In this document: one piece after another, positions 1 through 64,000 of the stretch | Layout: each line of letters starts with the position of its first letter | Position numbering within the stretch: position 1 is the first letter of the stretch | Origin: an uncultured Flavobacteriaceae bacterium | Lineage (GTDB): Bacteria; Bacteroidota; Bacteroidia; Flavobacteriales; Flavobacteriaceae | Assembly (NCBI GenBank): GCA_938020445.1 | Contig: CALIIC010000093.1 | Location: 1 to 64,000 of the forward strand | Direction: 5' to 3' | DNA length: 64,000 nt | Made by a program: the position numbers and the translations under genes | The notes under the pieces: model-generated | Seen by the model: the letters and a program-made list of their open reading frames with translations, nothing else | Told to the model about the DNA's origin: nothing | The model's database searches: none

Positions 1-499
1 TACTACCAAGCAATGTTTTCATCTTTTCGACAATATCATATGCGGCTGGACAAATGGCTACATTTTTCATCGTCAGATGTGCAATTTGCTGAAACTTTTT
101 TCGGTCTGTGTGCGGGAACTCCCTGCAAGCTTTCGGACGCACGTCGTATATAGAACAATAGTTGTCACTTCCTAAAAAAGAACAGGGTACTTGCTGCAGC
201 ACATAATCGTTCTCCTCATCGACCCGTAGATAAGTTGCTATAAATTGTTGGGGTTTTAAACGAAGATGCTTGGAAATCCGTTCAATATCGGCATTGGTAA
301 ACAAGGGGCCCGTTGTTTTGCAACAGTTGGCGCACTCGAGACAATCCGTTTTTTGGAATACCTCCTCGTGCAATTCTTGCATCACATAGTCTAATTTTTT
401 CGGCGGTTTCTTCTTAAGTTTTGTAAAGAACTTCTTGTTTTCTGTCTGTTTCTCCTGGGCTTTTTTCGGAAGCTCCCTCAATCGCTTTTCCATTTTCAT
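1..499 (-). CDS. YkgJ-family cysteine cluster protein (3' end cut by window)
   Basis: This reading frame is open from an ATG at 499 to the window edge (166 codons seen, no stop), so the C-terminus is missing and the frame is absent from the ORF track. After a Lys-rich N-terminus it carries a cysteine cluster: CLECANCC around residues 56-63, a later CSFLG and CSIYD pair, CREFP, and CPAAYD near the edge. This spacing is typical of the YkgJ/UPF0153 family of putative zinc- or iron-binding proteins with no settled function. A second ATG lies two codons downstream. The gene is divergent from the methyltransferase at 663. Confidence 0.8.
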   Translation of the reverse strand, partial: MKMEKRLRELPKKAQEKQTENKKFFTKLKKKPPKKLDYVMQELHEEVFQKTDCLECANCCKTTGPLFTNADIERISKHLRLKPQQFIATYLRVDEENDYVLQQVPCSFLGSDNYCSIYDVRPKACREFPHTDRKKFQQIAHLTMKNVAICPAAYDIVEKMKTLLGS

Positions 500-662
500 A
501 CTTTTAAAGACCCATTATTCAGTTTCGCATGCATCGCACCTAGTTCCCCATATAATAAGCTGTACCCTTAAACATGAAATACGTGTTAAAAGGCAGGTAA
601 CGCTAAAATTCATTTTATTTATCGCCTAAAAAAACCACTTTTGCAGGCAAAGTACAAAATAA

Positions 663-1370
663 ATGGCCACAGATATTTTTGGAAAAGCATTGATCGACTA
701 TCAAAACGGTAACTATACCGAAGATATCCGAACCTTTTCTTCCCTGGAGGAAGAAGATAAAATGCCGCTACCCTATTTGTTCAGAACCTACGAAGAAATG
801 CCCTTATTGGAACAAAAGGCCCTGGCACGTTCCTCAGGAACCGTTCTTGACATTGGTTGTGGTGCTGGTAGCCATAGTTTATACCTGCAAAACCAAGGTT
901 TCGATGTCACCGCCTTGGATAGTTCCGCAGGTGCTATTGAAACCTGCCTATTACGAGGCGTTTTACAAACGATTTTAGGGGATATACATTCATATAACAC
1001 AAAAAAATTTGACACCCTGCTCCTCTTAATGAACGGTATCGGTATCGTTGGCCAATATGAAAATCTGAACTCGTTTTTGGCGCAGCTGAAACAGCTTCTA
1101 CGACCTAAAGGGCAGATTTTAGTAGACTCTAGCGATATCATCTATATGTTCGAGGAAGAAGGTGACGAATTGCCCGCAACCCATTACTATGGGGAAGTAC
1201 AGTTCCAAATGGAGTACAAAGGACAAAAAAGCGCTCCTTTTTCCTGGTTGTATCTAAAATTTGAGGATTTAAAACGGGCCGCGGAAGCACAAAACTTGAA
1301 ATGTGAACTGATAGCTAAAGGCGAACATTACGACTATTTAGCAAGATTAAGCCCGGCTGTATATAGCTAG
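663..1370 (+). CDS. Class I SAM-dependent methyltransferase
   Basis: The 235-residue protein has the Rossmann-type SAM-binding signature: VLDIGCGAGSHSLYL (motif I, about residues 60-74) followed by an acidic strand end, VTALDSS, and a later LLLMNGIG strand. The region after residue 150 (VDSSDIIYMFEE) fits the substrate side of small-molecule methyltransferases. The substrate cannot be told from the sequence. The gene stands alone, divergent from the cysteine-cluster gene, with a roughly 160 bp AT-rich gap upstream. The long antisense ORF at 788-1141 is a shadow. Confidence 0.85.
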   Translation: MATDIFGKALIDYQNGNYTEDIRTFSSLEEEDKMPLPYLFRTYEEMPLLEQKALARSSGTVLDIGCGAGSHSLYLQNQGFDVTALDSSAGAIETCLLRGVLQTILGDIHSYNTKKFDTLLLLMNGIGIVGQYENLNSFLAQLKQLLRPKGQILVDSSDIIYMFEEEGDELPATHYYGEVQFQMEYKGQKSAPFSWLYLKFEDLKRAAEAQNLKCELIAKGEHYDYLARLSPAVYS

Positions 1371-1476
1371 GCACGTTTTTTGCGTTATCTTAGAACATTC
1401 AATATCGGATATGCTATGAAATGCCCCAAGCGGATGCCTGGGAAATTCAATCCGACTTTAAAAAAAATTGCTACAG

Positions 1477-2358
1477 ATGAAAAAATACAATTTTCCCCTG
1501 CTTGCCTTGTTTTTAAGTTTGGCCCTTGCCTGTTCTAAAAATGACGACAATGGTCCCGCGAACCCTCCCCAATCAGTAGACAAAAGTGCTAATTTGTTGG
1601 GAACGGGTGATTCTGCCAACGATATTCTATCAAATGGAACCTTCGATAAGCTCCTAGTTGAAATTGCGTATGTGGAAGGTTTTAGACCTGCTCCGGCATC
1701 CATCGCTTCATTTGAATCCTATCTAAAAGAACACACTTTTAAGGAAAATATTGAGGTAGTTTACAATGAATTGCCTTCTCCTGATAAAGAAACGCTGAGC
1801 ATTCAGGAAATCGCCGAGCTCGAAAGCGAAAATAGAACAGCTTACAATGATGGGAAGACCTTGGCTATTTATATTTATTTCGCCGATGCCCCTTCTGACG
1901 ATGATGATGAAGACCAAGGACTGGTAACATTGGGTGCAGTGTACCGTAACACTTCGATGGTTATTCATGAAATTACCGTTGTGCGCTTGGCAGGCCGTAG
2001 CCTTGTCATTACGGAAACCGATGTAGAAGTGGCGACCTTGAACCATGAATTTGGTCACCTGTTCGGACTCGTAAATTTAGGGTCTACCCCTGTAAATAAT
2101 CATGAAGACCCTGAGGCAAGAAATCATTGTGATGTTCAAGGTTGTTTAATGCGTGCCGAACTGCAGTTTGGGGCCGCCGATAAATCTACTTTTGCAAGCA
2201 CTACCAAAAACGTTGAGGGAGATTTAAAAGTCGGTTGCCGGTTGAGTGGCGCCTCTGTCATGAATATGTTAACACGGCAAATAGCGAAAGGAAATAATGT
2301 TACTCCTTTGCTAGATGCAGAGTGCATGTTAGACCTACAAGCAAACGGAGGCAGGTAA
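1477..2358 (+). CDS. Lipoprotein zinc metalloprotease (Bacteroidetes 'membrane metalloprotease' type)
   Basis: The track begins at a TTG (1468), but the ATG at 1477 starts a clean lipoprotein signal peptide (MKKYNFPLL...LALACSK), so it is preferred; the product is 293 aa. A zinc site HEFGHLFGL lies near residue 190, so zinc-protease activity is likely. The usual third metzincin His is replaced by Asn (HEFGHLFGLVN). The following stretch (NNHEDPE..., NHCDVQGCLM) supplies other His residues and a CxxxxCxM element reminiscent of archaemetzincin-like proteins. A cluster of Asp/Glu (DDDDEDQG) sits before the active site. It is probably anchored in the outer or inner membrane facing the periplasm or outside. 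Confidence 0.8.
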   Translation: MKKYNFPLLALFLSLALACSKNDDNGPANPPQSVDKSANLLGTGDSANDILSNGTFDKLLVEIAYVEGFRPAPASIASFESYLKEHTFKENIEVVYNELPSPDKETLSIQEIAELESENRTAYNDGKTLAIYIYFADAPSDDDDEDQGLVTLGAVYRNTSMVIHEITVVRLAGRSLVITETDVEVATLNHEFGHLFGLVNLGSTPVNNHEDPEARNHCDVQGCLMRAELQFGAADKSTFASTTKNVEGDLKVGCRLSGASVMNMLTRQIAKGNNVTPLLDAECMLDLQANGGR

Positions 2359-2369
2359 GGCGATAGACC

Positions 2370-3629
2370 TTAGGAAAGTGACTTTTCCAATTTTTCGATT
2401 TTTTGTTGTAAAAAACGCTTTTCGACTTCCAATTTGGCAAGCCCTAAGGCGTCCAAGTAAAAATCGAGTGCTTTCCTGGGATGGTTTTCCATTGCATGCA
2501 TTTTACCCAATGCTGCAAAATACAAGTGGTTTTTTTCCAATCCCTTTAGGGATTCCACCTTCTCCATGGCTACTTTTCTTTCCCCCGAATAAAACAGCGC
2601 GATGTATCGGTTCAAAAGCACCAAGGTACTATCGTTTACAATTGACAAACCCTCATACAGGGTCAGAATGGTATTCCATGGTGTTTCGGCAAAGCTTGGA
2701 GCCGTACAGTGCAATGAGGCGATGCCCGCTTCATAATGATAGGAAGACCATTTTTCTGTTTTTCGGGCTGCATTGAAATAACGGATTCCCACTTGAATCG
2801 TTTTCTGGTCCCATAGGGACCTGTCTTGGTTTTCCAATAGAATGGGAATACCCTCAGCATCGGTGCGTGCTTCAAAACGGGCGCTATTAAAAAGCAACAA
2901 AGCATACAAGGCCATAGTATCGGCAGTGCCTATTCGCGGTTCTTCCAACAATGCCTTTAAAGTGCGCATGGCTTCCAAGCAAAGCTCCTTCCGAATCAGT
3001 TGGGATCCTGTAGAGGCACTGTAGCCCTCATTAAAAATCAAATATAAAATGCGATGTACCGTATTGATCCGTTCGTGCGATTGTAGTGCAAACGGCACTT
3101 TGAAAGGAATATTTTGGTCTTTAAGTTTTTGCTTGGCCCTTGAAAGCCCTTTTTTTACAGTTGCCAATTCCATATTCAAGGCTTTGGCGATTTCGGTCGT
3201 ATGAAAACCGATGGATGTTTTTAAAGTAAGTATGATTTGCGCTTTTACAGAGAGGATAGGATGGCAGGTGGCAAAGAGCAAGCGAAGCTGGCTATCCTTT
3301 ATCTCATGTGGTAAAAAGAGCTGCGCTAACCTTTGTGACCGAGATGGGGCCAAGTGATGTTCCGAAAGTTCTGAATAGCGAGTACTTTTTTTTTGTATCG
3401 CATTGATTGTCTTATTCTTGCAGACCTTAAACAACCAAGCCGGTGTTTGCTTTGGCAATCCATTTTCAGACCAGTTTTTTAATGCGGCATAAAACGTATC
3501 CTGAACGATATCCTCTGCCAAATTAATTTCCGATAATTGAAAAAAAGAAACCAAGGAAGCGACCAATTTTCCGTAGTACAGACGGTACAATTGGTCCACT
3601 TCCTGTTGAATATTATTCGGTACAATCAA
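2370..3629 (-). CDS. ECF42-type RNA polymerase sigma factor with C-terminal TPR/DUF6596 extension
   Basis: The 419-residue protein has sigma region 2 at about residues 10-80 (LAEDIVQDTFYAALKNW, then TPAWLFKVCKNK) and region 4 near 130-170 (GFHTTEIAKALNMELATVKKGLSRAKQKL). A long C-terminal helical domain of about 230 residues follows, as in the ECF42 group, where it is thought to take the place of an anti-sigma factor. The start is TTG at 3629, one base after the stop of the YCII gene; no ATG is available because an in-frame stop lies just upstream. Pairing with a YCII/DGPF protein is the hallmark of this sigma group. Targets are unknown. Confidence 0.88.
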   Translation of the reverse strand: MIVPNNIQQEVDQLYRLYYGKLVASLVSFFQLSEINLAEDIVQDTFYAALKNWSENGLPKQTPAWLFKVCKNKTINAIQKKSTRYSELSEHHLAPSRSQRLAQLFLPHEIKDSQLRLLFATCHPILSVKAQIILTLKTSIGFHTTEIAKALNMELATVKKGLSRAKQKLKDQNIPFKVPFALQSHERINTVHRILYLIFNEGYSASTGSQLIRKELCLEAMRTLKALLEEPRIGTADTMALYALLLFNSARFEARTDAEGIPILLENQDRSLWDQKTIQVGIRYFNAARKTEKWSSYHYEAGIASLHCTAPSFAETPWNTILTLYEGLSIVNDSTLVLLNRYIALFYSGERKVAMEKVESLKGLEKNHLYFAALGKMHAMENHPRKALDFYLDALGLAKLEVEKRFLQQKIEKLEKSLS

Positions 3630-3630
3630 A

Positions 3631-3969
3631 TTAATACTTCATTACGGGGCGTACCTCAACAGCACCACCATTCTTAAAAACCGGGCATTTCTTGGCAATC
3701 ACAACCGCTTGATCAATAGTGGTAGCCTGTACAAGAATATAGCCGGTCACCGCCTCTTTCGATTCGATAAATGGTCCGTCGGAATGTACGGCATCCTTTG
3801 TGATATAACGGCCTTCAGGGTCTAATGGATCACCGGAAATATAGTTTCCTGTCTTGCCCATTTCTTCTACCCATTCCATGTACTCCTTTATATCAGCTTG
3901 TACCTCGGTTTCCGACATTTGGGACATGGCCGCGGCATCTTCCCGAATTAAAATCATAAAATTTTTCAT
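3631..3969 (-). CDS. YCII-related (DGPF-domain) protein
   Basis: This 112-residue protein starts MKNFMILIRED and carries the DGPF-like motif SDGPFIESKEAVTGYILVQA at about residues 64-83, the signature of YCII/DGPF proteins. It is immediately upstream of and nearly overlaps the ECF42 sigma gene, so the two are almost surely co-transcribed. In characterised ECF42 systems the DGPF gene is a common neighbour and likely target, but its biochemical role is not established. It is divergent from the gene at 4057 with about 87 bp between. Confidence 0.88.
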   Translation of the reverse strand: MKNFMILIREDAAAMSQMSETEVQADIKEYMEWVEEMGKTGNYISGDPLDPEGRYITKDAVHSDGPFIESKEAVTGYILVQATTIDQAVVIAKKCPVFKNGGAVEVRPVMKY

Positions 3970-4056
3970 ATTAAAATTATGTATTGGTTCGCACTATAGA
4001 CAGTTCACCTTAAAAATAAGGGACAAAAATTAAAAAAAAATGTACCTTAGGGATAG

Positions 4057-4437
4057 ATGCGTGAAACGATCAACATAACGGAAAGGTCCCAAATTTGGAT
4101 CGCACTCTCGGACTTGTACCTCGATACGGAACTTCAAGAGTATACCTATCATCATATTGCCAAGATCATAGCGGAAAGTTCGTATACCTTTTCACAAGTA
4201 CGACAAATTGACAAAGCGGAGGTATTTCCCGTACTGTATCCGAACATGATAAGTGCGATTGGTGTTTGGGATGGGTTTCACAATACCTGGTTGATCGAAA
4301 CCATTCAGAAAAAAATAGCCCAGAAAAACTTCTTAAATAACATCAGTAGAAGCCTAACGTATCTGCTATTTAAAAAAACGTTTGCGGCCGATTGGGAAAA
4401 AATACGCGATTCGCTGCCTCCTAAAGACAAGGCTTAG
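4057..4437 (+). CDS. DUF7079-like small protein
   Basis: The 126-residue soluble protein resembles, from memory, the DUF7079 family: ALSDLYLDTELQEY near the N-terminus, a YTFSQVRQI helix, then EVFPVLYPNMISAIGVWDGF and WLIETIQ. The WDGF region is the most recognisable part. There is no signal peptide or membrane segment. It lies between the divergent YCII/sigma pair and convergent queE. Function is unknown. Confidence 0.6.
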   Translation: MRETINITERSQIWIALSDLYLDTELQEYTYHHIAKIIAESSYTFSQVRQIDKAEVFPVLYPNMISAIGVWDGFHNTWLIETIQKKIAQKNFLNNISRSLTYLLFKKTFAADWEKIRDSLPPKDKA

Positions 4438-4460
4438 CCTGTTCTTTTCTACTATAATAC

Positions 4461-5093
4461 CTAAGGGATATTGAGGTATTTATGCGTTTGCAGAGACACC
4501 TTCCATTTTGGATTTTGCATCACATAATCAACGATTAACGGCGTTACTTTGTCGCGCACACTCCACTCAGGTTGCAGATAGAGAATACAATTCTTGCCGA
4601 CCTGCGCCGCCTGCTCCTCGGCAAAAATCAAATCGTGTTTGTTGTACACGATTACTTTCAGTTCATGCGCTTTTTGATACACCTCCGCAACTGGAAGCTT
4701 ATTCTTCTTGGGCGATAGGCAAATCCAATCCCAATTACCTGACAACGTATAGGCCCCGGAGGTTTCTATATGGGTCTGTAACTTTTTTTCCTTGAGTGCT
4801 CGGGTCAATGGGGCCATATCCCACATAAGCGGTTCCCCGCCAGTCACAACAATGGTATCTGAAAATTTCGCAGCATTTCCTACAATCTTCTCTATGGCTG
4901 TTGGCGGATGTATATCCGCATCCCAACTTTCCTTCACATCGCACCAATGGCACCCCACATCACATCCTCCGATACGAATAAAATAAGCAGCGGTACCTTT
5001 ATGAAAACCTTCTCCCTGAATGGTATAAAATTCCTCCATTAGTGGCAGCATAAGGCCTTTATCTACCCATTTTGAAACATCCTTCTTAAGCAT
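4461..5093 (-). CDS. queE: 7-carboxy-7-deazaguanine synthase (radical SAM)
   Basis: QueE makes 7-carboxy-7-deazaguanine in the pathway to queuosine-modified tRNA. The protein has EEFYTIQGEG at the N-terminus, a radical-SAM cluster motif CDVGCHWCDVKESW (the QueE-type spacing), and TGGEPLMWD. The track start at 5186 reads through a CAAATT-type repeat that yields an artificial FEFVFVFES stretch; the ATG at 5093 (MLKKDVSKW) gives the normal family length of 210 aa. No other queuosine gene is in the window. It is divergent from the HerA-like ATPase across a 340 bp repeat-rich gap. Confidence 0.93.
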   Translation of the reverse strand: MLKKDVSKWVDKGLMLPLMEEFYTIQGEGFHKGTAAYFIRIGGCDVGCHWCDVKESWDADIHPPTAIEKIVGNAAKFSDTIVVTGGEPLMWDMAPLTRALKEKKLQTHIETSGAYTLSGNWDWICLSPKKNKLPVAEVYQKAHELKVIVYNKHDLIFAEEQAAQVGKNCILYLQPEWSVRDKVTPLIVDYVMQNPKWKVSLQTHKYLNIP

Positions 5094-5116
5094 CTGGCAA
5101 AGATAGGCGTTGCTTT

Positions 5117-5158
5117 CAAATACAAATACAAATTCAAACACAAATTCAAGTTCAAATT
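5117..5158 (+). repeat. CAAAYN hexamer array (7 units)
   Basis: Seven consecutive hexamers run here: CAAATA, CAAATA, CAAATT, CAAACA, CAAATT, CAAGTT, CAAATT. The same unit family appears at 7544, 24883, 25036, 27470 and 27588. It lies just upstream of the chosen queE start and explains the spurious N-terminal extension of that ORF. Confidence 0.85.
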
Positions 5159-5220
5159 CGTAAAAGGAACATCCATAAGCGTTCAAACTACATAACCTTA
5201 GGGTTCTTTGTTTTCCTCTT

Positions 5221-5283
5221 TGTTCTCCTTTCTCTTTTCTCTTTCCTCTATTCTATATTCTCCATCCTCCGTTCTCTGTTCTC
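5221..5283 (+). repeat. Degenerate NNTTCTC heptamer array (9 units) in a pyrimidine-rich tract
   Basis: Nine heptamers in exact 7-nt register: TGTTCTC, CTTTCTC, TTTTCTC, TTTCCTC, TATTCTA, TATTCTC, CATCCTC, CGTTCTC, TGTTCTC. They sit in a nearly all-pyrimidine stretch from about 5201 to 5345 in the queE/herA divergent intergenic region. Units differ at the first two bases while the TTCTC core is kept. No protein is encoded convincingly; the ORF track start at 5301 (MFPHLFPSF...) is read from this tract. Confidence 0.75.
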
Positions 5284-5432
5284 TTTAAGCTTTTCATCCT
5301 TTGTTCCCTCATCTTTTCCCTTCCTTTTCTTTCCTTCTCATTTATTGCAAAAGTGGCTACAATTTAACCATGGTGGTTAAAAAGCTGTTTCATTATGCAA
5401 TTTTGCCCTATTTTTATACCAAATTCAAACCA

Positions 5433-6941
5433 ATGAGCAACAAAGACGATTTCTTCGCACATATTGAGAAAGGATACACAACCAAGGGAGATTTTATCAA
5501 TATGGGCGCGGCAATGTTAGATGGTGAAGCAATGACCAATGCATTTGTAAAAATTCCTCTAAAAACCTTGAACCGTCACGGTCTTATTGCCGGTGCGACC
5601 GGTACCGGAAAAACCAAGACCTTGCAGGTTTTGGCGGAAAACCTTTCGAATAAAGGGGTTCCCGTTCTATTAATGGACCTCAAAGGAGATTTGAGCGGAC
5701 TTGCACAACCAAGTCCAGGACACGCAAAAATAGACGAACGTCATGCGAAAATTGGTTTTCCTTTTGAAGCAAGTAATTTCCCAGTTGAAATCTTGTCCTT
5801 ATCAGAACAGGATGGGGTTAAATTAAGGGCGACAGTCTCTGAATTTGGTCCTGTGTTGCTTTCTCGGATTTTGGACCTTAGCGAGACTCAATCGGGTATT
5901 GTTGCCGTAATCTTCAAGTATTGCGATGATAATAAAATGCCGTTGTTAGATTTAAAAGACTTTAAAAAGGTATTGAACTATGCTACCGGGGCCGGAAAAA
6001 AGGAGTTCACGGAAGCCTATGGAAGGATACACACTAGTTCTACCGGAACCATACTTCGTAAGGTCATTGAACTTGAGCAGCAGGGTGCTGAACTCTTTTT
6101 TGGTGAAAAATCCTTTGAGGTGGAAGACCTCACACGAATTGATGAAAAGGGTCGCGGGTTTATTAGTATTTTACGCCTGACAGATATTCAAGATCGGCCG
6201 AAATTGTTCTCAACGTTTATGTTAAGCCTTTTGGCAGAAATATATGCTACTTTTCCAGAACAGGGAGATAGTGACCAGCCAGAACTCATCCTATTCATAG
6301 ATGAGGCCCACCTGATTTTCAATGAAGCTTCCAAAGCACTCTTGGATCAAATAGAAAGTATTGTGAAGCTCATTCGTTCGAAAGGAATTGGGCTGTACTT
6401 TGTGACGCAAAACCCTACGGACGTTCCCAACGCGGTACTTTCGCAACTAGGGCTAAAGGTGCAACATGCCTTGCGTGCGTTTACTGCCAGAGATCGCAAG
6501 GCCATAAAACTCACTGCAGAGAACTATCCCGAATCCGAATTTTATGATACCAAAGAAGTGCTGACAGCCCTTGGTATCGGTGAGGCTTTGATATCGGCGC
6601 TTGATGAAAAAGGCCGCCCAACTCCACTGGCAGCAACGCTATTGCGCGCTCCGATGAGCCGAATGGATGTATTGACCGCTGCAGAGCTAAAAGAAGTCAT
6701 TGGAAATTCAAAATTGGTCAAGAAGTACAACGAGGTCATTGATCGGGAAAGTGCCTACGAGATTTTGAACGAAAAAATAGAGAAAGCCGAAAAAGAGGCG
6801 GAAAAAGAAAAGGAACAACCCGCAGCTCGGAGACGTAGTACAAGTCGAAAAAGTACCCGCATGAATCCTGTAGTAAAAGTGCTTACCAGCGCCACCTTCA
6901 TCAGGGGCGTATTAGGAATACTTAAAAAAGTACTTCGCTAA
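5433..6941 (+). CDS. HerA/VirB4-like ATPase, DUF853 family
   Basis: This is a 502-residue P-loop ATPase. Walker A is GATGTGKTKT near residue 55 and Walker B is ELILFIDEAHLIF near 290, followed by sensor-like VTQNPTDVP. The family (helicase HerA-like, DUF853) is widespread and its cellular role is poorly known; hexameric DNA translocase activity is inferred from HerA relatives. The ATG at 5433 (MSNKDDFF) is chosen over 5301 because the extra N-terminus comes from low-complexity DNA. A charged, possibly coiled-coil stretch (EKIEKAEKEAEKEKEQ) precedes a basic C-terminus. No NurA nuclease gene is nearby. Confidence 0.88.
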   Translation: MSNKDDFFAHIEKGYTTKGDFINMGAAMLDGEAMTNAFVKIPLKTLNRHGLIAGATGTGKTKTLQVLAENLSNKGVPVLLMDLKGDLSGLAQPSPGHAKIDERHAKIGFPFEASNFPVEILSLSEQDGVKLRATVSEFGPVLLSRILDLSETQSGIVAVIFKYCDDNKMPLLDLKDFKKVLNYATGAGKKEFTEAYGRIHTSSTGTILRKVIELEQQGAELFFGEKSFEVEDLTRIDEKGRGFISILRLTDIQDRPKLFSTFMLSLLAEIYATFPEQGDSDQPELILFIDEAHLIFNEASKALLDQIESIVKLIRSKGIGLYFVTQNPTDVPNAVLSQLGLKVQHALRAFTARDRKAIKLTAENYPESEFYDTKEVLTALGIGEALISALDEKGRPTPLAATLLRAPMSRMDVLTAAELKEVIGNSKLVKKYNEVIDRESAYEILNEKIEKAEKEAEKEKEQPAARRRSTSRKSTRMNPVVKVLTSATFIRGVLGILKKVLR

Positions 6942-6986
6942 TCTACCTTGTTCACCAAATCATCGATCATTAAACAAAACAACTCT

Positions 6987-7535
6987 ATGAAGCACACCAT
7001 TGCAATACTACTAGTAGCTCTCCTATTTCTCCAATGCAAAAAAGAAATAGATACCACCTGGTTAATCACCAACGGTACGGTAGGAGTACTTGCCAGAGAA
7101 AGTTTGGCAAGGGATATTGAATTGATCTATGCGAACGATTCAGTGGTAAAAGATACAACCAGTTTAAACCTTGGTAACAAAGCAAAAAAATTAAAAATTT
7201 TTGAAAAAGGCGGGAAACACCTCTTGACCTTAACCCCTAGCGCAGACAGTATTCCCACCATCGAAAATGTACGTTTTGAAGATGTACGGTATCAGACCGA
7301 AAAAGGAATCAGTACTGCTAGCAGCTTCAAGGATATCAAAGAAGCCTACACAATACGTAAATTGATCACCTCGACCAATAATGTCCTTATTCTGGTAAAA
7401 GAAAGTGATGTGTATTTCACGATTAGCAAAGAAGAACTTCCCAGTAGCCTACGGTATGCCGCCAGTGCCAATATTGAGGCCGTACAGATACCGGATAAGG
7501 CAAAAATCAAATACATGATGTTGGGGTGGGATTGA
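6987..7535 (+). CDS. Putative lipoprotein of unknown function
   Basis: The ATG at 6987 starts a short lipoprotein signal (MKHTIAILLVALLFLQCKK); the track start at 6948 is a TTG upstream and is not needed. The mature part, about 165 residues, is hydrophilic with no motif I recognise (GTVGVLARESLARDIELIY, then a region rich in beta strand). It follows the HerA-like gene by 45 bp on the same strand and may be co-transcribed. Typical small Bacteroidetes envelope lipoprotein; function unknown. Confidence 0.7.
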   Translation: MKHTIAILLVALLFLQCKKEIDTTWLITNGTVGVLARESLARDIELIYANDSVVKDTTSLNLGNKAKKLKIFEKGGKHLLTLTPSADSIPTIENVRFEDVRYQTEKGISTASSFKDIKEAYTIRKLITSTNNVLILVKESDVYFTISKEELPSSLRYAASANIEAVQIPDKAKIKYMMLGWD

Positions 7536-7543
7536 CTTAAGTT

Positions 7544-7568
7544 CAAGTACAAGAATCAAGTGCAAGTT
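7544..7568 (+). repeat. Short CAAGNN array
   Basis: CAAGTA, CAAGAAT, CAAGTG and CAAGTT follow each other 8 bp after the stop of the lipoprotein gene and in the gap before the convergent HxlR gene. They belong to the same unit family as the larger arrays at 24883 and 27588. Confidence 0.6.
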
Positions 7569-7614
7569 CGAGGCTCAGGGGCACGTTCGAAAGATGGGAA
7601 GCCATCACCAACGA

Positions 7615-8040
7615 TCAGCCTTTTCGAAAACGCTTTCGGTTTGAAATGACCGTATCGCTATAGGTTGTAGCCCATTCGCTTAATTCTATCAATTTTTGAA
7701 GATACGAATGCCCAAAATCAGTTAAATTGTATTCTACACGTACGGGAACCTCTGGAAACATGGTTCGGCAAAGATAGCCATCGGCCTCCAATACCTTCAA
7801 TCGCTCACTCAATACCTTGTTTGAAATACCGTAGACTCTTTTCTTCAAATGATTGAAACGCATTACCGGGTAGTACCCCAAATAGAGAATAATCAAAATA
7901 CTCCATTTATCAGACGCAAGGGCCATTACGTCGCGAATTGGGCAGTACTCCATTTCACGGCGATCCATATGACCGAACATTTTTTTTAGTTTTTCTGCGA
8001 CTTTAACTTTCTGATTTTCAGTAATAGTTTCCATTTCCAT
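7615..8040 (-). CDS. HxlR-family winged-helix transcriptional regulator
   Basis: A small regulator of 141 aa from the ATG at 8040; the track start at 8067 is a TTG. The HxlR core is clear: MEYCPIRDVMALASDKW, RFNHLKKRVYGISNKVLSERLKVLEADGYL, then YNLTDFGHSYLQKLIELSEW. The conserved Cys in CPIRDV is the position used by YodB/HypR-type members to sense electrophiles. It is divergent from a tautomerase and hydrolase, which are its probable targets. Confidence 0.92.
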   Translation of the reverse strand: MEMETITENQKVKVAEKLKKMFGHMDRREMEYCPIRDVMALASDKWSILIILYLGYYPVMRFNHLKKRVYGISNKVLSERLKVLEADGYLCRTMFPEVPVRVEYNLTDFGHSYLQKLIELSEWATTYSDTVISNRKRFRKG

Positions 8041-8086
8041 ACTTGCTACAATTTTTATCACCTGCAAATTTCTCCTCCAAAATAGT

Positions 8087-8127
8087 TATTTTTGGTTTTA
8101 AATAAAGAGCAGGTTACCAAAAGTAAC
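8087..8127 (+). promoter_or_regulatory. Candidate promoter and HxlR operator in the divergent gap
   Basis: TATTTTTG (8087-8094) matches the Bacteroidetes -10 consensus TAnnTTTG and points toward the tautomerase. Just downstream, GTTAC-CAAAA-GTAAC (8113-8127) is a perfect 5-bp inverted repeat placed where a bound dimer would block transcription. Assignment to HxlR is inferred from position; no clear -33 element was found. Confidence 0.45.
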
Positions 8128-8154
8128 TTATTTTCAACAAACGAACAAAATACC

Positions 8155-8418
8155 ATGCCATTTGTAAATATCCGCACTTATAAAGGAGCATTGTCAGCTC
8201 ATGAAAAACGAGAACTACAAGAGAAAATCACCGATCTTTTAGTCACCTACGAAGGAAAGGGCAATCCAGAATTTCGAAAATTGGTCTGGGTAATGCTAGA
8301 GGAGGAAAACGCAGAAAATTGGATGTTGGGAGGCCATAACATTAAAGACCGTCTTGATACCAATCCACAATTCAAAGAAAACTATCTTCGCAATCTAAAT
8401 GAAAAGACTACTCAATAA
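8155..8418 (+). CDS. Tautomerase (4-oxalocrotonate tautomerase-like)
   Basis: The ATG at 8155 gives MPFVNIRTYKG, placing Pro directly after Met; this N-terminal Pro is the catalytic base of the 4-oxalocrotonate tautomerase superfamily. The 87-residue protein continues with LQEKITDLLVTYEGKGNPEFRKLVWVMLEE and ENWMLGG, as expected for the family. The track start at 8092 would bury the proline and is rejected. Its 3' end overlaps the hydrolase start by 20 bp. Likely controlled by the divergent HxlR regulator. Confidence 0.85.
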   Translation: MPFVNIRTYKGALSAHEKRELQEKITDLLVTYEGKGNPEFRKLVWVMLEEENAENWMLGGHNIKDRLDTNPQFKENYLRNLNEKTTQ

Positions 8419-9238
8419 ACTAGTTCCAATGGGTTTTGGTGCCTATTTCAACATAGCCACCTTTATTGCTCGTGAAAAGACGGCAAAAAAAGCCTTTCTA
8501 CTCTTCTGTACTCCGCGAAAAGGGAGGGTGTTGCCCACGCAAAAGTCCTATTTAGAAAATGCAAAGGACACTATTATCGAGACCAACGGCATCGCCATAC
8601 AAACCTATCGCTGGCAAGGAAACGGGCCTACCATACTTTTAATGCATGGTTGGGAAAGCAATACCTTCCGTTGGCGTAATCTGGTTCCCAAACTAGTGGA
8701 AAAAGGGTTTAATATAGTAGCGATGGATGCTCCGGCCCACGGTTATTCGGGGAATAGCACCTTCAATGCGCCCATGTATGCCGATTGTGCACAAAAAATT
8801 ATAGAAACCTACGAACCTAAATTCGTAATCGGCCATTCTTTGGGTGGCATGACCATGATTTTTAACCAGTACAAGTATAAGAATAGTACTATTGAAAAAA
8901 TCGTAGCCTTGGGAGCTCCCTCCGAACTTGCTGATTTTATGAGACAATACCAACGTACGCTGCGGCTAAGTAAACGTCTCATGAACGATTTAGAAAAATA
9001 TTTTATCGCCCATTTTCAAATGCGCTTTGTAGACTTTTCTACCGCCACTTTTGCCAAATCCTTGGAAGTACAGGGCTTGTTGATCCATGACGAGTTTGAT
9101 GCCATTGCCCCTATTTGGTCCTCCGAATCGGTACATGCCAATTGGAAAGGGAGTCAATTTATAAGAACCAAAGGGTTAGGGCATTCCCTACATCAAGACA
9201 AGGTTCGAAATCAGATCATCGACTTCTTGAATTCCTAG
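8399..9238 (+). CDS. Alpha/beta hydrolase
   Basis: The 279-residue protein has LLMHGWESN (oxyanion-hole HG), then MDAPAHGYSG and the nucleophile elbow GHSLGGM at about residues 149-155, with a C-terminal GLGHSLHQ supplying the catalytic His. No signal peptide is seen. It overlaps the tautomerase gene by 20 bp, which argues for translational coupling and for a shared role, possibly ring-cleavage-type or stress-related chemistry under HxlR. Substrate unknown. Confidence 0.88.
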   Translation: MKRLLNKLVPMGFGAYFNIATFIAREKTAKKAFLLFCTPRKGRVLPTQKSYLENAKDTIIETNGIAIQTYRWQGNGPTILLMHGWESNTFRWRNLVPKLVEKGFNIVAMDAPAHGYSGNSTFNAPMYADCAQKIIETYEPKFVIGHSLGGMTMIFNQYKYKNSTIEKIVALGAPSELADFMRQYQRTLRLSKRLMNDLEKYFIAHFQMRFVDFSTATFAKSLEVQGLLIHDEFDAIAPIWSSESVHANWKGSQFIRTKGLGHSLHQDKVRNQIIDFLNS

Positions 9239-9308
9239 GAAAGCAGTATTTTTACTATTCAATGGCTTGCTCGGCCATCCCGGGCAGCTTACCTAATTCG
9301 TTATTCGT

Positions 9309-9734
9309 ATGCAAGCTGTTACCCCTTTCCATATTGCTATTCCCGTTCATAACCTGGCCGAATGCCGTACTTTTTACCGAGATGTGCTAAACTGTGAGGA
9401 AGGTCGCAGTAGTGACCATTGGGTCGATTTTAATTTATTCGGGCACCAACTGGTCATTCATTTCAAAGAAAAAGAAATCGGCGAAGAGGTACACCACAAT
9501 GCAGTGGACGGCAAAGCGGTACCTGTACCCCATTACGGAGTGGTATTGCCATGGGATACCTTTGAAACATTTTCCAATGAATTACGTCAAAAGGGCGTTC
9601 AATTTGTCATTGAACCGTATGTACGTTTTGAAGGAGCGGTTGGCGAACAAGCGACTATGTTTTTTCTAGATCCGGCAGGAAACGCCCTTGAATTCAAAGC
9701 GTTTAAAGATATGGACCAACTGTTTGCTAAATAG
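9309..9734 (+). CDS. VOC-family (glyoxalase/bleomycin-resistance-like) protein
   Basis: A single-domain vicinal oxygen chelate protein of 141 residues: [21 protein letters not shown] at the start, HQLVIHF in the middle and [15 protein letters not shown] at the end, which supplies the usual His/Glu metal ligands. Substrate cannot be read from sequence; family members are dioxygenases, isomerases or drug-binding proteins. It is 70 bp after the hydrolase on the same strand and convergent with the GMC operon. Confidence 0.9.
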
Positions 9735-9737
9735 TAC

Positions 9738-10331
9738 TTACAAACTCCACGAATTTCCTATTTCTTCTAAAGAGGTACAGCCAATAAACGTTCCGGGAAC
9801 AGGATCGTAGTTCAATACCTTTTCCCCTATTTCTTCCGAACTGAAATACCCAAAAAGCACCAGCCCTTTCAATTGGCGATAGAACGAAACAGTTCCTTCT
9901 TCTTTGATTTTATTACCCCATAGATAAACAGCGGGAGTAAAGTCCGTCTCCTCTTCCTTGGCGAAAATAGCATCGCGTTCTTCCTTGGAACAGGTTTCAA
10001 AGCCTTTACCATAGTGTTCCTGACATCTTTGCTGAAAAGCGGTCAGTTCCTTATTAAAATCATCCTTGCCTTTGGCATCGTAAGTAGTCCCGATCAATTG
10101 GTCTAAAAAACGGTCTACCAGCACATCTTTGGCTCCTGGTGTAGTTGTTTTTGGTAAAAGGTGTTCGGCAAATTCTCCTATAACAATGGCTTGCTCCTTT
10201 GTAAAAAAAACAGGCTCCCAGGCAAGGCTCGAATCCACCTTACAACCGTTAAGCATACCGGAAAAAACGAGTCCTGAAAGGCCATATCCCATAAAAGCGG
10301 CACTCAATCGCAATGCTTCTCTTCGTTCCAT
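9738..10331 (-). CDS. Gluconate 2-dehydrogenase subunit 3-like protein
   Basis: The 197-residue protein starts MERREALRLSAAFMGYGLSG, a twin-Arg-free but Tat-like N-terminus common in this family, then has a Cys (NGCKVD) that could be lipidated. The body (FTKEQAIVIGEFAEHLLPKTTTPGAKD) is typical of the small subunit of membrane-bound GMC dehydrogenases. Its ATG overlaps the stop of the GMC gene by one base (TAATG), so both are one operon. It likely helps export or stability of the flavin subunit. Confidence 0.88.
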   Translation of the reverse strand: MERREALRLSAAFMGYGLSGLVFSGMLNGCKVDSSLAWEPVFFTKEQAIVIGEFAEHLLPKTTTPGAKDVLVDRFLDQLIGTTYDAKGKDDFNKELTAFQQRCQEHYGKGFETCSKEERDAIFAKEEETDFTPAVYLWGNKIKEEGTVSFYRQLKGLVLFGYFSSEEIGEKVLNYDPVPGTFIGCTSLEEIGNSWSL

Positions 10332-12040
10332 TAGTTCGATTTTTTTACTGCATGATCTACTGCCCTTGCCGTAAGGGCCATATACGTAATCGAGGGGTTT
10401 ACACAGGAGGAAGAGGTCATCGCGGCCCCATCGGTTACATACACATTCGAAACCGCGTGTAATTGGTTGTTCGCATTGAGTACCGATGTTTTGGCATCGC
10501 GCCCCATACGCGCAGTACCCATCTCATGGATTCCTTTTCCGAGCGCCCCGATTTTGTCATACACCTCCACATTTTGAATTCCGGCGGCTTCCAACATTTC
10601 GGCTGCATCTACCTTTATCTGCTCCCGCATTTTTAACTCGTTCTCCTTAAACTCGGCATCGAAAACGACCAAAGGCAAGCCCCACTGATCTTTCTTTGTT
10701 GGGTGCAAGTACATTTTATTTTCGTGATACGGAAGACATTCCCCAAAACCGTTAAAGATCACCTGCCAATCGCCGGGTTTCATCATTGCTTCCTTAAAGT
10801 CGGCCCCAAAACCTTTGGCAGCGGTTCCCCTGCTCCATTCATCCCTAGAGGCACTTCCCTGGTATCCATACCCTCGTAAAAACGCATCGGTCTTGCTAGC
10901 CTTATCAATGTTTCGATATCGCGGTATATAGAAACCGTTGGGGCGACGCCCTTGGTAATACCCATCCTGCATACCGGAAAAAGTACCACTCGCGCCGGAA
11001 AAATAATGATGGTCCATTAAATTATGCCCCAATTCTCCACTATCATTGCCCATTCCATTAGGAAAACGATCACTTTTGGAATTCAACAATATGGAAGTGC
11101 TTGCAATGGTGGAAGCATTTACGAATACGATGGAGGCAAAATATTCAATAACTTCTTTTGTTTCCTCATCAATGATACGAACACCGGAAGCTTTTCCGGT
11201 TTCATTATCAAAGACGATCTCACTCACGATCGAATGCGGTCGCAAGGTCATATTTCCTGTTCGTTCGGCCGCAGGCAGTGTAACCGCATTGGCGCTAAAG
11301 TATGCTCCATAGGGACATCCACGGTTACAACGATTTCGGAATTGGCAGGTTCCGCGTCCTACGCTACCTTCTAGGGGCTCTGTTAAGTGTGCCACCCTTC
11401 CGATGGTCATATTACGGCCGTCAAAGGTTTTTTCAATTCGTTTTTTGATTTCACTCTCCAAACAATTTAGTTCCATCGGTTTTAGAAACTGCCCGTCAGG
11501 AAGTTGTTTTAATCCCAGTTTTTCCCCGCTAACACCCACAAAGCGTTCAACATAATCGTACCAAGGAGCTAGGTCTTTATAACGAATGGGCCAATCGACC
11601 GCAGTACCGTCTTTGGCGTTCGCCTCAAAATCCATCTCATTCCACCGGTAGCATTGTCGGCCCCAAATCAGGGATTTCCCTCCGGTTTGGTACCCACGAA
11701 TCCAATCAAAGCGTTTTTCTTCCTCATAGGGGTGTTCCAAATCATTGACCAAGAAATGTTTGTTCTGGGCCCCTACGAACCCGGTGCGACTTTGTTTCGG
11801 ATATTTGGCTTGCTCTTCAGGAGTTAGCACTCCTCTATTCTCAAAATCCCACGGATCTTTGGTCGCTGTGGTATAGTCTTCGACATGTTTCACAAGTCTG
11901 CCTCGTTCAAGCACCAGTGTTTTAAGGCCTTTCTCGCATAACTCTTTGGCCGCCCAACTGCCACTCACCCCTGACCCAATTACAATAGCATCATAGGTAT
12001 GTGCGGCCTTGCCTTTTCCATTAAGATAAATATTCTTCAT
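10331..12040 (-). CDS. GMC-family oxidoreductase (FAD dehydrogenase, large subunit)
   Basis: The 569-residue protein has an FAD-binding dinucleotide fold at the start (AIVIGSGVSGSWAAKELCEKG), a sugar-dehydrogenase-type Cys-rich segment (CQFRNRCNRGCPYGAYF near 236-252), HEMGTARMG, and the C-terminal SSCVNPSITYMAL with the active-site region of GMC enzymes. It probably oxidises a sugar or polyol and passes electrons to the respiratory chain. It is upstream of and coupled to the subunit 3 gene. No cytochrome c subunit is adjacent. Confidence 0.92.
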   Translation of the reverse strand: MKNIYLNGKGKAAHTYDAIVIGSGVSGSWAAKELCEKGLKTLVLERGRLVKHVEDYTTATKDPWDFENRGVLTPEEQAKYPKQSRTGFVGAQNKHFLVNDLEHPYEEEKRFDWIRGYQTGGKSLIWGRQCYRWNEMDFEANAKDGTAVDWPIRYKDLAPWYDYVERFVGVSGEKLGLKQLPDGQFLKPMELNCLESEIKKRIEKTFDGRNMTIGRVAHLTEPLEGSVGRGTCQFRNRCNRGCPYGAYFSANAVTLPAAERTGNMTLRPHSIVSEIVFDNETGKASGVRIIDEETKEVIEYFASIVFVNASTIASTSILLNSKSDRFPNGMGNDSGELGHNLMDHHYFSGASGTFSGMQDGYYQGRRPNGFYIPRYRNIDKASKTDAFLRGYGYQGSASRDEWSRGTAAKGFGADFKEAMMKPGDWQVIFNGFGECLPYHENKMYLHPTKKDQWGLPLVVFDAEFKENELKMREQIKVDAAEMLEAAGIQNVEVYDKIGALGKGIHEMGTARMGRDAKTSVLNANNQLHAVSNVYVTDGAAMTSSSCVNPSITYMALTARAVDHAVKKSN

Positions 12041-12168
12041 TTTTTATAGTATCCATGCCTTCTAAAGCATCCCTAAATGTAGTTAAAGCCCCGAGGATGG
12101 AATACGCTTTTTTATTCAGTTTCCGATCATATCATACCAAGACTTCTTATTTGCAACTACTGCGAAGG

Positions 12169-13140
12169 CTATTGGGACCAAGCCGTTGGCTTTCTTACCC
12201 ATTTGTGGTTGCGCAATTCGGTCATTAAAGCCTCTGACAAGCCTTTGCCATCACTTGTAGCAGTATTGGCCAATACATTGCGTGCTTTACGCATTCCGGG
12301 AATAACGGTACCGATGGTTTTGTTCATCGTAATAAAACGTAGGGCCATCTCGGCCATGGTCATTCCCTCTGGTACCAAGGGCCGCAGCGCATCGGCATGC
12401 GCCACACTCGACAAGAGGTTTTCTGGAACAAAATAAGTACCACGCCAATCGCCATCAGGAAAGGTCGTTTCCTTCGTAATATTCCCGGTGAGCGTACCTT
12501 CATCAAAAGGAACACGGGCAATTACACCGATGTCCAATTTTTCGCAAAGGGGAAAAAGAACGTCTTCCGGGTTTTGATCAAAAATGTTATAGATCACCTG
12601 TACCGCATCGATCATGCCCGTTTGCAACGCTTTGATACCATTTTCAGGCTCCCAACGATTCATACTGATGCCCATGGCAGCAATCTTCCCGGAAGTCTTT
12701 AGATCTTCAATGGCACGCTGCCACTCTTCGCGATTCGACCACCCATCGTCCCAGGTGTGAAACTGCATCAGGTCTAGCTGCTCCATCCCAAGATTTTTTA
12801 AGGTCTTTTCGGTAAAGGTGACAATATGCGAAGTGGGATACGACTCTTCAAAACGGTATTCAGGGCGGGCGGGCCATTTAAAATTCTTCGGGGGAATCTT
12901 ACTTGCCGTATATAGCTTCTTAGTGGGATGTCTTCGGATGAGCTGCCCTAAAAGTTCTTCACTGTGCCCCTCGCCATACCCCCAAGCGGTATCAAAAAAA
13001 GTGACGCCATTTTCTACGGCCAGATCCAATGACTTGGCAGACTGTGCATCGTCAGACTCCGTCCAACCAGCCATGCCCCACATACCGTATCCTATCTCGC
13101 TTATTTGCCAATCGGTTCTTCCAAATCTCCTGTATTTCAT
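12169..13140 (-). CDS. Aldo/keto reductase
   Basis: This 323-residue protein has the TIM-barrel AKR signatures: YRRFGRTDWQISEIGYGMWG at the start, FFDTAWGYGEGHSEELLG (catalytic Asp/Tyr region), YTASKIP with the Lys, and DLMQFHTWDD carrying the catalytic His. Near the end GTVIPGMRKARNV gives the NADPH-binding site. Its ATG overlaps the stop of the upstream lipoprotein gene by 4 bp (ATGA), so it ends a three-gene operon that begins at 14526. Confidence 0.92.
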   Translation of the reverse strand: MKYRRFGRTDWQISEIGYGMWGMAGWTESDDAQSAKSLDLAVENGVTFFDTAWGYGEGHSEELLGQLIRRHPTKKLYTASKIPPKNFKWPARPEYRFEESYPTSHIVTFTEKTLKNLGMEQLDLMQFHTWDDGWSNREEWQRAIEDLKTSGKIAAMGISMNRWEPENGIKALQTGMIDAVQVIYNIFDQNPEDVLFPLCEKLDIGVIARVPFDEGTLTGNITKETTFPDGDWRGTYFVPENLLSSVAHADALRPLVPEGMTMAEMALRFITMNKTIGTVIPGMRKARNVLANTATSDGKGLSEALMTELRNHKWVRKPTAWSQ

Positions 13141-13616
13141 CTTTTTTCCCGTGTTTTTATGCTATTCGTATTTTCAAATTTAATCTCCCGAATCAACAGC
13201 TGTTCGCCGGCGACCGTGCTCATTTTGCTTAGCAATTGCGCACGAATCAGTTCTTTTGCCGTACTCAATGAATCTCCCAAGGAAACCGATAACGTCATCA
13301 ACAAGGTATCCCCTTTTTCATGTGAATCCAGAATTTTAAATCCTTGCAGGCCTGTTTTACTTGAAATTTCACTTTTAAAGAGGCCGGTATCGGTTTCTAC
13401 AATATCAAATGCCGGGTATTGTTGAGACAAGCGCGCCTTCTCAAGTCGTTCCTGTAATTTACCCTCTAACATTTTCGCCATCGCCTCTGTTTTTGATAGG
13501 GTGGTCTTTTCTTCCTTGGCTCCTACCACCATCAAATCGGCCTCATTGGGCGAATGATTTCGGTTACAGCCAAGAAGGCTATAGACAATTAATAATATGT
13601 AGGGCCATTTATTCAT
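13137..13616 (-). CDS. Putative lipoprotein of unknown function
   Basis: The 159-residue protein begins MNKWPYILLIVYSLLGCNR, a lipoprotein signal with a late Cys. The mature part has a Lys/Glu-rich helix (KTEAMAKMLEGKLQERLEKARLSQQ) and a beta-rich C-terminal half. No family is recognised. It overlaps the genes on both sides (8 bp upstream, 4 bp downstream), so its product probably works with the membrane protein encoded at 13609. Confidence 0.72.
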   Translation of the reverse strand: MNKWPYILLIVYSLLGCNRNHSPNEADLMVVGAKEEKTTLSKTEAMAKMLEGKLQERLEKARLSQQYPAFDIVETDTGLFKSEISSKTGLQGFKILDSHEKGDTLLMTLSVSLGDSLSTAKELIRAQLLSKMSTVAGEQLLIREIKFENTNSIKTREKR

Positions 13617-14526
13617 TCGCTATCTTGAATTTCAATTTTACTACCCGTCCTTCATGATAAGTTGTCTCAATAATTTCCAATTTCTGAAGGGTTTGGGTAG
13701 GTACGCTTAACTTATCTATAAACTGTTTCTTGGAGTACAATTCTACTCCGATCTGAAAAGGCAAAAGTTCAAAAATCACCGCATCATCTGCAATGAGCTT
13801 GTGCAACTCTGTACGTCGCAATTTCCAATCTTTTAAATTGTTGCCCGTATAATATTGCAGCATTAGCGCATAGTCATCGGTTCTCAAACGTACCTGATGC
13901 GATGCATCTCCTTCCACTGATTTGTAAATCGTATCGGTCTTATGATATGGAGATTTGGCAATAAAACGTACATTGGTTTCTTTGGTTTCCCAACTAAAAC
14001 ACCCAAGACTATCGGTCTTATGATAGCTTGGGGATTCTCCTTGTTTTAAGATAATCAAATCGATGGGTATTTCGGTAATGGGCTCCTTTTTGTCCGCATC
14101 AAGAAAACAAAAATGTACCGTCCGTGTTTTTGATGTAAAGGCGAAGATCAAAAAACCGATTGCCACCAACATCACCAACCCTACATACACCCTTCTCATT
14201 CCCTGTTTTGGAAGTTTTCCAGTTTGCGTATCCACTTCTATCGCCCTAAACGCATTCCAATTAGCGTGCCCCACATAGGCCGCCAGCAAATTAAGAATGT
14301 CGACCCTTGGAAGTTTTTCAGGTGTGTTCTTTACATAGTTATAAAACCATTTCTCGCTTACCGTACTTTGGGTAGTAAGACGAAGATCTTCTTGAAAATC
14401 AATAATATCCTGCCCTTTCCACTCATTTATTTTCGCACTACTTGGATGGTGATGCTCCCCGAACCTCAAGGCAACCTGCTTCAACAAGCGTTGAAAAAGT
14501 TTTAAATCTCTTGGCAGTTCGCTCAT
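13609..14526 (-). CDS. Single-pass membrane protein with N-terminal HTH-like domain
   Basis: In this 305-residue protein the first 100 residues resemble an N-terminal domain seen in many Bacteroidetes proteins (LTTQSTVSEKWFYNYVKN, then LPRVDILNLLAAYVGHANWNAF), which looks helix-turn-helix-like. One membrane span follows (VYVGLVMLVAIGFLIFAF, about 125-142), and then an outside domain of about 160 residues. The layout resembles a membrane-anchored sensor, but direct DNA binding is unproven. It is first gene of the overlapping operon with the lipoprotein and aldo/keto reductase. Confidence 0.65.
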   Translation of the reverse strand: MSELPRDLKLFQRLLKQVALRFGEHHHPSSAKINEWKGQDIIDFQEDLRLTTQSTVSEKWFYNYVKNTPEKLPRVDILNLLAAYVGHANWNAFRAIEVDTQTGKLPKQGMRRVYVGLVMLVAIGFLIFAFTSKTRTVHFCFLDADKKEPITEIPIDLIILKQGESPSYHKTDSLGCFSWETKETNVRFIAKSPYHKTDTIYKSVEGDASHQVRLRTDDYALMLQYYTGNNLKDWKLRRTELHKLIADDAVIFELLPFQIGVELYSKKQFIDKLSVPTQTLQKLEIIETTYHEGRVVKLKFKIANE

Positions 14527-14648
14527 ATAATTACCTGAATATCAAATTTTTACAGTAATACAAAAAGATACAAGTCATTTACAACGGTTATACAAAACAT
14601 TTGAAGGTCGGCTTCTTAGTTTGCGGTATCAATTTAAACACAATCGAT

Positions 14649-15494
14649 ATGAAATCAAATCTTTTTAGCAGTATCCTTTTCAGCAGTCTTCTTTTTATTT
14701 GTGTTGGGTGCAACCAACACGGCGCAAACGATTCTTATCTAGTAAACCTAAATGAAGTTGCTGACACCAAAGAAGCCAGTAGCGTTTCTGGGAATTCTAA
14801 TATGGAAGCTTCCCTGCAAAAAACCGACTTGCTACAGAACCTCAAGATTATTAAGAATGCACAATGCCGTTTCAAAGTGGTAGACGTGGATAGTATCACC
14901 AAAATTGCGCGAAGTGTTATTACCGAACATTCCGGATACATTTCCGAGATGCGGTTCACCAATGATCGTCATCGAATTGAAAACCGTTTTACAGTGCGAG
15001 TACCTCAAGAACAGTTCGAAGTGGTTTTAGATGCCTTATCTGATTTGGCAGAATTCGTAGAAGTAAAAGATATTAGTTCTACAGATGTATCAGAGGAATA
15101 TATAGACCTACAAAGCCGTTTACAGACCAAACTGGAAGTAAAACAACGTTACGACCTTATCTTAAGAACTAAAGCCAAAACCGTAGAAGAGGTACTGCTG
15201 GCCGAGGAGAAATTACGGGTACTCCAAGAAGAGATCGAAGCAGCACAAGGGCGATTACAATTTTTAAGCAGCAAAGTAGCATTAAGTACAATTCAAGTAG
15301 ATCTCTACGAAACGGTCACTTTTCAAGAACAACCAGAGCGCTTTACCAAGTCATTTGGGGCCAAAATTGCTGAAAGTATGGGAGCGGGCTGGAACCTATT
15401 GCAGCACTTGGTTCTCGGTATCCTATATATTTGGCCTCTATTTATCCTGGGCATTGGCACCTTCCTTTTTTGGAGATATGGTAGAAAAAAATAG
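14649..15494 (+). CDS. DUF4349 lipoprotein
   Basis: From the ATG at 14649 (MKSNLFSSILF...CVGCNQ) the product is a 281-residue lipoprotein; the track start at 14601 is a TTG. The central part matches the DUF4349 family: RVPQEQFEVVLDALSDL, DVSEEYIDLQSRLQTKLEVKQRY and a coiled-coil LLAEEKLRVLQEEIEAAQGRLQFL. It ends in a membrane span (LVLGILYIWPLFILGIGTFLFW) and a short basic tail. The family is envelope-associated with unknown function. Confidence 0.88.
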   Translation: MKSNLFSSILFSSLLFICVGCNQHGANDSYLVNLNEVADTKEASSVSGNSNMEASLQKTDLLQNLKIIKNAQCRFKVVDVDSITKIARSVITEHSGYISEMRFTNDRHRIENRFTVRVPQEQFEVVLDALSDLAEFVEVKDISSTDVSEEYIDLQSRLQTKLEVKQRYDLILRTKAKTVEEVLLAEEKLRVLQEEIEAAQGRLQFLSSKVALSTIQVDLYETVTFQEQPERFTKSFGAKIAESMGAGWNLLQHLVLGILYIWPLFILGIGTFLFWRYGRKK

Positions 15495-15541
15495 CCTCAT
15501 CATACCCTAATCGACATCTTGCTACTTGTACCCTGTTTCCT

Positions 15542-15865
15542 TCATTTAGGTGGCAGGGTCATTACGTAGTCATAACTTTCGTTCAGGTACCCGGAAAGGG
15601 TTTCCAAATCACCCCAAAGTGCTTCGGGAATCAACACATATCCTTGCATTACAGCACCATATGATTTATAAAGGGTGGTATTCAATTCCTTTAAATAATG
15701 CGCCTGTCGCTCTTTGGAAAAACGAATACCAATTTCACTCGCTTTGTTATATAAAGAAAACATATAACCGTTTGCAGAAGTATAGGGCATGGTCTTCCCC
15801 TTGCGCTCAAATCGCGGACATTCAGCAACAAGGGCGTCATAGACTTTTAGCTTTTCTTCCCACAT
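15542..15865 (-). CDS. Small conserved protein, function unknown
   Basis: The 107-residue soluble protein has MPYTSANGYMFSLYNKASEIGIRFSKE and YKSYGAVMQGYVLIP, a layout reminiscent of TfoX-N/YjbR-like small alpha-beta domains (MFxxx..G.R). This resemblance is only from reading and is not firm. No signal or membrane segment. It is 31 bp downstream of the DUF1569 gene on the same strand, probably co-transcribed. Confidence 0.7.
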   Translation of the reverse strand: MWEEKLKVYDALVAECPRFERKGKTMPYTSANGYMFSLYNKASEIGIRFSKERQAHYLKELNTTLYKSYGAVMQGYVLIPEALWGDLETLSGYLNESYDYVMTLPPK

Positions 15866-15896
15866 CGTCAGTGTTTTAATCTTTTAGAAAACCTTC

Positions 15897-16355
15897 TTAT
15901 ACACCAAACTGCTGTAAATGATGGTCTAAATGTTTTGAAAACAGTGTATTCCATTCGGCTTCGGTCAAGTTCCCGAAGGCATGGGACTCTTTGCCATCAA
16001 AATGGTCTCCTCCCAATTCTTGGGTTTTTTTGATATAAGTGATCAAACGGTTTTTTTCAGCCTCAAAATCACGAGAACCTTCTATGAGGAACATGGGGGC
16101 GGTACGGCTATTTTTCTTATAGGGTTTGGGCCCTACAACCGCACTTTTAGCAAAGAGTTTGATCATGAATTTTTGAAAACCGCCCGGCTTCGGGTGTTTG
16201 TTGTCGTACACAAGTTCATAGGCTACATTTACATGTGCCAACATTTGTGCTACATTCATTTTACCCCATACACTTGGCGTTTCAGAAGTCAAGGAATTCA
16301 CGCGTTCGATTGTTTGCTGTGCCTCTTCGGCATTAAAAAGGTTGCTCCAGTTCAT
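15897..16355 (-). CDS. DUF1569 (DinB/YfiT-like) protein
   Basis: This is a 152-residue protein with the family pattern: WGKMNVAQMLAHVNVAYEL near residue 30-48, a KPGGFQKFMIKLFAKSAVVGPKPY segment, and C-terminal HAFGNLTEAEWNTLFSKHLDHHLQQF. The His residues at AHVN and KHLDHH are placed like the metal ligands of DinB-fold proteins. Members are putative thiol-dependent or stress-linked enzymes, function unknown. Confidence 0.85.
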   Translation of the reverse strand: MNWSNLFNAEEAQQTIERVNSLTSETPSVWGKMNVAQMLAHVNVAYELVYDNKHPKPGGFQKFMIKLFAKSAVVGPKPYKKNSRTAPMFLIEGSRDFEAEKNRLITYIKKTQELGGDHFDGKESHAFGNLTEAEWNTLFSKHLDHHLQQFGV

Positions 16356-16530
16356 GTTGGTCGTTTTTGATGTACCCTAAAATAAGAAAAAAGTACAAAC
16401 GCCACCACCTATTTAAACATCACATGCTAGAAAAAAGCCTTCCTAAATTTTTCATCTTTAAGCCCTTAAGCGGATCTTATACTGCGAGAAAATTAAAAAT
16501 AAGGCATGTCACAAAAGGTACTTTACCGTT

Positions 16531-17745
16531 TTATTCTGGCATGGTTTTCTTAAGTTCCCCCTCTATTTTGCTCATCGCTTTGGTACGTTGCGGTGCATTG
16601 TAACGCTCCCAGAATTGCGCGTTGTATTCTTTGGCCTGCCCTTCGATACTTGTACCTGACTGCAGGTTTTTATTAAAATGATAGATAGGTACCCCCTCGC
16701 TAATGATCTTATTTATAAAAAGCTCCTTTTTCGGGTTTTTCGTAAACAATAAGGCACTCGGGTTTTGGGCATCATAAATTTGCCAAGTGTCCTCTTCCTG
16801 TTGATATTTTAAATACATCTTACCCTTATATTCCCGGTATTCACAAATGAGATGGTATTGCATTTGCTGGGCACCATTGGTTAGTCGTCGCATCCAAGAG
16901 GCCCCATTATAGGCCTTTCTAGTAAGTTCTATGCGAACAAAGGCAAAGGTTTCCGTGTCGATATGGAGTACGGCGGTTTGGAACGGAGTGTCTTCTCCCA
17001 CAATTTTATAAACGTATTTTCCATTGAAAGGAACAATGCCCTCCACTGTATATTTCCATCCATTTTTTCCTTTAATAGGACCATAATCATAGCGAATAAG
17101 ATCGTCTTCAACGAGGTCTATAATCGAGTTTTTACGGTCTTGGTTCGCATTCCACGGGTGTTTTTCAGCAATGTAGTTACTCCGTACTTCTACCAGCTCT
17201 ACAGCAGGGTCTCGTTGCACTTGATAGCTTTGATAATAAAACTTTGCAGCACATTCGAGATACTCTACGTAGGTACCATCTTCATTTTGAAGATCTCGTA
17301 TATAGCCTTCAAGTATATAGGGTTCGGTAGGGTAGTTATTTTCAATCTCTTTATAAGCTTTCTTAACGAGTTGTTTGGCAGTTAATCGCTTCTCCTTGGC
17401 AGCCATAACGACCACCTCATTCAGTTGGGTCGTTTTCGCTCTAAGCAATAGGGGAAGCTCCATCTCAAAGTCGGACACTTTTTTTTCGATAGATTCATAT
17501 CCGATCATAGAGATAACAACCACCGCTTGCGGACTTGATTCAAAATGAAAAATGTACCGACCTTCTTCATTCGTCGTAGTACCCACTCCTTGCCCTTTTA
17601 AATACAGGGACGCAAATACAATCGGTTCTTTCGTATCACTGTCCAATAATTGCCCGGAAATAGTACGTTCTTCCATTTGTGCGGCAACAGCACATGAGAA
17701 AAAAAGCAGTAATACAAGAATACCAGATGTTATAAACTGTTTCAT
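16531..17745 (-). CDS. Carboxypeptidase-like regulatory-domain (CarboxypepD_reg-like) protein
   Basis: An exported protein with signal peptide MKQFITSGILVLLLFFSCAVAAQ; ATGs at 17745 and 17763 are both possible and the TTG at 17781 is unlikely. A CarboxypepD_reg-like Ig fold follows (ISGQLLDSDTKEPIVFASLYLKGQGVG, then ATTTNEEGRY), and then a region of about 280 residues seen in Bacteroidetes homologues with DUF5686-like traits (AKQLVKKAYKEIENNYP). It is not a TonB receptor: no plug or barrel is present. The alpha/beta hydrolase gene lies directly upstream. Confidence 0.8.
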   Translation of the reverse strand: MKQFITSGILVLLLFFSCAVAAQMEERTISGQLLDSDTKEPIVFASLYLKGQGVGTTTNEEGRYIFHFESSPQAVVVISMIGYESIEKKVSDFEMELPLLLRAKTTQLNEVVVMAAKEKRLTAKQLVKKAYKEIENNYPTEPYILEGYIRDLQNEDGTYVEYLECAAKFYYQSYQVQRDPAVELVEVRSNYIAEKHPWNANQDRKNSIIDLVEDDLIRYDYGPIKGKNGWKYTVEGIVPFNGKYVYKIVGEDTPFQTAVLHIDTETFAFVRIELTRKAYNGASWMRRLTNGAQQMQYHLICEYREYKGKMYLKYQQEEDTWQIYDAQNPSALLFTKNPKKELFINKIISEGVPIYHFNKNLQSGTSIEGQAKEYNAQFWERYNAPQRTKAMSKIEGELKKTMPE

Positions 17746-17787
17746 TTTTTGAAGACGAATCATTCGCTTTTTTGTTACCAAGACATG

Positions 17788-18774
17788 TTAGTCTTCGACT
17801 TGTATCATTTCTGGCAAAATGCGAACAATGATGTTCTCCTGAAACGTACTACTCTGTTCAAAAGGAATTAAATGCCCCGCATTCTCCACTACAAAAAGTG
17901 CCTTTTTAGGCGCCTCTATTTTTTGAAAATACGTTTTGGAAAGTGTAAAATTCGTTTGATAATCTTTTTGCCCAAGCATAAAATAAACAGGACATCCATA
18001 GGTTGCCGTCTTCTCGAATAGGTTTACCCGACTCGCCTCGTTAAAAAGCTTCAACCAGGATGACGACCAGGACAAAACGCGCTTTTTAAAGCCTTTCTTT
18101 TTTGCAAAGCTTTTTCCTTCAAAATCAAAGAGCCATTTACGGGCAAAATAAAGCTGCTCGGCTGTTTCAAAAGGAACTACTACTTCGGCCAGTTCTTTCG
18201 TTGCCCTTGCATTGCTTGTTTTCCCTGCATGTTCTTTGAGCATTCGTAAGGTGATTTGTTCACTTTCAACTTGCTTTACCATGGGGTTGACAGCAATATA
18301 GGCATGTAGTACCTCCGGATGGTTGTCTGCCATATAAAACCCTAGAGAAGTTCCGTACGAGTGGCCCACAAGAACTATTTTTTTCCTCTCAAACCGCTTC
18401 AATAAATATTGCACGAGTGTTTTGGTATCGTTTTCGAACACTGCTTGGGTTAGTTGGCCCTGGGGATTGTTCAACTCTTTTGTTTTGCCTGTTTTTCTTT
18501 GATCCCAAAGTACAACGATGAATTCTTTTTGAAGCGCCCCAAACATTTTATCCATCGCCCCTAAAACCGAATCCCCGGGACCGCCGTTCAAAAAAAGTAA
18601 TAATGGATGCTCTATAGCATCTCCTTTTAATCGAATGTACTGCTTTGAATCGCCAATGGACACTATTTCGGTAGTATCAATTCCTTGCGATTCCTTATCA
18701 GGGATGTTCGAAACTGTTGACTGGGCAGCTATTGAAAAATGAATACAAAGCAGGCAAACAAGAAGGTACTTCAT
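17788..18774 (-). CDS. Secreted alpha/beta hydrolase, proline-iminopeptidase-like
   Basis: The 328-residue protein has a signal peptide (MKYLLVCLLCIHFSIAAQ), a LFLNGGPGDS segment that corresponds to the HGGPG oxyanion loop of proline iminopeptidases with Asn in place of His, WDQRKTGKT, nucleophile elbow GHSYGTS and C-terminal NAGHLIPF with the catalytic His. Peptidase activity is only inferred; many such proteins are general esterases. It is 42 bp upstream of the CarboxypepD_reg protein and likely co-transcribed. Confidence 0.85.
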   Translation of the reverse strand: MKYLLVCLLCIHFSIAAQSTVSNIPDKESQGIDTTEIVSIGDSKQYIRLKGDAIEHPLLLFLNGGPGDSVLGAMDKMFGALQKEFIVVLWDQRKTGKTKELNNPQGQLTQAVFENDTKTLVQYLLKRFERKKIVLVGHSYGTSLGFYMADNHPEVLHAYIAVNPMVKQVESEQITLRMLKEHAGKTSNARATKELAEVVVPFETAEQLYFARKWLFDFEGKSFAKKKGFKKRVLSWSSSWLKLFNEASRVNLFEKTATYGCPVYFMLGQKDYQTNFTLSKTYFQKIEAPKKALFVVENAGHLIPFEQSSTFQENIIVRILPEMIQVED

Positions 18775-18943
18775 AGGAAGTTATTGAGTTGGTTTGCCTT
18801 TTTGAAGCAATAACTATTCCAAATTAAAACATTGACCTGAATCATTCCGGGGCAATATTCTTGAGGGAAAAACAAACTCAAATGTGGAGTTCAACCACAA
18901 ACTATAGAATACCACTAATTTAACTCTTTCTTCAAAACCGGTC

Positions 18944-19402
18944 TTAGGCCGTATACGCCTTTACATTAATGGTACGTTTTGTGTAATCTACCGTTCCGGT
19001 AGCCCAGATTTGCTGACTGTTCACCCATTTATATTTCAACGAGGAAGTAAACAATTGAACATTTTCACGAAGTTCTGCAACTCCTGTGCCATTGCTTCGC
19101 GATCGGCTTACCCCATCTGCACGTAAAGCAATATGTTGACGGTCATCGGTTTGAATACGTGCCTGTATATTAAGCTCAATCCGCCCATCGGCACGAAGCC
19201 ACAGATAATCCAATCCGGTTACGGCGCCATTCAATTTGGGGCCATTTATTCTTCCGTCGAAAGCGACATCAAAACGAACACCTTCGGGCGGTGTTTTTGT
19301 GCTACCTGACATCAGGGATTGGAAACTAACCCCATATTCCTTGATTTCCTTAATATTGACAGCAAACTCGTAGACCAATTCTCCTATTTCAATCGTATTC
19401 AT
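18944..19402 (-). CDS. DUF3237 (UPF0311) protein
   Basis: The 152-residue protein shows the DUF3237 layout: an N-terminal YEFAVNIKEIKEYGVSFQSLMSG, then RFDVAFDGRINGPKLNGAVTGLDYLWLRADG and ELNIQARIQTDDRQHIALRADG, and a final IWATGTVDYTKRTINVKAY. It is an all-beta barrel-like protein of unknown role. In the 240 bp upstream gap there is a CTACAC-CTAA-GTGTAG inverted repeat (19514-19529) and a direct repeat of AAAATTAATAT(G/C)GAAGCA about 56 bp apart, either of which could be regulatory. Confidence 0.85.
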   Translation of the reverse strand: MNTIEIGELVYEFAVNIKEIKEYGVSFQSLMSGSTKTPPEGVRFDVAFDGRINGPKLNGAVTGLDYLWLRADGRIELNIQARIQTDDRQHIALRADGVSRSRSNGTGVAELRENVQLFTSSLKYKWVNSQQIWATGTVDYTKRTINVKAYTA

Positions 19403-19643
19403 ATTTCAAGTTTTACACCTACTCTACTCGGTTTTCGGCTTTCCCCGCTAAAGCCGCAACTCTTCGTTGCGAACAATATGGTCCAAAATTAATATGGAAG
19501 CACAATTATTTCCCTACACCTAAGTGTAGTTAAACGACAAAAATTAATATCGAAGCAACCGGAAAGGCATTCCCAATTAGGCAAGAAGTATGGTTTAGAT
19601 TTAATTGCCGGTAAGAAAAGTGTAGGAAGTAAGACCCTGTTTT

Positions 19644-21089
19644 CTAATTCGAATGAGGTGACACCTCTGAAAGTACTTTCTCAATAGCTTCATCACCATC
19701 CTTTAGATCTTCTAACAGATAAGCGTATAAAGCTTTTGATTCTTTGGGATAGTTAATGGTCACATCGGGTGGGATACCTATATTTTCATAGCTCTTTCCC
19801 TGCATTGATTCATATACAAGATTGCTAAGACCATACGTCCACCCATTTGGCAGTTTCTTATGAAGGATATCAGAAAAAATTCCTTCGGTGGTAGACCCAA
19901 TAATCTTTGAGTTCGGAATCACCTTGCTCCCCAAAACCAATAACTCTGCGGCGCTTGCCGTTAAATGACTTGTTAAGACATACAATTTCCCTTGAAATAC
20001 ATTTTTCGCAGGAAGCAGGGTCATGGTCTGTTTTTCAGTAAAACCGGTACCACGGCGTGCTTTTTTAGTACAGAAATCGATTTCCCGTTTTGCGAAGTGG
20101 TTCAAAGTCTCCACCGAGACCTCATCAAACCCTCCTCCGTTAAAACGAAGATCAATAATAATCGCCTTTTTAGTATTGAATGTGCCGGCTACCGAATCCA
20201 TTAAATAACGGGTTCCGTCCCAAGTATCCTCATGATAGTTTTTCGCATCGTTCAGTTTTTGCCACCATTGCCCCCAAAAGTCTTCTCTTGGTATGCTATC
20301 GGGAATAGCATAGTGCGCGAACCCGATCATATTAGAGAATTGCAGGTACCCAACATCCTCATTGATGGCACCCCACTTAAAATCCCCGCGATTGTAGTGT
20401 TTAATATTTTTTACATACTTTTCAATCAGGGCGTTTTTTACCTTTTTTTCCAACTCACCGGAGTCATCTTCATCTTCGGCCGCTTCTGCTACTTCACTAA
20501 CGACCATTGATTGTTTTGCGTATTCTTCTTCCAATTCATCTGGCAGATTGATGGAAATATGCCCATCCCCGACTTCGTTCAACATTTTTTCAAGCAATAG
20601 GTAAAGTGCTATGGGTGTGGTTTCAGAAGTTACCTGCGGACGGTATTTCTGGTAGTATTTGTCCCAGTTTACTTTTCGCTCCTTGAAATAACAGTACTGT
20701 TCATTAAAGGTGTTCCACAAAACTTCAAAATTGTACTCCGGGTCGTTGGAAAGTGGTTCGTTTACCATCGCATCATAATCGATATCTGTACGAAACAATT
20801 TAAACGTCTTCACCCCATCCTTGAGCAAGATGGTATCAGTGCTTACTGTATCTACGGTAAAGTATTCAAAAAAATCTTCTGGCGAATTGTCAGACAACGG
20901 TACGTTGCCCACCGCGCTAATATGATAACGCTTGATCAAGGTATCACCAAAGTGCATCGCCCTACCGAAACCTAAATACTCCCAGCTCCCAATGAGGCTG
21001 ATTTTTTTCTTAGGAACCGATTCTTTTTCTTTGGTTTGACAGGAAATACATAAAAGCGTGCAGAAGAATACTAGAACTGACTTTTTCAT
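19644..21089 (-). CDS. S41-family (C-terminal processing-like) lipoprotein peptidase
   Basis: This 481-residue protein begins with a lipoprotein signal (MKKSVLVFFCTLLCISCQ). S41 core elements are present: AIIIDLRFNGGGFDEVS near residue 320, LYVLTSHLTASAAELLVLGSK with the catalytic Ser in ASAAE, and GSTTEGIFSDI. The middle holds an acidic stretch (EVAEAAEDEDDSGELEKKVK). No clear PDZ domain is evident. It probably acts in the periplasm or at the outer membrane on unknown peptides. Confidence 0.88.
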   Translation of the reverse strand: MKKSVLVFFCTLLCISCQTKEKESVPKKKISLIGSWEYLGFGRAMHFGDTLIKRYHISAVGNVPLSDNSPEDFFEYFTVDTVSTDTILLKDGVKTFKLFRTDIDYDAMVNEPLSNDPEYNFEVLWNTFNEQYCYFKERKVNWDKYYQKYRPQVTSETTPIALYLLLEKMLNEVGDGHISINLPDELEEEYAKQSMVVSEVAEAAEDEDDSGELEKKVKNALIEKYVKNIKHYNRGDFKWGAINEDVGYLQFSNMIGFAHYAIPDSIPREDFWGQWWQKLNDAKNYHEDTWDGTRYLMDSVAGTFNTKKAIIIDLRFNGGGFDEVSVETLNHFAKREIDFCTKKARRGTGFTEKQTMTLLPAKNVFQGKLYVLTSHLTASAAELLVLGSKVIPNSKIIGSTTEGIFSDILHKKLPNGWTYGLSNLVYESMQGKSYENIGIPPDVTINYPKESKALYAYLLEDLKDGDEAIEKVLSEVSPHSN

Positions 21090-21205
21090 AAGGCTATTCC
21101 TTGGTTGGCCTCGGGAAAGTAGTGAAAATTGTGTTGGCGGTGAACAAATTCTAACACATATTCAAAAATGTTCGTATTTCATAGATACTCTTTACTCCTA
21201 ATTGT

Positions 21206-21239
21206 CAAAAAAGCGCAAATCAATGATTTGCGCTTTTTA
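21206..21239. terminator. Bidirectional intrinsic terminator
   Basis: GCGCAAATC-AAT-GATTTGCGC forms a perfect 9-bp stem (21213-21233) flanked by A and T runs on both sides. It follows the SPW-like membrane gene (minus strand) and lies upstream of the S41 gene. Confidence 0.85.
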
Positions 21240-21275
21240 TGCTGTTAAAAGTCCAATTCCTTTAAGGAGTAACTT

Positions 21276-21629
21276 TTACATGCTCATTTCTGGCTTGTGC
21301 AAACTCACTACTATCAGTACCGCAGCACCGTTTATCAAATAATAAAGCTTATCTACCCCTTCGAAGGAAAGTACAAAAGGTGCCAGTATAAATACCAAAG
21401 CAACCAAAAAGTCAACCGTGAGATGAACCTTATAGGGAATTACGGGAAACACGCCCAAATGATGATCAGTCAATACTGTCAAAACAAGGGCCGCAATTCC
21501 GGTAATCAAAGAAAGATAGAAGGCCAATGGATCAGACTCGCCCAGTCCTAATAAAAAGGGGAATGCAATAAGGGCAACAGCAACAGGGTAGTCCAAAAAT
21601 GCATGTATTCTTTTTGTTATAAATTTCAT
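21276..21629 (-). CDS. Small four-span membrane protein (SPW-repeat-like)
   Basis: The 117-residue protein has four predicted hydrophobic spans (YPVAVALIAFPFLLGLG, AFYLSLITGIAALVLTVLT, VDFLVALVFILAPFVLSF and LYYLINGAAVLIVVSL), arranged as two hairpins as in SPW-repeat proteins. It is the last gene of the AraC/SnoaL/YHS group, 12 bp from the YHS gene. Function unknown; the assignment to SPW-like is by pattern only. Confidence 0.65.
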   Translation of the reverse strand: MKFITKRIHAFLDYPVAVALIAFPFLLGLGESDPLAFYLSLITGIAALVLTVLTDHHLGVFPVIPYKVHLTVDFLVALVFILAPFVLSFEGVDKLYYLINGAAVLIVVSLHKPEMSM

Positions 21630-21641
21630 GATTTTGGGTTT

Positions 21642-22112
21642 TTAATTATACGTCTTCCGCAGTTCTTTCCAATTTTGGTCGGCCGTTTTCCTTAATTTTC
21701 CGTGATCTTTTTCCGCCAGCCATAGTTGTTTGGCATCTAATTCCACATTGTTCAAATACAGGAAATATGCGCCGTCTTTGACAATAAACTTACTGGGATC
21801 CACTCTAAACTTAGCCCCGGCATATACCCCAAAAGCACAGTAACCACCATACTGTGGCAAGTACTTTTCCGGGTTCTTGTCGAATGTGGCCTTTTGGTCT
21901 GCCGATGTAAAGTAGTACACTACTTTTTTATGTGTTGATTTAAAAAGAGCGTTGCCTCTTTGGGCCAATTCCAGATCCAGGTAAGAAACCGGACTATAGC
22001 CTTGCAAGGCAATTGTGCTATTATCAATATTGTTTGCCATTTTATCTTGGGCGGCCAGCATTGTAGTTATTAAAAAAGTTGCTATGCTCAGTGTTGTTTT
22101 TAAAGCTTTCAT
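21642..22112 (-). CDS. Exported YHS-domain protein
   Basis: From the ATG at 22112 the protein has signal peptide MKALKTTLSIATFLITTMLAAQ; the track start at 22202 reads through the neighbouring gene's end. The YHS-like core is ALQGYSPVSYLDLELAQRGN, then TSADQKATFDKNPEKYLPQYGGYCAFGVYAG. YHS domains often bind copper or other soft metals; here the metal is unknown. It lies 38 bp downstream of the SnoaL-like gene and 12 bp upstream of the membrane gene, so it sits in the middle of a small operon. Confidence 0.88.
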   Translation of the reverse strand: MKALKTTLSIATFLITTMLAAQDKMANNIDNSTIALQGYSPVSYLDLELAQRGNALFKSTHKKVVYYFTSADQKATFDKNPEKYLPQYGGYCAFGVYAGAKFRVDPSKFIVKDGAYFLYLNNVELDAKQLWLAEKDHGKLRKTADQNWKELRKTYN

Positions 22113-22150
22113 ATTATTTATTTTTACCGTTTTAAGTTCTTTAGTTTGGA

Positions 22151-22504
22151 TTAGGCTGCATTGAAGTATTCTTCTTGCACCACCATACCTTGATCGTTCC
22201 AAACGCGACGAATGATTTCATGCCAATAAATTTTACTGCCATCCTTCATATCAAAATCGAATGTGAATTCAGAAGCGGAAATATTTCCGTCTACAATAGA
22301 ATGATGATGTGTGATTTGATTTACTTTCGCTATTGCAGCTGCGAAACCTTCCATCTTTGCTATCATTTCCGATTTACCCTTGGTCCCTCCACCGCCGTAA
22401 TCGGACGTATTGGCATCCTCGGCAAAAAACTCTTTTACCGCTTCTACAATAGCGCCTTGGCTTACTATTGCATCCATTTTTGCTACTTGATCTTTACTAT
22501 TCAT
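22151..22504 (-). CDS. SnoaL/NTF2-like protein
   Basis: The ATG at 22504 gives MNSKDQVAKMDAIVSQGAIVEAVKEFFAED, the opening of an NTF2-like cone fold, followed by GGGTKGKSEMIAKMEGF, a histidine-rich ITHHHSIVDGN and IIRRVWNDQGMVVQEEYF. The product is 117 aa. It may act as a small hydrolase/isomerase or binding protein. It comes 74 bp after the AraC-type gene and 38 bp before the YHS gene on the same strand. Confidence 0.85.
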   Translation of the reverse strand: MNSKDQVAKMDAIVSQGAIVEAVKEFFAEDANTSDYGGGGTKGKSEMIAKMEGFAAAIAKVNQITHHHSIVDGNISASEFTFDFDMKDGSKIYWHEIIRRVWNDQGMVVQEEYFNAA

Positions 22505-22578
22505 CTTTAAATTTTTTAGTGAATTAATACACTGCAAAGATGAATCGGGTTCAAAATTTAAATACTACCAAAAAAGGA

Positions 22579-23637
22579 CTAAGAATTGTACTTTTTTAAT
22601 TTGAAATCGGTGGGAGTAATACCTGCATAATGTTTAAAAAATCGAGAAAAATGATTTGGCTCTTCAAATCCCAGACGCCTCGAAGCAGTAGTAATCGACT
22701 CGCCGTCCAACAACATTAGTTTGGCCGTATTGATCAACTCCAAACGAATAAGGTATCCTAAAGACGTATTCATCTTAGATTGAACTTTGTTGGACAAAGA
22801 TCGTATGGACAGGTTCATTTTATCTGCATAAAATGCCAATGATCTTTCTTCGGTATGGTATTTCTGAAGTAGTTGTAGTATATCTTGGGTGAATAAATCC
22901 CTATTTTCAAAATCAAAATTTTGCCTGAACTGTTTGGGTGTTTGTCCAGTTGCATTTTTAAAGATTCTATTGAAGTAAGCGTCATCTTTCAGTCCGAGGT
23001 CAAACGAAATTTCTTGAATATTCTTATTTGTGAATGCCACTTCTTTCAAGCCCTCTTGCAACCTTTTGGCACCCATTAAATTTTTAACGGACAATCCGAT
23101 TTTATTCTTAAGCAGCGCCTGAGCGTTATATCCGCGTTCATTGATTAGGTTCACCAAATCATCACTGCTCAAGTTATTGGCGTATTCGACATCAATAATT
23201 TCTTTGGCATCAAAAATAACCTGGTACTCTTCCTTGTTTGCCTTGAAAGGATTTTGCCAATACCATTGCTTGGAAGAAATATCTATAATATCCGCAGAAT
23301 TATCGGTCAAGGTAGTTTCCGATAAAAAAGCATTACAATCCTCGCATTCCAACAAATCGATATAGCCTAAAGAAATAAGGTGCTTAAACAATACCCGTAC
23401 CTCGTCACTATAGAATTTGGTCTCATTTGAAAATTCGATTCTCCGTACAATGAAATCATCCGACAGGAACTTAATGTATTGCCCTTTTTCCAGAAAAATG
23501 GCCTTTTCTTGCCAATCAAAATAATTTTTAAAATCAACCTGAATACTTCCTTTACCAGAAAGAATATGAATAAGGGTATGGCTTTCTATAAAGTATACCT
23601 TGTTGATTTCGGCAGCAAATTTTTCAACCTTTTGCAT
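22579..23637 (-). CDS. AraC-family transcriptional regulator with two HTH domains
   Basis: This 352-residue protein carries two AraC-like DNA-binding regions: about residues 175-245 (IQEISFDLGLKDDAYFNRIFK, TGQTPKQFRQNF) and about 260-352 (ITTASRRLGFEEPNHFSRFFK, AGITPTDFKLKKY). The N-terminal 150 residues look like a cupin-type sensor (VYFIESHTLIHILSGKGSIQVDF). The duplicated HTH with full-length second copy is unusual. ATG 23637 is preferred; the track start at 23649 is GTG. Likely activates the SnoaL/YHS/membrane genes downstream. Confidence 0.88.
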   Translation of the reverse strand: MQKVEKFAAEINKVYFIESHTLIHILSGKGSIQVDFKNYFDWQEKAIFLEKGQYIKFLSDDFIVRRIEFSNETKFYSDEVRVLFKHLISLGYIDLLECEDCNAFLSETTLTDNSADIIDISSKQWYWQNPFKANKEEYQVIFDAKEIIDVEYANNLSSDDLVNLINERGYNAQALLKNKIGLSVKNLMGAKRLQEGLKEVAFTNKNIQEISFDLGLKDDAYFNRIFKNATGQTPKQFRQNFDFENRDLFTQDILQLLQKYHTEERSLAFYADKMNLSIRSLSNKVQSKMNTSLGYLIRLELINTAKLMLLDGESITTASRRLGFEEPNHFSRFFKHYAGITPTDFKLKKYNS

Positions 23638-23698
23638 TCGATTCTGCACTATTTCTTCGTAGAATTTAAATCAGGTCGTGGTATGGAAGACGAGCGGT

Positions 23699-24703
23699 TT
23701 ACTTTTCTTCATCGGTCCACGCGATAAACTTATTAAAAATATCTGCCCATTGACTTATGTTTTCGCCCTTTATTTCTTTCTGATAGCTATGATTACAACC
23801 AAGGCACACTTCAAAAGTTAAATTCTTTTTTCGTTTTTGCATGAATTGTATCGGAAGTAAATACGCTGTCTCAATCGGCGTACTTTCATCTTCGGATGCA
23901 AATTGGGCGTAAATGGGAATAGCCAGTTCCAACAAATATTCTATGGGCGCCCTTTCATAAGAAGACCAACGTTTGTTCGTGTAGCCGAAATCATCTATCT
24001 CCGTTGCATTGGGGTTTTCAACTACTGATCCATACCACTCAAGAATTTCCATATTTCTTTGATGCGCTACAGAATCGCTCACATTCCCTTGCAACGATTC
24101 GATCCTATTAAACAGCGAAAATTCATAAAAATTATTTAAGACATTCCCCGACCAAAAACCCAAATGGGTAATGCTTTTATTTTTCAAGGCCAACGGTGCG
24201 GCAATTGTTGCACCTTCAGAATGCCCGTACACTATAATTTTAGTGGGTTCTTGCAAGTGTTTTTGAATGATATCCTTGATGGCAACATCCACTTGATGAA
24301 CGCGGTAATCCAAATGATTTTTTTCATAAAACGCTTTCGGTACAACAATCTCCGCGTCGTTATAAATACCTGCCATCCCGGGCTTGGGTATAATGGCATA
24401 GGTATAATTCGTATCTAATTGCTTGTAATCATCTCCAAACCATCTTGAAATTACCGTTTTCCCGTTGCTTTTACCATAAGAAAAGATGGGATTGGCATCG
24501 GTACCCTGTATATAAACAACCAAATTTGATGGTTTCTCTTTATAATGTTTCAAATAGTAGGTGATGGTATCATTTTTTTCCACTAACTGTTCCTGTATGA
24601 AACCGTATTTCTCTAAGGCCTCATTAATGGTGGGCGTAGCGGATTGCTGTGCTGTGCCTAAAGCACAAAGGGCGATGAAGAGAAGTGTGAATACTGTTTT
24701 CAT
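23699..24703 (-). CDS. Secreted alpha/beta hydrolase-like protein
   Basis: The 334-residue protein has signal peptide MKTVFTLLFIALCALGTAQ. VVYIQGTDANP, then IIVYGHSEGATIAAPLAL gives the nucleophile elbow GHSEG, and CLGCNHSYQKE supplies a His near the C-terminus, all fitting an alpha/beta hydrolase with weak overall similarity to characterised enzymes. It lies just left of the repeat region at 24781 and is on the same strand as rlmF beyond it. Confidence 0.78.
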   Translation of the reverse strand: MKTVFTLLFIALCALGTAQQSATPTINEALEKYGFIQEQLVEKNDTITYYLKHYKEKPSNLVVYIQGTDANPIFSYGKSNGKTVISRWFGDDYKQLDTNYTYAIIPKPGMAGIYNDAEIVVPKAFYEKNHLDYRVHQVDVAIKDIIQKHLQEPTKIIVYGHSEGATIAAPLALKNKSITHLGFWSGNVLNNFYEFSLFNRIESLQGNVSDSVAHQRNMEILEWYGSVVENPNATEIDDFGYTNKRWSSYERAPIEYLLELAIPIYAQFASEDESTPIETAYLLPIQFMQKRKKNLTFEVCLGCNHSYQKEIKGENISQWADIFNKFIAWTDEEK

Positions 24704-24780
24704 GGATCAAGGTTTTCAATACGACGTTTTTAAGCGAAAAATGTAACAGGACAAACCGTTTGTACAATCGTTTCAGTGAA

Positions 24781-24864
24781 TTAGAGGTTGCAGGTTAGAG
24801 GTTAGAGGTTAGAGGTTAGAGGTTAGAGGTTAGAGGTTAGAGGTTAGAGGTTAGAGGTTAGAGG
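24781..24864 (+). repeat. TTAGAGG heptamer array (12 units)
   Basis: Twelve units in exact 7-nt register; eleven are TTAGAGG and the second is TTGCAGG. It starts about 78 bp upstream of the start codon of the secreted hydrolase. It is the first block of a composite intergenic array that runs to 25182. Confidence 0.95.
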
Positions 24865-24882
24865 AATAAATAAATTCTAATA

Positions 24883-25036
24883 CAAACGTCAAACTCAAAC
24901 TCAAATACACACGTCAAACTCAAACTCAAATACAAACGTCAAACTCAAACACAAGCGTCAAATTCAAAACTGATTACTGTTTACTGCCAACTGCTCACTG
25001 CTCACTGTTCACTGTTAATTGTTCATTGTTCATTGC
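24883..25036 (+). repeat. Composite array, module 1: CAAAYN units then ACTGNNN heptamers
   Basis: From 24883 the units are CAAACGT, CAAACT, CAAACT, CAAATA and repeats of that series to about 24964. From 24969 there are heptamers in register: ACTGATT, ACTGTTT, ACTGCCA, ACTGCTC twice, ACTGTTC, ACTGTTA, ATTGTTC twice and ATTGC. No gene is present. Confidence 0.9.
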
Positions 25037-25182
25037 AATACAAGTTCAAGCGCAAGAGTCAAAAGTGCAAGTTCAAACTCAAATTCAAACGTCAAACTCA
25101 AATACAAACACTAACGTCAAATTCAAAACTGAATACTGAATACTGTTTACTGCCAACTGCCAACTGCCCACTGCTCACTTAG
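25036..25182 (+). repeat. Composite array, module 2: CAANNN units then ACTGNNN heptamers
   Basis: The same order is repeated: CAAGTT, CAAGCG, CAAACT, CAAATT, CAAACGT, CAAACT and so on, then ACTGAAT twice, ACTGTTT, ACTGCCA twice, ACTGCCC, ACTGCTC and a final ACTTAG (25177-25182). The last block ends exactly three bases before the stop codon of rlmF (25186-25188). Confidence 0.9.
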
Positions 25183-25185
25183 CCC

Positions 25186-26028
25186 TTACCGAAATGTCCA
25201 AGCAATAAAACGGCTTTTTTTATTTCCCTGTCCCATATCAACTACTTTCACCTCAGCGGGGTTTGTTTTATGTATGGAGCGTTTTATGGTCTTAAGGTGG
25301 TCTTTTTGTGAAACCAAAGCCGTAAACCAATGTACTTGTTCTTTGAAGTGAACACTTTCTTGCACCATTTTTTTCACAAAGCGTTCTTCCCCTCCCCTAT
25401 ACCATAATTCGTTCGCATTACCACCAAAGTTTTGGAGTGTCTTTTCTTGTAATCCAAGGTTTTTGACCTTGCGCTGGTTGCTACGCTGTGCTTCTTTTGC
25501 ACTCTTAAAGAAAGGGGGGTTACAAACAACCACATCGAATACATCTTCAGGTCTTATGATATGCTCAAAAATCGTATTCTTGAATTTTTGATGCCTCAGT
25601 GTTATACTTTTCAGGTTTGGGTTTGCATCAACAATGCTTTGTGCATGCCTTAGCGAAGCTACATCTGTTTCGCTAGCGGTACAATTCCAATTAAAATGGC
25701 ATGTACCCAAAATAGGATAGATCAGGTTCGCGCCGGTACCAATATCCAATAAATTTATGGATGCTTTCAACAATAAATCAGCCACATGTAGCAGGTAATC
25801 CAAACGACCTGGAATGGGCGGACAAAGATTGTTTTCAGGAATATCCCATTCAATCCTGTACCGTTCTTTTAGCAAGGCAGCGTTTAAGGCCTTTACCGCT
25901 TTTTGGTTTCCGAATTTAATTGTTTTAGTACCATAGTCGTTTACGAAAACATGGGTTCCCAAGGTATCGCTATACTGAACGAGGGTATCAAAATCGTATT
26001 CTGAAATAAAAGGGTTTTTAGGATGCAA
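25186..26028 (-). CDS. rlmF: 23S rRNA (adenine-1618 N6)-methyltransferase
   Basis: RlmF methylates A1618 of 23S rRNA. The 280-residue protein starts LHPKNPF, like the LHPRN start region of E. coli RlmF, and has a SAM site (LLDIGTGANLIYPIL), the N6-adenine catalytic motif NPPF in VVCNPPFFKS, and EELWYRGGEERFV-type C-terminal residues (GGNANELWYRGGEERF). The start is a TTG at 26028; the upstream in-frame codon is a stop three codons away, so no earlier ATG is possible. A repeat array abuts its 3' end. Confidence 0.93.
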   Translation of the reverse strand: MHPKNPFISEYDFDTLVQYSDTLGTHVFVNDYGTKTIKFGNQKAVKALNAALLKERYRIEWDIPENNLCPPIPGRLDYLLHVADLLLKASINLLDIGTGANLIYPILGTCHFNWNCTASETDVASLRHAQSIVDANPNLKSITLRHQKFKNTIFEHIIRPEDVFDVVVCNPPFFKSAKEAQRSNQRKVKNLGLQEKTLQNFGGNANELWYRGGEERFVKKMVQESVHFKEQVHWFTALVSQKDHLKTIKRSIHKTNPAEVKVVDMGQGNKKSRFIAWTFR

Positions 26029-26100
26029 GGAGGGTCATATCAACTTTGTGAAACAAAAATACAAAAACCAATGTACTTCGTTTTAAAAGTACAACGGAGT

Positions 26101-26733
26101 TCACTTCACTTTAGCAAAGGCCATTTTTACCGCAAGACCGGTTAAAACAGAGGCCATAAACCATTTTTGAATGCGCAACCATATTGGTTTTTTCACAAAC
26201 CAACCGGCCATCTTTGCAGCCGAGATCACAATTAAAAAATTCACGGCAAAACTAATAATGATCTGTACCACCCCCAATTGAAAACTTTGTCCTAAAATTG
26301 ACCCATATTCAGGTTTGATAAACTGAGGGAAAAAAGACAGATAGAACACTGCCATCTTTGGATTCAAAACGTTTGTCAGCAAACCAATATGAAACAATTT
26401 TAAAGGGGTGTCTTTCTTCATACTTTTACCTGCATCGAACAACTGTTTTTTAGAAACAACAGTTGTATAGGCCAAATACAGCAGATACCCTACTCCTAGA
26501 AATTTGACCACCACAAAGGCATAGGGTACTGCAAAAAAGATGGCGGTTAGACCAAATGAAACCATTAGGATATGGAACAAAAACCCGCAAATAATACCAA
26601 AGAGCGAAATAATGCCTGCCCGCTTTCCTTGGGAAAGAGACCTTGAAATCAAATAAATCATATTAGGTCCCGGAGAAAGCACCATGATCAAGGAGGCGAG
26701 TGCAAAAAGCAACAAATCGTTTAAAGGAATCAT
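26101..26733 (-). CDS. LysE-family amino-acid/small-molecule exporter
   Basis: This 210-residue membrane protein has the LysE opening (LLLFALASLIMVLSPGPNMIYLISRSL), G-rich first helices (GIISLFGIICGFLFHILMVSFGLTAIF), and NPKMAVFYLSFFPQFI, all typical of the RhtB/LysE family. Six hydrophobic segments can be counted. Substrate is unknown. Neighbouring genes offer no functional link. Confidence 0.93.
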   Translation of the reverse strand: MIPLNDLLLFALASLIMVLSPGPNMIYLISRSLSQGKRAGIISLFGIICGFLFHILMVSFGLTAIFFAVPYAFVVVKFLGVGYLLYLAYTTVVSKKQLFDAGKSMKKDTPLKLFHIGLLTNVLNPKMAVFYLSFFPQFIKPEYGSILGQSFQLGVVQIIISFAVNFLIVISAAKMAGWFVKKPIWLRIQKWFMASVLTGLAVKMAFAKVK

Positions 26734-26785
26734 AGAAAGAACATTTCGTTTGCTACAAAATTAAGGGAATTAACCCTACAGTACC

Positions 26786-27409
26786 TTATTTCTTTTCTTC
26801 AGCAAGTGCATTCTCTACCAAGAAAATGGTATACTTATAGGTTAGCTCCGAAGCTTTCTTTCGAAGGCGAAAGTAACTATACATTGAAAATGCCCCCAAG
26901 GCCATGCATGGAAATAACAGATACCAGGAAGGGTTCATCCCTCCTTCGCGAGGAATCAAAAACAAAATCGCCAAGAAGACCGAAATGACCACTAGGCTTC
27001 GAAAGAACTTTGAATTGGCCATTTGTAAATTGATTTGCCCTATAATGCTTGCCTCACTTTGAATTACCTTATAGGTCGCCCAATCTAGGTCGCCCAGCGA
27101 ACTCGCCAGACGTTGTTGGCGCATCTCTTTAATCCGTTCTAAGAATGGGCGGTCCTGTTTGTCTATCCACCGGTCATAGAAAGGCTTGTCCATCAAAGAC
27201 CCGATTTCCCGAATAAGGTGCCCAAATAAAAAGGCATATAGCAACAACACGGCCATTGCATAATTCCCTTCCGGATCATCAATACCAAAAACAGCCGACA
27301 CCTTAGACTTGAATTGAATATACAGCACGACGGATAGAATACCACCCGGAAGCAAAATCGAAAAGAAATCAACAATACCGATAAAGAAATTACTGGGTTT
27401 AAAATCCAT
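26786..27409 (-). CDS. Conserved membrane protein of unknown function
   Basis: The 207-residue protein has two hydrophobic N-terminal spans (FFSILLPGGILSVVLYI, then YAMAVLLLYAFLFGHLIREIG), a charged central stretch (WIDKQDRPFLERIKEMRQQRL), and two close spans near the C-terminus (LVVISVFLAILFLIP, WYLLFPCMALGAFSMYSYF). No family recognised. It is just left of the GTTAGAT array, whose first unit starts 12 bp upstream of the start codon. Confidence 0.75.
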   Translation of the reverse strand: MDFKPSNFFIGIVDFFSILLPGGILSVVLYIQFKSKVSAVFGIDDPEGNYAMAVLLLYAFLFGHLIREIGSLMDKPFYDRWIDKQDRPFLERIKEMRQQRLASSLGDLDWATYKVIQSEASIIGQINLQMANSKFFRSLVVISVFLAILFLIPREGGMNPSWYLLFPCMALGAFSMYSYFRLRKKASELTYKYTIFLVENALAEEKK

Positions 27410-27420
27410 CTTAGGTTGGT

Positions 27421-27462
27421 GTTAGATGTTAGATGTTAGATGTTAGATGTTAGATGTTAGAT
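27421..27462 (+). repeat. GTTAGAT heptamer array (6 units)
   Basis: Six perfect units of GTTAGAT (27421-27462). This is a one-base variant of the TTAGAGG unit at 24781 read in another phase (TTAGATG versus TTAGAGG). It is placed upstream of a minus-strand gene, as the first array is. Confidence 0.95.
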
Positions 27463-27469
27463 GAAAAAA

Positions 27470-27562
27470 CAAATTCAAGAGCAAGTGTCAAGCTCAAACT
27501 CAAAAAACTGCTTACCGTTTACTGTTCATTGTTAATTGCTAATTGTTCATTGCTACTTGTCT
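27470..27562 (+). repeat. Composite array: CAANNN units then ACTGNNN/ATTGNNN heptamers
   Basis: CAAATT, CAAGAG, CAAGTGT, CAAGCT, CAAACT, then in register ACTGCTT, ACCGTTT, ACTGTTC, ATTGTTA, ATTGCTA, ATTGTTC, ATTGCTA and CTTGTCT. Same order of blocks as at 24781-25036. Confidence 0.88.
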
Positions 27563-27587
27563 AAAGAATAAATGAAAAAAGTAAATT

Positions 27588-27650
27588 CAAACACAAACGT
27601 CAAATTCAAACACATAATTTTTCACTGTTCACTGTTCACTGATTACTACC
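27588..27650 (+). repeat. Short composite array: CAAAYN then ACTGNNN
   Basis: CAAACA, CAAACGT, CAAATT, CAAACA, then a CATAATTTTTC spacer, then ACTGTTC twice, ACTGATT and ACTACC. The spacer followed by ACTG heptamers recurs at about 27806, on the far side of the palindromic element. Confidence 0.85.
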
Positions 27651-27715
27651 TTGTCAGGTCGAGTCGAGATCTACTTGGCATGTTCCTAGGCTTTCGACTG
27701 CGCTCAAGGTGACAA
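27651..27715. repeat. REP-like imperfect palindromic element
   Basis: The element begins TTGTCAGGTCGAG and ends CTCAAGGTGACAA, an imperfect inverted repeat of about 65 bp. The right arm, CTTTCGACTGCGCTCAAGG, resembles a palindromic repeat widely dispersed in flavobacterial genomes (recalled, not checked). It lies within the array-rich intergenic region. Confidence 0.6.
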
Positions 27716-27816
27716 TGCGAAAAACAAGAAAGACCGTCACGTGTAAGGAACAAAGACAAAGGGCCGTGATACTGAAAGACAAAATATTGAATTAAAAATT
27801 AAATCCATAATTTTTC

Positions 27817-27900
27817 ACTGGTCACTGTTCACTGTTCACTGTTAATTGTTAATTGTTCATTGCTAATTGTTCACTGTTAACTGCCCATTGTAACCTGTCT
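27817..27900 (+). repeat. ACTGNNN heptamer array (12 units) overlapping a stop codon
   Basis: Twelve heptamers in unbroken register: ACTGGTC, ACTGTTC twice, ACTGTTA, ATTGTTA, ATTGTTC, ATTGCTA, ATTGTTC, ACTGTTA, ACTGCCC, ATTGTAA and CCTGTCT. The last unit overlaps the first two bases (on this strand) of the stop codon of the lipoprotein esterase gene. Confidence 0.92.
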
Positions 27901-29635
27901 ACCGATAGCGCCAACTCGTTAAATCAGCGTCTTTGGGAGCGCTTTCAGCAATGCGTTTCATGATTTTGGGTACGTACATGCGATTATAGCGTAAACGGCT
28001 GATGGCATTGGGTTGATTAGGATCGCCGTTCCAACAGTGTTCGGCCTGGTCACCATAGAGCACTTCCCCGTCATAATAGGGCTCTGAAGTATTTTCAAGA
28101 AAATCTTCCATCAAATACACCGCATTGTTCAGGTAATAATTATCCATATCACCACAATAAATATGGATCTTCCCTTTAAGGTGCTCCCCTAGCTTGTCCC
28201 AATCGCGTTCCAGAATATGGCGTAGGTCGTAGTTCTCTTTCCAATACTCGGCCACTTTATGGTCAATAGCACCCGTTTTCTTGTCCCAAATACGCACCGG
28301 GTAACCATCGGCTCCTTGCGGGGAATAAGTAGCTTCCCAAATATCCCATTGCTGTCCCGAACGGCTCTTATCGCCCAATACAAGTTCCAAATGATTTCCT
28401 TGACGCAGCGTCGATTGTATTTGTCCTAAATGATCCCGATGGCTTGGCACTTCCAATTGTTTGTGATCACTGGCATAGTAATAGGCGTTTTCATCCTCAT
28501 AAATATTCGTCAAACAATAGGCCCGAAAATCGATCGGATCGGGGCAGGCAGCAAAACAACCGTTGTATTCCTCAGGATATTTCACTTGAACCGCAAGTGC
28601 CTCCCACCCGCCGGTAGACCCCCCGTATAAAAAGCGCGACCAGCCTTCTCCCATACCCCTAAATTCTTTTTCGATATGCGGAATAAGCTCATAGGTAATT
28701 GCATCGCCATAGGGCCCTTGACTGGCAGAATTCACCGCATAGGAATCATCGTAATAGGGAGTCGGATGTTGGATCTCGATAATTAAAAAACGTGGGAATT
28801 CAGGTTCGTTCCAACGCTTATAAAAATCATAGGCCTCCTGTTGTTGGATGATATTATACCCTTCCAACTGAAAGCGTTCGGAATATTCCGGCTTTAGGTT
28901 GGGATCCGGTGGCGTGGTGCGAAAACCACCAAAGTCTGCCGGAAAATGCCCTTGAAATACCATAAGTGGGTATTTGGCTTCTGGGTGTTCTTCAAAACCT
29001 TTGGGCAATAGCACATGGGCTCCTAAATACATATCCCGGCCCCAAAACTCAGATAGCTTTTCAGATTTGATCTTAATGTGTTTGATCCATTCGGTATCGG
29101 CCGGTTCGGGAAGCGGAGGAATCACCTGATCCATGGTCACGGTCGCAGCCTCGATTCCCGTTTCGGTCACCGTCATCTGAAATGGTTTACTGAACAGATT
29201 CCCTGGAGAACGATTCCATTGCTGCCCTTCACCATTGTCCATCGGCAGCTTGACCGTCTGCCCTGTTGCGAGCTGAAATGTTTCATACACGTGCAATAAG
29301 GCCTGCACTTGATACACTCCCGGTGGCACTTCTGACAGACTGGGATAGGGATATCCAAAAATTTCCGAATCAAAGGTTTGTAGTTCACCTGCCTTCATTC
29401 CTTCTACATTCATCCCGTAAATCAATTGGGTATGGAGGCCATCGCTTATTTGAAAACGGGGTTCTTTTTCAGTATCGGTAGAAAGCATTAACAACAAGCG
29501 ACCATCCACGGGATTGCTACTAACAGAATCTGAAAAAGTGACCGAAATCGTAAAGTTCGACGCTTCTTCGGTTGCGGGCTGGCATCCCACTAGGAAAATT
29601 AGCGCTATTATTAAAAATGAAAAAAGTGATTTCAT
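27899..29635 (-). CDS. Lipoprotein esterase-like alpha/beta hydrolase
   Basis: The 578-residue protein has a lipoprotein signal (MKSLFSFLIIALIFLVGCQ). An N-terminal beta-sandwich-like region (to about 200) precedes an esterase-type domain with YPLMVFQGHFPADFGGF and nucleophile elbow YGGSTGGWEA, then ACPDPIDFRAY and AEHCWNGD, which supplies a His. It resembles large Bacteroidetes esterase-D-like proteins but the substrate is unknown. An ACTG heptamer array runs up to its stop codon. Confidence 0.82.
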   Translation of the reverse strand: MKSLFSFLIIALIFLVGCQPATEEASNFTISVTFSDSVSSNPVDGRLLLMLSTDTEKEPRFQISDGLHTQLIYGMNVEGMKAGELQTFDSEIFGYPYPSLSEVPPGVYQVQALLHVYETFQLATGQTVKLPMDNGEGQQWNRSPGNLFSKPFQMTVTETGIEAATVTMDQVIPPLPEPADTEWIKHIKIKSEKLSEFWGRDMYLGAHVLLPKGFEEHPEAKYPLMVFQGHFPADFGGFRTTPPDPNLKPEYSERFQLEGYNIIQQQEAYDFYKRWNEPEFPRFLIIEIQHPTPYYDDSYAVNSASQGPYGDAITYELIPHIEKEFRGMGEGWSRFLYGGSTGGWEALAVQVKYPEEYNGCFAACPDPIDFRAYCLTNIYEDENAYYYASDHKQLEVPSHRDHLGQIQSTLRQGNHLELVLGDKSRSGQQWDIWEATYSPQGADGYPVRIWDKKTGAIDHKVAEYWKENYDLRHILERDWDKLGEHLKGKIHIYCGDMDNYYLNNAVYLMEDFLENTSEPYYDGEVLYGDQAEHCWNGDPNQPNAISRLRYNRMYVPKIMKRIAESAPKDADLTSWRYR

Positions 29636-29803
29636 AGGTTGGATTTTATGGATAGAAGGTACTCATTTTAGGAAAACAATCAAACCTTCGCCTGCCCGAC
29701 GCGCATGGTGTTATACATCGAACATCTCACTATTTCGACAAGAAATCACGCATTTTTTCGTTCGAAAAATATAGTTGTTTTATCAAACCCTAAATCTGTA
29801 CCC

Positions 29804-29950
29804 ATGAAGAAGTTCTGTTGTATCGCCCTCACCATGGTGCTTGTCATAGCAATGGCCAGTTGCATCAACGATGAGGAAGCAACCGATTTAGAGATCATAG
29901 CACCACAAGACAGCACCGCGACGAGCGAGTACCCAGCCATACTCCAATAA
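29804..29950 (+). CDS. Small lipoprotein (48 aa)
   Basis: ATG at 29804 begins MKKFCCIALTMVLVIAMASCIND, a full lipoprotein signal peptide with the Cys at about residue 20. The mature peptide is only about 28 residues (NDEEATDLEIIAPQDSTATS). The ORF is followed at once by an intrinsic terminator, which supports a real transcribed gene. The ORF track joins it to a longer frame from 29705, which lacks a signal sequence. Function unknown. Confidence 0.55.
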   Translation: MKKFCCIALTMVLVIAMASCINDEEATDLEIIAPQDSTATSEYPAILQ

Positions 29951-29987
29951 AAAAAGCCCTGACTATACAAATGTCAGGGCCTTGTTT
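29951..29987. terminator. Bidirectional intrinsic terminator
   Basis: GCCCTGAC-tatacaaat-GTCAGGGC is a perfect 8-bp stem with an A run before and T-rich bases after. It serves the small lipoprotein gene (plus) and the convergent M13 peptidase (minus). Confidence 0.85.
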
Positions 29988-30003
29988 CTGATTGTTTTGG
30001 CTT

Positions 30004-32058
30004 TTACCAAATCTTTACGCGCTTCTCCGGTGGCAGGTATAGGGCATCGCCTTCCTTCACATTGAAGGCTTCATAAAACTCTGGTATGTTTCGCACCACG
30101 CCATTCACCCTAAAATCTCTTGGGGAATGTGGATCCGAACTTACCTGTACACGCAGCGCTTCATCTCGTGACTTACCACACCATCCTTGTGCCCAACCGA
30201 TGAACACCCGTTGATTGGCCGTAAAGCCATCTATTTCAGGAGCTTTTTTGCCATCTAGCGAAATTTTATACGCTTTCAAGGCAATACTCAAACCGCCCAA
30301 ATCCCCAATATTTTCACCTAGGGTAAATTCTCCGTTCACTTTTAAGTTTGGTAATACCTGAAATTCATTGTATTGTGCCACAAGATTCGCAGTTCTTTTT
30401 TTAAATTCTTCCTTGTCTTGTTCGGTCCACCAATTGCGCATGGCACCATCCCCATCAAACGTACTTCCCGTATCATCAAAACCGTGTCCTATCTCATGTC
30501 CAATTACCGCACCGATCGTGCCATAATTAACGGCATCTTCAGCATCCAAATCAAAGAAAGGTGGCTGTAAGATCGCTGCTGGAAAAACAATCTCGTTCAT
30601 GGTCGGATTGTAGTAGGCATTCACCGTTTGAGGGTTCATCTGCCATTCGTCTTTATCAACCGGTTTTCCCAATTTGTTGAGTTGCCGTTGGTATTCCATT
30701 TCGGCAGCACGTTTTAGGTTCCCATAAAGATCATCGGATTTAACGTCGAGGTCGTAGGCCTTCCATTTATCGGGATACCCAATTTTTGGTGTAAACTTAC
30801 TCAACTTGTCCAAGGCTTCTTTTTTGGTGGCATCACTCATCCAATCGAGCTCTTTGATACTCGCTTCATATGCCTTTAAGAGGTTATCGACCAAGGTTTC
30901 CATACGTTGTTTGGCCTCTGGCGGAAAGTGTTTCTTTACGTATACCTTTCCTACTACCTCCCCTAAGTTACTGCTAACAGTAGACACTCCCCTACGCCAT
31001 AGCGGGCGTTGTTCCTTCGTACCTCGAAGCTCCTTGCTGTAAAATTCAAAATTTTGTTGATCAAGAGCGGCATTCAAACGTGACGCTTTCGCATCAATGA
31101 CACTCCATTTTAGATAGGTTTTCCAAGTCTCTAAATCAGTAGAAGTGATGATTCCATCTAACGCCTTCGTATACTCGAGCATCAGAACCCCTAATTTATT
31201 TTGCTGATCCAAGCCCAACTCTTTCAAATAGCCTGTCCAGTTAAAATTCGGCATCACATCGGGCAATGAACTAACATCTAACATATTATAAAGGCTTACC
31301 AAATCACGGGTTTTTTCCTTTTCCATATGTTTTTCCGCAAAGGAAGTCTCCAAAGTCATGATTTTCTTGGCAGCCACTTCACCATTGGGCAAACCGGCAA
31401 GATTGTACATTTTTGCGATGTGCGCCACATACTTTGTCTTAATCTCTTCGGAACGCTCATCCGTTTTTAAGTAGTACTCTCGATCTGGTAGTCCCAAACC
31501 ACTTTGCCAGATATATACTGTATAGATTTCAGGGTTCTTAAAATCTTGGTATAAGAAAAGGCCGATGGGCGCATTGATTCCGTACTTGCTGGCGTATCCA
31601 AAATAAACGGCCAAGTCATCGTAACTCGCAATACCATCGATTTTATCGAATTCCGCTTTCAAAGGAGCGGTTCCCAGCGCATTGCGACGCTCCATATTCA
31701 TATACGATGCATAGAGGTCACCAACTTTTTGTTCGTCACTCCCCGCGGCAAAATTCCCAGAAGCAGATTCTTCAATAATAGCCTTTACCTTGTCTTCCGA
31801 TTCTTCATGAAGAATGGCTCCTATTCCAAAAGAGGATTTATCGGCAGGTATCTCGGTCGTTTTCATCCAACTCCCGTTCACATACTCGGTAAAATTATCT
31901 CCCGGTTTTACGGAAGGATCCATGTTTTTGGTAAGAATTCCTGATTTCAGCGGCTTTTCAAGAGCCACAGCGGTTCCCTCTTGCGCAGTACTTATATAAC
32001 TGGCAAAGCCAAACGCTACTGCCCAAAAAAGCAGCGCGCCCCGTTGTTTTGTTTTCAT
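30004..32058 (-). CDS. M13-family (neprilysin-like) metallopeptidase
   Basis: This 684-residue protein has a signal peptide (MKTKQRGALLFWAVAFGFASYISTAQ) and the M13 signatures: NAYYNPTMNEIVFPAAILQPPFF, the zinc site VIGHEIGHGFDDTGSTFDGDG, and ENIGDLGGL, supplying the third ligand Glu. The C-terminal CGKSRDEALRVQVSSDPHSPRDFRVNG is also family-typical. Probably periplasmic or cell-surface, cleaving oligopeptides. Single gene with terminator downstream and folD upstream on the same strand 80 bp away. Confidence 0.95.
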   Translation of the reverse strand: MKTKQRGALLFWAVAFGFASYISTAQEGTAVALEKPLKSGILTKNMDPSVKPGDNFTEYVNGSWMKTTEIPADKSSFGIGAILHEESEDKVKAIIEESASGNFAAGSDEQKVGDLYASYMNMERRNALGTAPLKAEFDKIDGIASYDDLAVYFGYASKYGINAPIGLFLYQDFKNPEIYTVYIWQSGLGLPDREYYLKTDERSEEIKTKYVAHIAKMYNLAGLPNGEVAAKKIMTLETSFAEKHMEKEKTRDLVSLYNMLDVSSLPDVMPNFNWTGYLKELGLDQQNKLGVLMLEYTKALDGIITSTDLETWKTYLKWSVIDAKASRLNAALDQQNFEFYSKELRGTKEQRPLWRRGVSTVSSNLGEVVGKVYVKKHFPPEAKQRMETLVDNLLKAYEASIKELDWMSDATKKEALDKLSKFTPKIGYPDKWKAYDLDVKSDDLYGNLKRAAEMEYQRQLNKLGKPVDKDEWQMNPQTVNAYYNPTMNEIVFPAAILQPPFFDLDAEDAVNYGTIGAVIGHEIGHGFDDTGSTFDGDGAMRNWWTEQDKEEFKKRTANLVAQYNEFQVLPNLKVNGEFTLGENIGDLGGLSIALKAYKISLDGKKAPEIDGFTANQRVFIGWAQGWCGKSRDEALRVQVSSDPHSPRDFRVNGVVRNIPEFYEAFNVKEGDALYLPPEKRVKIW

Positions 32059-32138
32059 TTTCTATTTATTAAATGTTTCTCTGGTTAGAAGCGCTTCTAC
32101 CAATTTTGTTACAGTGCTTTTGTTAAACTTTCGAAGAT

Positions 32139-33023
32139 TTACCCTTTCGCCCTATGCCGCTCTCTGGCCAATAGCGTATTTTTCAGGAGCATGGCGATGG
32201 TCATGGGACCGACACCTCCTGGAACCGGCGTAATAAAAGAGGCCTTTTTACGCACATTTTCGAAGTCAACGTCTCCCGTAATATAGTAGCCTTTAGGCCT
32301 GGTTTCATCGGGAACACGCGTAATGCCTACATCGATTACTACGGCATCATCTTTTACCATTTCGGCCTTTAAGAAATTGGGCACGCCCAAGGCAGAAATG
32401 ACAATATCGGCCTGCGAAATAATTTGAGTGATATTTTTGGTATGACTATGTGTCAAAGTAACGGTTGAATTCCCAGGCCATCCTTTACGTCCCATCAAAA
32501 TGCTCATAGGCCGCCCTACAATATGGCTACGACCAATGACCACGGTATGCTTCCCTTTGGTATCTACTTTATAACGTTCCAACAATTCTAAAATTCCAAA
32601 GGGTGTGGCCGGGATGAACGTACTCATATCCAAGGCCATTTTACCAAAGTTGGCGGGATGAAACCCATCTACATCTTTATCAGGATGGATCGCCATGATT
32701 ACCTTTTGGGTGTCGATCTGCTCGGGCAACGGAAGCTGTACGATAAACCCATCGATGTCATCATTGGCATTCAGTTCTTCGATCTTTTTCAATAGTTCCA
32801 ACTCAGAAGTAGTGCTAGGCAATTGCACCAGGGTAGATTCAAAACCAACCCGCTCGCAGGATCGTACCTTACTACCCACATACGTAAGGCTGGCACCATC
32901 ACTTCCTACGATTACAGCAGCAAGATGTGGCACCTTTTCACCGCGTTCTTTCATTTTCGAAACCGTCTCTTTGATTTCTTCCTTGATTTGGTTCGATACT
33001 TTTTTTCCGTCTAGTATTTCCAT
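32139..33023 (-). CDS. folD: Bifunctional methylenetetrahydrofolate dehydrogenase / methenyltetrahydrofolate cyclohydrolase
   Basis: FolD interconverts 5,10-methylene- and 10-formyl-tetrahydrofolate with NADP. Present are YVGSKVRSCERVGFES with the catalytic Lys region, GFIVQLPLPEQID, DKDVDGFHPANFG and VVIGRSHIVGRPMSILM in the NADP-binding domain, ending TPVPGGVGPMTIAMLL. Length, 294 residues, is normal. The intergenic region upstream contains a NNNCAGT heptamer array and then the four-helix-bundle gene. Confidence 0.96.
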   Translation of the reverse strand: MEILDGKKVSNQIKEEIKETVSKMKERGEKVPHLAAVIVGSDGASLTYVGSKVRSCERVGFESTLVQLPSTTSELELLKKIEELNANDDIDGFIVQLPLPEQIDTQKVIMAIHPDKDVDGFHPANFGKMALDMSTFIPATPFGILELLERYKVDTKGKHTVVIGRSHIVGRPMSILMGRKGWPGNSTVTLTHSHTKNITQIISQADIVISALGVPNFLKAEMVKDDAVVIDVGITRVPDETRPKGYYITGDVDFENVRKKASFITPVPGGVGPMTIAMLLKNTLLARERHRAKG

Positions 33024-33029
33024 TTTAGT

Positions 33030-33056
33030 ATTCAGTTGCCAGTGCCAGTTAGCAGT
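33030..33056 (-). repeat. Short ACTGNNN array (read on minus strand) on the folD side of the four-helix-bundle gene
   Basis: On the minus strand the units read ACTGCTA, ACTGGC, ACTGGCA, ACTGAAT (one unit is a base short). On the plus strand the array is ATTCAGT, TGCCAGT, GCCAGT, TAGCAGT. It ends six bases from the folD start codon. It is inverted relative to the array on the other side of the four-helix-bundle gene. Confidence 0.75.
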
Positions 33057-33059
33057 ATG

Positions 33060-33425
33060 CTATACTCCAAACTTAGCCGGGTTAGTAATCATATATTGAA
33101 TTAGTTTGCCTACTTCATTGCTTTGCTGTTGCAAGGTTTTTTCTATTTCAGCAGTAATATATTGACAAGAAAGTGCAAATTGCAACCATACTTGTGTTTC
33201 CGAATTTTCTCCATCAGCATCGGTCAACTTGCTAATAAAGTGTTTTACATATCTTCTTTTTCGATACGGCTCCGCTATATTAGAACAAACCGAATGAGAA
33301 GACCTTCTAATCTGATCAGTAAGGGAGTAGCTTTCTTCCTTGGGAAATGATTTTGTCAACTCAAAAATCTTTATTGACAAAAAAAAGCCTTTTGATATGC
33401 CAACAATTTTTGAAAACTCATACAT
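33060..33425 (-). CDS. Four-helix-bundle protein (S23/IVS-encoded family)
   Basis: The 121-residue protein has the family pattern: ELTKSFPKEESYSLTDQIRRSSHSVCSNIAEPYRK and a helical C-terminus. Related proteins were first found inside 23S rRNA intervening sequences, and the diversity-generating-retroelement protein Avd shares this fold; the function of free-standing copies is unknown. It is placed between folD and ffh on the same strand with ACTG-type repeats on both sides. No reverse transcriptase gene is present nearby. Confidence 0.92.
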   Translation of the reverse strand: MYEFSKIVGISKGFFLSIKIFELTKSFPKEESYSLTDQIRRSSHSVCSNIAEPYRKRRYVKHFISKLTDADGENSETQVWLQFALSCQYITAEIEKTLQQQSNEVGKLIQYMITNPAKFGV

Positions 33426-33459
33426 CTTTTTTACAAATACTCTTTACTAAACTTGTTTG

Positions 33460-33482
33460 CAACTGCCAGCTGCCAACTTAGT
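33460..33482 (+). repeat. Short ACTGNNN array on the ffh side of the four-helix-bundle gene
   Basis: GCA then ACTGCCA, GCTGCCA and ACTTAG (33476-33481). ACTTAG ends three bases before the ffh stop codon (33485-33487), as at 25177 beside rlmF. The flank is an imperfect inverted copy of the 33030 array. Confidence 0.75.
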
Positions 33483-33484
33483 AA

Positions 33485-34822
33485 TTACTTCATCCCCTTC
33501 ATACCGCCCATCATCTGCATCATTTTTTTACCGCCGCCTCCTTGCATCATCTTCATCATCTTGCCCATTTGATCGAACTGTTTCAACAATTGGTTCACTT
33601 CCTGAATGGTTCTTCCACTTCCTTTGGCAATCCTCTTTTTTCGACTTGCATTTAGTTTCGCAGGCGTGGAACGTTCGTCCGGCGTCATTGAATGAATGAT
33701 CGCTTCAATATGTTTAAAGGCATCATCGTCGATATCAAGTCCTTTGAGCGCTTTACCGGCACCGGGAATCATCCCCATAAGGTCTTTGATATTCCCCATT
33801 TTTTTGATCTGCTGAATCTGGCTCAGAAAGTCATCAAAGCCAAACTTGTTTTTGGCGATTTTCTTTTGAATCTTTCGGGCCTCTTCCTCGTCGAACTGTT
33901 CTTGCGCCCGTTCTACCAGAGAGATAACGTCTCCCATACCCAGGATACGATCCGCCATTCGCGAAGGGTGGAACACATCAATAGCCTCCATTTTTTCCCC
34001 CGTTCCTATAAACTTGATCGGTTTATCTACCACAGATTTGATAGAAATAGCGGCTCCTCCACGGGTATCTCCGTCCAATTTTGTTAGGATGACCCCATCA
34101 AAATTCAAAATATCGTTGAAGGCCTTTGCTGTATTTACGGCATCTTGCCCCGTCATTGCATCCACTACAAAAAGGGTCTCTTCTGGCTGTATGGCTTTGT
34201 GAATATCCGATATTTCGTTCATCATCTTCTCATCCACGGCCAAGCGACCGGCGGTATCGATGATAACAACATTATGGCCATTCGCCTTTGCATGTGCAAT
34301 TCCCGCTTGGGCAATGGCAACCGGGTTCTTGTTTTCCTTATCGGAATACACCTCTACGTTTATCTGCCCTCCTACCACATGTAATTGATCAATTGCTGCG
34401 GGGCGGTATACATCACAGGCAACCAATAAAGGGTTTTTGCTCTTCTTCGTCTTTAAAAAATTGGCAAGCTTTCCGGAAAAAGTGGTCTTACCCGAACCTT
34501 GTAAGCCTGACATAAGGATGATCGATGGGGTACCTGAAAGGTTGATACCCTCGGTTTCCCCTCCCATAAGCTCGGTGAGTTCGTCCTTGACGATCTTTAC
34601 CATGAGCTGCCCCGGTTGTAAGGTGGTCAATACATTCTGTCCCAAGGCTTTTTCCTTGACTCGGTTGGTAAATTCCTTGGCTATCTTGAAGTTGACATCC
34701 GCATCCAATAGTGCTCGCCGCACTTCCTTGGTTGTTTCTGCAACATTAATTTCGGTTATTTGGCCATGTCCTTTTAGTACATGAAGGGCCTTATCGAGCT
34801 TTTCGCTTAAATTATCGAACAT
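33485..34822 (-). CDS. ffh: Signal recognition particle protein Ffh
   Basis: This 445-residue protein has the SRP GTPase motifs: GLQGSGKTTFSGKLA (G1), DVYRPAA, DTAGRLAVDEKMM (G3), TKLDGDTRGGAA and FIGTGEKMEAI, followed by a methionine-rich M domain ending MMQGGGGKKMMQMMGGMKGMK that binds signal peptides and 4.5S RNA. Length is normal. It targets ribosomes making membrane proteins to the Sec machinery together with FtsY, which is not in the window. Confidence 0.97.
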   Translation of the reverse strand: MFDNLSEKLDKALHVLKGHGQITEINVAETTKEVRRALLDADVNFKIAKEFTNRVKEKALGQNVLTTLQPGQLMVKIVKDELTELMGGETEGINLSGTPSIILMSGLQGSGKTTFSGKLANFLKTKKSKNPLLVACDVYRPAAIDQLHVVGGQINVEVYSDKENKNPVAIAQAGIAHAKANGHNVVIIDTAGRLAVDEKMMNEISDIHKAIQPEETLFVVDAMTGQDAVNTAKAFNDILNFDGVILTKLDGDTRGGAAISIKSVVDKPIKFIGTGEKMEAIDVFHPSRMADRILGMGDVISLVERAQEQFDEEEARKIQKKIAKNKFGFDDFLSQIQQIKKMGNIKDLMGMIPGAGKALKGLDIDDDAFKHIEAIIHSMTPDERSTPAKLNASRKKRIAKGSGRTIQEVNQLLKQFDQMGKMMKMMQGGGGKKMMQMMGGMKGMK

Positions 34823-34952
34823 CGTCTTACTAGATTTTGAAGAAAAGCAAATTTAAGAATAAGGATGGGAATGAAGGGCGAATGGACTCAAAAATATTGT
34901 GTATCCGTATGCTTCTCGGTTTACCAGGTTGGGAAAGGAACTTCAATAAAAC

Positions 34953-34984
34953 AAAAAAGCGGTTATCAAATGATAACCGCTTTC
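34953..34984 (-). terminator. Intrinsic terminator of the 35034 lipoprotein gene
   Basis: GCGGTTATC-AAAT-GATAACCGC stem with an A run on the left, which reads as a T run on the minus strand. It follows the lipoprotein gene that ends at 35034 and precedes ffh. Confidence 0.85.
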
Positions 34985-35033
34985 GAATGTGGGGCAAAAA
35001 AGGTGTGGGGTATATTTTCGATCGCCCCGTTAG

Positions 35034-36404
35034 CTAATCGCAATTTCTTTCAAACACCAATAATTCTTCCCCGCGTTTTATTTCGAAACGTTCTTCGGCG
35101 CATGAGATGACCGTCCATTCGCCAATGTAATTGGCAACCTCAAGACTTAAATCATTAAAGCTAAGAACACCTTGAGAGACCGACCAGTTTCCTTCATCGA
35201 CCACCGTTTCGTTCGGATTGCGCACATGAATGTTCATATTCGTAAAGTCCCATTTCAAATATTCCAAAAAGGTTCCTTCACCATTCGCGACTTCCCAAAC
35301 ACACTCAGAAAGTTTGCTTGTAATTTGCTCGTCGCTGCATGGCTTTCCCGCATCACAGGCCCTTTCCAAAATAATTCTGTTCCCATCTCCCTTGAACAGT
35401 TTGATCTTGTCCTCGTCTATTTCATAAACGTACCAAACGAGATTAAAATCGATCAGGTCCGCGAATTCCAGATCCAGGACTACTCGCCAATCGGTCACCC
35501 TTGTTTCCCAGGTTCCGGAAATGGTTCCTCCAGCCGGACCTGTGGCAATTGCAGTACCGTCTTCAGAAAAATTTATCAGATATTCCCTGTACTGATCTGT
35601 TTGGTTCTGCGCATCTCTGCGAATATCTTTGACCCACCAAGGACATTCGACCAATAAATTATCAAGACGTTCCTTGGTAAAATCATCATCATTGTAATCA
35701 TCATCATCGTCCTCGTCGCAGGCATCCTTGAACCTGTTGATCGTATCGGCCAAGGACTCGTAGTCGTTGATCGAGATTTTGGTGCCGTCAAAGGCTTCGA
35801 GTTCTATCGGAAAATCGATACCTATCAAATCTTGTTCTCCCAAACCTGCAAAGAACAATCGCAACTCCCGATCACTACTTACGGTAACACTGCCCGTCTG
35901 CTGTGAATTCACATTAAAAGTGAACATAGTCACAGGGTACACAATGTCAACACATTCAATATCTTCATCGCCACCACCTTCGATACAATTTGCTGCCAAT
36001 TCCCGTAATTCTTCAATATTGTTCAAGGTAACTTCCGCAAAATCGGCCAATGTCACCGTTATTGGGAAGATGATTTCCAAAAGATCCGAATCATCCTCAA
36101 TGGCGTCAAAAATCTTTTCTATCAGTTTTAAGTCTTGTTCAGAATTGACCGTAATCTCAATACCTCCTACCTCAACGGTATATGGAAAGCGAATGTTAAA
36201 ACAGCTAGAACCATCGATGATATTATCAAAGGAACCGTCATTTGAAACTGTTCTTTGAATCAGTTGAGCCGTTGTCGAGTTTACAGAAAGGCTCGTCTCA
36301 TCACCTATAATTGGATCGTCGTCCGCGTCTGATTGGCAGGCGGTAAAAGCAAAGGTTGCAACCAGTAGGCCAGTGTACAACAGGGAGTTAAAAAACTTTT
36401 TCAT
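35034..36404 (-). CDS. Repeat-built lipoprotein of unknown function
   Basis: The 456-residue protein has a lipoprotein signal (LVATFAFTACQS, Cys at 23). Residues 68-226 hold four related units: NIRFPYTVEV/ITVNSEQDLKLI, EIIFPITVTL/VTLNNIEELREL, DIVYPVTMFT/VTVSSDRELRLF and GIDFPIELEA/ISINDYESLADT. A poly-acidic linker (DEDDDDDYNDDD, 230-241) follows, then two copies of a domain resembling small lipocalins (about 245-351 and 364-455), each starting with CPWW or CVWE and ending in a Cys-containing strand. It is divergent from the sigma/FecR/TonB cassette and may be part of that system, but this is inferred. Confidence 0.72.
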   Translation of the reverse strand: MKKFFNSLLYTGLLVATFAFTACQSDADDDPIIGDETSLSVNSTTAQLIQRTVSNDGSFDNIIDGSSCFNIRFPYTVEVGGIEITVNSEQDLKLIEKIFDAIEDDSDLLEIIFPITVTLADFAEVTLNNIEELRELAANCIEGGGDEDIECVDIVYPVTMFTFNVNSQQTGSVTVSSDRELRLFFAGLGEQDLIGIDFPIELEAFDGTKISINDYESLADTINRFKDACDEDDDDDYNDDDFTKERLDNLLVECPWWVKDIRRDAQNQTDQYREYLINFSEDGTAIATGPAGGTISGTWETRVTDWRVVLDLEFADLIDFNLVWYVYEIDEDKIKLFKGDGNRIILERACDAGKPCSDEQITSKLSECVWEVANGEGTFLEYLKWDFTNMNIHVRNPNETVVDEGNWSVSQGVLSFNDLSLEVANYIGEWTVISCAEERFEIKRGEELLVFERNCD

Positions 36405-36488
36405 AATGATTTGGAATTTTTCGTTACTTCAATTCTAGAACAACCCACTTAAAAAACACCCTACCCACTTTCCTAAACTTTTTTAAAA

Positions 36489-36496
36489 TATCTTTG
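36489..36496 (+). promoter_or_regulatory. Candidate -10 element upstream of the ECF sigma gene
   Basis: TATCTTTG matches TAnnTTTG and lies about 130 bp upstream of the sigma gene start, in the 220 bp divergent region between the lipoprotein and the sigma gene. No good -33 element is seen, so it is a candidate only. Confidence 0.4.
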
Positions 36497-36625
36497 GGCA
36501 ACTTTGCGTTAGTAAACTGATTCTGCTCCTTATAAAATGGGAGATGAAGATGTTTCATATGTTTTCATATTTTAACACCAACAAGTACTCATTTTTTTTT
36601 TGATTCAACCTTTAAAACCAGCCAA

Positions 36626-37138
36626 TTGGAAGATACTATCCAAGACAATGTTTGTGAAGAATCGGTTTTTGGTTCTATTTTCAAAGCTACTTCAAAAACG
36701 GTTTTTAATTATATTTATTATAAGTTCGGTAACGAAGAAAAGGCCCATGATGCAGTTCAAGAAGCCTTTGTAAAGCTTTGGGAAAACTGTGGCAAGGTGA
36801 GTCCTCAAAAAGCAAAGTCGTTTGTTTACACTGTTGCAAACAATACCTATCTTAATGTAATCAAGGCCGAGAAGGTACGTTTGAAGTATGCCGACAAGCG
36901 CTTAAAGACCACCAACGAGTCTCCAGAATACATTATGGAGGAAAATGAATTTAAAGAAAAACTAGATAGGGCTTTGGGCGATTTGCCGGAAAACCAACGA
37001 ACTACTTTTCTATTGAATCGCATCGACGGAAAGAAGTATGCCGAAATTGCAGAAATGGAAGGCGTAAGTGTCAAAGCAATCGAAAAAAGAATGCACTTGG
37101 CACTGAAAACGTTACGAGAAAAGATCGATGGTATATAA
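36626..37138 (+). CDS. ECF sigma factor (FecI-like)
   Basis: The 170-residue protein has region 2 (TVFNYIYYKFGNEEKAHDAVQEAFVKLWENC) and region 4 (ALGDLPENQRTTFLLNRIDGKKYAEIAEMEGVSVKAIEKRMHLALKTL), the normal ECF layout. The start is TTG (36626); in the upstream direction the frame runs to a stop without ATG, and no ATG follows nearby, so TTG is the only reasonable start. It heads a cassette with a FecR-type anti-sigma factor and a TonB receptor, so it likely drives expression from its own and related promoters when the receptor is occupied. Confidence 0.92.
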   Translation: MEDTIQDNVCEESVFGSIFKATSKTVFNYIYYKFGNEEKAHDAVQEAFVKLWENCGKVSPQKAKSFVYTVANNTYLNVIKAEKVRLKYADKRLKTTNESPEYIMEENEFKEKLDRALGDLPENQRTTFLLNRIDGKKYAEIAEMEGVSVKAIEKRMHLALKTLREKIDGI

Positions 37139-37271
37139 AAAATGTGTTTTCAGGTTGAACGTTCGAAGTTTATGGACGAACAGCAAAAAATGGACGATTT
37201 TGGGTGTTCATCCATTTAAAAGTAGGGTTTTTTACTAACCAGTTGTTATTAAGGAGATAAAGCTGCAGATT

Positions 37272-38183
37272 ATGCAAGAAAATCATTTAGCAAAATGGCT
37301 CAACAATGAGCTGACCGAAGCAGAGCTGACGGAATTTAAAAAGTCTGAGGCCTATGCCACCTATGAGCGCATACGTTCGGTATCGGAGACGATGGAAGCG
37401 CCTAATTTTGACGTGGAGCAAGCGTTGGCCGCCGTTCAAAATCGGCGTGCCCTGCAAAGTACCAAGGTAGTGCAATTACACCCTTTCAAGAAATTCTTGC
37501 GGGTTGCAGCAGCAATAGCTGTCTTGATAACCGGTTCTTATTTTTATCTAAACACCCTTGGAGAAAAGATAAGCACGGAGTATGCCGAGAACAAAGAAAT
37601 TGTACTTCCTGATAATTCTGAAATCTTTTTGAATGCTGATTCCGAAATCTCTTATGACGAAAAGAATTGGGATCGCAAACGTACTATTGAATTACAAGGG
37701 GAGGCTTTTTTCAAAGTGGCCAAAGGAAAACGTTTTACCGTCGAAACCGAAGCGGGTACTATAGCCGTTTTGGGCACTCAATTTAACGTGGAAGGCCGAA
37801 AAGATTTTTTTGAAGTAACCTGCTACGAAGGCTTGGTGAGCGTACTTTTTAACGGTGTCGAAACCAAATTACCCGCCGGAAATTCTTTAATGGCCATTAA
37901 TGGGACATTAGTAGATACTATGACTCCCACCACGGAAGCGCCATCCTGGATCAATAAGGAAAGTGAATTTAAGAGTATTCCACTACGGTATGTTTTAGAC
38001 GAATTTCAGAGACAACACAATATTGTTGTTCGTACAGAAAATGTGGATCTTGATCAACTATATACAGGTACCTTTAGTAATACCGATGCCGACTTGGCAA
38101 TGAAGAGCATTAGTGTTCCTTCCCGAATAAAGTTTAAATTTGAGGGGAATAAAGTGCTATTCTATGCTGAGAATACCCCATAG
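37272..38183 (+). CDS. FecR-family anti-sigma factor
   Basis: The 303-residue protein has a cytoplasmic N-terminus (LAKWLNNELTEAELTEFKKSE), one membrane span (FLRVAAAIAVLITGSYFYL, about 75-93), and a periplasmic FecR domain with LPDNSEIFLNADSEISY, GEAFFKVAKGKRFTVET and VLGTQFNV, followed by a C-terminal domain (LRYVLDEFQRQHNIVV). The upstream AAGGAG at 37251 is unusually clear for this genome, though 15 bp from the ATG. It spans the inner membrane and should hold the sigma factor until the TonB receptor signals. Confidence 0.93.
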   Translation: MQENHLAKWLNNELTEAELTEFKKSEAYATYERIRSVSETMEAPNFDVEQALAAVQNRRALQSTKVVQLHPFKKFLRVAAAIAVLITGSYFYLNTLGEKISTEYAENKEIVLPDNSEIFLNADSEISYDEKNWDRKRTIELQGEAFFKVAKGKRFTVETEAGTIAVLGTQFNVEGRKDFFEVTCYEGLVSVLFNGVETKLPAGNSLMAINGTLVDTMTPTTEAPSWINKESEFKSIPLRYVLDEFQRQHNIVVRTENVDLDQLYTGTFSNTDADLAMKSISVPSRIKFKFEGNKVLFYAENTP

Positions 38184-40689
38184 GTCTTATCTGATCTTTT
38201 CTTGCGTTGTACTTTTCCTGACCGTGTTCTCGACACAGGCGCAGGAAACAGAGACGCGTATTCTTCTTACGAACTACCTGCAACAGATTGAAGCGGACCA
38301 TACCGTCAAGTTTTCATACGTAGATGCGGATATCAGTACTGTAAAAATTGCCCCTCCCAAAAGCACAGTGCTGCAGCAAATTCTAAAGGACATTGAAGTA
38401 CAGACCCAGCTATCTATTCAAAAACTCGACGATCGCTACTATACCATTACCAAAAACAAACGAATTGCGATTTGTGCCCTGGTATTCGATAATTTTGAGG
38501 AAAACACCTTGCCAGGGGCCACGGTAGAAGTCTTAAATACCAACCGTGCCATGGTAACCAATAGTGAGGGCTATTTTTCATTTCAAGATATCCCTAGAGA
38601 TGCCGTACTCCAAATCAAATATGTCGGCTACAAGACGCTCTTTGTAAAAGCGAGCGAACTGGCCGGCAATAGTCCCTGCAAGACCTTATTGTTAGCCTCC
38701 TTTTATCAACAATTGGAAGAAGTGGTCGTCTACAAATTCTTAACAACAGGTCTTATAAAACAGGCAGACGCTAGCATTTTATTGAACACCGCCGAATTTG
38801 GTATTCTTCCGGGAAGCATTGAGCCAGATGTTTTACAAAGCATACAAGCTTTACCAGGTGTTAAAAGTATCGATGAAACCGTATCTGACATCAATATTCG
38901 TGGTGGTAGCAACGACCAGAACCTATTGCTTTGGGATGGTATCAAAATGTATCAGTCCGGTCACTTTTTTGGCTTAATTTCCGCTTTCAACCCCTACCTT
39001 ACCGAAGATGTACTTTTAATAAAGAATGGGGCCAGTGCGACCTATGGGGACGGAGTGAGCGGTATCATAGATATGCGTACGAAAGATGATCTTGAAGAGA
39101 CATTCTTTGGAGGTGCGGGCTTTAACCTTATCAGTGGAGATCTATACGCACAGGTACCCTTAGGATCTAAACTTGCCTTGCAAATTTCAGGACGGCGTTC
39201 GATGACCGATATCATAGACACCCCTACTTACATCGAATTTTCAAACAGGGCATTTCAAGACAGTCCGGCAATTGAGCAAGATGCCGATTTTTATTTCTAT
39301 GATTTTTCAGGAAAACTCTTGTACGATATCAATCAAAAACATCGCCTTCGCTTCAGCTATATTAATATTGCCAATCAATTAAATTATTCAGAGCTAAACT
39401 CAGAGACCAATGAAGCGACGAATAGTAGGCTCGATCAAAAAAATAGCTCTTTCGGCAGTAAGCTAATGAGTGAATGGAACAAGAAATTTAGCAGCCAGGT
39501 AAACCTATACCACACCGTATATACCTTGGATGCGGGGAACGTTTTCCCCGACCCTCAACTCCGATTGGTACAAGTGAATAAAGTGAAAGAAACAGGTCTA
39601 AAACTAGCCACAAATCTAACATTGGCCGAGGATTTTTCGTGGTTGAACGGGTATCAACTTACCGAAACAGGTATCACAAACCAAGCCTTCGTCACCCAAC
39701 CCCCTTTTGAAAGCGACATTAAAAGGGTCATGAGAGCACATTCGGTCTTCTCGGAAATCAGCTACCGATCGCCCGATCGCAAATTGTATACCCGTGGCGG
39801 ACTGCGATTCAACTATTTTCAAAACCCCGAGCTGTTTCAAAAACGTATTTTAGAACCAAGGCTTACCGTAAACTATACCTTAGCAAGGGGGTTAAAGGCC
39901 ATTGCTCAAGGAGAGTTCAAAAGCCAGACAACCAACCAAGTAGTTGATCTGGAGCAAAATTTTCTCGGTGTAGAAAAGAGACGATGGATTATTGCGGATG
40001 GTGAAGATCTTCCCATTACCACCAGCAAACAAGGTGCCGTGGGCATCAATTACGACCAAAAACAATTATACGTAGGCCTTGAAGCCTTCTTCAAAGAGGT
40101 GAAAGGTGTAAGTACGGCCACCCAAGGATTCCAAAATCAAAACCAGTTTAATGGGGAGATCGGACAATACGATGTAAAGGGGATTGAATTTCTAATAAAC
40201 AAAAAAACGGACGATTATAGCATCTGGGGAAGTTATACCTATAATTTTAATAATTACTACTTCCCAACCGCCGTACCACCTGAATTTCCGAACAATCTTG
40301 ATGTGCGCCATACGGCAACTTTGGCAGCGACCTATACCCGCGGACAGTTAAAATTAAGCCTTGGCTTGAATTACCGCAGCGGGAAACCATTTACAGAACC
40401 TTCAGCGGAAAACCCCATTGATAACACCGTATTTCCCAGCCGTATTTTATTCGCCAATGCCAATAGCAGTCGACTACCCGACTATCTCAGAGCTGATTTT
40501 TCCGCGGTGTATGATTTTGAACTAATGACAGGAATAGATGCCTCCGTGGGCGCTTCGGTCCTTAACTTTACAGACAGACGCAACGTTTTTAATACCTATT
40601 ACCGGCTTACTGCTGAAGAAGAAATTGAAAAAATAGAAAGTACTTCATTGGGCCTTACCCCAAATTTTAGCTTTAGAGTACGTTTTTAA
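38164..40689 (+). CDS. TonB-dependent outer-membrane receptor with STN domain
   Basis: From the ATG at 38164 the product is 841 aa with a signal peptide (IFSCVVLFLTVFSTQAQ). An STN secretin/TonB N-terminal domain of about residues 25-95 (QQIEADHTVKFSYVDADIS) allows signalling to the FecR protein, then a CarboxypepD_reg-like domain (FEENTLPGATVEV), a plug (PDVLQSIQALPGVKSIDETVSDINIRGG) and a beta-barrel to the C-terminal Phe. The ATG overlaps the FecR gene by 20 bp. No SusD gene follows, so the receptor is probably not of the SusCD glycan type; the ligand is unknown. Confidence 0.92.
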   Translation: MLRIPHRSYLIFSCVVLFLTVFSTQAQETETRILLTNYLQQIEADHTVKFSYVDADISTVKIAPPKSTVLQQILKDIEVQTQLSIQKLDDRYYTITKNKRIAICALVFDNFEENTLPGATVEVLNTNRAMVTNSEGYFSFQDIPRDAVLQIKYVGYKTLFVKASELAGNSPCKTLLLASFYQQLEEVVVYKFLTTGLIKQADASILLNTAEFGILPGSIEPDVLQSIQALPGVKSIDETVSDINIRGGSNDQNLLLWDGIKMYQSGHFFGLISAFNPYLTEDVLLIKNGASATYGDGVSGIIDMRTKDDLEETFFGGAGFNLISGDLYAQVPLGSKLALQISGRRSMTDIIDTPTYIEFSNRAFQDSPAIEQDADFYFYDFSGKLLYDINQKHRLRFSYINIANQLNYSELNSETNEATNSRLDQKNSSFGSKLMSEWNKKFSSQVNLYHTVYTLDAGNVFPDPQLRLVQVNKVKETGLKLATNLTLAEDFSWLNGYQLTETGITNQAFVTQPPFESDIKRVMRAHSVFSEISYRSPDRKLYTRGGLRFNYFQNPELFQKRILEPRLTVNYTLARGLKAIAQGEFKSQTTNQVVDLEQNFLGVEKRRWIIADGEDLPITTSKQGAVGINYDQKQLYVGLEAFFKEVKGVSTATQGFQNQNQFNGEIGQYDVKGIEFLINKKTDDYSIWGSYTYNFNNYYFPTAVPPEFPNNLDVRHTATLAATYTRGQLKLSLGLNYRSGKPFTEPSAENPIDNTVFPSRILFANANSSRLPDYLRADFSAVYDFELMTGIDASVGASVLNFTDRRNVFNTYYRLTAEEEIEKIESTSLGLTPNFSFRVRF

Positions 40690-40693
40690 CTTT

Positions 40694-41296
40694 CTATTCT
40701 TTTTCACTATACTCCGGGCAATCGATTCGAATATCGGACGGCTGTAATTCTTTTTGCAGCAGATTGCAATAATCGGTTTTACTCTTTTTATCATAAAATT
40801 TGCAGCCATAACACGTACGTTGTACGTTCAGGATACCGGCCTTGTTCAATTGATAGATAAATTTACTGAGCGTTCCAAAGAGGTTCTGCAACTCTTCTGG
40901 CGCTATTTGAAACTGATCTCGCATAGGGTCGGCAAAATTCTCGGTTCGTTTTACCATATCCTTTCCGGCATCGGATAAAAAAATCGTGTAGCTACGGCTA
41001 TCCCTCCCTGAAAAATCTTTTTCAACAAGTTTCTTTTTTTGCAATACCCGAACAGCATCACTTATAGTGGGTTTCGTGACATTGAATTCTTTTGCCAAAT
41101 GGCTTACATTACAAAATGGTGCTTTATGGTAGGCGATGAAAATTAACAATTGAATCTGAATAGGGCTTAGTCCCAACTGCTTCGCCTTGTCCCACAATAA
41201 CACTTTAAACGCTTCCGAAATTCGTTCAAGTCCGGCGATGACCTTTCCCGAAAGATCTTCATTTTGTCTGTTTGGGTCGAAAATTGATGTATCCAT
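40694..41296 (-). CDS. MarR-family regulator with C-terminal cysteine cluster
   Basis: The 200-residue protein has a winged-helix core (LSPIQIQLLIFIAYHKAP, CNVSHLAKEFNVTKPTISDAVRVLQKKKLVEK, then SRSYTIFLSDAGKDMVKR) and an added C-terminal segment with four Cys: CYGCKFY, then DYCNLL and DCPEY. This suggests redox or metal sensing. Operators of matching sequence lie upstream of this gene and of two neighbouring genes, so it is likely autoregulated and controls the thioredoxin-like and exported protein genes. It is convergent with the TonB receptor, 4 bp apart. Confidence 0.9.
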   Translation of the reverse strand: MDTSIFDPNRQNEDLSGKVIAGLERISEAFKVLLWDKAKQLGLSPIQIQLLIFIAYHKAPFCNVSHLAKEFNVTKPTISDAVRVLQKKKLVEKDFSGRDSRSYTIFLSDAGKDMVKRTENFADPMRDQFQIAPEELQNLFGTLSKFIYQLNKAGILNVQRTCYGCKFYDKKSKTDYCNLLQKELQPSDIRIDCPEYSEKE

Positions 41297-41302
41297 ATAA
41301 AA

Positions 41303-41330
41303 AGCCTGTCGAAATTAGTTTCGACAGGCT
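41303..41330 (-). terminator. Perfect 12-bp hairpin (terminator of the DUF2024 operon)
   Basis: AGCCTGTCGAAA-TTAG-TTTCGACAGGCT is a perfect stem; on the minus strand it ends in TTTTT. It lies 7 bp upstream of the MarR start codon, so it could also act on MarR expression. Confidence 0.8.
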
Positions 41331-41350
41331 AAAGTTAGTTATCCTAATCA
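41330..41350 (-). promoter_or_regulatory. Candidate MarR-gene promoter and degenerate operator
   Basis: On the minus strand GATTAGGATAACTAAC is a degenerate form of the TTAGGA-T-TCCTAA palindrome found at 42376 and 42669. It is followed at once by TAACTTTA (41337-41330), a near match to TAnnTTTG. The same operator-then-minus-10 order is seen at the other two sites. Confidence 0.5.
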
Positions 41351-41352
41351 AA

Positions 41353-41613
41353 TTAGTTACAATTTTCCATTTCCAAGATGTCAAAACCATTTTGGGCAAT
41401 GCCTTGGATGACCGTATCGGGGGCATTTTCCATATGACAAAACCGACACTCCTTCGACGATAATGTAGTGCTAGCAAGCCGTTTTCGCAATAGGTAGACT
41501 TTCCCAAAGGCGATTACCTTACTTTCAATCGTGTCGGCAGGCACCAAAATGTCAAAATGCATTGTTTTACCATCGGTTCTTTTTACATACGTATCCCACA
41601 CAGCAACTTTCAT
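41353..41613 (-). CDS. DUF2024-family protein
   Basis: The 86-residue protein opens MKVAVWDTYVKRTDGKTMHFDILVP, the strongly conserved start of the DUF2024 family, and includes a CRFCH motif near residue 57. Function unknown. It starts 4 bp after the stop of the 41617 gene, so the two are co-transcribed, ending at the hairpin at 41303. Confidence 0.92.
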   Translation of the reverse strand: MKVAVWDTYVKRTDGKTMHFDILVPADTIESKVIAFGKVYLLRKRLASTTLSSKECRFCHMENAPDTVIQGIAQNGFDILEMENCN

Positions 41614-41616
41614 AGG

Positions 41617-42339
41617 CTATTTTACAGTATAGGGTAAAGACAAATCACCACTGGCAACACCAAACACTTCATAAACTCCCAAAAGTGGTAGGTCCTCTTT
41701 GCTGCCGTTTACCTGCATAAAGGCCGTAACGCCGTCGTAAGTGAAATTTATTTGGTGATTGATGCGATAATCGGGTACTACCACTCGAATGGTGTTTGCT
41801 TTCGTGATCACTGGAAAGCCCGGAGAGTCCATATACATGGGCATTCCAGGATTTGTAGGTGGTAATACGACCGTGGTATCGTCTTTTTTAAACTGTTTTA
41901 CCGACAGGCCGCCGGTTACGCGTTCGTCTTTGACCAACAGCACCCAATGCGGATGCCAAACGATTCCGTCATTGTCGAAGGTTCGGTCATTGTTCTCATC
42001 CCAAAGCGGCGTATCATCAAAATCGGGATGTGAGGTCAATGCCAGGGCAACGATGCCCTCGGTTTCCCCGAAACCTACGTCAGTCGATTTTAGCGTCGTG
42101 GGAAACACATACCCCAGTACCGGGGCACCATCAAGCTGCCCCACTGGTGTTGGGGTCGTTTTTCCCGCGGTTCCCTTCACCTGAATTTCCCAGACGGTCG
42201 CACCAATCTCCGCTTGGTGTACAACCGCCACTTCTTCAATTGAGAAATCAGCTGAATTATAGGTGCTTTTCTGTGCGCAAGAGGTTGTAAAAAAACCACT
42301 GAATACCGCCGTGGCGGCTACTACTATTGTTATTTTCAT
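41617..42339 (-). CDS. Exported protein of unknown function
   Basis: This 240-residue protein has a signal peptide with a possible lipobox Cys (FSGFFTTSCAQ). The mature part has many beta strands, with WHPHWVLLVKDERVTGGLSVKQF, LPPTNPGMPMYMDSPGF and a C-terminal GVYEVFGVASGDLSLPYTVK. No family recognised with certainty. It is co-transcribed with DUF2024. A MarR-type operator 37 bp upstream of the start points to control by the neighbouring MarR protein. Confidence 0.72.
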   Translation of the reverse strand: MKITIVVAATAVFSGFFTTSCAQKSTYNSADFSIEEVAVVHQAEIGATVWEIQVKGTAGKTTPTPVGQLDGAPVLGYVFPTTLKSTDVGFGETEGIVALALTSHPDFDDTPLWDENNDRTFDNDGIVWHPHWVLLVKDERVTGGLSVKQFKKDDTTVVLPPTNPGMPMYMDSPGFPVITKANTIRVVVPDYRINHQINFTYDGVTAFMQVNGSKEDLPLLGVYEVFGVASGDLSLPYTVK

Positions 42340-42375
42340 TTTATTGGATTTAAAAAGTCAGGAATCGATATATAT

Positions 42376-42388
42376 TTAGGATTCCTAA
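42376..42388. promoter_or_regulatory. Perfect palindromic operator TTAGGA-T-TCCTAA upstream of the 41617 operon
   Basis: TTAGGA, one base, TCCTAA is a perfect inverted repeat about 40 bp upstream of the start codon. On the minus strand it is followed by TAAATATA, a weak -10. Matches the site at 42669 in 12 of 13 positions. Confidence 0.6.
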
Positions 42389-42406
42389 CTTTATAGTTTA
42401 AAAAAA

Positions 42407-42631
42407 TTACCCTTTTACAGCTTCCATAGATGCTCCGAAATTCAGATGCAATACTTGGCCATTTGGAGTCAATAACGCTGGTACGGATGCCACACCGGCA
42501 TCCTCCGCTTCGGAAATACGTGTTCGTTCTTCCCCGATATGTACCCTTTCGACACCGATTAAAGAAATAATTTCATGTTCTGCACTAATGCAAACCGGAC
42601 AGCCCGCATGGTAAAAAATTGCTTTTTTCAT
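42407..42631 (-). CDS. Small thioredoxin/glutaredoxin-like protein
   Basis: The 74-residue protein has AIFYHAGCPVCISAEHEI, a CPVC redox motif after the first beta strand, VASVPALLTPNG with the cis-Pro, and a short C-terminal helix. Its size fits a minimal thioredoxin fold. Likely reduces a partner protein in the cytoplasm. It has its own upstream operator of the MarR type at 42669. Confidence 0.88.
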   Translation of the reverse strand: MKKAIFYHAGCPVCISAEHEIISLIGVERVHIGEERTRISEAEDAGVASVPALLTPNGQVLHLNFGASMEAVKG

Positions 42632-42661
42632 TCTACTTCTGTTTTAAGTTAAATTATACTT

Positions 42662-42685
42662 CAAATTTAGTAAGGATTCCTAACT
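42662..42685 (-). promoter_or_regulatory. Operator and -10 element of the thioredoxin-like gene
   Basis: AGTAAGGA-T-TCCTAACT (42669-42685) is a 17-bp inverted repeat with one mismatch between arms. On the minus strand it is followed directly by TAAATTTG (42669-42662), a full match to TAnnTTTG. Overlap of operator and promoter suggests repression. Confidence 0.6.
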
Positions 42686-42696
42686 ATATAATTTAT

Positions 42697-42846
42697 TTAT
42701 GATATGTTTTTCTTATGGCATGCTTTAAAAAATTGATAATAGCGGGCATTGCCCTTATCGAAATCCACACTTGGTATGTTGTTTACGCTGCTGTAAAACC
42801 TTCGGGAAATCAGGTTACCGTATAGTACAATAAAGAATATTCCCAT
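42697..42846 (-). CDS. Possible 49-aa one-span membrane peptide or gene remnant
   Basis: A frame too short for the ORF track runs MGIFFIVLYGNLISRRFYSS to KACHKKNIS and a stop at 42697. It has one hydrophobic stretch and looks protein-like. Just upstream, a different frame (42815-43021) is also open, so this may be the tail of a frameshifted gene rather than an intact one. Confidence 0.25.
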   Translation of the reverse strand: MGIFFIVLYGNLISRRFYSSVNNIPSVDFDKGNARYYQFFKACHKKNIS

Positions 42847-43063
42847 GATAACAGCAACTGTTCGGCCATTTTAAAACCAATTCCTTCCATCTTACTTTAT
42901 TCAATAGCCACCTCATTCCAATCGAATCAATCGGTGCCCCTTCAACTTTTTCCACATCTCGACTCCTGCTCATTACCATTATTCTTGTAAAGGCCTTCTT
43001 GACACCGAACGTAAGAACCAAAAAAGCGACCGCTCAGCCTCCTGTCCTGTTCATTTGTAGAAA

Positions 43064-43095
43064 GAAAAACAGCGGGTGTTCACCCGCTGTTTTTA
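43064..43095. terminator. Strong intrinsic terminator
   Basis: ACAGCGGGTG-TT-CACCCGCTGT is a 10-bp perfect stem flanked by A and T runs, 26 bp after the stop of the metzincin lipoprotein gene. It can work in both directions. Confidence 0.9.
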
Positions 43096-43120
43096 AGCCT
43101 AGCTCCAAACATATACCTCC

Positions 43121-44497
43121 CTATTTTCCGGCCAAATATCCCAAAGAAAGTAAATTACTATAGCCTTCGTTAGACTTTTGATTAAAATCAGCCCCACTCG
43201 TCACCATCACTTGGTCTAAAGCGTCGTTTGATTTCTGCATTACCCTTACCTCAATTCCTCCGCTAGAGGGCTCACTTTGCCAGAGATAACCCAAAAACCT
43301 ATTAATGTCAACGCTATCACTCCAATAGTTAAGCACATAATAACGAGTTATACCATTCACGGTAACGTCGTACTCATACAACGGAAGATAACCAGACTGA
43401 GCACTGGAACTGATTCTCCCTAAGATGTCAACACTATCAAACTCATCTGTGGTATACTCTAACCCTGTATATTCTTTATGATAACTAAAAACATTTGTGC
43501 CGTTCTTTACACCATTGTAGCGAATCAAAAGATTGCCCCCATTTTTATTTTTACCGAAAAGATTGTACAACCCTATTTTATCGGCCATGGTAAAGGGCAG
43601 GTCATATCCCACTGCGCAAGAAATCATATAAGAATCTTGAAGAGCGGCCGTTGCGATATTCTCGGTTCCATCGATGGCGTAATATTGAGAATCCGGAGTG
43701 GTAGAGGACTCCGAGCCTTGGCAATTTTGAAATGCCTGAGGTTGCAAATGATTGGTATGTAGCATCCCTATGGCATGTCCCAGTTCGTGAGCCAGCAAGC
43801 TAACCCTTTGCCCATGGAAACCTATTAAAAGATCAAATTTTATTCTCATGTTTTCTCCAGGCTTATCGACCGCTTGTCCCGCTTCCCCCTCCGGAAGGTC
43901 GGTCAACGCCAACTCTGAAATAACATCCCAATATGCTTTTATGTCGGCATTGTTCTTAGATGTAGTAAGCTCAAATCGGATTCCCAGATCAAGATTGTTG
44001 TATCTATCCATAGCCGCTTGCATATCACTCTCCATAAAAAAATTCACCCAAAAACCCAAGTGGACCTTTATGGTTTTTTGCGAACCATCAAAAGGTCGGG
44101 CGACCCAATTCTTATAACGATAAACTCTTCTGGTCTGCCCAGAGGAATCTTTTATTGTACTGGGCACCAGCATAGCATCCATCTGAGATTCACTTATGAG
44201 CATGTCTCCCTCTACCACATAGCTGTTCGCCTCTTTTTCGGTCCCTTCAAAACCCTCAGTATCTCCTAAACGATAGGTACGTTCGTCGATAGTAAAGCCC
44301 ATTTTTTCCAATTTCCCCCGTACCTGTGGTGGTATATTGGATACAGGTCTTACCAGTGGTGTTCTATTTTCATTCTCTCGTATAAATTCAGCAATTGGAT
44401 CCTCTATCGGTTCTGCAAAATCTTCCTCTTTGTGGCAGGCTTGAAACAAACCGACCATTAGCACTAGTACAATACTGTACACCTTTAAATTTTTCAT
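43121..44497 (-). CDS. Metzincin lipoprotein protease (M57-like, HEIGH type)
   Basis: The 458-residue protein has a lipoprotein signal (SIVLVLMVGLFQACHK) and an intact metzincin site LLAHELGHAIGMLHTNH (HExxHxxGxxH), followed further on by a Met-turn region (DSYMISCAVGYDLPFTMADK). Upstream of the active site lies NNADIKAYW, a common substrate-strand element, and the tail is beta-rich. It probably cleaves proteins outside the cell or at the outer membrane. A strong terminator follows. Confidence 0.9.
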   Translation of the reverse strand: MKNLKVYSIVLVLMVGLFQACHKEEDFAEPIEDPIAEFIRENENRTPLVRPVSNIPPQVRGKLEKMGFTIDERTYRLGDTEGFEGTEKEANSYVVEGDMLISESQMDAMLVPSTIKDSSGQTRRVYRYKNWVARPFDGSQKTIKVHLGFWVNFFMESDMQAAMDRYNNLDLGIRFELTTSKNNADIKAYWDVISELALTDLPEGEAGQAVDKPGENMRIKFDLLIGFHGQRVSLLAHELGHAIGMLHTNHLQPQAFQNCQGSESSTTPDSQYYAIDGTENIATAALQDSYMISCAVGYDLPFTMADKIGLYNLFGKNKNGGNLLIRYNGVKNGTNVFSYHKEYTGLEYTTDEFDSVDILGRISSSAQSGYLPLYEYDVTVNGITRYYVLNYWSDSVDINRFLGYLWQSEPSSGGIEVRVMQKSNDALDQVMVTSGADFNQKSNEGYSNLLSLGYLAGK

Positions 44498-44810
44498 AAG
44501 TACGTTTTATTTAGTTAAAAATAGAAGAGGTATGTCTCTTTAAATGAGTCAAAAAGCTATTTTTCCCTTTTTGCTACTTTTTATCATTGCACAGGCCTGA
44601 AATACAAGTCAAAAAAACGCGAAAGAGAACACCGAACCGTTGGTTTTGATGTTAGATGTTATCAGCCTCCCTCTTTGATGTTAATTTGTGTTAAAATTAC
44701 TTCATAGATTACCTGATTTGGAAGCTAAGTAATAGTCGTTGTATATAGTAAATAAATGGCCTATAGAACGAATAGAAGTATCCTGAAAAGCGGGAAGGGG
44801 TATTTTTGGT
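44498..44810. other. Gap of about 310 bp without a clear gene
   Basis: This AT-rich stretch separates the metzincin lipoprotein from the MtfA-like gene. It includes a short GATGTTAGATGTTA motif near 44648, similar in sequence to the GTTAGAT unit at 27421. No ORF, tRNA or hairpin stands out. Confidence 0.5.
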
Positions 44811-45599
44811 TTACTGAAATTCGAATTTGAGCATGCTCTTGACGATTCCGTACAGCTCGGGGAAATCTGTGTGAAACTTAGTCGGGGTCTCTACATAGTT
44901 CTCGACCGCGACCGAGAAGAATTCCTGTGGGTTGGTCATCCCGTATTCTCGAAAATACTGTGCCGTCTCTAACTGGCCACGAAAATCATCGAGCGCCAAA
45001 AGTGCTTTAATTTTCCTAAAACCCACCCTGAACTTGAGGGCCTCCCAAGAACCCTTTTGTTTCATTTCGTAGCTCAATGCATGGGCGAACTCATGCATTG
45101 CCAGGTTCATATTGTCATTCGGAATTTTAAAGCCTTCCCATAGTTTCTCAGCCGAGAACACCACTGTTTTAAAAAAGGGGTTGTACTCTCCGAAATGATG
45201 TCTTCGACCAATTCGCGAATAATATTGTGAAGGATATACTATAATTCGCAGCAGTGAGCGGCGCATTTTATAATTTTTCAGTCCCAAGGTCATCAAGACG
45301 ATGCTACCACTTAAGATGAGTCTAATATCGGCTTGGCGGGTCACATCGCCATAAAAGACAAATTTTTTTCGGCTTAAAAACCATTGAATGCGCTCTTCAC
45401 ACCTTTTTCTTTGCGAATCGGGCAATTTTCGATATACCGGAAAATTATCGAACAAAATACCCCTATCCGCTTCGGTAATGGGTTTTAATTTTACAAACGG
45501 ATTGAACTGCATCAAGCCTATTGCATAATAAATGATATACAATAGTTGACAAACAATATAGACTCCAGCAAGAATCGCAAAGATCTTTGGTCCGAACAT
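44811..45599 (-). CDS. MtfA-like zinc peptidase with N-terminal membrane span
   Basis: The 262-residue protein has one N-terminal hydrophobic span (IFAILAGVYIVCQLLYIIYYAIGL), then a domain with the MtfA (M90) marks: RIIVYPSQYYSR, NMNLAMHEFAHALSYEMK with the HEFAH zinc site, and the downstream EFFSVAVENYVETPTKFH that supplies the Glu ligand. MtfA is a glucose-PTS regulator in E. coli; here no PTS gene is near, so the role is unknown. argS lies just upstream. Confidence 0.9.
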   Translation of the reverse strand: MFGPKIFAILAGVYIVCQLLYIIYYAIGLMQFNPFVKLKPITEADRGILFDNFPVYRKLPDSQRKRCEERIQWFLSRKKFVFYGDVTRQADIRLILSGSIVLMTLGLKNYKMRRSLLRIIVYPSQYYSRIGRRHHFGEYNPFFKTVVFSAEKLWEGFKIPNDNMNLAMHEFAHALSYEMKQKGSWEALKFRVGFRKIKALLALDDFRGQLETAQYFREYGMTNPQEFFSVAVENYVETPTKFHTDFPELYGIVKSMLKFEFQ

Positions 45600-45648
45600 A
45601 CAGTTTAAAAACTTAGAAAACCGGAATTAATTGCAACGGATCGTTGCG

Positions 45649-47433
45649 TTACATTCTTTCGGGCACCTGAATACCCAATAAAAGAAAGGCCGATTGCACC
45701 ACCTCTGCCACTTTTTTGGAAAGTTGCACCCGAAACGATTTTTGATCTACATTGGTCTCTCCCAAAATAGATACTTGCTGGTAAAACGAATTGAACCCTT
45801 TTACCAAATCGTAGGTATAATTTGCAATCAAGGCCGGACTATACTGCTGAGCGGCCAACTGAATGGTCTCGGGAAAATGCCGTAATTGTTTCAATAGTTC
45901 CTTTTCTTTTGGGTGAAGCCCAACTTTGGTATCCACCGCTTCCATAGGCACACCCAAACTGTCGGCCTTGCGTAAAATAGACTGTATACGTGCGTAGGTA
46001 TATTGTATAAACGGACCCGTATTGCCTTGAAAATCGACTGACTCCTCTGGATCGAACAGAATTCGTTTTTTCGGATCTACCTTTAAAATATAGTACTTCA
46101 AGGCTCCCAAACCGATCATTTTATACAACTGCTGTTTTTCGGTTTCGGAATACTCCTCCAACTTGCCGAGCTCCTCAGAAATATTGCCTGCTGTCTGTGT
46201 CATCTCTACCATCAAATCATCGGCATCTACCACCGTACCTTCTCGGCTCTTCATTTTTCCGCTGGGAAGATCCACCATCCCGTAGCTTAAATGATGCAGC
46301 TTTTCCGCCCATGAAAAGCCTAGTTTTTTAAGAATCAGAAAAAGTACTTTAAAATGATAGTCCTGCTCATTCCCCACAGTATAGACCATTCCTCCGATGT
46401 CCGGGTAATCTTTTACCCGCTGAATGGCGGTTCCAATATCTTGGGTCATATAGACTGCAGTCCCGTCGGAACGTAATACAATTTTTTCATCCAAACCTTC
46501 GTCGGTCAAATCAATCCACACACTGCCATCGTCTTTTCTATAAAAAACACCTTTTTCCAAACCATCTGCCACCACATCTTTTCCCAGTAGATAGGTATTG
46601 CTTTCGTAATAGAGCTGATCAAAATCTACACCCAGATTCTTATATGTAACATCAAATCCTTCATAGACCCACCCATTCATTTTTTTCCACAGGGCGACAA
46701 CTTCTTCGTCCCCTGCTTCCCAATTACGCAGCATCTCTTGTGCTTCTTGTAAAATAGGAGCCTCTTTCTCAGCAACTTTCAAATCAGCTCCCTCGGCAAC
46801 TAGCTTTGCAATTTCTTCCTTGTATGCCTTGTCAAACGTCACATAATAATTCCCTACAAGCTTGTCGCCTTTTAAACCAGTACTTTCGGGGGTTTCTCCA
46901 CTTCCAAAGCGCTGCCAAGCAACCATACTCTTACAAATATGGATGCCCCGATCGTTGATTATTTGTGTTTTATACACCTTTTTACCCGCCGCTTTTAAAA
47001 TCTCCGCGACGGAATATCCTAAGAGATTGTTGCGGATGTGTCCTAAATGAAGTGGTTTGTTCGTGTTGGGAGAAGAATACTCGACCATTACCGCATCTGA
47101 ATCGGCCGGTGTTGCATATCCGAAATTTTCCTGAGATCGAATGCCATTAAAAAAGTGTAGATAGTACTCGTCCGAAATCACAATATTCAAAAAACCTTTG
47201 ATCACATTAAAAGCAACCACTTCGGCAACCGCCTCGACCAAAAATTCCCCTATCTGCTCCCCTATCTGAGCCGGATTGCCCTTCACAAAACGCAGCATTG
47301 GAAAGACCACCACCGTAATATCCCCTTCAAAATCCTTTCGCGTAGGCTGAAATTCTACCGAAGGTAGCTCCACTTCAAACAAAGACAATACTGCCTTTTT
47401 CACTTCGGTTTCCAATGTGTGTTGTATGTTCAT
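45649..47433 (-). CDS. argS: Arginyl-tRNA synthetase
   Basis: The 594-residue class Ia synthetase has an N-terminal additional domain and the HIGH-like motif NKPLHLGHIRNNLLG, then GIHICKSMVAWQ, and the KMSKS-like LPSGKMKSREGTVVDADD. Further downstream, VDFQGNTGPFIQYTYARI precedes the anticodon-binding DALR domain. It charges tRNA-Arg. Length and domain order are normal. Confidence 0.97.
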   Translation of the reverse strand: MNIQHTLETEVKKAVLSLFEVELPSVEFQPTRKDFEGDITVVVFPMLRFVKGNPAQIGEQIGEFLVEAVAEVVAFNVIKGFLNIVISDEYYLHFFNGIRSQENFGYATPADSDAVMVEYSSPNTNKPLHLGHIRNNLLGYSVAEILKAAGKKVYKTQIINDRGIHICKSMVAWQRFGSGETPESTGLKGDKLVGNYYVTFDKAYKEEIAKLVAEGADLKVAEKEAPILQEAQEMLRNWEAGDEEVVALWKKMNGWVYEGFDVTYKNLGVDFDQLYYESNTYLLGKDVVADGLEKGVFYRKDDGSVWIDLTDEGLDEKIVLRSDGTAVYMTQDIGTAIQRVKDYPDIGGMVYTVGNEQDYHFKVLFLILKKLGFSWAEKLHHLSYGMVDLPSGKMKSREGTVVDADDLMVEMTQTAGNISEELGKLEEYSETEKQQLYKMIGLGALKYYILKVDPKKRILFDPEESVDFQGNTGPFIQYTYARIQSILRKADSLGVPMEAVDTKVGLHPKEKELLKQLRHFPETIQLAAQQYSPALIANYTYDLVKGFNSFYQQVSILGETNVDQKSFRVQLSKKVAEVVQSAFLLLGIQVPERM

Positions 47434-47455
47434 CGATTCTTCCTTTCTAAGGGTG

Positions 47456-47463
47456 CAAAACTA
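47456..47463 (-). promoter_or_regulatory. Candidate -10 of argS
   Basis: On the minus strand TAGTTTTG matches TAnnTTTG about 25 bp upstream of the argS ATG. A -33 element is not clear. Confidence 0.4.
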
Positions 47464-47675
47464 ATCAATTTTTATGCTTTTACAGCTGTGCGAATGGGAA
47501 TGCCTCGCTTTTCACTAACTTTATAAAAAAGAATTGTTGATGGAGCATCTTCCTGCATTCCTTTCGTGTTGGCTTCTTTGCTGACAAGAAAACCGGGATT
47601 CATACGACTCAAGGGAATAGATGCAATGTTAGACGCACACGGAATAACAATCAAACTCGCGCAATACCAAGAAGC

Positions 47676-48101
47676 ATGCTGGTAAACGTATCGTATACTA
47701 ATAAGCACATTACTAGGAAGGTAGACACAGCCGTCGGAAAACCCTTTCCGTTAAAAGACCGCTGGAAGATGGGAGGCATTGGCTCCCCCAAGTTGTTCAT
47801 TACCGAAACCAGCGTCGAAATTCACAATCTTTTGATTCTCGATAACAATGTAAATTCCTGCAATATCGAAATGCGCCCTAAAGGCATCATATTGCGGTTT
47901 CGTTCCTTATTGGAAACCTATGCCCTTGTAATTCCCTATTACAAGCTTAGCGTTTACAAAGGTGATTTTGCCGTGTACTCTGTGTATCGAGATCATCATT
48001 TTATCAAAGTACGATCGGATACCAAGGCCATTCAAAAGTTTTTTAGAAAGTTGTTGGATTATAAGGCCGATAATGCCCCTACTTCTATTGAAGATTTGTA
48101 A
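47676..48101 (+). CDS. Small conserved protein, PH-like in appearance
   Basis: This 141-residue protein has no signal sequence; strands such as LFITETSVEIHNLLILDNNVN and GIILRFRSLLETYALVIPYYKLSVYKGDFAVYSVYRDHHFIKV suggest an all-beta fold like small PH-type domains found in Bacteroidetes, and KAIQKFFRKLLDYKA is a C-terminal helix. Function unknown. It is immediately upstream (3 bp) of the SDR gene, so both are likely one transcript. Confidence 0.7.
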   Translation: MLVNVSYTNKHITRKVDTAVGKPFPLKDRWKMGGIGSPKLFITETSVEIHNLLILDNNVNSCNIEMRPKGIILRFRSLLETYALVIPYYKLSVYKGDFAVYSVYRDHHFIKVRSDTKAIQKFFRKLLDYKADNAPTSIEDL

Positions 48102-48104
48102 CCT

Positions 48105-49529
48105 ATGAAAATACTCCTCACCGGTGCCAACGGCTATATCGGCATGCGCCTCCTTCCCCAACTATTAGCACTGGGCCACCAAGTCGTCTGTGCGGTGCGG
48201 GACGCGGAACGACTATCGGTCGATGTGGAAATTCGGTCTCAGATAGAAGTCATCGAAATAGACTTTTTACAAGAAATGGTCCCCGGTTTGCTTCCTTCGG
48301 ACATTGATGCAGCCTACTTTCTCATTCATTCCATGAGTTCTTCCACCAAAGAGTTTGATGCGATGGAATCGGCTACCGCGCATCACTTTAATGGTTATCT
48401 GGCCAACACCAATGCAAAACAAGTTATTTACCTCAGCGGTATTGCCAACGAAGAAAACCTTTCAAAGCATCTTTGGTCCCGAAAAAATGTAGAAGGAATT
48501 CTAGCACAAGGCACCTTTGCACTTACAGTACTACGGGCAGGTATAATCGTGGGATCCGGCAGTTCCTCTTTTGAAATTATCAGGGACCTCTGCGAAAAGT
48601 TACCCTTTATGATTACCCCAAAATGGGTTCTTACCAAAACGCAACCGATTGCCATTCGGGATGTCATTCATTTTCTAACGGGCGTTTTGGGCAACGATCA
48701 GGCGTATGGTTCTTTTGACATTGCCGGACCGAATGTGCTTAGTTACAAACAAATGATGCAACAGTACGCGAAAGTCCGTGGCTTTAAAAACTGGATCGTC
48801 ACCGTTCCTATCATGACCCCAAAGCTATCGTCTTATTGGTTGTATTTTGTGACCTCTACCTCTTACAAGCTGGCAATGAACCTAGTAGATAGCATGAAAA
48901 TAGAAGTTATTGCCAGAGACAATCGGTTACAGCAATTACTGGGTATCAAAACACATACCTATGCAGCGGCAATTGACATGGCCTTTAAAAAAATAGCCCA
49001 AAACCTAGTCGTTAGTAGTTGGAAGGACAGCATGGTAAGCGGGCGTTTCAACAAAGACTTGGGCAAGTACATACAAGTACCCAAATATGGGGTGTTAAAA
49101 GACGTACAACAGCGGGTCGTTACTAATCCGGATCAGGTACTTAAAAACATCTGGCGGATCGGGGGCGATCATGGCTGGTACTATGGTAATTGGTTATGGA
49201 AGACGCGCGGACTATTAGACAAAGCGATTGGTGGGGTGGGTCTTCGCAGGGGCCGTACCCATCCCGATAAGTTGTTTCCCGGCGATTCGCTGGACTTTTG
49301 GCGGGTACTCCTAGCGGATAAAAAAGAAAAACGCTTGCTTTTGTTCGCTGAAATGCGGCTCCCGGGAGAAGCGTGGCTGGAATTTAAGATCGATACCGAC
49401 AATGTATTGCACCAGACCGCTACTTTTAGGCCACGCGGGCTACGAGGACGGTTGTACTGGTATAGCATTGTGCCCTTGCATTACTTTATTTTCGGGGGGA
49501 TGATACGTAATATCGCCAAGGCGAAGTAA
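48105..49529 (+). CDS. SDR-family protein with C-terminal DUF2867
   Basis: The 474-residue protein has an N-terminal NAD(P)-binding domain (ILLTGANGYIGMRLLPQLL), YLSGIANEE, and an atypical SDR structure, followed by a C-terminal DUF2867-like region (IWRIGGDHGWYYGNWLWKTRGLLDKAIGGVGLRRG). Similar proteins are annotated as NAD-dependent epimerases with DUF2867; the reaction is not known. It follows the PH-like gene by 3 bp. Convergent with the GH-A-like lipoprotein. Confidence 0.9.
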   Translation: MKILLTGANGYIGMRLLPQLLALGHQVVCAVRDAERLSVDVEIRSQIEVIEIDFLQEMVPGLLPSDIDAAYFLIHSMSSSTKEFDAMESATAHHFNGYLANTNAKQVIYLSGIANEENLSKHLWSRKNVEGILAQGTFALTVLRAGIIVGSGSSSFEIIRDLCEKLPFMITPKWVLTKTQPIAIRDVIHFLTGVLGNDQAYGSFDIAGPNVLSYKQMMQQYAKVRGFKNWIVTVPIMTPKLSSYWLYFVTSTSYKLAMNLVDSMKIEVIARDNRLQQLLGIKTHTYAAAIDMAFKKIAQNLVVSSWKDSMVSGRFNKDLGKYIQVPKYGVLKDVQQRVVTNPDQVLKNIWRIGGDHGWYYGNWLWKTRGLLDKAIGGVGLRRGRTHPDKLFPGDSLDFWRVLLADKKEKRLLLFAEMRLPGEAWLEFKIDTDNVLHQTATFRPRGLRGRLYWYSIVPLHYFIFGGMIRNIAKAK

Positions 49530-49548
49530 TATATAGATGATCGCGTAC

Positions 49549-50670
49549 TTATTGTTTGGGAAGTGCCTTCCACTTTTGCCATTCCTGAAAGGCAGGGCGG
49601 GGGTTTCCTTCCCCGTCCAATAAACCATTGTCTCTCCAAACCTTCAGAATATCGGGCGAATTCTGCGTTTTTTCATACAAGCCATCATAATCACGGTATA
49701 CAAACCAAATCAAAAACGCGGCATCCAGTTCATTGCACGCTTCGAATAGCTTCGTCAGGTATTGTTCTTGCCATTCCTCGGTGCCTTTTACTTCTACTCC
49801 CAGATTCTCAATAATCAAATCCTCTGCACAAAAACCGGTCTCAGAAATGGCAAAAGGCTTTGCGCTGTCCAAATTTCTAAAATCGTTCAACCAAGTATTG
49901 GCAAAAAGTTGGGGATCCGCATCTCTTTGAAGATTGGTATACTCTAGAAAGGGATAGGTACTCATTGCGATCAAATCAGAATACTGTAACAACATTTGCG
50001 ATGTTTCCAACAATTCCGGATGCGAATTTTCAAAAGATCTGTCCTGCAGGGTCAAAAAAATCGGAAGGTCGGGATAGGCCGTTTTTAAGGATGTATAGGT
50101 GGCTTGTGCGAGGGTCAGAAACTGCGTAAAAGCTACCTCTTCTTTCTTAAAAGTAGCATTGGTTTCAATTCCGTAGGCGAAATAATCGGGCTGCACTTCA
50201 TCAATGATCCGTTTGCAATATTTTTCATAGGCCGCGATTACGTCTTGGTCATCAAAACTTTTACCTTCCCAAAAATCGGGCAAGTCTTGATGACTCCCCT
50301 CATTGTTCCAGTACCCTGCCAATTCTTTTCGGTTCTGCTGGGCCGGAGTGGCCGTCAATAAGATTTTAGTACCAGGTCGCAGCCCTGTTTTGGTGGCATT
50401 TAAGGTATTCTGAACTTCTGAGGGAAAAGGGGTATCGTTCAACGCTTCGTCCCATGGAACGCCATGGTCTAAATGGTTTAAGAAAATATCTCCATTGGCC
50501 GCAACTTCCTCATAGGTATCCAACTGTGCGGCAACGGTAAGATCATACGGAAAAGCCGTAAATCCCATGGTAAAAGAGCGGGTCTCCTGCGTCTCGACCA
50601 CTGTTGGGTCGTTCTCTTTTGCACAGCCCGACAAAACTGCTAATACTACAAGTAAACACCTGAATTTCAT
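49549..50670 (-). CDS. Clan GH-A-like lipoprotein glycoside hydrolase
   Basis: The 373-residue protein has a lipoprotein signal (LLVVLAVLSGCAK). The TIM-barrel pattern includes DYFAYGIETNATF, placed like the acid/base Glu, DLIAMSTYPF, and PFAISETGFCAED, placed like the nucleophile Glu of clan GH-A enzymes. It resembles GH53 or related endo-galactanase-like proteins at low similarity, so the substrate is uncertain. No SusCD or sulfatase neighbours are present. Confidence 0.72.
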   Translation of the reverse strand: MKFRCLLVVLAVLSGCAKENDPTVVETQETRSFTMGFTAFPYDLTVAAQLDTYEEVAANGDIFLNHLDHGVPWDEALNDTPFPSEVQNTLNATKTGLRPGTKILLTATPAQQNRKELAGYWNNEGSHQDLPDFWEGKSFDDQDVIAAYEKYCKRIIDEVQPDYFAYGIETNATFKKEEVAFTQFLTLAQATYTSLKTAYPDLPIFLTLQDRSFENSHPELLETSQMLLQYSDLIAMSTYPFLEYTNLQRDADPQLFANTWLNDFRNLDSAKPFAISETGFCAEDLIIENLGVEVKGTEEWQEQYLTKLFEACNELDAAFLIWFVYRDYDGLYEKTQNSPDILKVWRDNGLLDGEGNPRPAFQEWQKWKALPKQ

Positions 50671-50801
50671 TACAATAGACCTATAAGATGATAACGCAGA
50701 CAGGTAGGCCTATATTGTAGAAAGCTGAAAGCTATGACTCGTTTGTACCCTATGGACACATATCAAAACCATATCTACATTTAACCGGTGCAACGAGCCT
50801 A

Positions 50802-51731
50802 TCATTTTTTCGGCAAAAACACTTCTGCCATCATACAACGGGCACTACCGCCCCCGCAAGTCTCGATAGTATCGAGCGGACTATGGATAATAGCGCAGCT
50901 TTTTTCGATGGCCGCTATTTGATCGGGGCGCAAACTCTTATAGGCAGCCGTACTCATCACCATAAATCGCCGATCGTTTTCTCCAAATACTTGTAGCATA
51001 TTGCCCGCAAACTGATGCATTTGTTCGTCCGTGATAGAAATCACCTCTTTCCCGTCATTTTTTAGATGTTTTACGACTTGGGCGCGTTCTTTCTTGTCAT
51101 CGATCGCATCAAGGTTAATCACCGCAAAATCTTCTGCCATCGCCATCATTACATTGGTATGGTAAATGGGAAGTCGCTCCCCATCTACAGTTTGATTGGC
51201 CGTGAAAATAACCGGGAAACAGTCGAAATCTTCACAAAACTCAATAAACAATTCTTCATGCGCCCGTTCAGACAAGGCACAATAGGCTTTTTGATGTACC
51301 CGATCTTTTAAAATACTACCGGTACCTTCTAGAAAAACCCCTTCCTCCTCAGCCGCCGTATAGTCCACTACATGGTCGATCCGAAAACCCTCGCCTTCCA
51401 AAATATCAAAAATATCTTCCCTTCGTTCATTTCGTCGATTCTCCGCAAACATGGGGTATACCACTACGGTACCATTCGCGTGAAACGAGATCCAGTTATT
51501 TGGAAAAATAGAATCGGGCGTATCGGGCTCTTTGGTATCGTCTACTACGATCACGTTGACACCTTTCGCCCTGAGTTTTTCAACAAAAGCATCGAATTCG
51601 GACTGTGCCCGGGCGTTCACCTCTTGCTGTTTTAGGGCCAGGTTTTCTTGAAAATAATTGTTCACCGCTGTTTGTTCGTTCATTCGAAATCGTACAGGGC
51701 GAACCATCAAAATGGTGTTGGTAATTTGCAT
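50802..51731 (-). CDS. ctlX: CtlX-like citrulline hydrolase (amidinotransferase fold)
   Basis: CtlX-type proteins are guanidino-group-modifying enzymes annotated as citrulline utilization hydrolases. The 309-residue protein (ATG at 51731, since the track start at 51770 adds an unsupported leader) shows MVRPVRFRMNEQTAVNNYFQ, PNNWISFH, HTNVMMAM and the C-terminal nucleophile motif ETCGGGSARCMMAEVF. A related DDAH-family gene lies 7 kb away at 57766. Substrate assigned by family only. Confidence 0.88.
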   Translation of the reverse strand: MQITNTILMVRPVRFRMNEQTAVNNYFQENLALKQQEVNARAQSEFDAFVEKLRAKGVNVIVVDDTKEPDTPDSIFPNNWISFHANGTVVVYPMFAENRRNERREDIFDILEGEGFRIDHVVDYTAAEEEGVFLEGTGSILKDRVHQKAYCALSERAHEELFIEFCEDFDCFPVIFTANQTVDGERLPIYHTNVMMAMAEDFAVINLDAIDDKKERAQVVKHLKNDGKEVISITDEQMHQFAGNMLQVFGENDRRFMVMSTAAYKSLRPDQIAAIEKSCAIIHSPLDTIETCGGGSARCMMAEVFLPKK

Positions 51732-51893
51732 TTCGTTTCTATTTAAAAAACAATAAATGTATTTTGGCAACTGCTTTTTGCGATGGCTAAATTATGCTTT
51801 TTTATAGTGCTCTTTGAATACATTTACAGAAAAAAAATACACTTTTAAAATAAGTGGTAGCTTGCAGGTTTTAAACCACTTTCAAGGACTATT

Positions 51894-52292
51894 ATGCAGG
51901 GAGAAACACAATTGGAAGAACTGATCAAAGGAATGAAACCCAGCTTGCATTCGGGACGTTATGTGTTTGCAACAGTCGCAACCACCGAACATATTCAGCG
52001 AGCCGATATCCTGGGAGAATTTAAGGAAGAAGAAGGAATTACTATTATTCTAGCGCAGCAAAAAGCGGATGCCTTGCGTATACCCTATGAGTTCATTGCC
52101 GCGTGGATTACCCTCACCATTCATTCTTCCCTATCCGCTCACGGATTAACGGCCGCTTTTGCAACCGCCCTGGCAAAAAACAAGATCAGTTGTAATGTGA
52201 TTGCCGGCTATTACCACGACCACCTCTTTGTTCCCCACACTGAGGGAAAAAGGGCTCTAGAAGTACTAAAAGCGCTGGCCAAAGCCGACTAA
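51894..52292 (+). CDS. ACT-domain protein
   Basis: A 132-residue protein with two ACT-like halves: YVFATVATTEHIQRADILGEFKEEEGITIILAQQ, then AWITLTIHSSLSAHGLTAAFATALAKNKISCNVIAGYYHDHLFVP. It matches small ACT/DUF2241-type proteins that may bind amino acids. It overlaps the 3' end of the beta-barrel gene by 4 bp in convergent orientation. Role unknown. Confidence 0.85.
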   Translation: MQGETQLEELIKGMKPSLHSGRYVFATVATTEHIQRADILGEFKEEEGITIILAQQKADALRIPYEFIAAWITLTIHSSLSAHGLTAAFATALAKNKISCNVIAGYYHDHLFVPHTEGKRALEVLKALAKAD

Positions 52293-53497
52293 AAGAACTT
52301 GGAAATGGCAATGCGAAGAAAACTATCGTCTTGAAAGTTCGACAAAATAAGTTCGTTCGCATCAATCGATTGAAAGACCCGCGCCTCTACCTCCACCGTC
52401 CAAGTGCTTCCAAAGCGTCGGGATGCCTCTAAGCTGAAAATTTTACTGCTTGAATCCAAGTCGGACAGTCCGCCTATCAAAAAAGACGTATCCGCCGTAT
52501 CATTTAAGGCGATACGACTCCCAAAAAATAAATCATTTTGTAGTGCATTCAACGCCAATTCGTCTCGTTCATCGTAGCTGTATTCCCCTAGAATTCCAAT
52601 ATCCAAACCATTGCCGTCAATATTGCTAAAGGTATATTCCAAACCAGCGGCCAATGCGAAAAAATCTTGGATTTTAGATTGGCGATAGATCGATTCCAAT
52701 TTCCAAAGGAATGCACTATGGGTTAGCTGTAATTCTAGGCCTGTCTGGTTGATCACTGGATAAAAGGCATTGATATTCCCTAGCGCATCAAATGCAAACA
52801 AAGGTTCTCTTCCGTTTCCGTAAAAATGGGACACTGCCACGTCTACAATACCAACGTAGTGTTTCCACCGAACTGCAACATCCTGCCGCCATTCTTCGGC
52901 CCCACTTTCATATAGCAGGTCATCCTGATTCAATACGGTACCAAAACGCAAGCGCCCCGCTTCCCCAGCAAAGGTACGTTTGCGATGATATGGTAAATAG
53001 AACAGATCAAAGGTCCCGATCTTATTGGTTATCCAACTGAACTGCACCATGGGCTGTCCCAGTTTCTCCTCGCCATCAAAGGTTTCAACAGCATCGGTCT
53101 GGTTGATAACATCTACCAAATGGTTGCTCTCTGCAACGCCCCAATACACTTTTTTAAAACCCGCGCTCACCTCCCAGTTTCCCTTGGCTTTTTGGTAATA
53201 GAGTTCGCGAATATCCCAATGCGTTCGTTCATCATCCCTATCGAGCCTTAAAAATCCTTGAAAATTGATACTTTCGTACCCTTTGTTCCAAGAGGCTTCA
53301 TAGGATGGTTTAAACGCAATGGAAGGATAGTGGTTTTCTTGCCCCTCAAAACGGGCCGCATCAACAAAATAACGATACTCCCCTGCTATTTCGAGTTCTA
53401 CTTCATGGGTCACCTTTCGCTGCGGTTCCCCTTCTTGAGAACGTACGTACGTTGTTGCCAAAAGAATTAGTACCCCCCAGACCATGCTCGTTTTCAT
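52289..53497 (-). CDS. Outer-membrane beta-barrel protein (DUF1302-like partner of the MMPL transporter)
   Basis: The 402-residue protein has a signal sequence (MKTSMVWGVLILLATTYVRSQ), many aromatic-ending beta strands and a C-terminal Phe (LRIAISKFF), as in outer-membrane proteins. It is the last gene of the operon with the LolA-like and MMPL genes. In other bacteria a DUF1302-like barrel goes with a DUF1329/LolA-like protein and an MMPL transporter, so it probably forms the outer-membrane part of the same lipid-transport system. This is inferred. Confidence 0.75.
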   Translation of the reverse strand: MKTSMVWGVLILLATTYVRSQEGEPQRKVTHEVELEIAGEYRYFVDAARFEGQENHYPSIAFKPSYEASWNKGYESINFQGFLRLDRDDERTHWDIRELYYQKAKGNWEVSAGFKKVYWGVAESNHLVDVINQTDAVETFDGEEKLGQPMVQFSWITNKIGTFDLFYLPYHRKRTFAGEAGRLRFGTVLNQDDLLYESGAEEWRQDVAVRWKHYVGIVDVAVSHFYGNGREPLFAFDALGNINAFYPVINQTGLELQLTHSAFLWKLESIYRQSKIQDFFALAAGLEYTFSNIDGNGLDIGILGEYSYDERDELALNALQNDLFFGSRIALNDTADTSFLIGGLSDLDSSSKIFSLEASRRFGSTWTVEVEARVFQSIDANELILSNFQDDSFLRIAISKFF

Positions 53498-53511
53498 ACC
53501 TATTTATTTAA

Positions 53512-53592
53512 AAAGGCCGAGCCGAACCAAGAGTAACAGAGTTACTACCGTTCAAAACATTCGCCAACCAACATAAGATCGGCCCGACCTTT
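53512..53592 (-). other. Structured intercistronic region between the LolA-like and barrel genes
   Basis: AAAGGCCGAGCCG at 53512 pairs with CGGCCCGACCTTT at 53580 (11 of 13 positions), enclosing a perfect small hairpin AGTAAC-AGA-GTTACT (53532-53546). It could be a processing or attenuation element, or a weak terminator. Confidence 0.4.
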
Positions 53593-53597
53593 ACCAA

Positions 53598-54371
53598 TTA
53601 CTTCCCTGCGCGCTGCAGGGCCACCTGTGAAAAATCATCTTCTGAATAGGTCACTCCAAAATCGTAGCCCGCAAATTGCAACAAGGTCTCCTTGTTGCTT
53701 TGGTGGTTCACCATTTTTAAAGTACCAGCACGCCAGAATTTATTTTTATATAGTTTGTAATCGCTGTACGTCAACGTTTTCAAAAGGGCATTCTTTCGAT
53801 CATAGAATTCTATCTTTTCCAAGCGATACCCTTTGTCTTTGTTGTAGGATACAATGCGCCTGGTGTATCCCGACTTTGGGTCAACTGGGTCTTGCTCAAC
53901 TATCAAGAGCCCATTCTTTTCCTCCAAGAATGTATAAGTGTACTTCTCTACCTCCTGTGAAGAGAGGTCTTCATACGCAAATTCGCTCCCAACGAACGGA
54001 CCCGATTTGTTATTGGATGAAATTCGTTTCACCCTCTTGATCGACGGTAGGTATAGCCATTGATCGTCGGATCCTACCTTGTGCGTATAGGTCAGTGTGG
54101 ATGTTCCCTTCACATCCTTGGGGCTGTTAAAGGCTATCAGCGATTTGTCACCATCCTCGATCAACTCCAAGGTCTTTGTGGTCATGGTTCGTTCACTCTT
54201 TTGGCCGTTCTTGTTCTTTAAGATCATTTTGAGCTCTACCGTAGAGCTGCCAAATCCCAAATCGGCCTGCTCGGCCGCCTTGGCAATCTCTAGCCCTTTC
54301 TCTTTTGCGGTTTGGGCCGAGACCAAGTTGAATGCTACAAATGCGGCTACTGTAAAAATGGATGTTTTCAT
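53598..54371 (-). CDS. Outer-membrane lipoprotein-sorting (LolA-like) periplasmic protein
   Basis: The 257-residue protein has a signal peptide (FTVAAFVAFNLVSAQ). The body (VELKMILKNKNGQKSERTMTTKTLELIEDGDKSLIAF, LYLPSIKRVKRISSNNKSGPFVGSEFAYEDLS) matches the LolA-like family PF17131, whose members are found beside MMPL transporters. It likely carries a lipid or lipoprotein from the MMPL transporter across the periplasm. It lies 30 bp after the MMPL gene. Confidence 0.88.
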   Translation of the reverse strand: MKTSIFTVAAFVAFNLVSAQTAKEKGLEIAKAAEQADLGFGSSTVELKMILKNKNGQKSERTMTTKTLELIEDGDKSLIAFNSPKDVKGTSTLTYTHKVGSDDQWLYLPSIKRVKRISSNNKSGPFVGSEFAYEDLSSQEVEKYTYTFLEEKNGLLIVEQDPVDPKSGYTRRIVSYNKDKGYRLEKIEFYDRKNALLKTLTYSDYKLYKNKFWRAGTLKMVNHQSNKETLLQFAGYDFGVTYSEDDFSQVALQRAGK

Positions 54372-54401
54372 CGTACTATTTTGTTTAGGTTTAAATCGAA
54401 T

Positions 54402-56783
54402 TTATTTTTTTAGCTTCATTGCAGGCTGCCCTGTAAGCTGAGCTGCGCCTACTTCACTTTTTTTGCTAGACAATATCAGCAAGGCCGGAAGCAACAGAAA
54501 ATCAATGATCAAGGCGGCCAAGATGATAATGACGGTTATACGGGCCATATAACTGTTCAGTGCGAAGGAGGAGGTAGATAGTACCACAAAGCCCGATAGC
54601 AATACCAACGTGGTCGTTACCAAGGCGCGGCCCACCGTCTCAAAGGCGTATACAACGGCTTGCTTGGCATCGTACCCCAATTCGCGACGCGCTCGCAGGA
54701 ACTTGCTCATAAAGTGCACCGTATCATCCACGATAATTCCCAAGGTCATACCAAAAACGATGACCATACCCGTATTGATCTGCCCCTTGTACAACGCCCA
54801 TATTCCGAAACCGACCAAGACCGGGGTTACATTGGGTATGATACTTAGCAATCCTAGTTTAAAGCTTTGCAAGGCAAGCATCAACACCAATGAGATGAGG
54901 ATCAACGCAATAATATTACCATTGAACATACTATCTGCCTGTCTGAACCCAAGTTTGGAAAACATCATGGTAGGGCTCACCCCGATGGCATGCATTGGTT
55001 CATCTGCATTGGTTCGCAACCATTCCTCTGCTCTAGAGGAAAAAGCGATCATTTCGGCACTGGAAATATTTTTTAAGGTGGTAGTGACCCGTGTTTCGGA
55101 CTTATCTACATTGATTTGGTTGTTTAAATCAAGACCAAAAGGCAGTGAAAGCTCGTACAATAAGAGAAATTGGGCCGCTTCCTCCCTGTTATCGGGTACC
55201 CGGTAATAGGCTTCGTCATCGCCATGCATAGAGCGATTCACCCTTCGTGCGACCTCACTAAAAGCATTTACATGTACCACTTCGGGCTGTTCGTTCAACC
55301 AGTCTTCAAATTCATTCAACTTGCTTAAATAGGCTGGGTTATTAATTCCCCCACTTTCTCCACTGCCTATGGAGAATTCTACATTGTAAAAGCCTGTGAG
55401 GTTGTCATTGATAAAATCGCTATCGCGCCGAAACTCGACCGAATCATCGAAATACTCCACGAACTCGTCATTAAAAACATTTAAGGTCGCCAAATAGGTC
55501 AAACCCGAAATGATCACCAAAGAAACAACGGTAAGACGAATGGGTTGCCTGGTTACAAAAAGGCCCAATCTAGTATATAGGTCGCTCTTTTTCTTTGCCT
55601 GTACCCCGGCCTTTTTCTTCCAAAGCGGAAAGATGGCCATTAGGGCCGGTAAGGTCGTGGTAGAATATAGAAAGGCCATGGTCATCCCAAATGCGGTAAT
55701 ATTCCCTAAATCCCAAAAGGGAGGTACATCACCAAAATTCATGGTTAGAAACCCGATCACAGTTGTTAAACTGGTAATCAAGACCGGCATAAAATTAAGG
55801 CGCATACTTTCTACCAACGCCTCTTTCTTGGTCATCCCGTCCTTTCGAGCTTTTTGGAGCATTGTAATCAGAATATGAATACTATCGGCCACCGCTAACG
55901 TAAGGATCATGGTCGGAAATACAGAAGAGGGCGGAGTAAGCTTGATATCATTGAGACCAATAAAACCAACGGCACTTAGTATCGAAAACAATACGACTAA
56001 CAAGGTGGCAATGGTCGCAAAGAAGTTACGAGTCAACACGAATGTCACCAATACAACAATCAACAACATGATTCCGATAAGCGCCAAATCGTTTTGTGAG
56101 GATTCAAAAAAGGCCGTATTCAACGGAACCAAACCAGTGGTATAGACTTCAAACTGCGGATGATTCTCCTTGAATTCAGCTACCATTTTTCGGGTAGCTA
56201 CGGTCACTTCAGGGATTTCCGTGGCACTATCGATACCTGGTAGGCGCAAGGTTACATTAATAGCGGTAACACTGCCCGCTTCATTAATGATCCGATGTAA
56301 AAGCAATGGTTCTTTGAGTGCTTTTGCTTTTATCTCTTTGATTTCAGCTTCCGTTTTATTGGCAGATTCGTACGAAAGATCATCTACGTACAAATCATCG
56401 CCAACGGCGCTCGTATGCTGAAAATTCGTTACCGCATCTACCCTAGAGGAGTATGGGGTATTCCACGCGCTGGCGGTCAGTTCTTCAATCGCTACCAAAT
56501 TTTCTTTGGTGAAGACCTCTCCGTTTTCGGGAGCTAAGACAATGACAATGTTATCATCTTTCGTATATTTTTCCTGAAGCGCATCGAACGCTTCCAATTC
56601 GGGGTTCGATTCACTAAAGAACACATGATAATCTCCATCAAAGGCCATTTTACCCTGGGAGGCCAATCCAATTGCCAGTGCAGTGGTAAGCAATAGCACG
56701 GGCCATTTAAATTTGATTACGAATTCAGCCCATTTCCTGGCAAAGGTGTTGACGGATTCTCCCGTCTTTTTAAATGCATTCAT
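54402..56783 (-). CDS. RND/MMPL-family transporter
   Basis: The 793-residue protein has the MMPL layout: one N-terminal span (IKFKWPVLLLTTALAIGLA), a periplasmic loop, a first group of spans with GIMLLIVVLVTFVLTRNFFATIATLLVVLFSILSAVG, an AVADSIHILITML segment with conserved Asp, and a second similar half with FGMTLGIIVDDTVHFMSKF. It is probably a proton-driven exporter of lipids. First gene of the operon, under TetR control as suggested by two operators upstream. Confidence 0.92.
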   Translation of the reverse strand: MNAFKKTGESVNTFARKWAEFVIKFKWPVLLLTTALAIGLASQGKMAFDGDYHVFFSESNPELEAFDALQEKYTKDDNIVIVLAPENGEVFTKENLVAIEELTASAWNTPYSSRVDAVTNFQHTSAVGDDLYVDDLSYESANKTEAEIKEIKAKALKEPLLLHRIINEAGSVTAINVTLRLPGIDSATEIPEVTVATRKMVAEFKENHPQFEVYTTGLVPLNTAFFESSQNDLALIGIMLLIVVLVTFVLTRNFFATIATLLVVLFSILSAVGFIGLNDIKLTPPSSVFPTMILTLAVADSIHILITMLQKARKDGMTKKEALVESMRLNFMPVLITSLTTVIGFLTMNFGDVPPFWDLGNITAFGMTMAFLYSTTTLPALMAIFPLWKKKAGVQAKKKSDLYTRLGLFVTRQPIRLTVVSLVIISGLTYLATLNVFNDEFVEYFDDSVEFRRDSDFINDNLTGFYNVEFSIGSGESGGINNPAYLSKLNEFEDWLNEQPEVVHVNAFSEVARRVNRSMHGDDEAYYRVPDNREEAAQFLLLYELSLPFGLDLNNQINVDKSETRVTTTLKNISSAEMIAFSSRAEEWLRTNADEPMHAIGVSPTMMFSKLGFRQADSMFNGNIIALILISLVLMLALQSFKLGLLSIIPNVTPVLVGFGIWALYKGQINTGMVIVFGMTLGIIVDDTVHFMSKFLRARRELGYDAKQAVVYAFETVGRALVTTTLVLLSGFVVLSTSSFALNSYMARITVIIILAALIIDFLLLPALLILSSKKSEVGAAQLTGQPAMKLKK

Positions 56784-56793
56784 AGTTATTAGG

Positions 56794-56821
56794 TTTACTA
56801 GTTGACCAGTCGATTAGTAAA
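56794..56821. promoter_or_regulatory. TetR operator 1 (upstream of the MMPL gene)
   Basis: 28-bp imperfect palindrome with arms TTTACTAGTTGACC and AGTCGATTAGTAAA (11 of 14 paired). It begins 11 bp upstream of the MMPL start codon. It shares GACCRSTCGNYTAKTAAA with operators at 56904 and 57622. Confidence 0.7.
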
Positions 56822-56903
56822 AGACCAGTTTTTTTACAATAATTTTAAGCGTACTATGGTATGACGTTTTGCGAAATTAGAATTGGACATGTTTTAATAA
56901 TTA

Positions 56904-56931
56904 TTTAAAAGATGACCGGTCGTCTATTAAA
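56904..56931. promoter_or_regulatory. TetR operator 2 (between tetR and the MMPL gene)
   Basis: 28-bp palindrome with arms TTTAAAAGATGACC and GGTCGTCTATTAAA (12 of 14 paired), the best of the three. It is 110 bp upstream of operator 1, so cooperative or looped binding is possible. Confidence 0.72.
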
Positions 56932-57007
56932 CAATTCCAAGCATTATAACATCTCTTCCTCTTTACAGCAATGTAATTGGTCTGTTCGCCCTTTTCAGTT
57001 TAGAAAA

Positions 57008-57604
57008 TTACTGGAACAGCATTGTTTTCACCATATTCATATAGTTATCGATTGGATAACTACTTTTCATTTCTTTCATCGTCGTCATGGCACCTTTTCC
57101 TGCATCTTCGAAAAAGGCAACCAAATCGGTCGCGTTCAACGCGGCGTTCACATCTCCATCTGCCTGCGCTTCCCTGACCACTTCAACTATTTCTGCCTGA
57201 ACGGCCGTCTCTAGTTCCAGAATTGCCTCACGGATATTTTCACTGTGTTCGGCCATTTCGTTCCCTATATTGCAAGCCAGGCAACCCATTTTGAAATCCA
57301 TCTCATTCTTCAATACACTGTATCGATAGTTATGAAAAGTGAGCAATCGCTCTTTTGCAGAAAGTTCTTTATTTCCTAGTATTTCCCTAGCTGGGCCGAA
57401 TTGTGCCTCGAAATACATTTCTATTGCCTTGATTACAAAATCTTCCTTGCTTTCGAAATAAAAATAGAACGACCCTTTGGGAACCCCTGCAGCGTTTACA
57501 ATATCATTCACGCTGGTCGCATTGTATCCTTTGGACCAAAGCAAAGCCATTCCCTTTTCCAAAAGAGAATCTGCTTTTATCTCATGCTTTAATGTCTTTG
57601 ACAT
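57008..57604 (-). CDS. TetR/AcrR-family regulator
   Basis: The 198-residue protein starts at the ATG 57604 (MSKTLK); the track start at 57637 is out of context. The HTH is GYNATSVNDIVNAAGVPKGSFYFYFESKEDF, typical of TetR, and the rest is a helical ligand-binding domain containing FKMGCLACNIGNEMAEHSE, a Cys-containing segment seen in a fatty-acid- or lipid-responsive subgroup. It has operator copies upstream of itself and of the MMPL transporter, so it is autoregulated and represses the transporter operon. Confidence 0.92.
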   Translation of the reverse strand: MSKTLKHEIKADSLLEKGMALLWSKGYNATSVNDIVNAAGVPKGSFYFYFESKEDFVIKAIEMYFEAQFGPAREILGNKELSAKERLLTFHNYRYSVLKNEMDFKMGCLACNIGNEMAEHSENIREAILELETAVQAEIVEVVREAQADGDVNAALNATDLVAFFEDAGKGAMTTMKEMKSSYPIDNYMNMVKTMLFQ

Positions 57605-57621
57605 TGCTCGTTTACTGTGGC

Positions 57622-57649
57622 GTAAAAATATGACCACTCGTCTAGTAAA
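57622..57649. promoter_or_regulatory. TetR operator 3 (upstream of tetR)
   Basis: The right half GACCACTCGTCTAGTAAA (57632-57649) matches the other two operators; the left half is poorly conserved (6 of 14 paired). Position 18 bp upstream of the tetR start fits autoregulation. Confidence 0.55.
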
Positions 57650-57765
57650 ACAACTTTTAAGGTGTTAAAATTTTCCAATCACCATTTAAAAAGCTGTTTT
57701 TCAATTACTTAAATTAATTTTCCTCCGTATTACCATCTACGAACGCTTGTTTAAACGGTACCCTG

Positions 57766-58677
57766 TTACGCACGCACCAAGGGGAGTGTGCTGCAGCGTA
57801 AAAGGCCTTCTTGTTTTGAGATTTCGCCATAGGGTATCTCCTCGACCGTAAAACCTTGGTCGCGTAACCAATTGTTCAAACGTGTAAAGTTCCGTTCTGA
57901 CACCACGACTTCCGGAGAAATGGAAAACACATTGCTGAACATCGCATACATTTCATCGGAGCTTATTTCGAATACATTTTCTTTTCCAAAAAATTCGACC
58001 AACCACTGATATTCCGCTTCGACCAGAAAGCCATTTTTATGAAGTATGGCCTTTCCTTTTCCCAAAGGTTGAAAGCAACAATCTAGGTGAAGAGCATTCT
58101 CCCTAGCGTTTTTGGATTTACGCAGCTCAAAGGCCTTTACAGTTTTGTTAGGAAATTGCCGGGCAAGAAATGCGACCGCTTCCGCATTGGTACGCGCCGT
58201 AATATGTTCCGGGTAATCAGCTGCGGTATAGGTACCCACAAAGATATAATCGTTCCAGGGCATTACATCCCCGCCTTCCACATGTACTTCTTCCGGAGCG
58301 TGAATGATATGTTCTGGATCAATATACTCCAACACATGTAAAATTGCCTCGAACTCTTTTTCCCTATCTGGTAAGATGTTCGCTTTGATCAGCTTATTTT
58401 CAATTACAAAGGCAATATCCCTAGAAAAAATCTGATTGCAATCTTTCAAAACCTCGGGTCGAAATACTTCCACCCCATACTTTGTCAATACCGCTACAAA
58501 GGCCGTCATTTCTTGCACCATATCAGTTTCTTCGGGGTAGGTACCCGCCAAAATATGTTCCAATGATTTTGGATCATACGCTTCTTCAGGTAATGGTACT
58601 GGTCCGCAACTCTCCGCAGTACCCAAAACCACTGCTTTTAGAGGTGAAATTTCATCATTGACATTGAGATGGAGCAT
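57766..58677 (-). CDS. Dimethylarginine dimethylaminohydrolase-family protein
   Basis: This 303-residue member of the guanidino-group-modifying superfamily has ISPLKAVVLGTAESCG, NQIFSRDIAFVIENKL, HVEGGDVMPWN, ALHLDCCFQPLG with the catalytic His, and LLRCSTLPLVRA at the end with the nucleophile Cys. It starts at ATG 58677; the track start at 58773 runs through the gltA terminator. A candidate -10 (TATATTTG, 58699-58692 on minus) is just upstream. The substrate is not known; CtlX nearby is a paralog in fold. Confidence 0.88.
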   Translation of the reverse strand: MLHLNVNDEISPLKAVVLGTAESCGPVPLPEEAYDPKSLEHILAGTYPEETDMVQEMTAFVAVLTKYGVEVFRPEVLKDCNQIFSRDIAFVIENKLIKANILPDREKEFEAILHVLEYIDPEHIIHAPEEVHVEGGDVMPWNDYIFVGTYTAADYPEHITARTNAEAVAFLARQFPNKTVKAFELRKSKNARENALHLDCCFQPLGKGKAILHKNGFLVEAEYQWLVEFFGKENVFEISSDEMYAMFSNVFSISPEVVVSERNFTRLNNWLRDQGFTVEEIPYGEISKQEGLLRCSTLPLVRA

Positions 58678-58691
58678 AGCTAAAATTTTGG

Positions 58692-58699
58692 CAAATATA
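58692..58699 (-). promoter_or_regulatory. Candidate -10 of the DDAH-family gene
   Basis: On the minus strand TATATTTG is a full match to TAnnTTTG, 15 bp upstream of the ATG and just after the gltA terminator. Confidence 0.45.
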
Positions 58700-58720
58700 C
58701 CATTGTTCGTGCGGGTAAAA

Positions 58721-58752
58721 AAAAGCCCTTCCAAGTTTCTGGAAGGGCTTTT
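58721..58752 (-). terminator. Intrinsic terminator of gltA
   Basis: AAGCCCTTCCA-AGTTTC-TGGAAGGGCTT stem of 11 bp; on the minus strand it ends in a T run. It lies 24 bp after the gltA stop. Confidence 0.9.
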
Positions 58753-58776
58753 ATATTTTGTTTTTGTTCGCAACGA

Positions 58777-60063
58777 CTATCGCTGGTCTACCTCTACAAA
58801 ACCGCGGGAATTCGCTCCCGTATATACTTGTCTAGGGCGACCTATGGGTTCGTTGTTCAAACGCATTTCCCTCCATTGTGCAATCCACCCGGGAAGTCTT
58901 CCCAAAGCAAACATCACCGTAAACATTTCGGTAGGTATTCCCAAAGCCCGGTAAATAATACCTGAATAAAAATCCACATTTGGATAGAGCTTTCGATCTA
59001 CAAAGTACTGATCTTCCAATGCTTCTTTTTCAAGCCCTTTGGCTATTTCCAAAATAGGATCTTCGATTCCTAAATCGGCCAATACCTCATCTGCTGCCAC
59101 TTTTATAATCTTGGCCCTCGGATCAAAGTTTTTATATACGCGGTGTCCAAAGCCCATAAGACGAAAAGGGTCGCTCTTGTCTTTTGCCTTGGCCATATAC
59201 TTCTTGGTATCTCCCCCATCTGCTTCTATTGCCTCCAACATTTCAAGTACCGCTTGGTTGGCACCACCATGCAAGGGGCCCCATAAAGCCGAAATACCTG
59301 CCGAAAGCGATGCAAACAAGCCCGCATGGGATGAACCTACGATCCGCACGGTCGAAGTAGAGCAGTTCTGCTCATGATCAGCATGCAGTATCAAAAGTTT
59401 GTCTAAAGCTTCTATAACGATTTCATTCTTTTGGTAGGTTTGGGTCGGTTTTTTAAACATCATTTTGTGGATGTTCTCTACATACCCCAAGCTATCATCG
59501 CCATAATCCAAAGGAAGTCCTTTCTTTTTGCGCATAGTCCAAGCGACCAACACCGGAAACTTTGCCAGAATGCGCACAATTGCGTGGTACATGGCCTTTT
59601 CCGAAGAAACATCTACTGTTGAAGGGTTAAAAGCAATCAAAGCACTTGTCAAAGATGACAATACCCCCATAGGATGCGCTGATTTTGGAAAGCTGTCCAG
59701 AATTTTCTTCATTTCCTCATCAACATGCGATTCCTCTTTGATATCCGCATGAAACTTAACGAGCTGCTCTTTATTGGGTAATTCTCCAAAAATCAATAAA
59801 TAAGCTACCTCTAAAAAATCAGCTTTTTCTGCAAGTTCCTCGATTGAATAACCGCGATATCTGAGTATACCCTTTTCCCCATCCAAAAAAGTAATGGCAC
59901 TGGAGCAAGAACCCGTATTCTTATAACCGGGGTCTATGGTGGTGATACCCCCTGTTGCCGACCGCAAGGTTTTTATATCGATGGCAAGCTCGTCTTCGGA
60001 GCCTTTTATTACCGGAAATTCGTATTTCTGACCGTTATATTCTAAAGTAGCTTTGTCTGTCAT
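58777..60063 (-). CDS. gltA: Citrate synthase
   Basis: Type II citrate synthase, 428 residues, converting oxaloacetate and acetyl-CoA to citrate in the TCA cycle. Key segments: GYSIEELAEKADFLEVAYLL, LHADHEQNCSTSTVRIVGSSHAG with the catalytic His, GPLHGGANQAVLEML, GFGHRVYKNFDPRAKI and the C-terminal FALGRLPGWIAQWREM. Length is as expected. A terminator follows. Confidence 0.97.
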   Translation of the reverse strand: MTDKATLEYNGQKYEFPVIKGSEDELAIDIKTLRSATGGITTIDPGYKNTGSCSSAITFLDGEKGILRYRGYSIEELAEKADFLEVAYLLIFGELPNKEQLVKFHADIKEESHVDEEMKKILDSFPKSAHPMGVLSSLTSALIAFNPSTVDVSSEKAMYHAIVRILAKFPVLVAWTMRKKKGLPLDYGDDSLGYVENIHKMMFKKPTQTYQKNEIVIEALDKLLILHADHEQNCSTSTVRIVGSSHAGLFASLSAGISALWGPLHGGANQAVLEMLEAIEADGGDTKKYMAKAKDKSDPFRLMGFGHRVYKNFDPRAKIIKVAADEVLADLGIEDPILEIAKGLEKEALEDQYFVDRKLYPNVDFYSGIIYRALGIPTEMFTVMFALGRLPGWIAQWREMRLNNEPIGRPRQVYTGANSRGFVEVDQR

Positions 60064-60180
60064 TTGTCGTAATTACTTAATTTTAAAGTGAATTGTAAAT
60101 TTAAGAAAAACAAGGGACGTTAACAATTTAGTCTTGGTATTTAGACATTAATTAACGCCTGTTAATTCGGTAGATACGCA

Positions 60181-61716
60181 CTATAACAAGTAAAGTTGTT
60201 TGTAATAGTCCGTCACCGATTTTTCCCATGTAAATCTCATTTTTTTTGCCCCTGACCGAATGCGTTGCCATTTTTTTGGATCGTTCTTAAAAACATCCAA
60301 AGCAAGATCGAAACTTGCCAGCATATTCTGTATTTTTTCCTCGTAGGTATCCCCATCGAACGCAAAGCCCGTTTTCATATGCGCAACAGTGTCCTTGAGG
60401 CCGCCCGTGTGATGCACCAAACAGGGGTTTCCATTTCGCATTGCCAGCATTTGACTGATACCACATGGCTCAAAAAGGCTCGGCATAAAGTATAAATTCG
60501 ATTCTAGATAAATAGAATCTATCAGATCCTCGGATTGTCCGTTCGTAAAAATAAAATTCTGATGCGTATAGCTCATTTCCCTGAAAAGTGCTTCGTACTC
60601 TGGAGCACCCGTACCCAATAGCATAAAGATACCATCAACTTCGTCGAGCTTTTTCAAGATACTTACGAATGCCTCCGGGGAACGTTTAAAAAAGTAAAAT
60701 TTTTGCTCCGTTAGGCGTGCTACGCTCGAAACAATGAATTTTGGTTGTTTCGCTACATACTGCATTACCTTCTCCCCGGTATGGGCCAAAAAGTCGGCCT
60801 TGTACTTCTTAGACTCTTCTTGAAGCCATCGAAACAATGCTTTTACCGTATTCCGATACAACTTGCCCGTATCCGCAACTCTAATATTGCCATAATTACA
60901 GCCATTCAAAATACCGTAAAGGCGCCCTTCATTGTCTGCTTTCAACAAATCTTGTTCCAAGCCTTCGCCTCCGATAAATTCTGGTGGGGAACTGGGTTTT
61001 AGCACATCTTCCTTGTAAGAAGGGGAAACGGTATGTACGGCATCTGCTAAGCGTATGCCCACCGCCATCAAATTCACACAATCCTGATAGCGATAATCCA
61101 TCAACGCCTTCTCATCATAATTGATTTCGGGAAACCATGTTTTTAGCGAAGAGTAGTTGTTCTCAAAAGGACGTATGCCCTGTATTGCCAAGTTATGGAT
61201 GCTATACACATACCGCATCTTTGTAAGTGCCTTATAAGCAGGGTGGTATTTCTTTAAGAACAGGACCAAACTTGAGTGCCAATCGTGCATATGCACAACA
61301 TCTAATTTCCCAAAAGCCTCTTTTTTAAGCGCCTCAGCCACGCCGGTACAAAAAATAAAGTACTTGATAGCATCGGTATAGAAGGGTTCGGTAGGATCGT
61401 TGTGATAAATATGGGCAATATCGCCTTCCTCTATCTCAGGATGATGCAATACATAATGATGAACGTTCTTATATTCTTTCTTGGGAATGACCTCATACAA
61501 TTCAGCAGTATAGGTTGTGCCTCTAAGCGGGAAATTAAGGTGGGTCTTGAAGGTCCCGTTTTGATGCAATCGCCCATAGGAAGGTACGACCACATGTACT
61601 TTATCTCCCATAGCAGAAATCTGTCTCGGTACGTCGCGGACTACATCACCCATGCCCCCGGCCTTGCAATCCGGTATTGCATCATTTTCGGCGGCAACGA
61701 AAAGAAAATTGTTCAT
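60181..61716 (-). CDS. glgA: Glycogen/starch synthase (GT5)
   Basis: The 511-residue protein has the GT5 start with the ADP-glucose-binding KxGGxG-type motif (DCKAGGMGDVVRDVPRQI), HMHDWHSSLVLFLKKY, YSIHNLAIQGIRPF, and a C-terminal GT-B domain with IVSSVARLTEQKFYFF and FMPSLFEPCGISQMLAMRNG. It likely elongates glycogen from ADP-glucose. No glgB or glgC is in the window, and identification rests on motif pattern. Confidence 0.88.
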   Translation of the reverse strand: MNNFLFVAAENDAIPDCKAGGMGDVVRDVPRQISAMGDKVHVVVPSYGRLHQNGTFKTHLNFPLRGTTYTAELYEVIPKKEYKNVHHYVLHHPEIEEGDIAHIYHNDPTEPFYTDAIKYFIFCTGVAEALKKEAFGKLDVVHMHDWHSSLVLFLKKYHPAYKALTKMRYVYSIHNLAIQGIRPFENNYSSLKTWFPEINYDEKALMDYRYQDCVNLMAVGIRLADAVHTVSPSYKEDVLKPSSPPEFIGGEGLEQDLLKADNEGRLYGILNGCNYGNIRVADTGKLYRNTVKALFRWLQEESKKYKADFLAHTGEKVMQYVAKQPKFIVSSVARLTEQKFYFFKRSPEAFVSILKKLDEVDGIFMLLGTGAPEYEALFREMSYTHQNFIFTNGQSEDLIDSIYLESNLYFMPSLFEPCGISQMLAMRNGNPCLVHHTGGLKDTVAHMKTGFAFDGDTYEEKIQNMLASFDLALDVFKNDPKKWQRIRSGAKKMRFTWEKSVTDYYKQLYLL

Positions 61717-61783
61717 CTGATATTATTGTATTGAGTATGTTACAAGATATTCAAATTAATCTTACAAAAATGGTCCTACTATC

Positions 61784-61835
61784 AAAAAACCCCCTACAAT
61801 CCCATCAAGGGAATGAAAGGGGGCTTCTTTATTAT
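61784..61835 (-). terminator. Intrinsic terminator of eno
   Basis: CCCCC at 61790 pairs with GGGGG at 61819, with an inner TCCC/GGGA helix. On the minus strand the stem is followed by TTTTTT. It lies about 13 bp past the eno stop codon at 61848. Confidence 0.75.
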
Positions 61836-61847
61836 TTTAAGTAAGGT

Positions 61848-63143
<1,296 letters not shown>

Positions 63144-63173
63144 TTATTTTTTTACAATTGTTTTTAAAAAGGG

Positions 63174-63201
63174 CAAAGATACAAAACCACTGCCTCACAA
63201 A
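63174..63201 (-). promoter_or_regulatory. Candidate promoter of eno
   Basis: On the minus strand TTTG (63201-63198) is followed after 16 bases by TATCTTTG (63181-63174), a full match to the Bacteroidetes -10 TAnnTTTG. The element ends about 33 bp upstream of the eno ATG. Confidence 0.6.
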
Positions 63202-63250
63202 GGACAGGGTAAATGTGATATTACCGCATATATAACACTAATTTAATCTA

Positions 63251-64000
63251 CTATGCCGATGCCGTCGCAACTGATTTGATCATATCAAAAAACTGATCAA
63301 ATAAGTATTCAGCATCATGAGGTCCCGGACTTGCCTCTGGATGGTACTGCACAGAAAATACATTCTTGCCCTTAACCCGCATTCCGGCAACTGTCTGGTC
63401 GTTCAAGTGCACATGGGTTATCTCCAAATTGGTATTTGCTTCGGTCTCTTCTTTGTTGATGGCAAAACCATGGTTTTGCGAAGTAATCTCCCCTTTCCCT
63501 GTCAAAAGATTCAAGATAGGGTGATTGATACCACGATGACCGTTATGCATTTTATAGGTTGAAATACCATTGGCCAGGGCAATAACCTGATGCCCCAAAC
63601 AGATTCCGAAAACAGGTATATCTGTTTCGATCATCTTCTTCGCGGTCGCAATTGCGGCTGTTAAAGGTTCTGGATCTCCAGGGCCATTTGAGATAAAATA
63701 CCCGTCGGGGTTAAAAGCAGCCATCTCTTCGAAGGAAGTATTATAAGGAAATACCTTTATGTACGCCCCTCTTTTCACCAAATTCCGTAGAATATTCTTT
63801 TTTATTCCAATATCCAACGCGGCAATACGGTACTCCGCATTTTCATCGCCTACAAAGTAGGGTTCCTGGGTCGACACTTTTGAAGCAAGTTCCAAACCCT
63901 CCATGCTGGGTACTTCCGCTAGCTGTTTTTTAAGTTCATCAACCTTATCCACCTCCGTGGAAATTACGGCATTCATGGCCCCATTGTCTCGAATATAGCT
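63251..64000 (-). CDS. carA: Carbamoyl-phosphate synthase small (glutaminase) subunit, 5' end cut by window
   Basis: The frame is open to the right edge; the track start at 63976 is internal, as the upstream codons (SYIRDNGA) continue the CarA sequence. The class I glutamine amidotransferase domain shows GYFISNGPGDPE, PVFGICLGHQVIALANG with the nucleophile Cys, SQNHGFAI, and VQYHPEASPGPHD for the His-Glu pair. It supplies ammonia to CarB for carbamoyl phosphate in pyrimidine and arginine synthesis. The gene is partial here. Confidence 0.96.
   Translation of the reverse strand, partial: SYIRDNGAMNAVISTEVDKVDELKKQLAEVPSMEGLELASKVSTQEPYFVGDENAEYRIAALDIGIKKNILRNLVKRGAYIKVFPYNTSFEEMAAFNPDGYFISNGPGDPEPLTAAIATAKKMIETDIPVFGICLGHQVIALANGISTYKMHNGHRGINHPILNLLTGKGEITSQNHGFAINKEETEANTNLEITHVHLNDQTVAGMRVKGKNVFSVQYHPEASPGPHDAEYLFDQFFDMIKSVATASA

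Follow-up and report, generated by a model that had tools for sequence, protein, structure and literature searches.

Heptamer arrays are known, yet their purpose, and the reason why certain words are their favourites, is still a question. The gap beside the rlmF gene of an uncultured Flavobacteriaceae bacterium poses it in an ordered form, being composed of twelve TTAGAGG units followed by CAAAYN, ACTGNNN, CAAAYN and again ACTGNNN units. Ordered words, at sites that can be compared over about ten species and that include both filled and empty gaps, make two old questions testable: whether slippage or copying is responsible for the growth of such arrays, and what holds the ACTG core constant, a core that the TAACTGA repeats of cyanobacteria and Beggiatoaceae also have.

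Anatomy of the rlmF gap

Coordinates refer to the window, the whole 64,000-nucleotide stretch of contig CALIIC010000093.1 that was analysed; its genome, a draft of 207 contigs that is 82% complete, is designated G000. The array occupies 24781-25182 (sequence and TRF) and is built of three kinds of module, here called T, C and A. The named relatives of RlmF are those of Arenibacter certesii and A. amylolyticus (64-67% identity), which puts this flavobacterium in their vicinity.

23699 to 24703, minus strand: gene on one side of the gap
24781 to 24864, plus strand: module T, a near-perfect heptad head of TTAGAGG x12 (TRF, 12.0 copies, 94% matches)
24865 to 24882, plus strand: A/T-rich junction AATAAATAAATTCTAATA, AAAAAAATAAATTCAAA in other copies (sequence)
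24883 to 24968, plus strand: module C, round 1, CAAACGT/CAAACT/CAAATA/CAAACA units (TRF periods 6, 19 and 25; core pattern)
24969 to about 25038, plus strand: module A, round 1, ACTGNNN then ATTGNNN heptads (sequence, TRF, pattern search)
About 25040 to 25127, plus strand: module C, round 2, CAAG units then CAAAYN units (sequence, TRF, core pattern)
25128 to 25180, plus strand: module A, round 2, ACTGNNN heptads, the last of them 6 nt short of the rlmF stop codon (sequence, TRF, pattern)
25186 to 26028, minus strand: rlmF (Methyltransf_10, PF05971), on the other side of the gap

The preliminary description had given this anatomy, with twelve TTAGAGG and two CAAAYN/ACTGNNN rounds, correctly in every particular. 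Its denial of CRISPR structure and coding sense also holds: a CRISPR locus would show cas genes and repeats some 21-37 nt long, set apart by unrelated spacers, whereas the units here measure 6-7 nt and lack spacers, and coding sequence was rejected because no ORF of at least 60 aa lies inside the rlmF gap array. In the units of the window, ACTG is followed by the triplets ATT, TTT, CCA, CTC, TTC and AAT. The position of the T head is constant at other loci, where its spelling or copy number differs, and the junction AAAAAAATAAATTCAAA recurs in loci L031, L041, L068 and L131 and in L077 of G008.

A second composite lies at 27420-27891, 2.2 kb from the first, with an identical module order (T, junction, C, A, then further rounds of C and A).

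27420 to 27463, plus strand: module T, TGTTAGA x6.3 (100%), 11 nt from the start codon of the minus-strand gene at 26786-27409 (TRF, sequence)
27464 to 27506, plus strand: module C, junction AAAAAACAAATTCAAG then CAAG/CAAA units (sequence)
27507 to 27563, plus strand: module A, ACTG/ATTG heptads (TRF, sequence)
27583 to 27610, plus strand: round-2 core AAATTCAAACACAAACGTCAAATTCAAA, an exact match to the family consensus (core pattern search)
27621 to 27645, plus strand: round-2 module A, TTCACTG x3 and neighbours (TRF, sequence)
27814 to 27891, plus strand: third ACTG/ATTG block, 7 nt before the stop codon of the minus-strand gene at 27899-29635 (TRF, pattern, sequence)

Behind the ACTG block there is often a palindrome, TGTCAGGTCGAG...CTTTCGACTGCGCTCAAGGTGACA, as at 27653-27716 of the window and at L121, L122, L124 and L147. 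Elsewhere in the window, a block of CAAATA/CAAATT units stands without a T or A module (5115 to 5159, plus strand; TRF, sequence). It is adjoined at 5205-5310 by C/T-rich heptads (TTCTCTT, TTTTCTC), possibly a fourth word family, which also occur near arrays in L143 and L152.

Recurrence and order of the modules

The pattern ACTGNNN x4 has 32 matches in G000 and the backward pattern none; a 28-nt CAAA core, at no more than three mismatches, has 31 matches and its reversed control none; and TTAGAGGTTAGAGGTTAGA occurs at two loci, again with zero for the reversed control. By these counts, the array is far beyond chance. Copies on contigs C199, C27, C67, C48 and C116 start with head heptads (TTAGATG, TTAGAGG, TTTGAGG or TCGGAAG), continue with AAAAAAATAAATTCAAAYACAAAYGTCAAAYWC or a close variant and pass usually into ACTG heptads.

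The modules nearly always keep one order and one strand relative to each other. When all array-bearing gaps in CAAA-core loci of G000 and the congeners G004, G008, G003, G001 and G009 were read on the array strand, C came before A in 49 of 52 scorable gaps (17 of 17 in G000 alone), T, in the form of TTAGAKG-like heptads, before A in 22 of 22, and T before C in 18 of 25; some gaps are orthologous and the counts not fully independent, a reservation from which the 17/17 of G000 stands apart. Exceptions to the position of T are mostly heptads of the TTATGAG/TTCGGTG type placed between C and A.

An open scan of every 4-mer recurring three times at a period of 5-12, covering about 820 kb of contigs (~423 kb from G000, ~397 kb from G004), returned the same words. 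Period 7 was dominant, with TTAG/TAGA/CTAA/TAAC and ACTG/ATTG/TACT/AACA as its top non-homopolymer words, while CAAA/TCAA led at period 6. The T, C and A words are essentially the sole complex short-period words in these 820 kb, and the composite family is therefore not an artefact of pattern choice. Searched for by unit and by order, the combination recurs at dozens of non-homologous gaps in G000 and its congeners; the array belongs to a family copied to many places, always non-coding and without CRISPR structure.

In G003, a 1.5 kb island (L116; contig C3, ~749.8-751.3 kb) holds 74 CAAAY words and 27 ACTG heptads. It lies between orthologues of the window genes at 27899-29635 and ~32150-34880, where G000 has other genes.

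Distribution across genomes

The composite family is genus-specific: its CAAA core was found in 7 of 10 congeneric genomes, G005, G006 and G007 being without a match, while 51 further genomes of the Flavobacteriales gave no match at all. Viral contigs contained no exact CAAA core, and phage carriage was rejected on this ground.

The ACTG heptads reach further. ACTGNNN x4 is present in 21 of 60 relatives, with ~830 matches against ~38 for the reversed core, a 22-fold excess within the Flavobacteriales; the gaps concerned belong to other genera and families and are unrelated. Across the phylum such arrays are patchy (95 of 247 genomes), and in most genomes the reversed control is near zero. ACTG followed by ATA (ACTGATA) is present in other genera. 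In one of these (G022), T-like heptads and CACAAAG words likewise stand ahead of ACTG; in the others the ACTG arrays usually stand alone. The phylum scan also returned five genomes (G158, G170, G178, G193 and G236) with tens to hundreds of arrays of GTCANNN, the reversed control, and few or no ACTGNNN. Since some lineages prefer GTCANNN, the possession of fixed-core heptads appears to be general, and the choice of ACTG to be characteristic of this class.

Age of the sites and turnover of the units

About a dozen array gaps of G000 have orthologous array gaps in G004 or G008, whose fourfold-degenerate sites are 43% and 52% identical, respectively, to those of G000. The array positions are old, since the gaps are common to species with near-saturated synonymous sites. 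Between orthologous gaps the copy number and spelling differ and the module order is constant. The mapping of copy number suggested in the preliminary description was carried out across congeners and brought out such differences: in the rlmF gap, G008 has both rounds with about two TTAGAGG instead of twelve, and G004 a remnant only. Behind an M14 peptidase gene, the head is TTAGATG x9 in G000, TTTGAGG x1 in G008 and about six mixed heptads in G004, all leading into a common junction, core and ACTG remnants; the same gap is empty (35-50 nt) in G005 and G006. The gap 5' of ruvC is filled in G000, G004, G008 and G003 and measures ~20 nt in G002, G005, G006 and G007. In outgroups, the corresponding gaps are empty.

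Orthologous cores are 78% identical and paralogous cores 76-77%; orthologues are no closer than paralogues, and the cores lie near a common consensus, without local identity. Set against 43-52% at fourfold sites, the 78% of the cores implies constraint or a concerted renewal toward the common motif. At L122 of G000 (C75, ~36.6-36.9 kb), the ACTG block is inverted within the composite (CAGTATT...CAGTAGC); in the orthologous gaps of G008 and G004 it runs forward, and a local inversion in G000 is possible.

The units turn over in place. Among 90 ACTG arrays from many genera, neighbouring heptads carried an identical NNN triplet in 39% of cases at lag 1, with further peaks at lags 2, 4 and 6, as compared with 4.9% between arrays. 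Agreement so far above the between-array level indicates that units multiply where they stand, by local tandem duplication. Thus, the claim that the array is 'a copied element, not random slippage' stands in its first half, the family being dispersed to many gaps, but slippage is no alternative to copying when neighbouring units are copies of one another.

Slippage alone nevertheless does not explain a fixed ACT(G) beside a variable NNN. In imperfect arrays, chosen by 7-nt periodicity alone and then aligned in phase to an ACT or ATTG consensus, which adds some bias, the conservation of the core A, C and T was 0.82, 0.74 and 0.75, as against 0.57-0.63 for the remaining four positions. Under plain slippage all seven positions should drift alike; nor can plain slippage choose a word, as would be required by an ACTG core that other genera and families have in common, in gaps that are unrelated.

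Genomic setting and folding

The arrays are neutral with regard to orientation, 25 running with and 24 against co-directional genes, and they seldom lie between divergent genes (4 of 63 array gaps, 74 of 297 baseline gaps; p = 0.0006). Neither strand folds as well as its dinucleotide shuffles do (z +3.5 and +5.0), a deficit to which the low-complexity sequence itself contributes. Random orientation, few divergent gaps and poor folding together argue against a transcript-oriented element and fit DNA tolerated away from promoters.

Several more specific candidates were rejected. A structured RNA is opposed by this poor folding and by the lack of any Rfam match to the rlmF gap array up to E = 1. 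The C-rich, G-poor CAAAYN strand would suit a Rho-loading site, but the orientation to genes is random. The TTTG words of the minus strand lack, by inspection, the TANNTTTG context of the Bacteroidetes -7/-33 promoter. Finally, a KOPS-like marker of the replication strand is opposed by the two orientations occurring close together in G022, G003 and G004.

Interpretation

The reading that we favour, at a probability of roughly 0.6, is that the islands are a genus-specific, non-coding composite satellite, anciently dispersed, vertically kept and renewed by slippage, which is mainly tolerated DNA without a gene-specific job. An element consisting of a TTAGAKG-type head, an A-rich junction, CAAAYN and ACTGNNN would have spread to many gaps early in the history of the genus, settling where no promoter was broken (compare the few divergent gaps). 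Later renewal would have proceeded in place, strand slippage duplicating one 7-nt (or 6-nt) unit, or several at once, in tandem. Extension of a slip may require re-pairing of the fixed part of the word, ACT(G), CAAA or TTAGA; words that lost it would stop multiplying, and the core would stay fixed for this mechanical reason.

The main rival, which we hold to be possible but doubtful, regards the islands as arrays of binding sites, in which a sequence-specific factor with affinity for DNA or RNA, such as a nucleoid protein or one that binds mRNA, would read ACTG and/or CAAA at 6-7-nt steps, selection keeping the cores and slippage altering only the number of sites. Retention of ACT(G) beside a varying NNN, recurrence of ACTG-heptad arrays across genera with a near-zero reversed control in most genomes, and cores that stay near consensus despite saturated synonymous sites would all be expected of it, as would the unusually unfolded strands (z +3.5, +5.0), suited to open single-strand targets, although low complexity contributes to these. 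However, orientation that is random to transcription (25/24) argues against a role at the mRNA level, the congeners G005, G006 and G007 do without the core at no obvious loss, no candidate protein was found, and MacGregor's translational model needs arrays just before start codons, which is not the case here. Rather more doubtful is the proposal that a Bacteroidota factor recognises ACTG (in this genus also CAAA and TTAGA) at 6-7-nt steps and so keeps or builds hundreds of fixed-core, free-triplet islands; if true, the factor reading the cores would represent an undescribed system of binding or copying that acts across the chromosome.

A repeat that is mobile now, on its own or mobilised by RAYT in the manner of REP/BIME, would also account for a dispersed family with a fixed anatomy. 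RAYT-type Y1 transposases had matches in 6 of 6 checked core-bearing congeners other than G000 and in 0 of 3 core-less ones, an association confounded by phylogeny, and in an unbiased sample the TGTCAGGTCGAG...CTTTCGACTGCGCTCAAGGTGACA palindrome was enriched in array gaps (2 of 13, against 3 of 284 other gaps). We consider this reading improbable, however, for G000 has no Y1 match in a genome that is 82% complete, neither terminal inverted repeats nor target duplications were observed, and the positions are old and common to several species; with about a dozen sites held in common by species whose synonymous sites are near saturation, no current mobility is apparent. The single RAYT locus that was read (G004:C18) is, moreover, flanked by a different, G+C-rich palindrome. 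This locus (59528-60595; L286/L287) comprises a pair of neighbouring genes for RAYT-type Y1 transposases, one of them fragmentary, between palindromes CGCTAGCGCTCGTCTCCGACGAGTGCC.

Least probable of all is that the islands serve as sites of recombination or rearrangement, or that changes in their length affect neighbouring genes by phase variation, an idea put forward for the long heptamer arrays of Gramella and Microcystis (PMC4679880). Copy number does differ between species and several draft contigs end in arrays, but contig ends are expected at repeats, flanking gene order is mostly kept at array gaps (in the unbiased sample, two of only four scorable gaps were adjacent in both genomes, a sample too small to reveal a difference), and a Xanthomonas analysis found greater stability at heptamers (PMC4692102).

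Comparison with known repeat systems

The composite resembles REP/BIME in being a dispersed intergenic repeat, found in the same gaps; REP elements, however, are hairpins, whereas its modules lack self-complementarity and fold poorly (z +3.5 and +5.0). The STRR repeats of cyanobacteria are tandem heptamers in intergenic DNA. With these and with the long simple sequence repeats (LSSR), among which heptamers are the most frequent class (Mrazek 2007, cited from PMC4679880), the composite shares head-to-tail 7-nt units between genes, module C having a period of 6/7, but neither system is known to have a fixed combination of three families. Furthermore, LSSR are defined by the identity of their units, which reaches 94% in TTAGAGG, while ACTGNNN varies at three of its seven positions.

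Rehm et al. (2015) described GGGNATC heptamer repeats in Xanthomonas and Nostoc (PMC4692102). These too are dispersed heptads with a variable position, lying between aligned ORFs and seldom between divergent ones, and in Xanthomonas their positions are conserved between species and their length is variable. GGGNATC is G-rich, however, forms G-quadruplexes and prefers four units, whereas ACTGNNN and CAAAYN are incapable of a quadruplex: neither contains a G-tract, and TTAGAGG has GG steps only, so that the sequence fails the criterion of four G-tracts. Nor does that paper describe an order of modules such as the composite has.

The nearest precedent is the TAACTGA arrays, direct repeats of a heptamer that MacGregor (2015; PMC4679880) described in marine Beggiatoaceae, in cyanobacteria and in five Bacteroidetes. 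In Gramella and Aequorivita, TAACTGA gaps hold other heptamers as well, and relatives have array-free gaps. The composite shares these features, together with the 7-nt period, the intergenic location and the ACTG core, TAACTGA being ACTGATA in another register; the exact TAACTGA heptamer is not among the units of the window, in which ACTG precedes six other triplets. TAACTGA is a single fixed heptamer of which related forms are rare, whereas the triplet of the composite varies freely; in Beggiatoaceae it stands mostly just before start codons in one orientation, whereas the composite is randomly oriented (25/24); and the heptads form, in our case, the last module of an order of three. The preliminary description knew of no account of such a combination, and among open-licence papers we found none of the three-module order, the free triplets or the CAAAYN module. 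That statement has to be narrowed, since arrays of fixed-core heptamers in gaps of mixed heptamers are on record from Bacteroidetes, cyanobacteria and Beggiatoaceae (PMC4679880) as well as from Xanthomonas and Nostoc (PMC4692102). The composite adds a new form to the known heptamer repeats of cyanobacteria and Xanthomonas.

Follow-up and report, generated by a model that had tools for sequence, protein, structure and literature searches.

The window analysed here is a stretch of 64,000 nucleotides from contig CALIIC010000093.1 of an uncultured Flavobacteriaceae bacterium. The genome (G000 below) comprises 4.66 Mb in 207 contigs and is 82% complete, and its nearest named relatives, judged by the RlmF-like protein, are Arenibacter species with 64–67% identity. 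Between the start of a membrane-protein gene (27409) and the stop of an esterase gene (27899), both on the minus strand, lies a non-coding gap, 27421–27898, in which three types of repeat follow each other in a fixed order. This array is called the second one, since another (24704–25185) lies near the RlmF-like gene. The features are the following, in window coordinates.

24794–24863, plus strand: H1 block of the first array, GTTAGAG in ten perfect copies within a longer degenerate stretch (24781–24867)
24864–24968, plus strand: linker and CAANNN hexads of the first array
24969–25038, plus strand: H3 heptads of the first array, with ACTG in seven units and ATTG in the three that follow
25039–25127, plus strand: second CAANNN set of the first array
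25128–25180, plus strand: another H3 set of the first array, made of seven ACTG units and stopping 5 bases short of the RlmF-like gene's stop codon
26101–27409, minus strand: LysE translocator and membrane-protein genes, between the RlmF-like gene and the esterase gene
27421–27462, plus strand: H1 block of the second array, (GTTAGAT)6
27463–27505, plus strand: A-rich linker and CAANNN hexads, a member of the conserved core A6-8-TAAATTCAAAYACAAATGTCAAAYTCAAA
27507–27555, plus strand: H3 block, seven heptads (ACTGCTT, ACCGTTT, ACTGTTC, ATTGTTA, ATTGCTA, ATTGTTC, ATTGCTA)
27574–27614, plus strand: second, shorter linker and CAANNN set
27624–27644, plus strand: second ACTGNNN set, three heptads (ACTGTTC, ACTGTTC, ACTGATT)
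27652–27714, no strand: imperfect REP-like palindrome, TGTCAGGTCGAG...TCGACTGCGCTCAAGGTGACA
27817–27900, plus strand: final H3 block, twelve heptads

Layout of the two arrays

The second array is confirmed to be real, and none of its structure is expected by chance: the pattern AYTGNNN repeated four times has 21 matches in the window and none in 100 dinucleotide shuffles. A sequence-only reading had described the gap as (GTTAGAT)6, CAANNN, ACTGNNN, a second CAA/ACTG set, a palindromic element and final heptads, and this layout is confirmed by our own reading together with TRF, which gives the H1 block a period of 7, 6.3 copies and a match of 100%. At one end, the H1 block lies next to 27409, where the membrane-protein gene on the minus strand has its start codon. 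At the other, the last unit does overlap the esterase stop codon, as had been claimed: the twelfth heptad is a degenerate CCTGTCT at 27894–27900, and the stop occupies 27899–27901 on the complement. The final block had been called a 12-unit ACTGNNN block; it has twelve heptads, but only six carry ACTG, while five carry ATTG and one CCTG.

The palindromic element is present as well, but it is imperfect, and as single-stranded DNA the segment 27652–27714 folds no more strongly than its shuffles (z −0.08), so that a strong hairpin is rejected. The palindrome arm TCGACTGCGCTCAA is common to several genera, and REP-like palindromes with the arms TTGAGCGCAGTCGA/TCGACTGCGCTCAA are seen at 5690–5770 of locus L373, at 2450–2472 of locus L116 and at 27652–27714 of the window.

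The block order at 24781 had been equated with that at 27421. This is correct for the shared heptamer, CAA, ACTG, CAA and ACTG blocks, but the palindrome and the last block are found only in the second array.

A family of composite elements

The arrangement is not confined to these two gaps. In the whole genome, ACTGNNN repeated four times has 32 matches, compared to none for the reversed pattern. Pattern searches place heptads, hexads and TTAGATG/TTAGAGG blocks at many further sites, where reading confirms the composite, and the same order and orientation is found at 24781 and in about ten other gene gaps of the genome. The element consists of three modules, namely H1 (GAKGTTA type), a core of ca 40 bases made up of the A-rich linker and CAANNN, and H3, the degenerate AYTGNNN heptads. 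In some cases the sets occur twice or are attached to a REP-like palindrome. Between H1 and H3, the core A6-8-TAAATTCAAAYACAAATGTCAAAYTCAAA has about ten invariant positions in 14 loci of three species.

According to a block parser run on the fetched loci, H1 precedes the core/CAA block in ten out of ten loci, and 36 of 39 adjacent blocks are co-oriented. The step from CAA to ACTG is counted 20 times and that from ACTG to CAA 6 times, the latter where sets stand in tandem, as expected. The parsed loci were chosen by pattern, and these counts describe the order within arrays, not abundance. Relative to the genes, the orientation of the arrays is mixed, and the idea that it follows transcription was dropped. 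H1 lies directly by the start codon of the SDR gene, the VWA gene and the membrane-protein gene, and by a stop codon at C27, C67 and C199.

History in the congeners

Nine congeners were compared, and the genes of the window align in order with those of G004, G008, G003 and G002. In a tree from three proteins, G000, G004 and G008 form one clade with a support of 0.994. The gap that holds the first array (est24k|rlmF) contains in G008 two copies of TTAGAGG, an A-rich linker, CAA, ACTGTTC, CAA and ACTGTTC/ATTG, that is, the same order, with about two copies of the heptamer compared to ten in G000; in G004 it holds decayed CAA sequence only. At the 3' end of the esterase gene, G008 has a short array running from CAA to ACTGTTC, ACTGTTA and ATTGCCC. 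This is the orthologue of the second array without its GTTAGAT block, and the terminal units TTC, TTA and CCC are common to both. G004 retains a remnant of CAA hexads at this place.

Other loci show the same pattern of shared sites and changing copy numbers. Upstream of the SDR gene, CATCTAA is present 9 times in G000, 10 times in G004 and once in G008, and upstream of the VWA/CoxE gene these three genomes have 8, 4 and 9 copies, in this order. Degenerate heptads occupy the SDR locus in G002 and G003, the VWA locus is empty in G005 and G006 (an intergenic gap of ca 30 bases), and the more distant congeners have short gaps without arrays. The unit variant tracks the locus, with CATCTAA at SDR and VWA in three species and CCTCTAA at rlmF in two, which speaks against recent copying between loci. 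Since arrays, partly decayed in G004, occupy the same gaps in the G000/G004/G008 clade, they were present at these sites in the clade ancestor, and copy numbers changed later. The heptamer type is mostly locus-specific, and the best reading is that the family has been inherited vertically.

It had also been proposed that the two arrays evolved separately from a common type. This is supported, as the order of H1, core/CAA and ACTG recurs at many loci and each array has its own orthologue in G008. The proposal was to be abandoned if the two regions shared no block order or arose only from a single recent duplication; in fact the arrays do share their block order, and, each having a counterpart in the same gap of a sister species, they do not come from one such duplication.

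The LysE and membrane-protein genes have a different distribution. Neither has an orthologue in the syntenic regions of the congeners, and the membrane protein, which has no Pfam match, is missing from each of the nine congeners compared (26101–27409 region of the window). In G004 and G008, the place of this pair between RlmF and the esterase is taken by other genes. A recombination of this cassette between the two arrays was considered and rejected. The first array is located on the far side of RlmF, within a gene pair that is conserved, so that more than the inserted genes is enclosed by the two arrays.

Some further arrays were noted in these comparisons. In another gene gap of the window (5115–5296), CAAANN hexads precede pyrimidine heptads of the TTCTCTN type, and the orthologous gaps contain far longer CAANNN arrays in G004 (555398–555811) and G008 (16113–16393). 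On the other side of the esterase gene, G003 carries tandem composite units of ca 1 kb, with CAA hexads, GA-rich heptads and ACTG heptads (C3, around 749800–751340, locus L128); such units were not seen there in G000, G004 and G002. Upstream of the VWA gene, where the sister species carry CATCTAA, G009 has unrelated (CAAAACA)n heptamers (L409).

The ACTG core in other genera

A periodicity scan without an assumed motif, in which five units with at least four conserved columns were required, was applied to 438 kb of window and syntenic congener DNA. It gives a signal at periods 6 and 7 and at the multiple 12, and none at periods 4, 5 and 8–11. In 400 kb of G022, which belongs to another genus, the period-7 arrays are all degenerate, none being perfect over five units, and most have the ACTG core. 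This core is also found in the period-7 arrays of G020 and G029, and no array was detected in the 140 kb scanned of G027. The favoured triplets are TTC, TTT and CTC in G000, TTC, CTA and CCC in G020, and AAG, CCA and CCT in G022, as counted in matches drawn with the AYTG pattern itself.

ACTGNNN repeated four times occurs in 21 of 60 relatives, with none or almost none in the same-genus genomes G002, G006, G007 and G009. Across the phylum, five repeats occur in 79 of 296 genomes. Matches to the reversed control are also common in the distant classes, however, and the dominance of ACTG thus belongs to the family and its near relatives, not to the phylum. In viral contigs, the heptad pattern and the reversed control are both matched, with no contrast among the matches listed. 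Five distant Bacteroidota (G170, G178, G193, G236 and G348) are rich in the reversed pattern GTCANNN, and such lineages may have fixed-core heptads of their own.

At 16063–16198 and 17251–17395 of L104 in G022, a CAGTNNN array directly faces an ACTGNNN array, forming inverted heptad pairs between genes; such neighbours in opposite orientation speak against a strict replication-strand bias. Other degenerate heptad words, GAATNNN, CAAGANN and GAACCNN, were seen at L106 and L109 (G022) and at L127–L128 (G003).

Explanations

We consider it probable that the arrays belong to a dispersed, modular family of non-coding intergenic repeats, similar to BOX and STAR, whose blocks grow and shrink by slippage. 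Order, orientation, core, the sites shared by sister species and the copy-number differences are all directly observed. The species comparison suggests that the heptamer and hexamer blocks would change length by slipped-strand mispairing in replication, in registers of 7 and 6 bases, each locus keeping its inherited unit variant. The arrays would then remain in place as spacers with little folding until point mutations erode them. From time to time, copies would reach other gaps, most likely by duplication or by ectopic recombination between copies. A function, for example translation tuning where H1 adjoins a start codon, may exist, but it would be secondary and locus-specific.

An RNA role is rejected: there is no Rfam match at E≤1 in 24400–28200 of the window, and the folding of both window arrays as RNA is far weaker than that of shuffles (z +4.9 for each), that of the SDR array a little weaker (z +1.4). 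A transposon is likewise rejected, as no inverted repeats of at least 12 bases occur in the four arrays tested and no Y1 (RAYT) transposase (PF01797) is matched in the window genome, which is 82% complete. These two results also weigh against the wider idea of a miniature transposable or REP/BIME-type element moved by a transposase. The dispersed intergenic copies with their fixed internal order and the associated REP-like palindrome would suit such an element, but no clean insertion boundary is seen at empty sites, and we regard this explanation as highly improbable. In the comparison for target-site duplications, the intergenic sequence of the empty sites could not be aligned. That the arrays are artefacts of a metagenome-derived assembly is scarcely credible; the 207 contigs and the incomplete genome invite the suspicion, but orthologous arrays are present in the congener G004, which is 99% complete, and in the independent assembly G008.

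Translation tuning could also be the main role of the arrays, with a G-free, weakly folded leader, (CATCTAA)n on the sense strand just ahead of a start codon, setting the level of translation and the copy number changing it. The position of H1 at the SDR, VWA and membrane-protein start codons is consistent with this, as is the fact that adenines upstream and a low degree of structure tune initiation in Flavobacterium johnsoniae (PMC6847099), and that TAACTGA heptamers are located near start codons in Beggiatoaceae (PMC4679880). However, H1 stands at a stop codon in C27, C67 and C199, the bulk of each array is far from a start codon, and the orientation is mixed, and we therefore regard this role as very unlikely.

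The puzzle that the slippage explanation leaves over is the constancy of ACTG beside free triplets in several genera. Slippage with random mutation would blur all seven columns alike, and the occurrence of one core in several genera thus suggests that something constrains H3. For this reason, a binding factor or a writing enzyme is kept as a minority reading. The ACTGNNN arrays, and those of CAANNN, might be bound by a protein that recognises, in DNA or RNA, the four constant bases at a spacing of 7, selection keeping the core while the other three bases drift. The variable triplets around ACTG in the scans of G022, G020, G029 and the window genus argue for this, as do the ACTG matches far above the reversed control in the sampled family members and the terminal units kept between G000 and G008. 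On the other hand, the arrays have no consistent orientation with respect to the genes, the same sites are without arrays in many close relatives, and the same-genus genomes G002, G006, G007 and G009 have none or almost none, which indicates that the sites are not essential; we know of no candidate protein. Such binding arrays are, in our judgement, unlikely. The stronger claim, that the heptads are not a by-product of slippage but a 7-base code shared by the intergenic DNA of the Flavobacteriaceae and upheld by a dedicated factor (an enzyme that writes heptads, or a protein that recognises ACTG at 7-base intervals), seems to us decidedly unlikely.

Relation to known repeats

Modular intergenic repeats such as BOX and STAR are known in Firmicutes; in the literature searched we found none described for the Flavobacteriaceae, and searching by repeat sequence returned only primers and unrelated papers. 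Pneumococcal BOX elements have the form boxA-boxB(n)-boxC, with modules of ca 50 nt and stem-loops (PMC3049150). The layout is alike, in that composites are scattered over intergenic sites, their modules follow a fixed order, and one tandem module varies in copy number (here H1, with 1–10 copies between orthologues), but here the units have 6–7 nt, two blocks can expand, and folding is weaker than in shuffles, without the stem-loops of BOX. The staphylococcal STAR repeats are interspersed intergenic direct repeats; their loci vary from species to species, become longer or shorter, and retain a sequence specific to the locus (PMC3532100). Compared by layout, they share the interspersed intergenic position, the size changes and the locus-specific sequence, but the present loci are shared as orthologues by sister species, and they have other unit types in another order. 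The BrickBuilt minisatellite-MITE of Porphyromonas gingivalis (PMC4596501) likewise places tandem repeats between constant end modules in intergenic DNA of a Bacteroidetes species, but it has 23-nt units and small inverted-repeat ends, and no inverted repeats of at least 12 bases were found here in the arrays tested. In layout, the element is thus similar to BOX and STAR; it is not a BOX element, and we do not class it as a STAR or a MITE either.

By unit length, it belongs with the heptamer simple repeats and the TAACTGA repeats. The latter, known from Beggiatoaceae, Cyanobacteria and some Bacteroidetes, consist of one exact heptamer, mostly by start codons, and the cases in Gramella, Aequorivita and Elizabethkingia lie among other heptamers (PMC4679880). 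They too form intergenic heptamer arrays, and TAACTGA, read as ACTGATA, is an ACTGNNN unit; what differs here is the fixed core with a variable triplet and the conserved order of three blocks. The exact unit is present in some other flavobacteria and in neither window array. The long heptanucleotide simple sequence repeats of Mrazek (2007), as summarised in PMC4679880, are near-perfect, with slippage as the proposed origin. Going by that summary, they share with the present arrays the dominant period 7, tandem 7-nt units beyond chance and the proposed slippage; of the present blocks, H1 is near-perfect, and H3 is degenerate at set positions with a constant core.

The arrays are a modular, stretchable spacer family, not a one-off, and their history is unusually clear, with the same gene gaps and order, mostly locus-specific units, copy-number changes and empty sites. 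The constant ACTG core beside variable triplets could help to decide whether bacterial heptamers result from slippage by itself or from slippage combined with selection, a question that dates from the first notice of heptamer over-representation. In practical terms, arrays of this kind interrupt contigs, give rise to false ORFs and make strains harder to compare.
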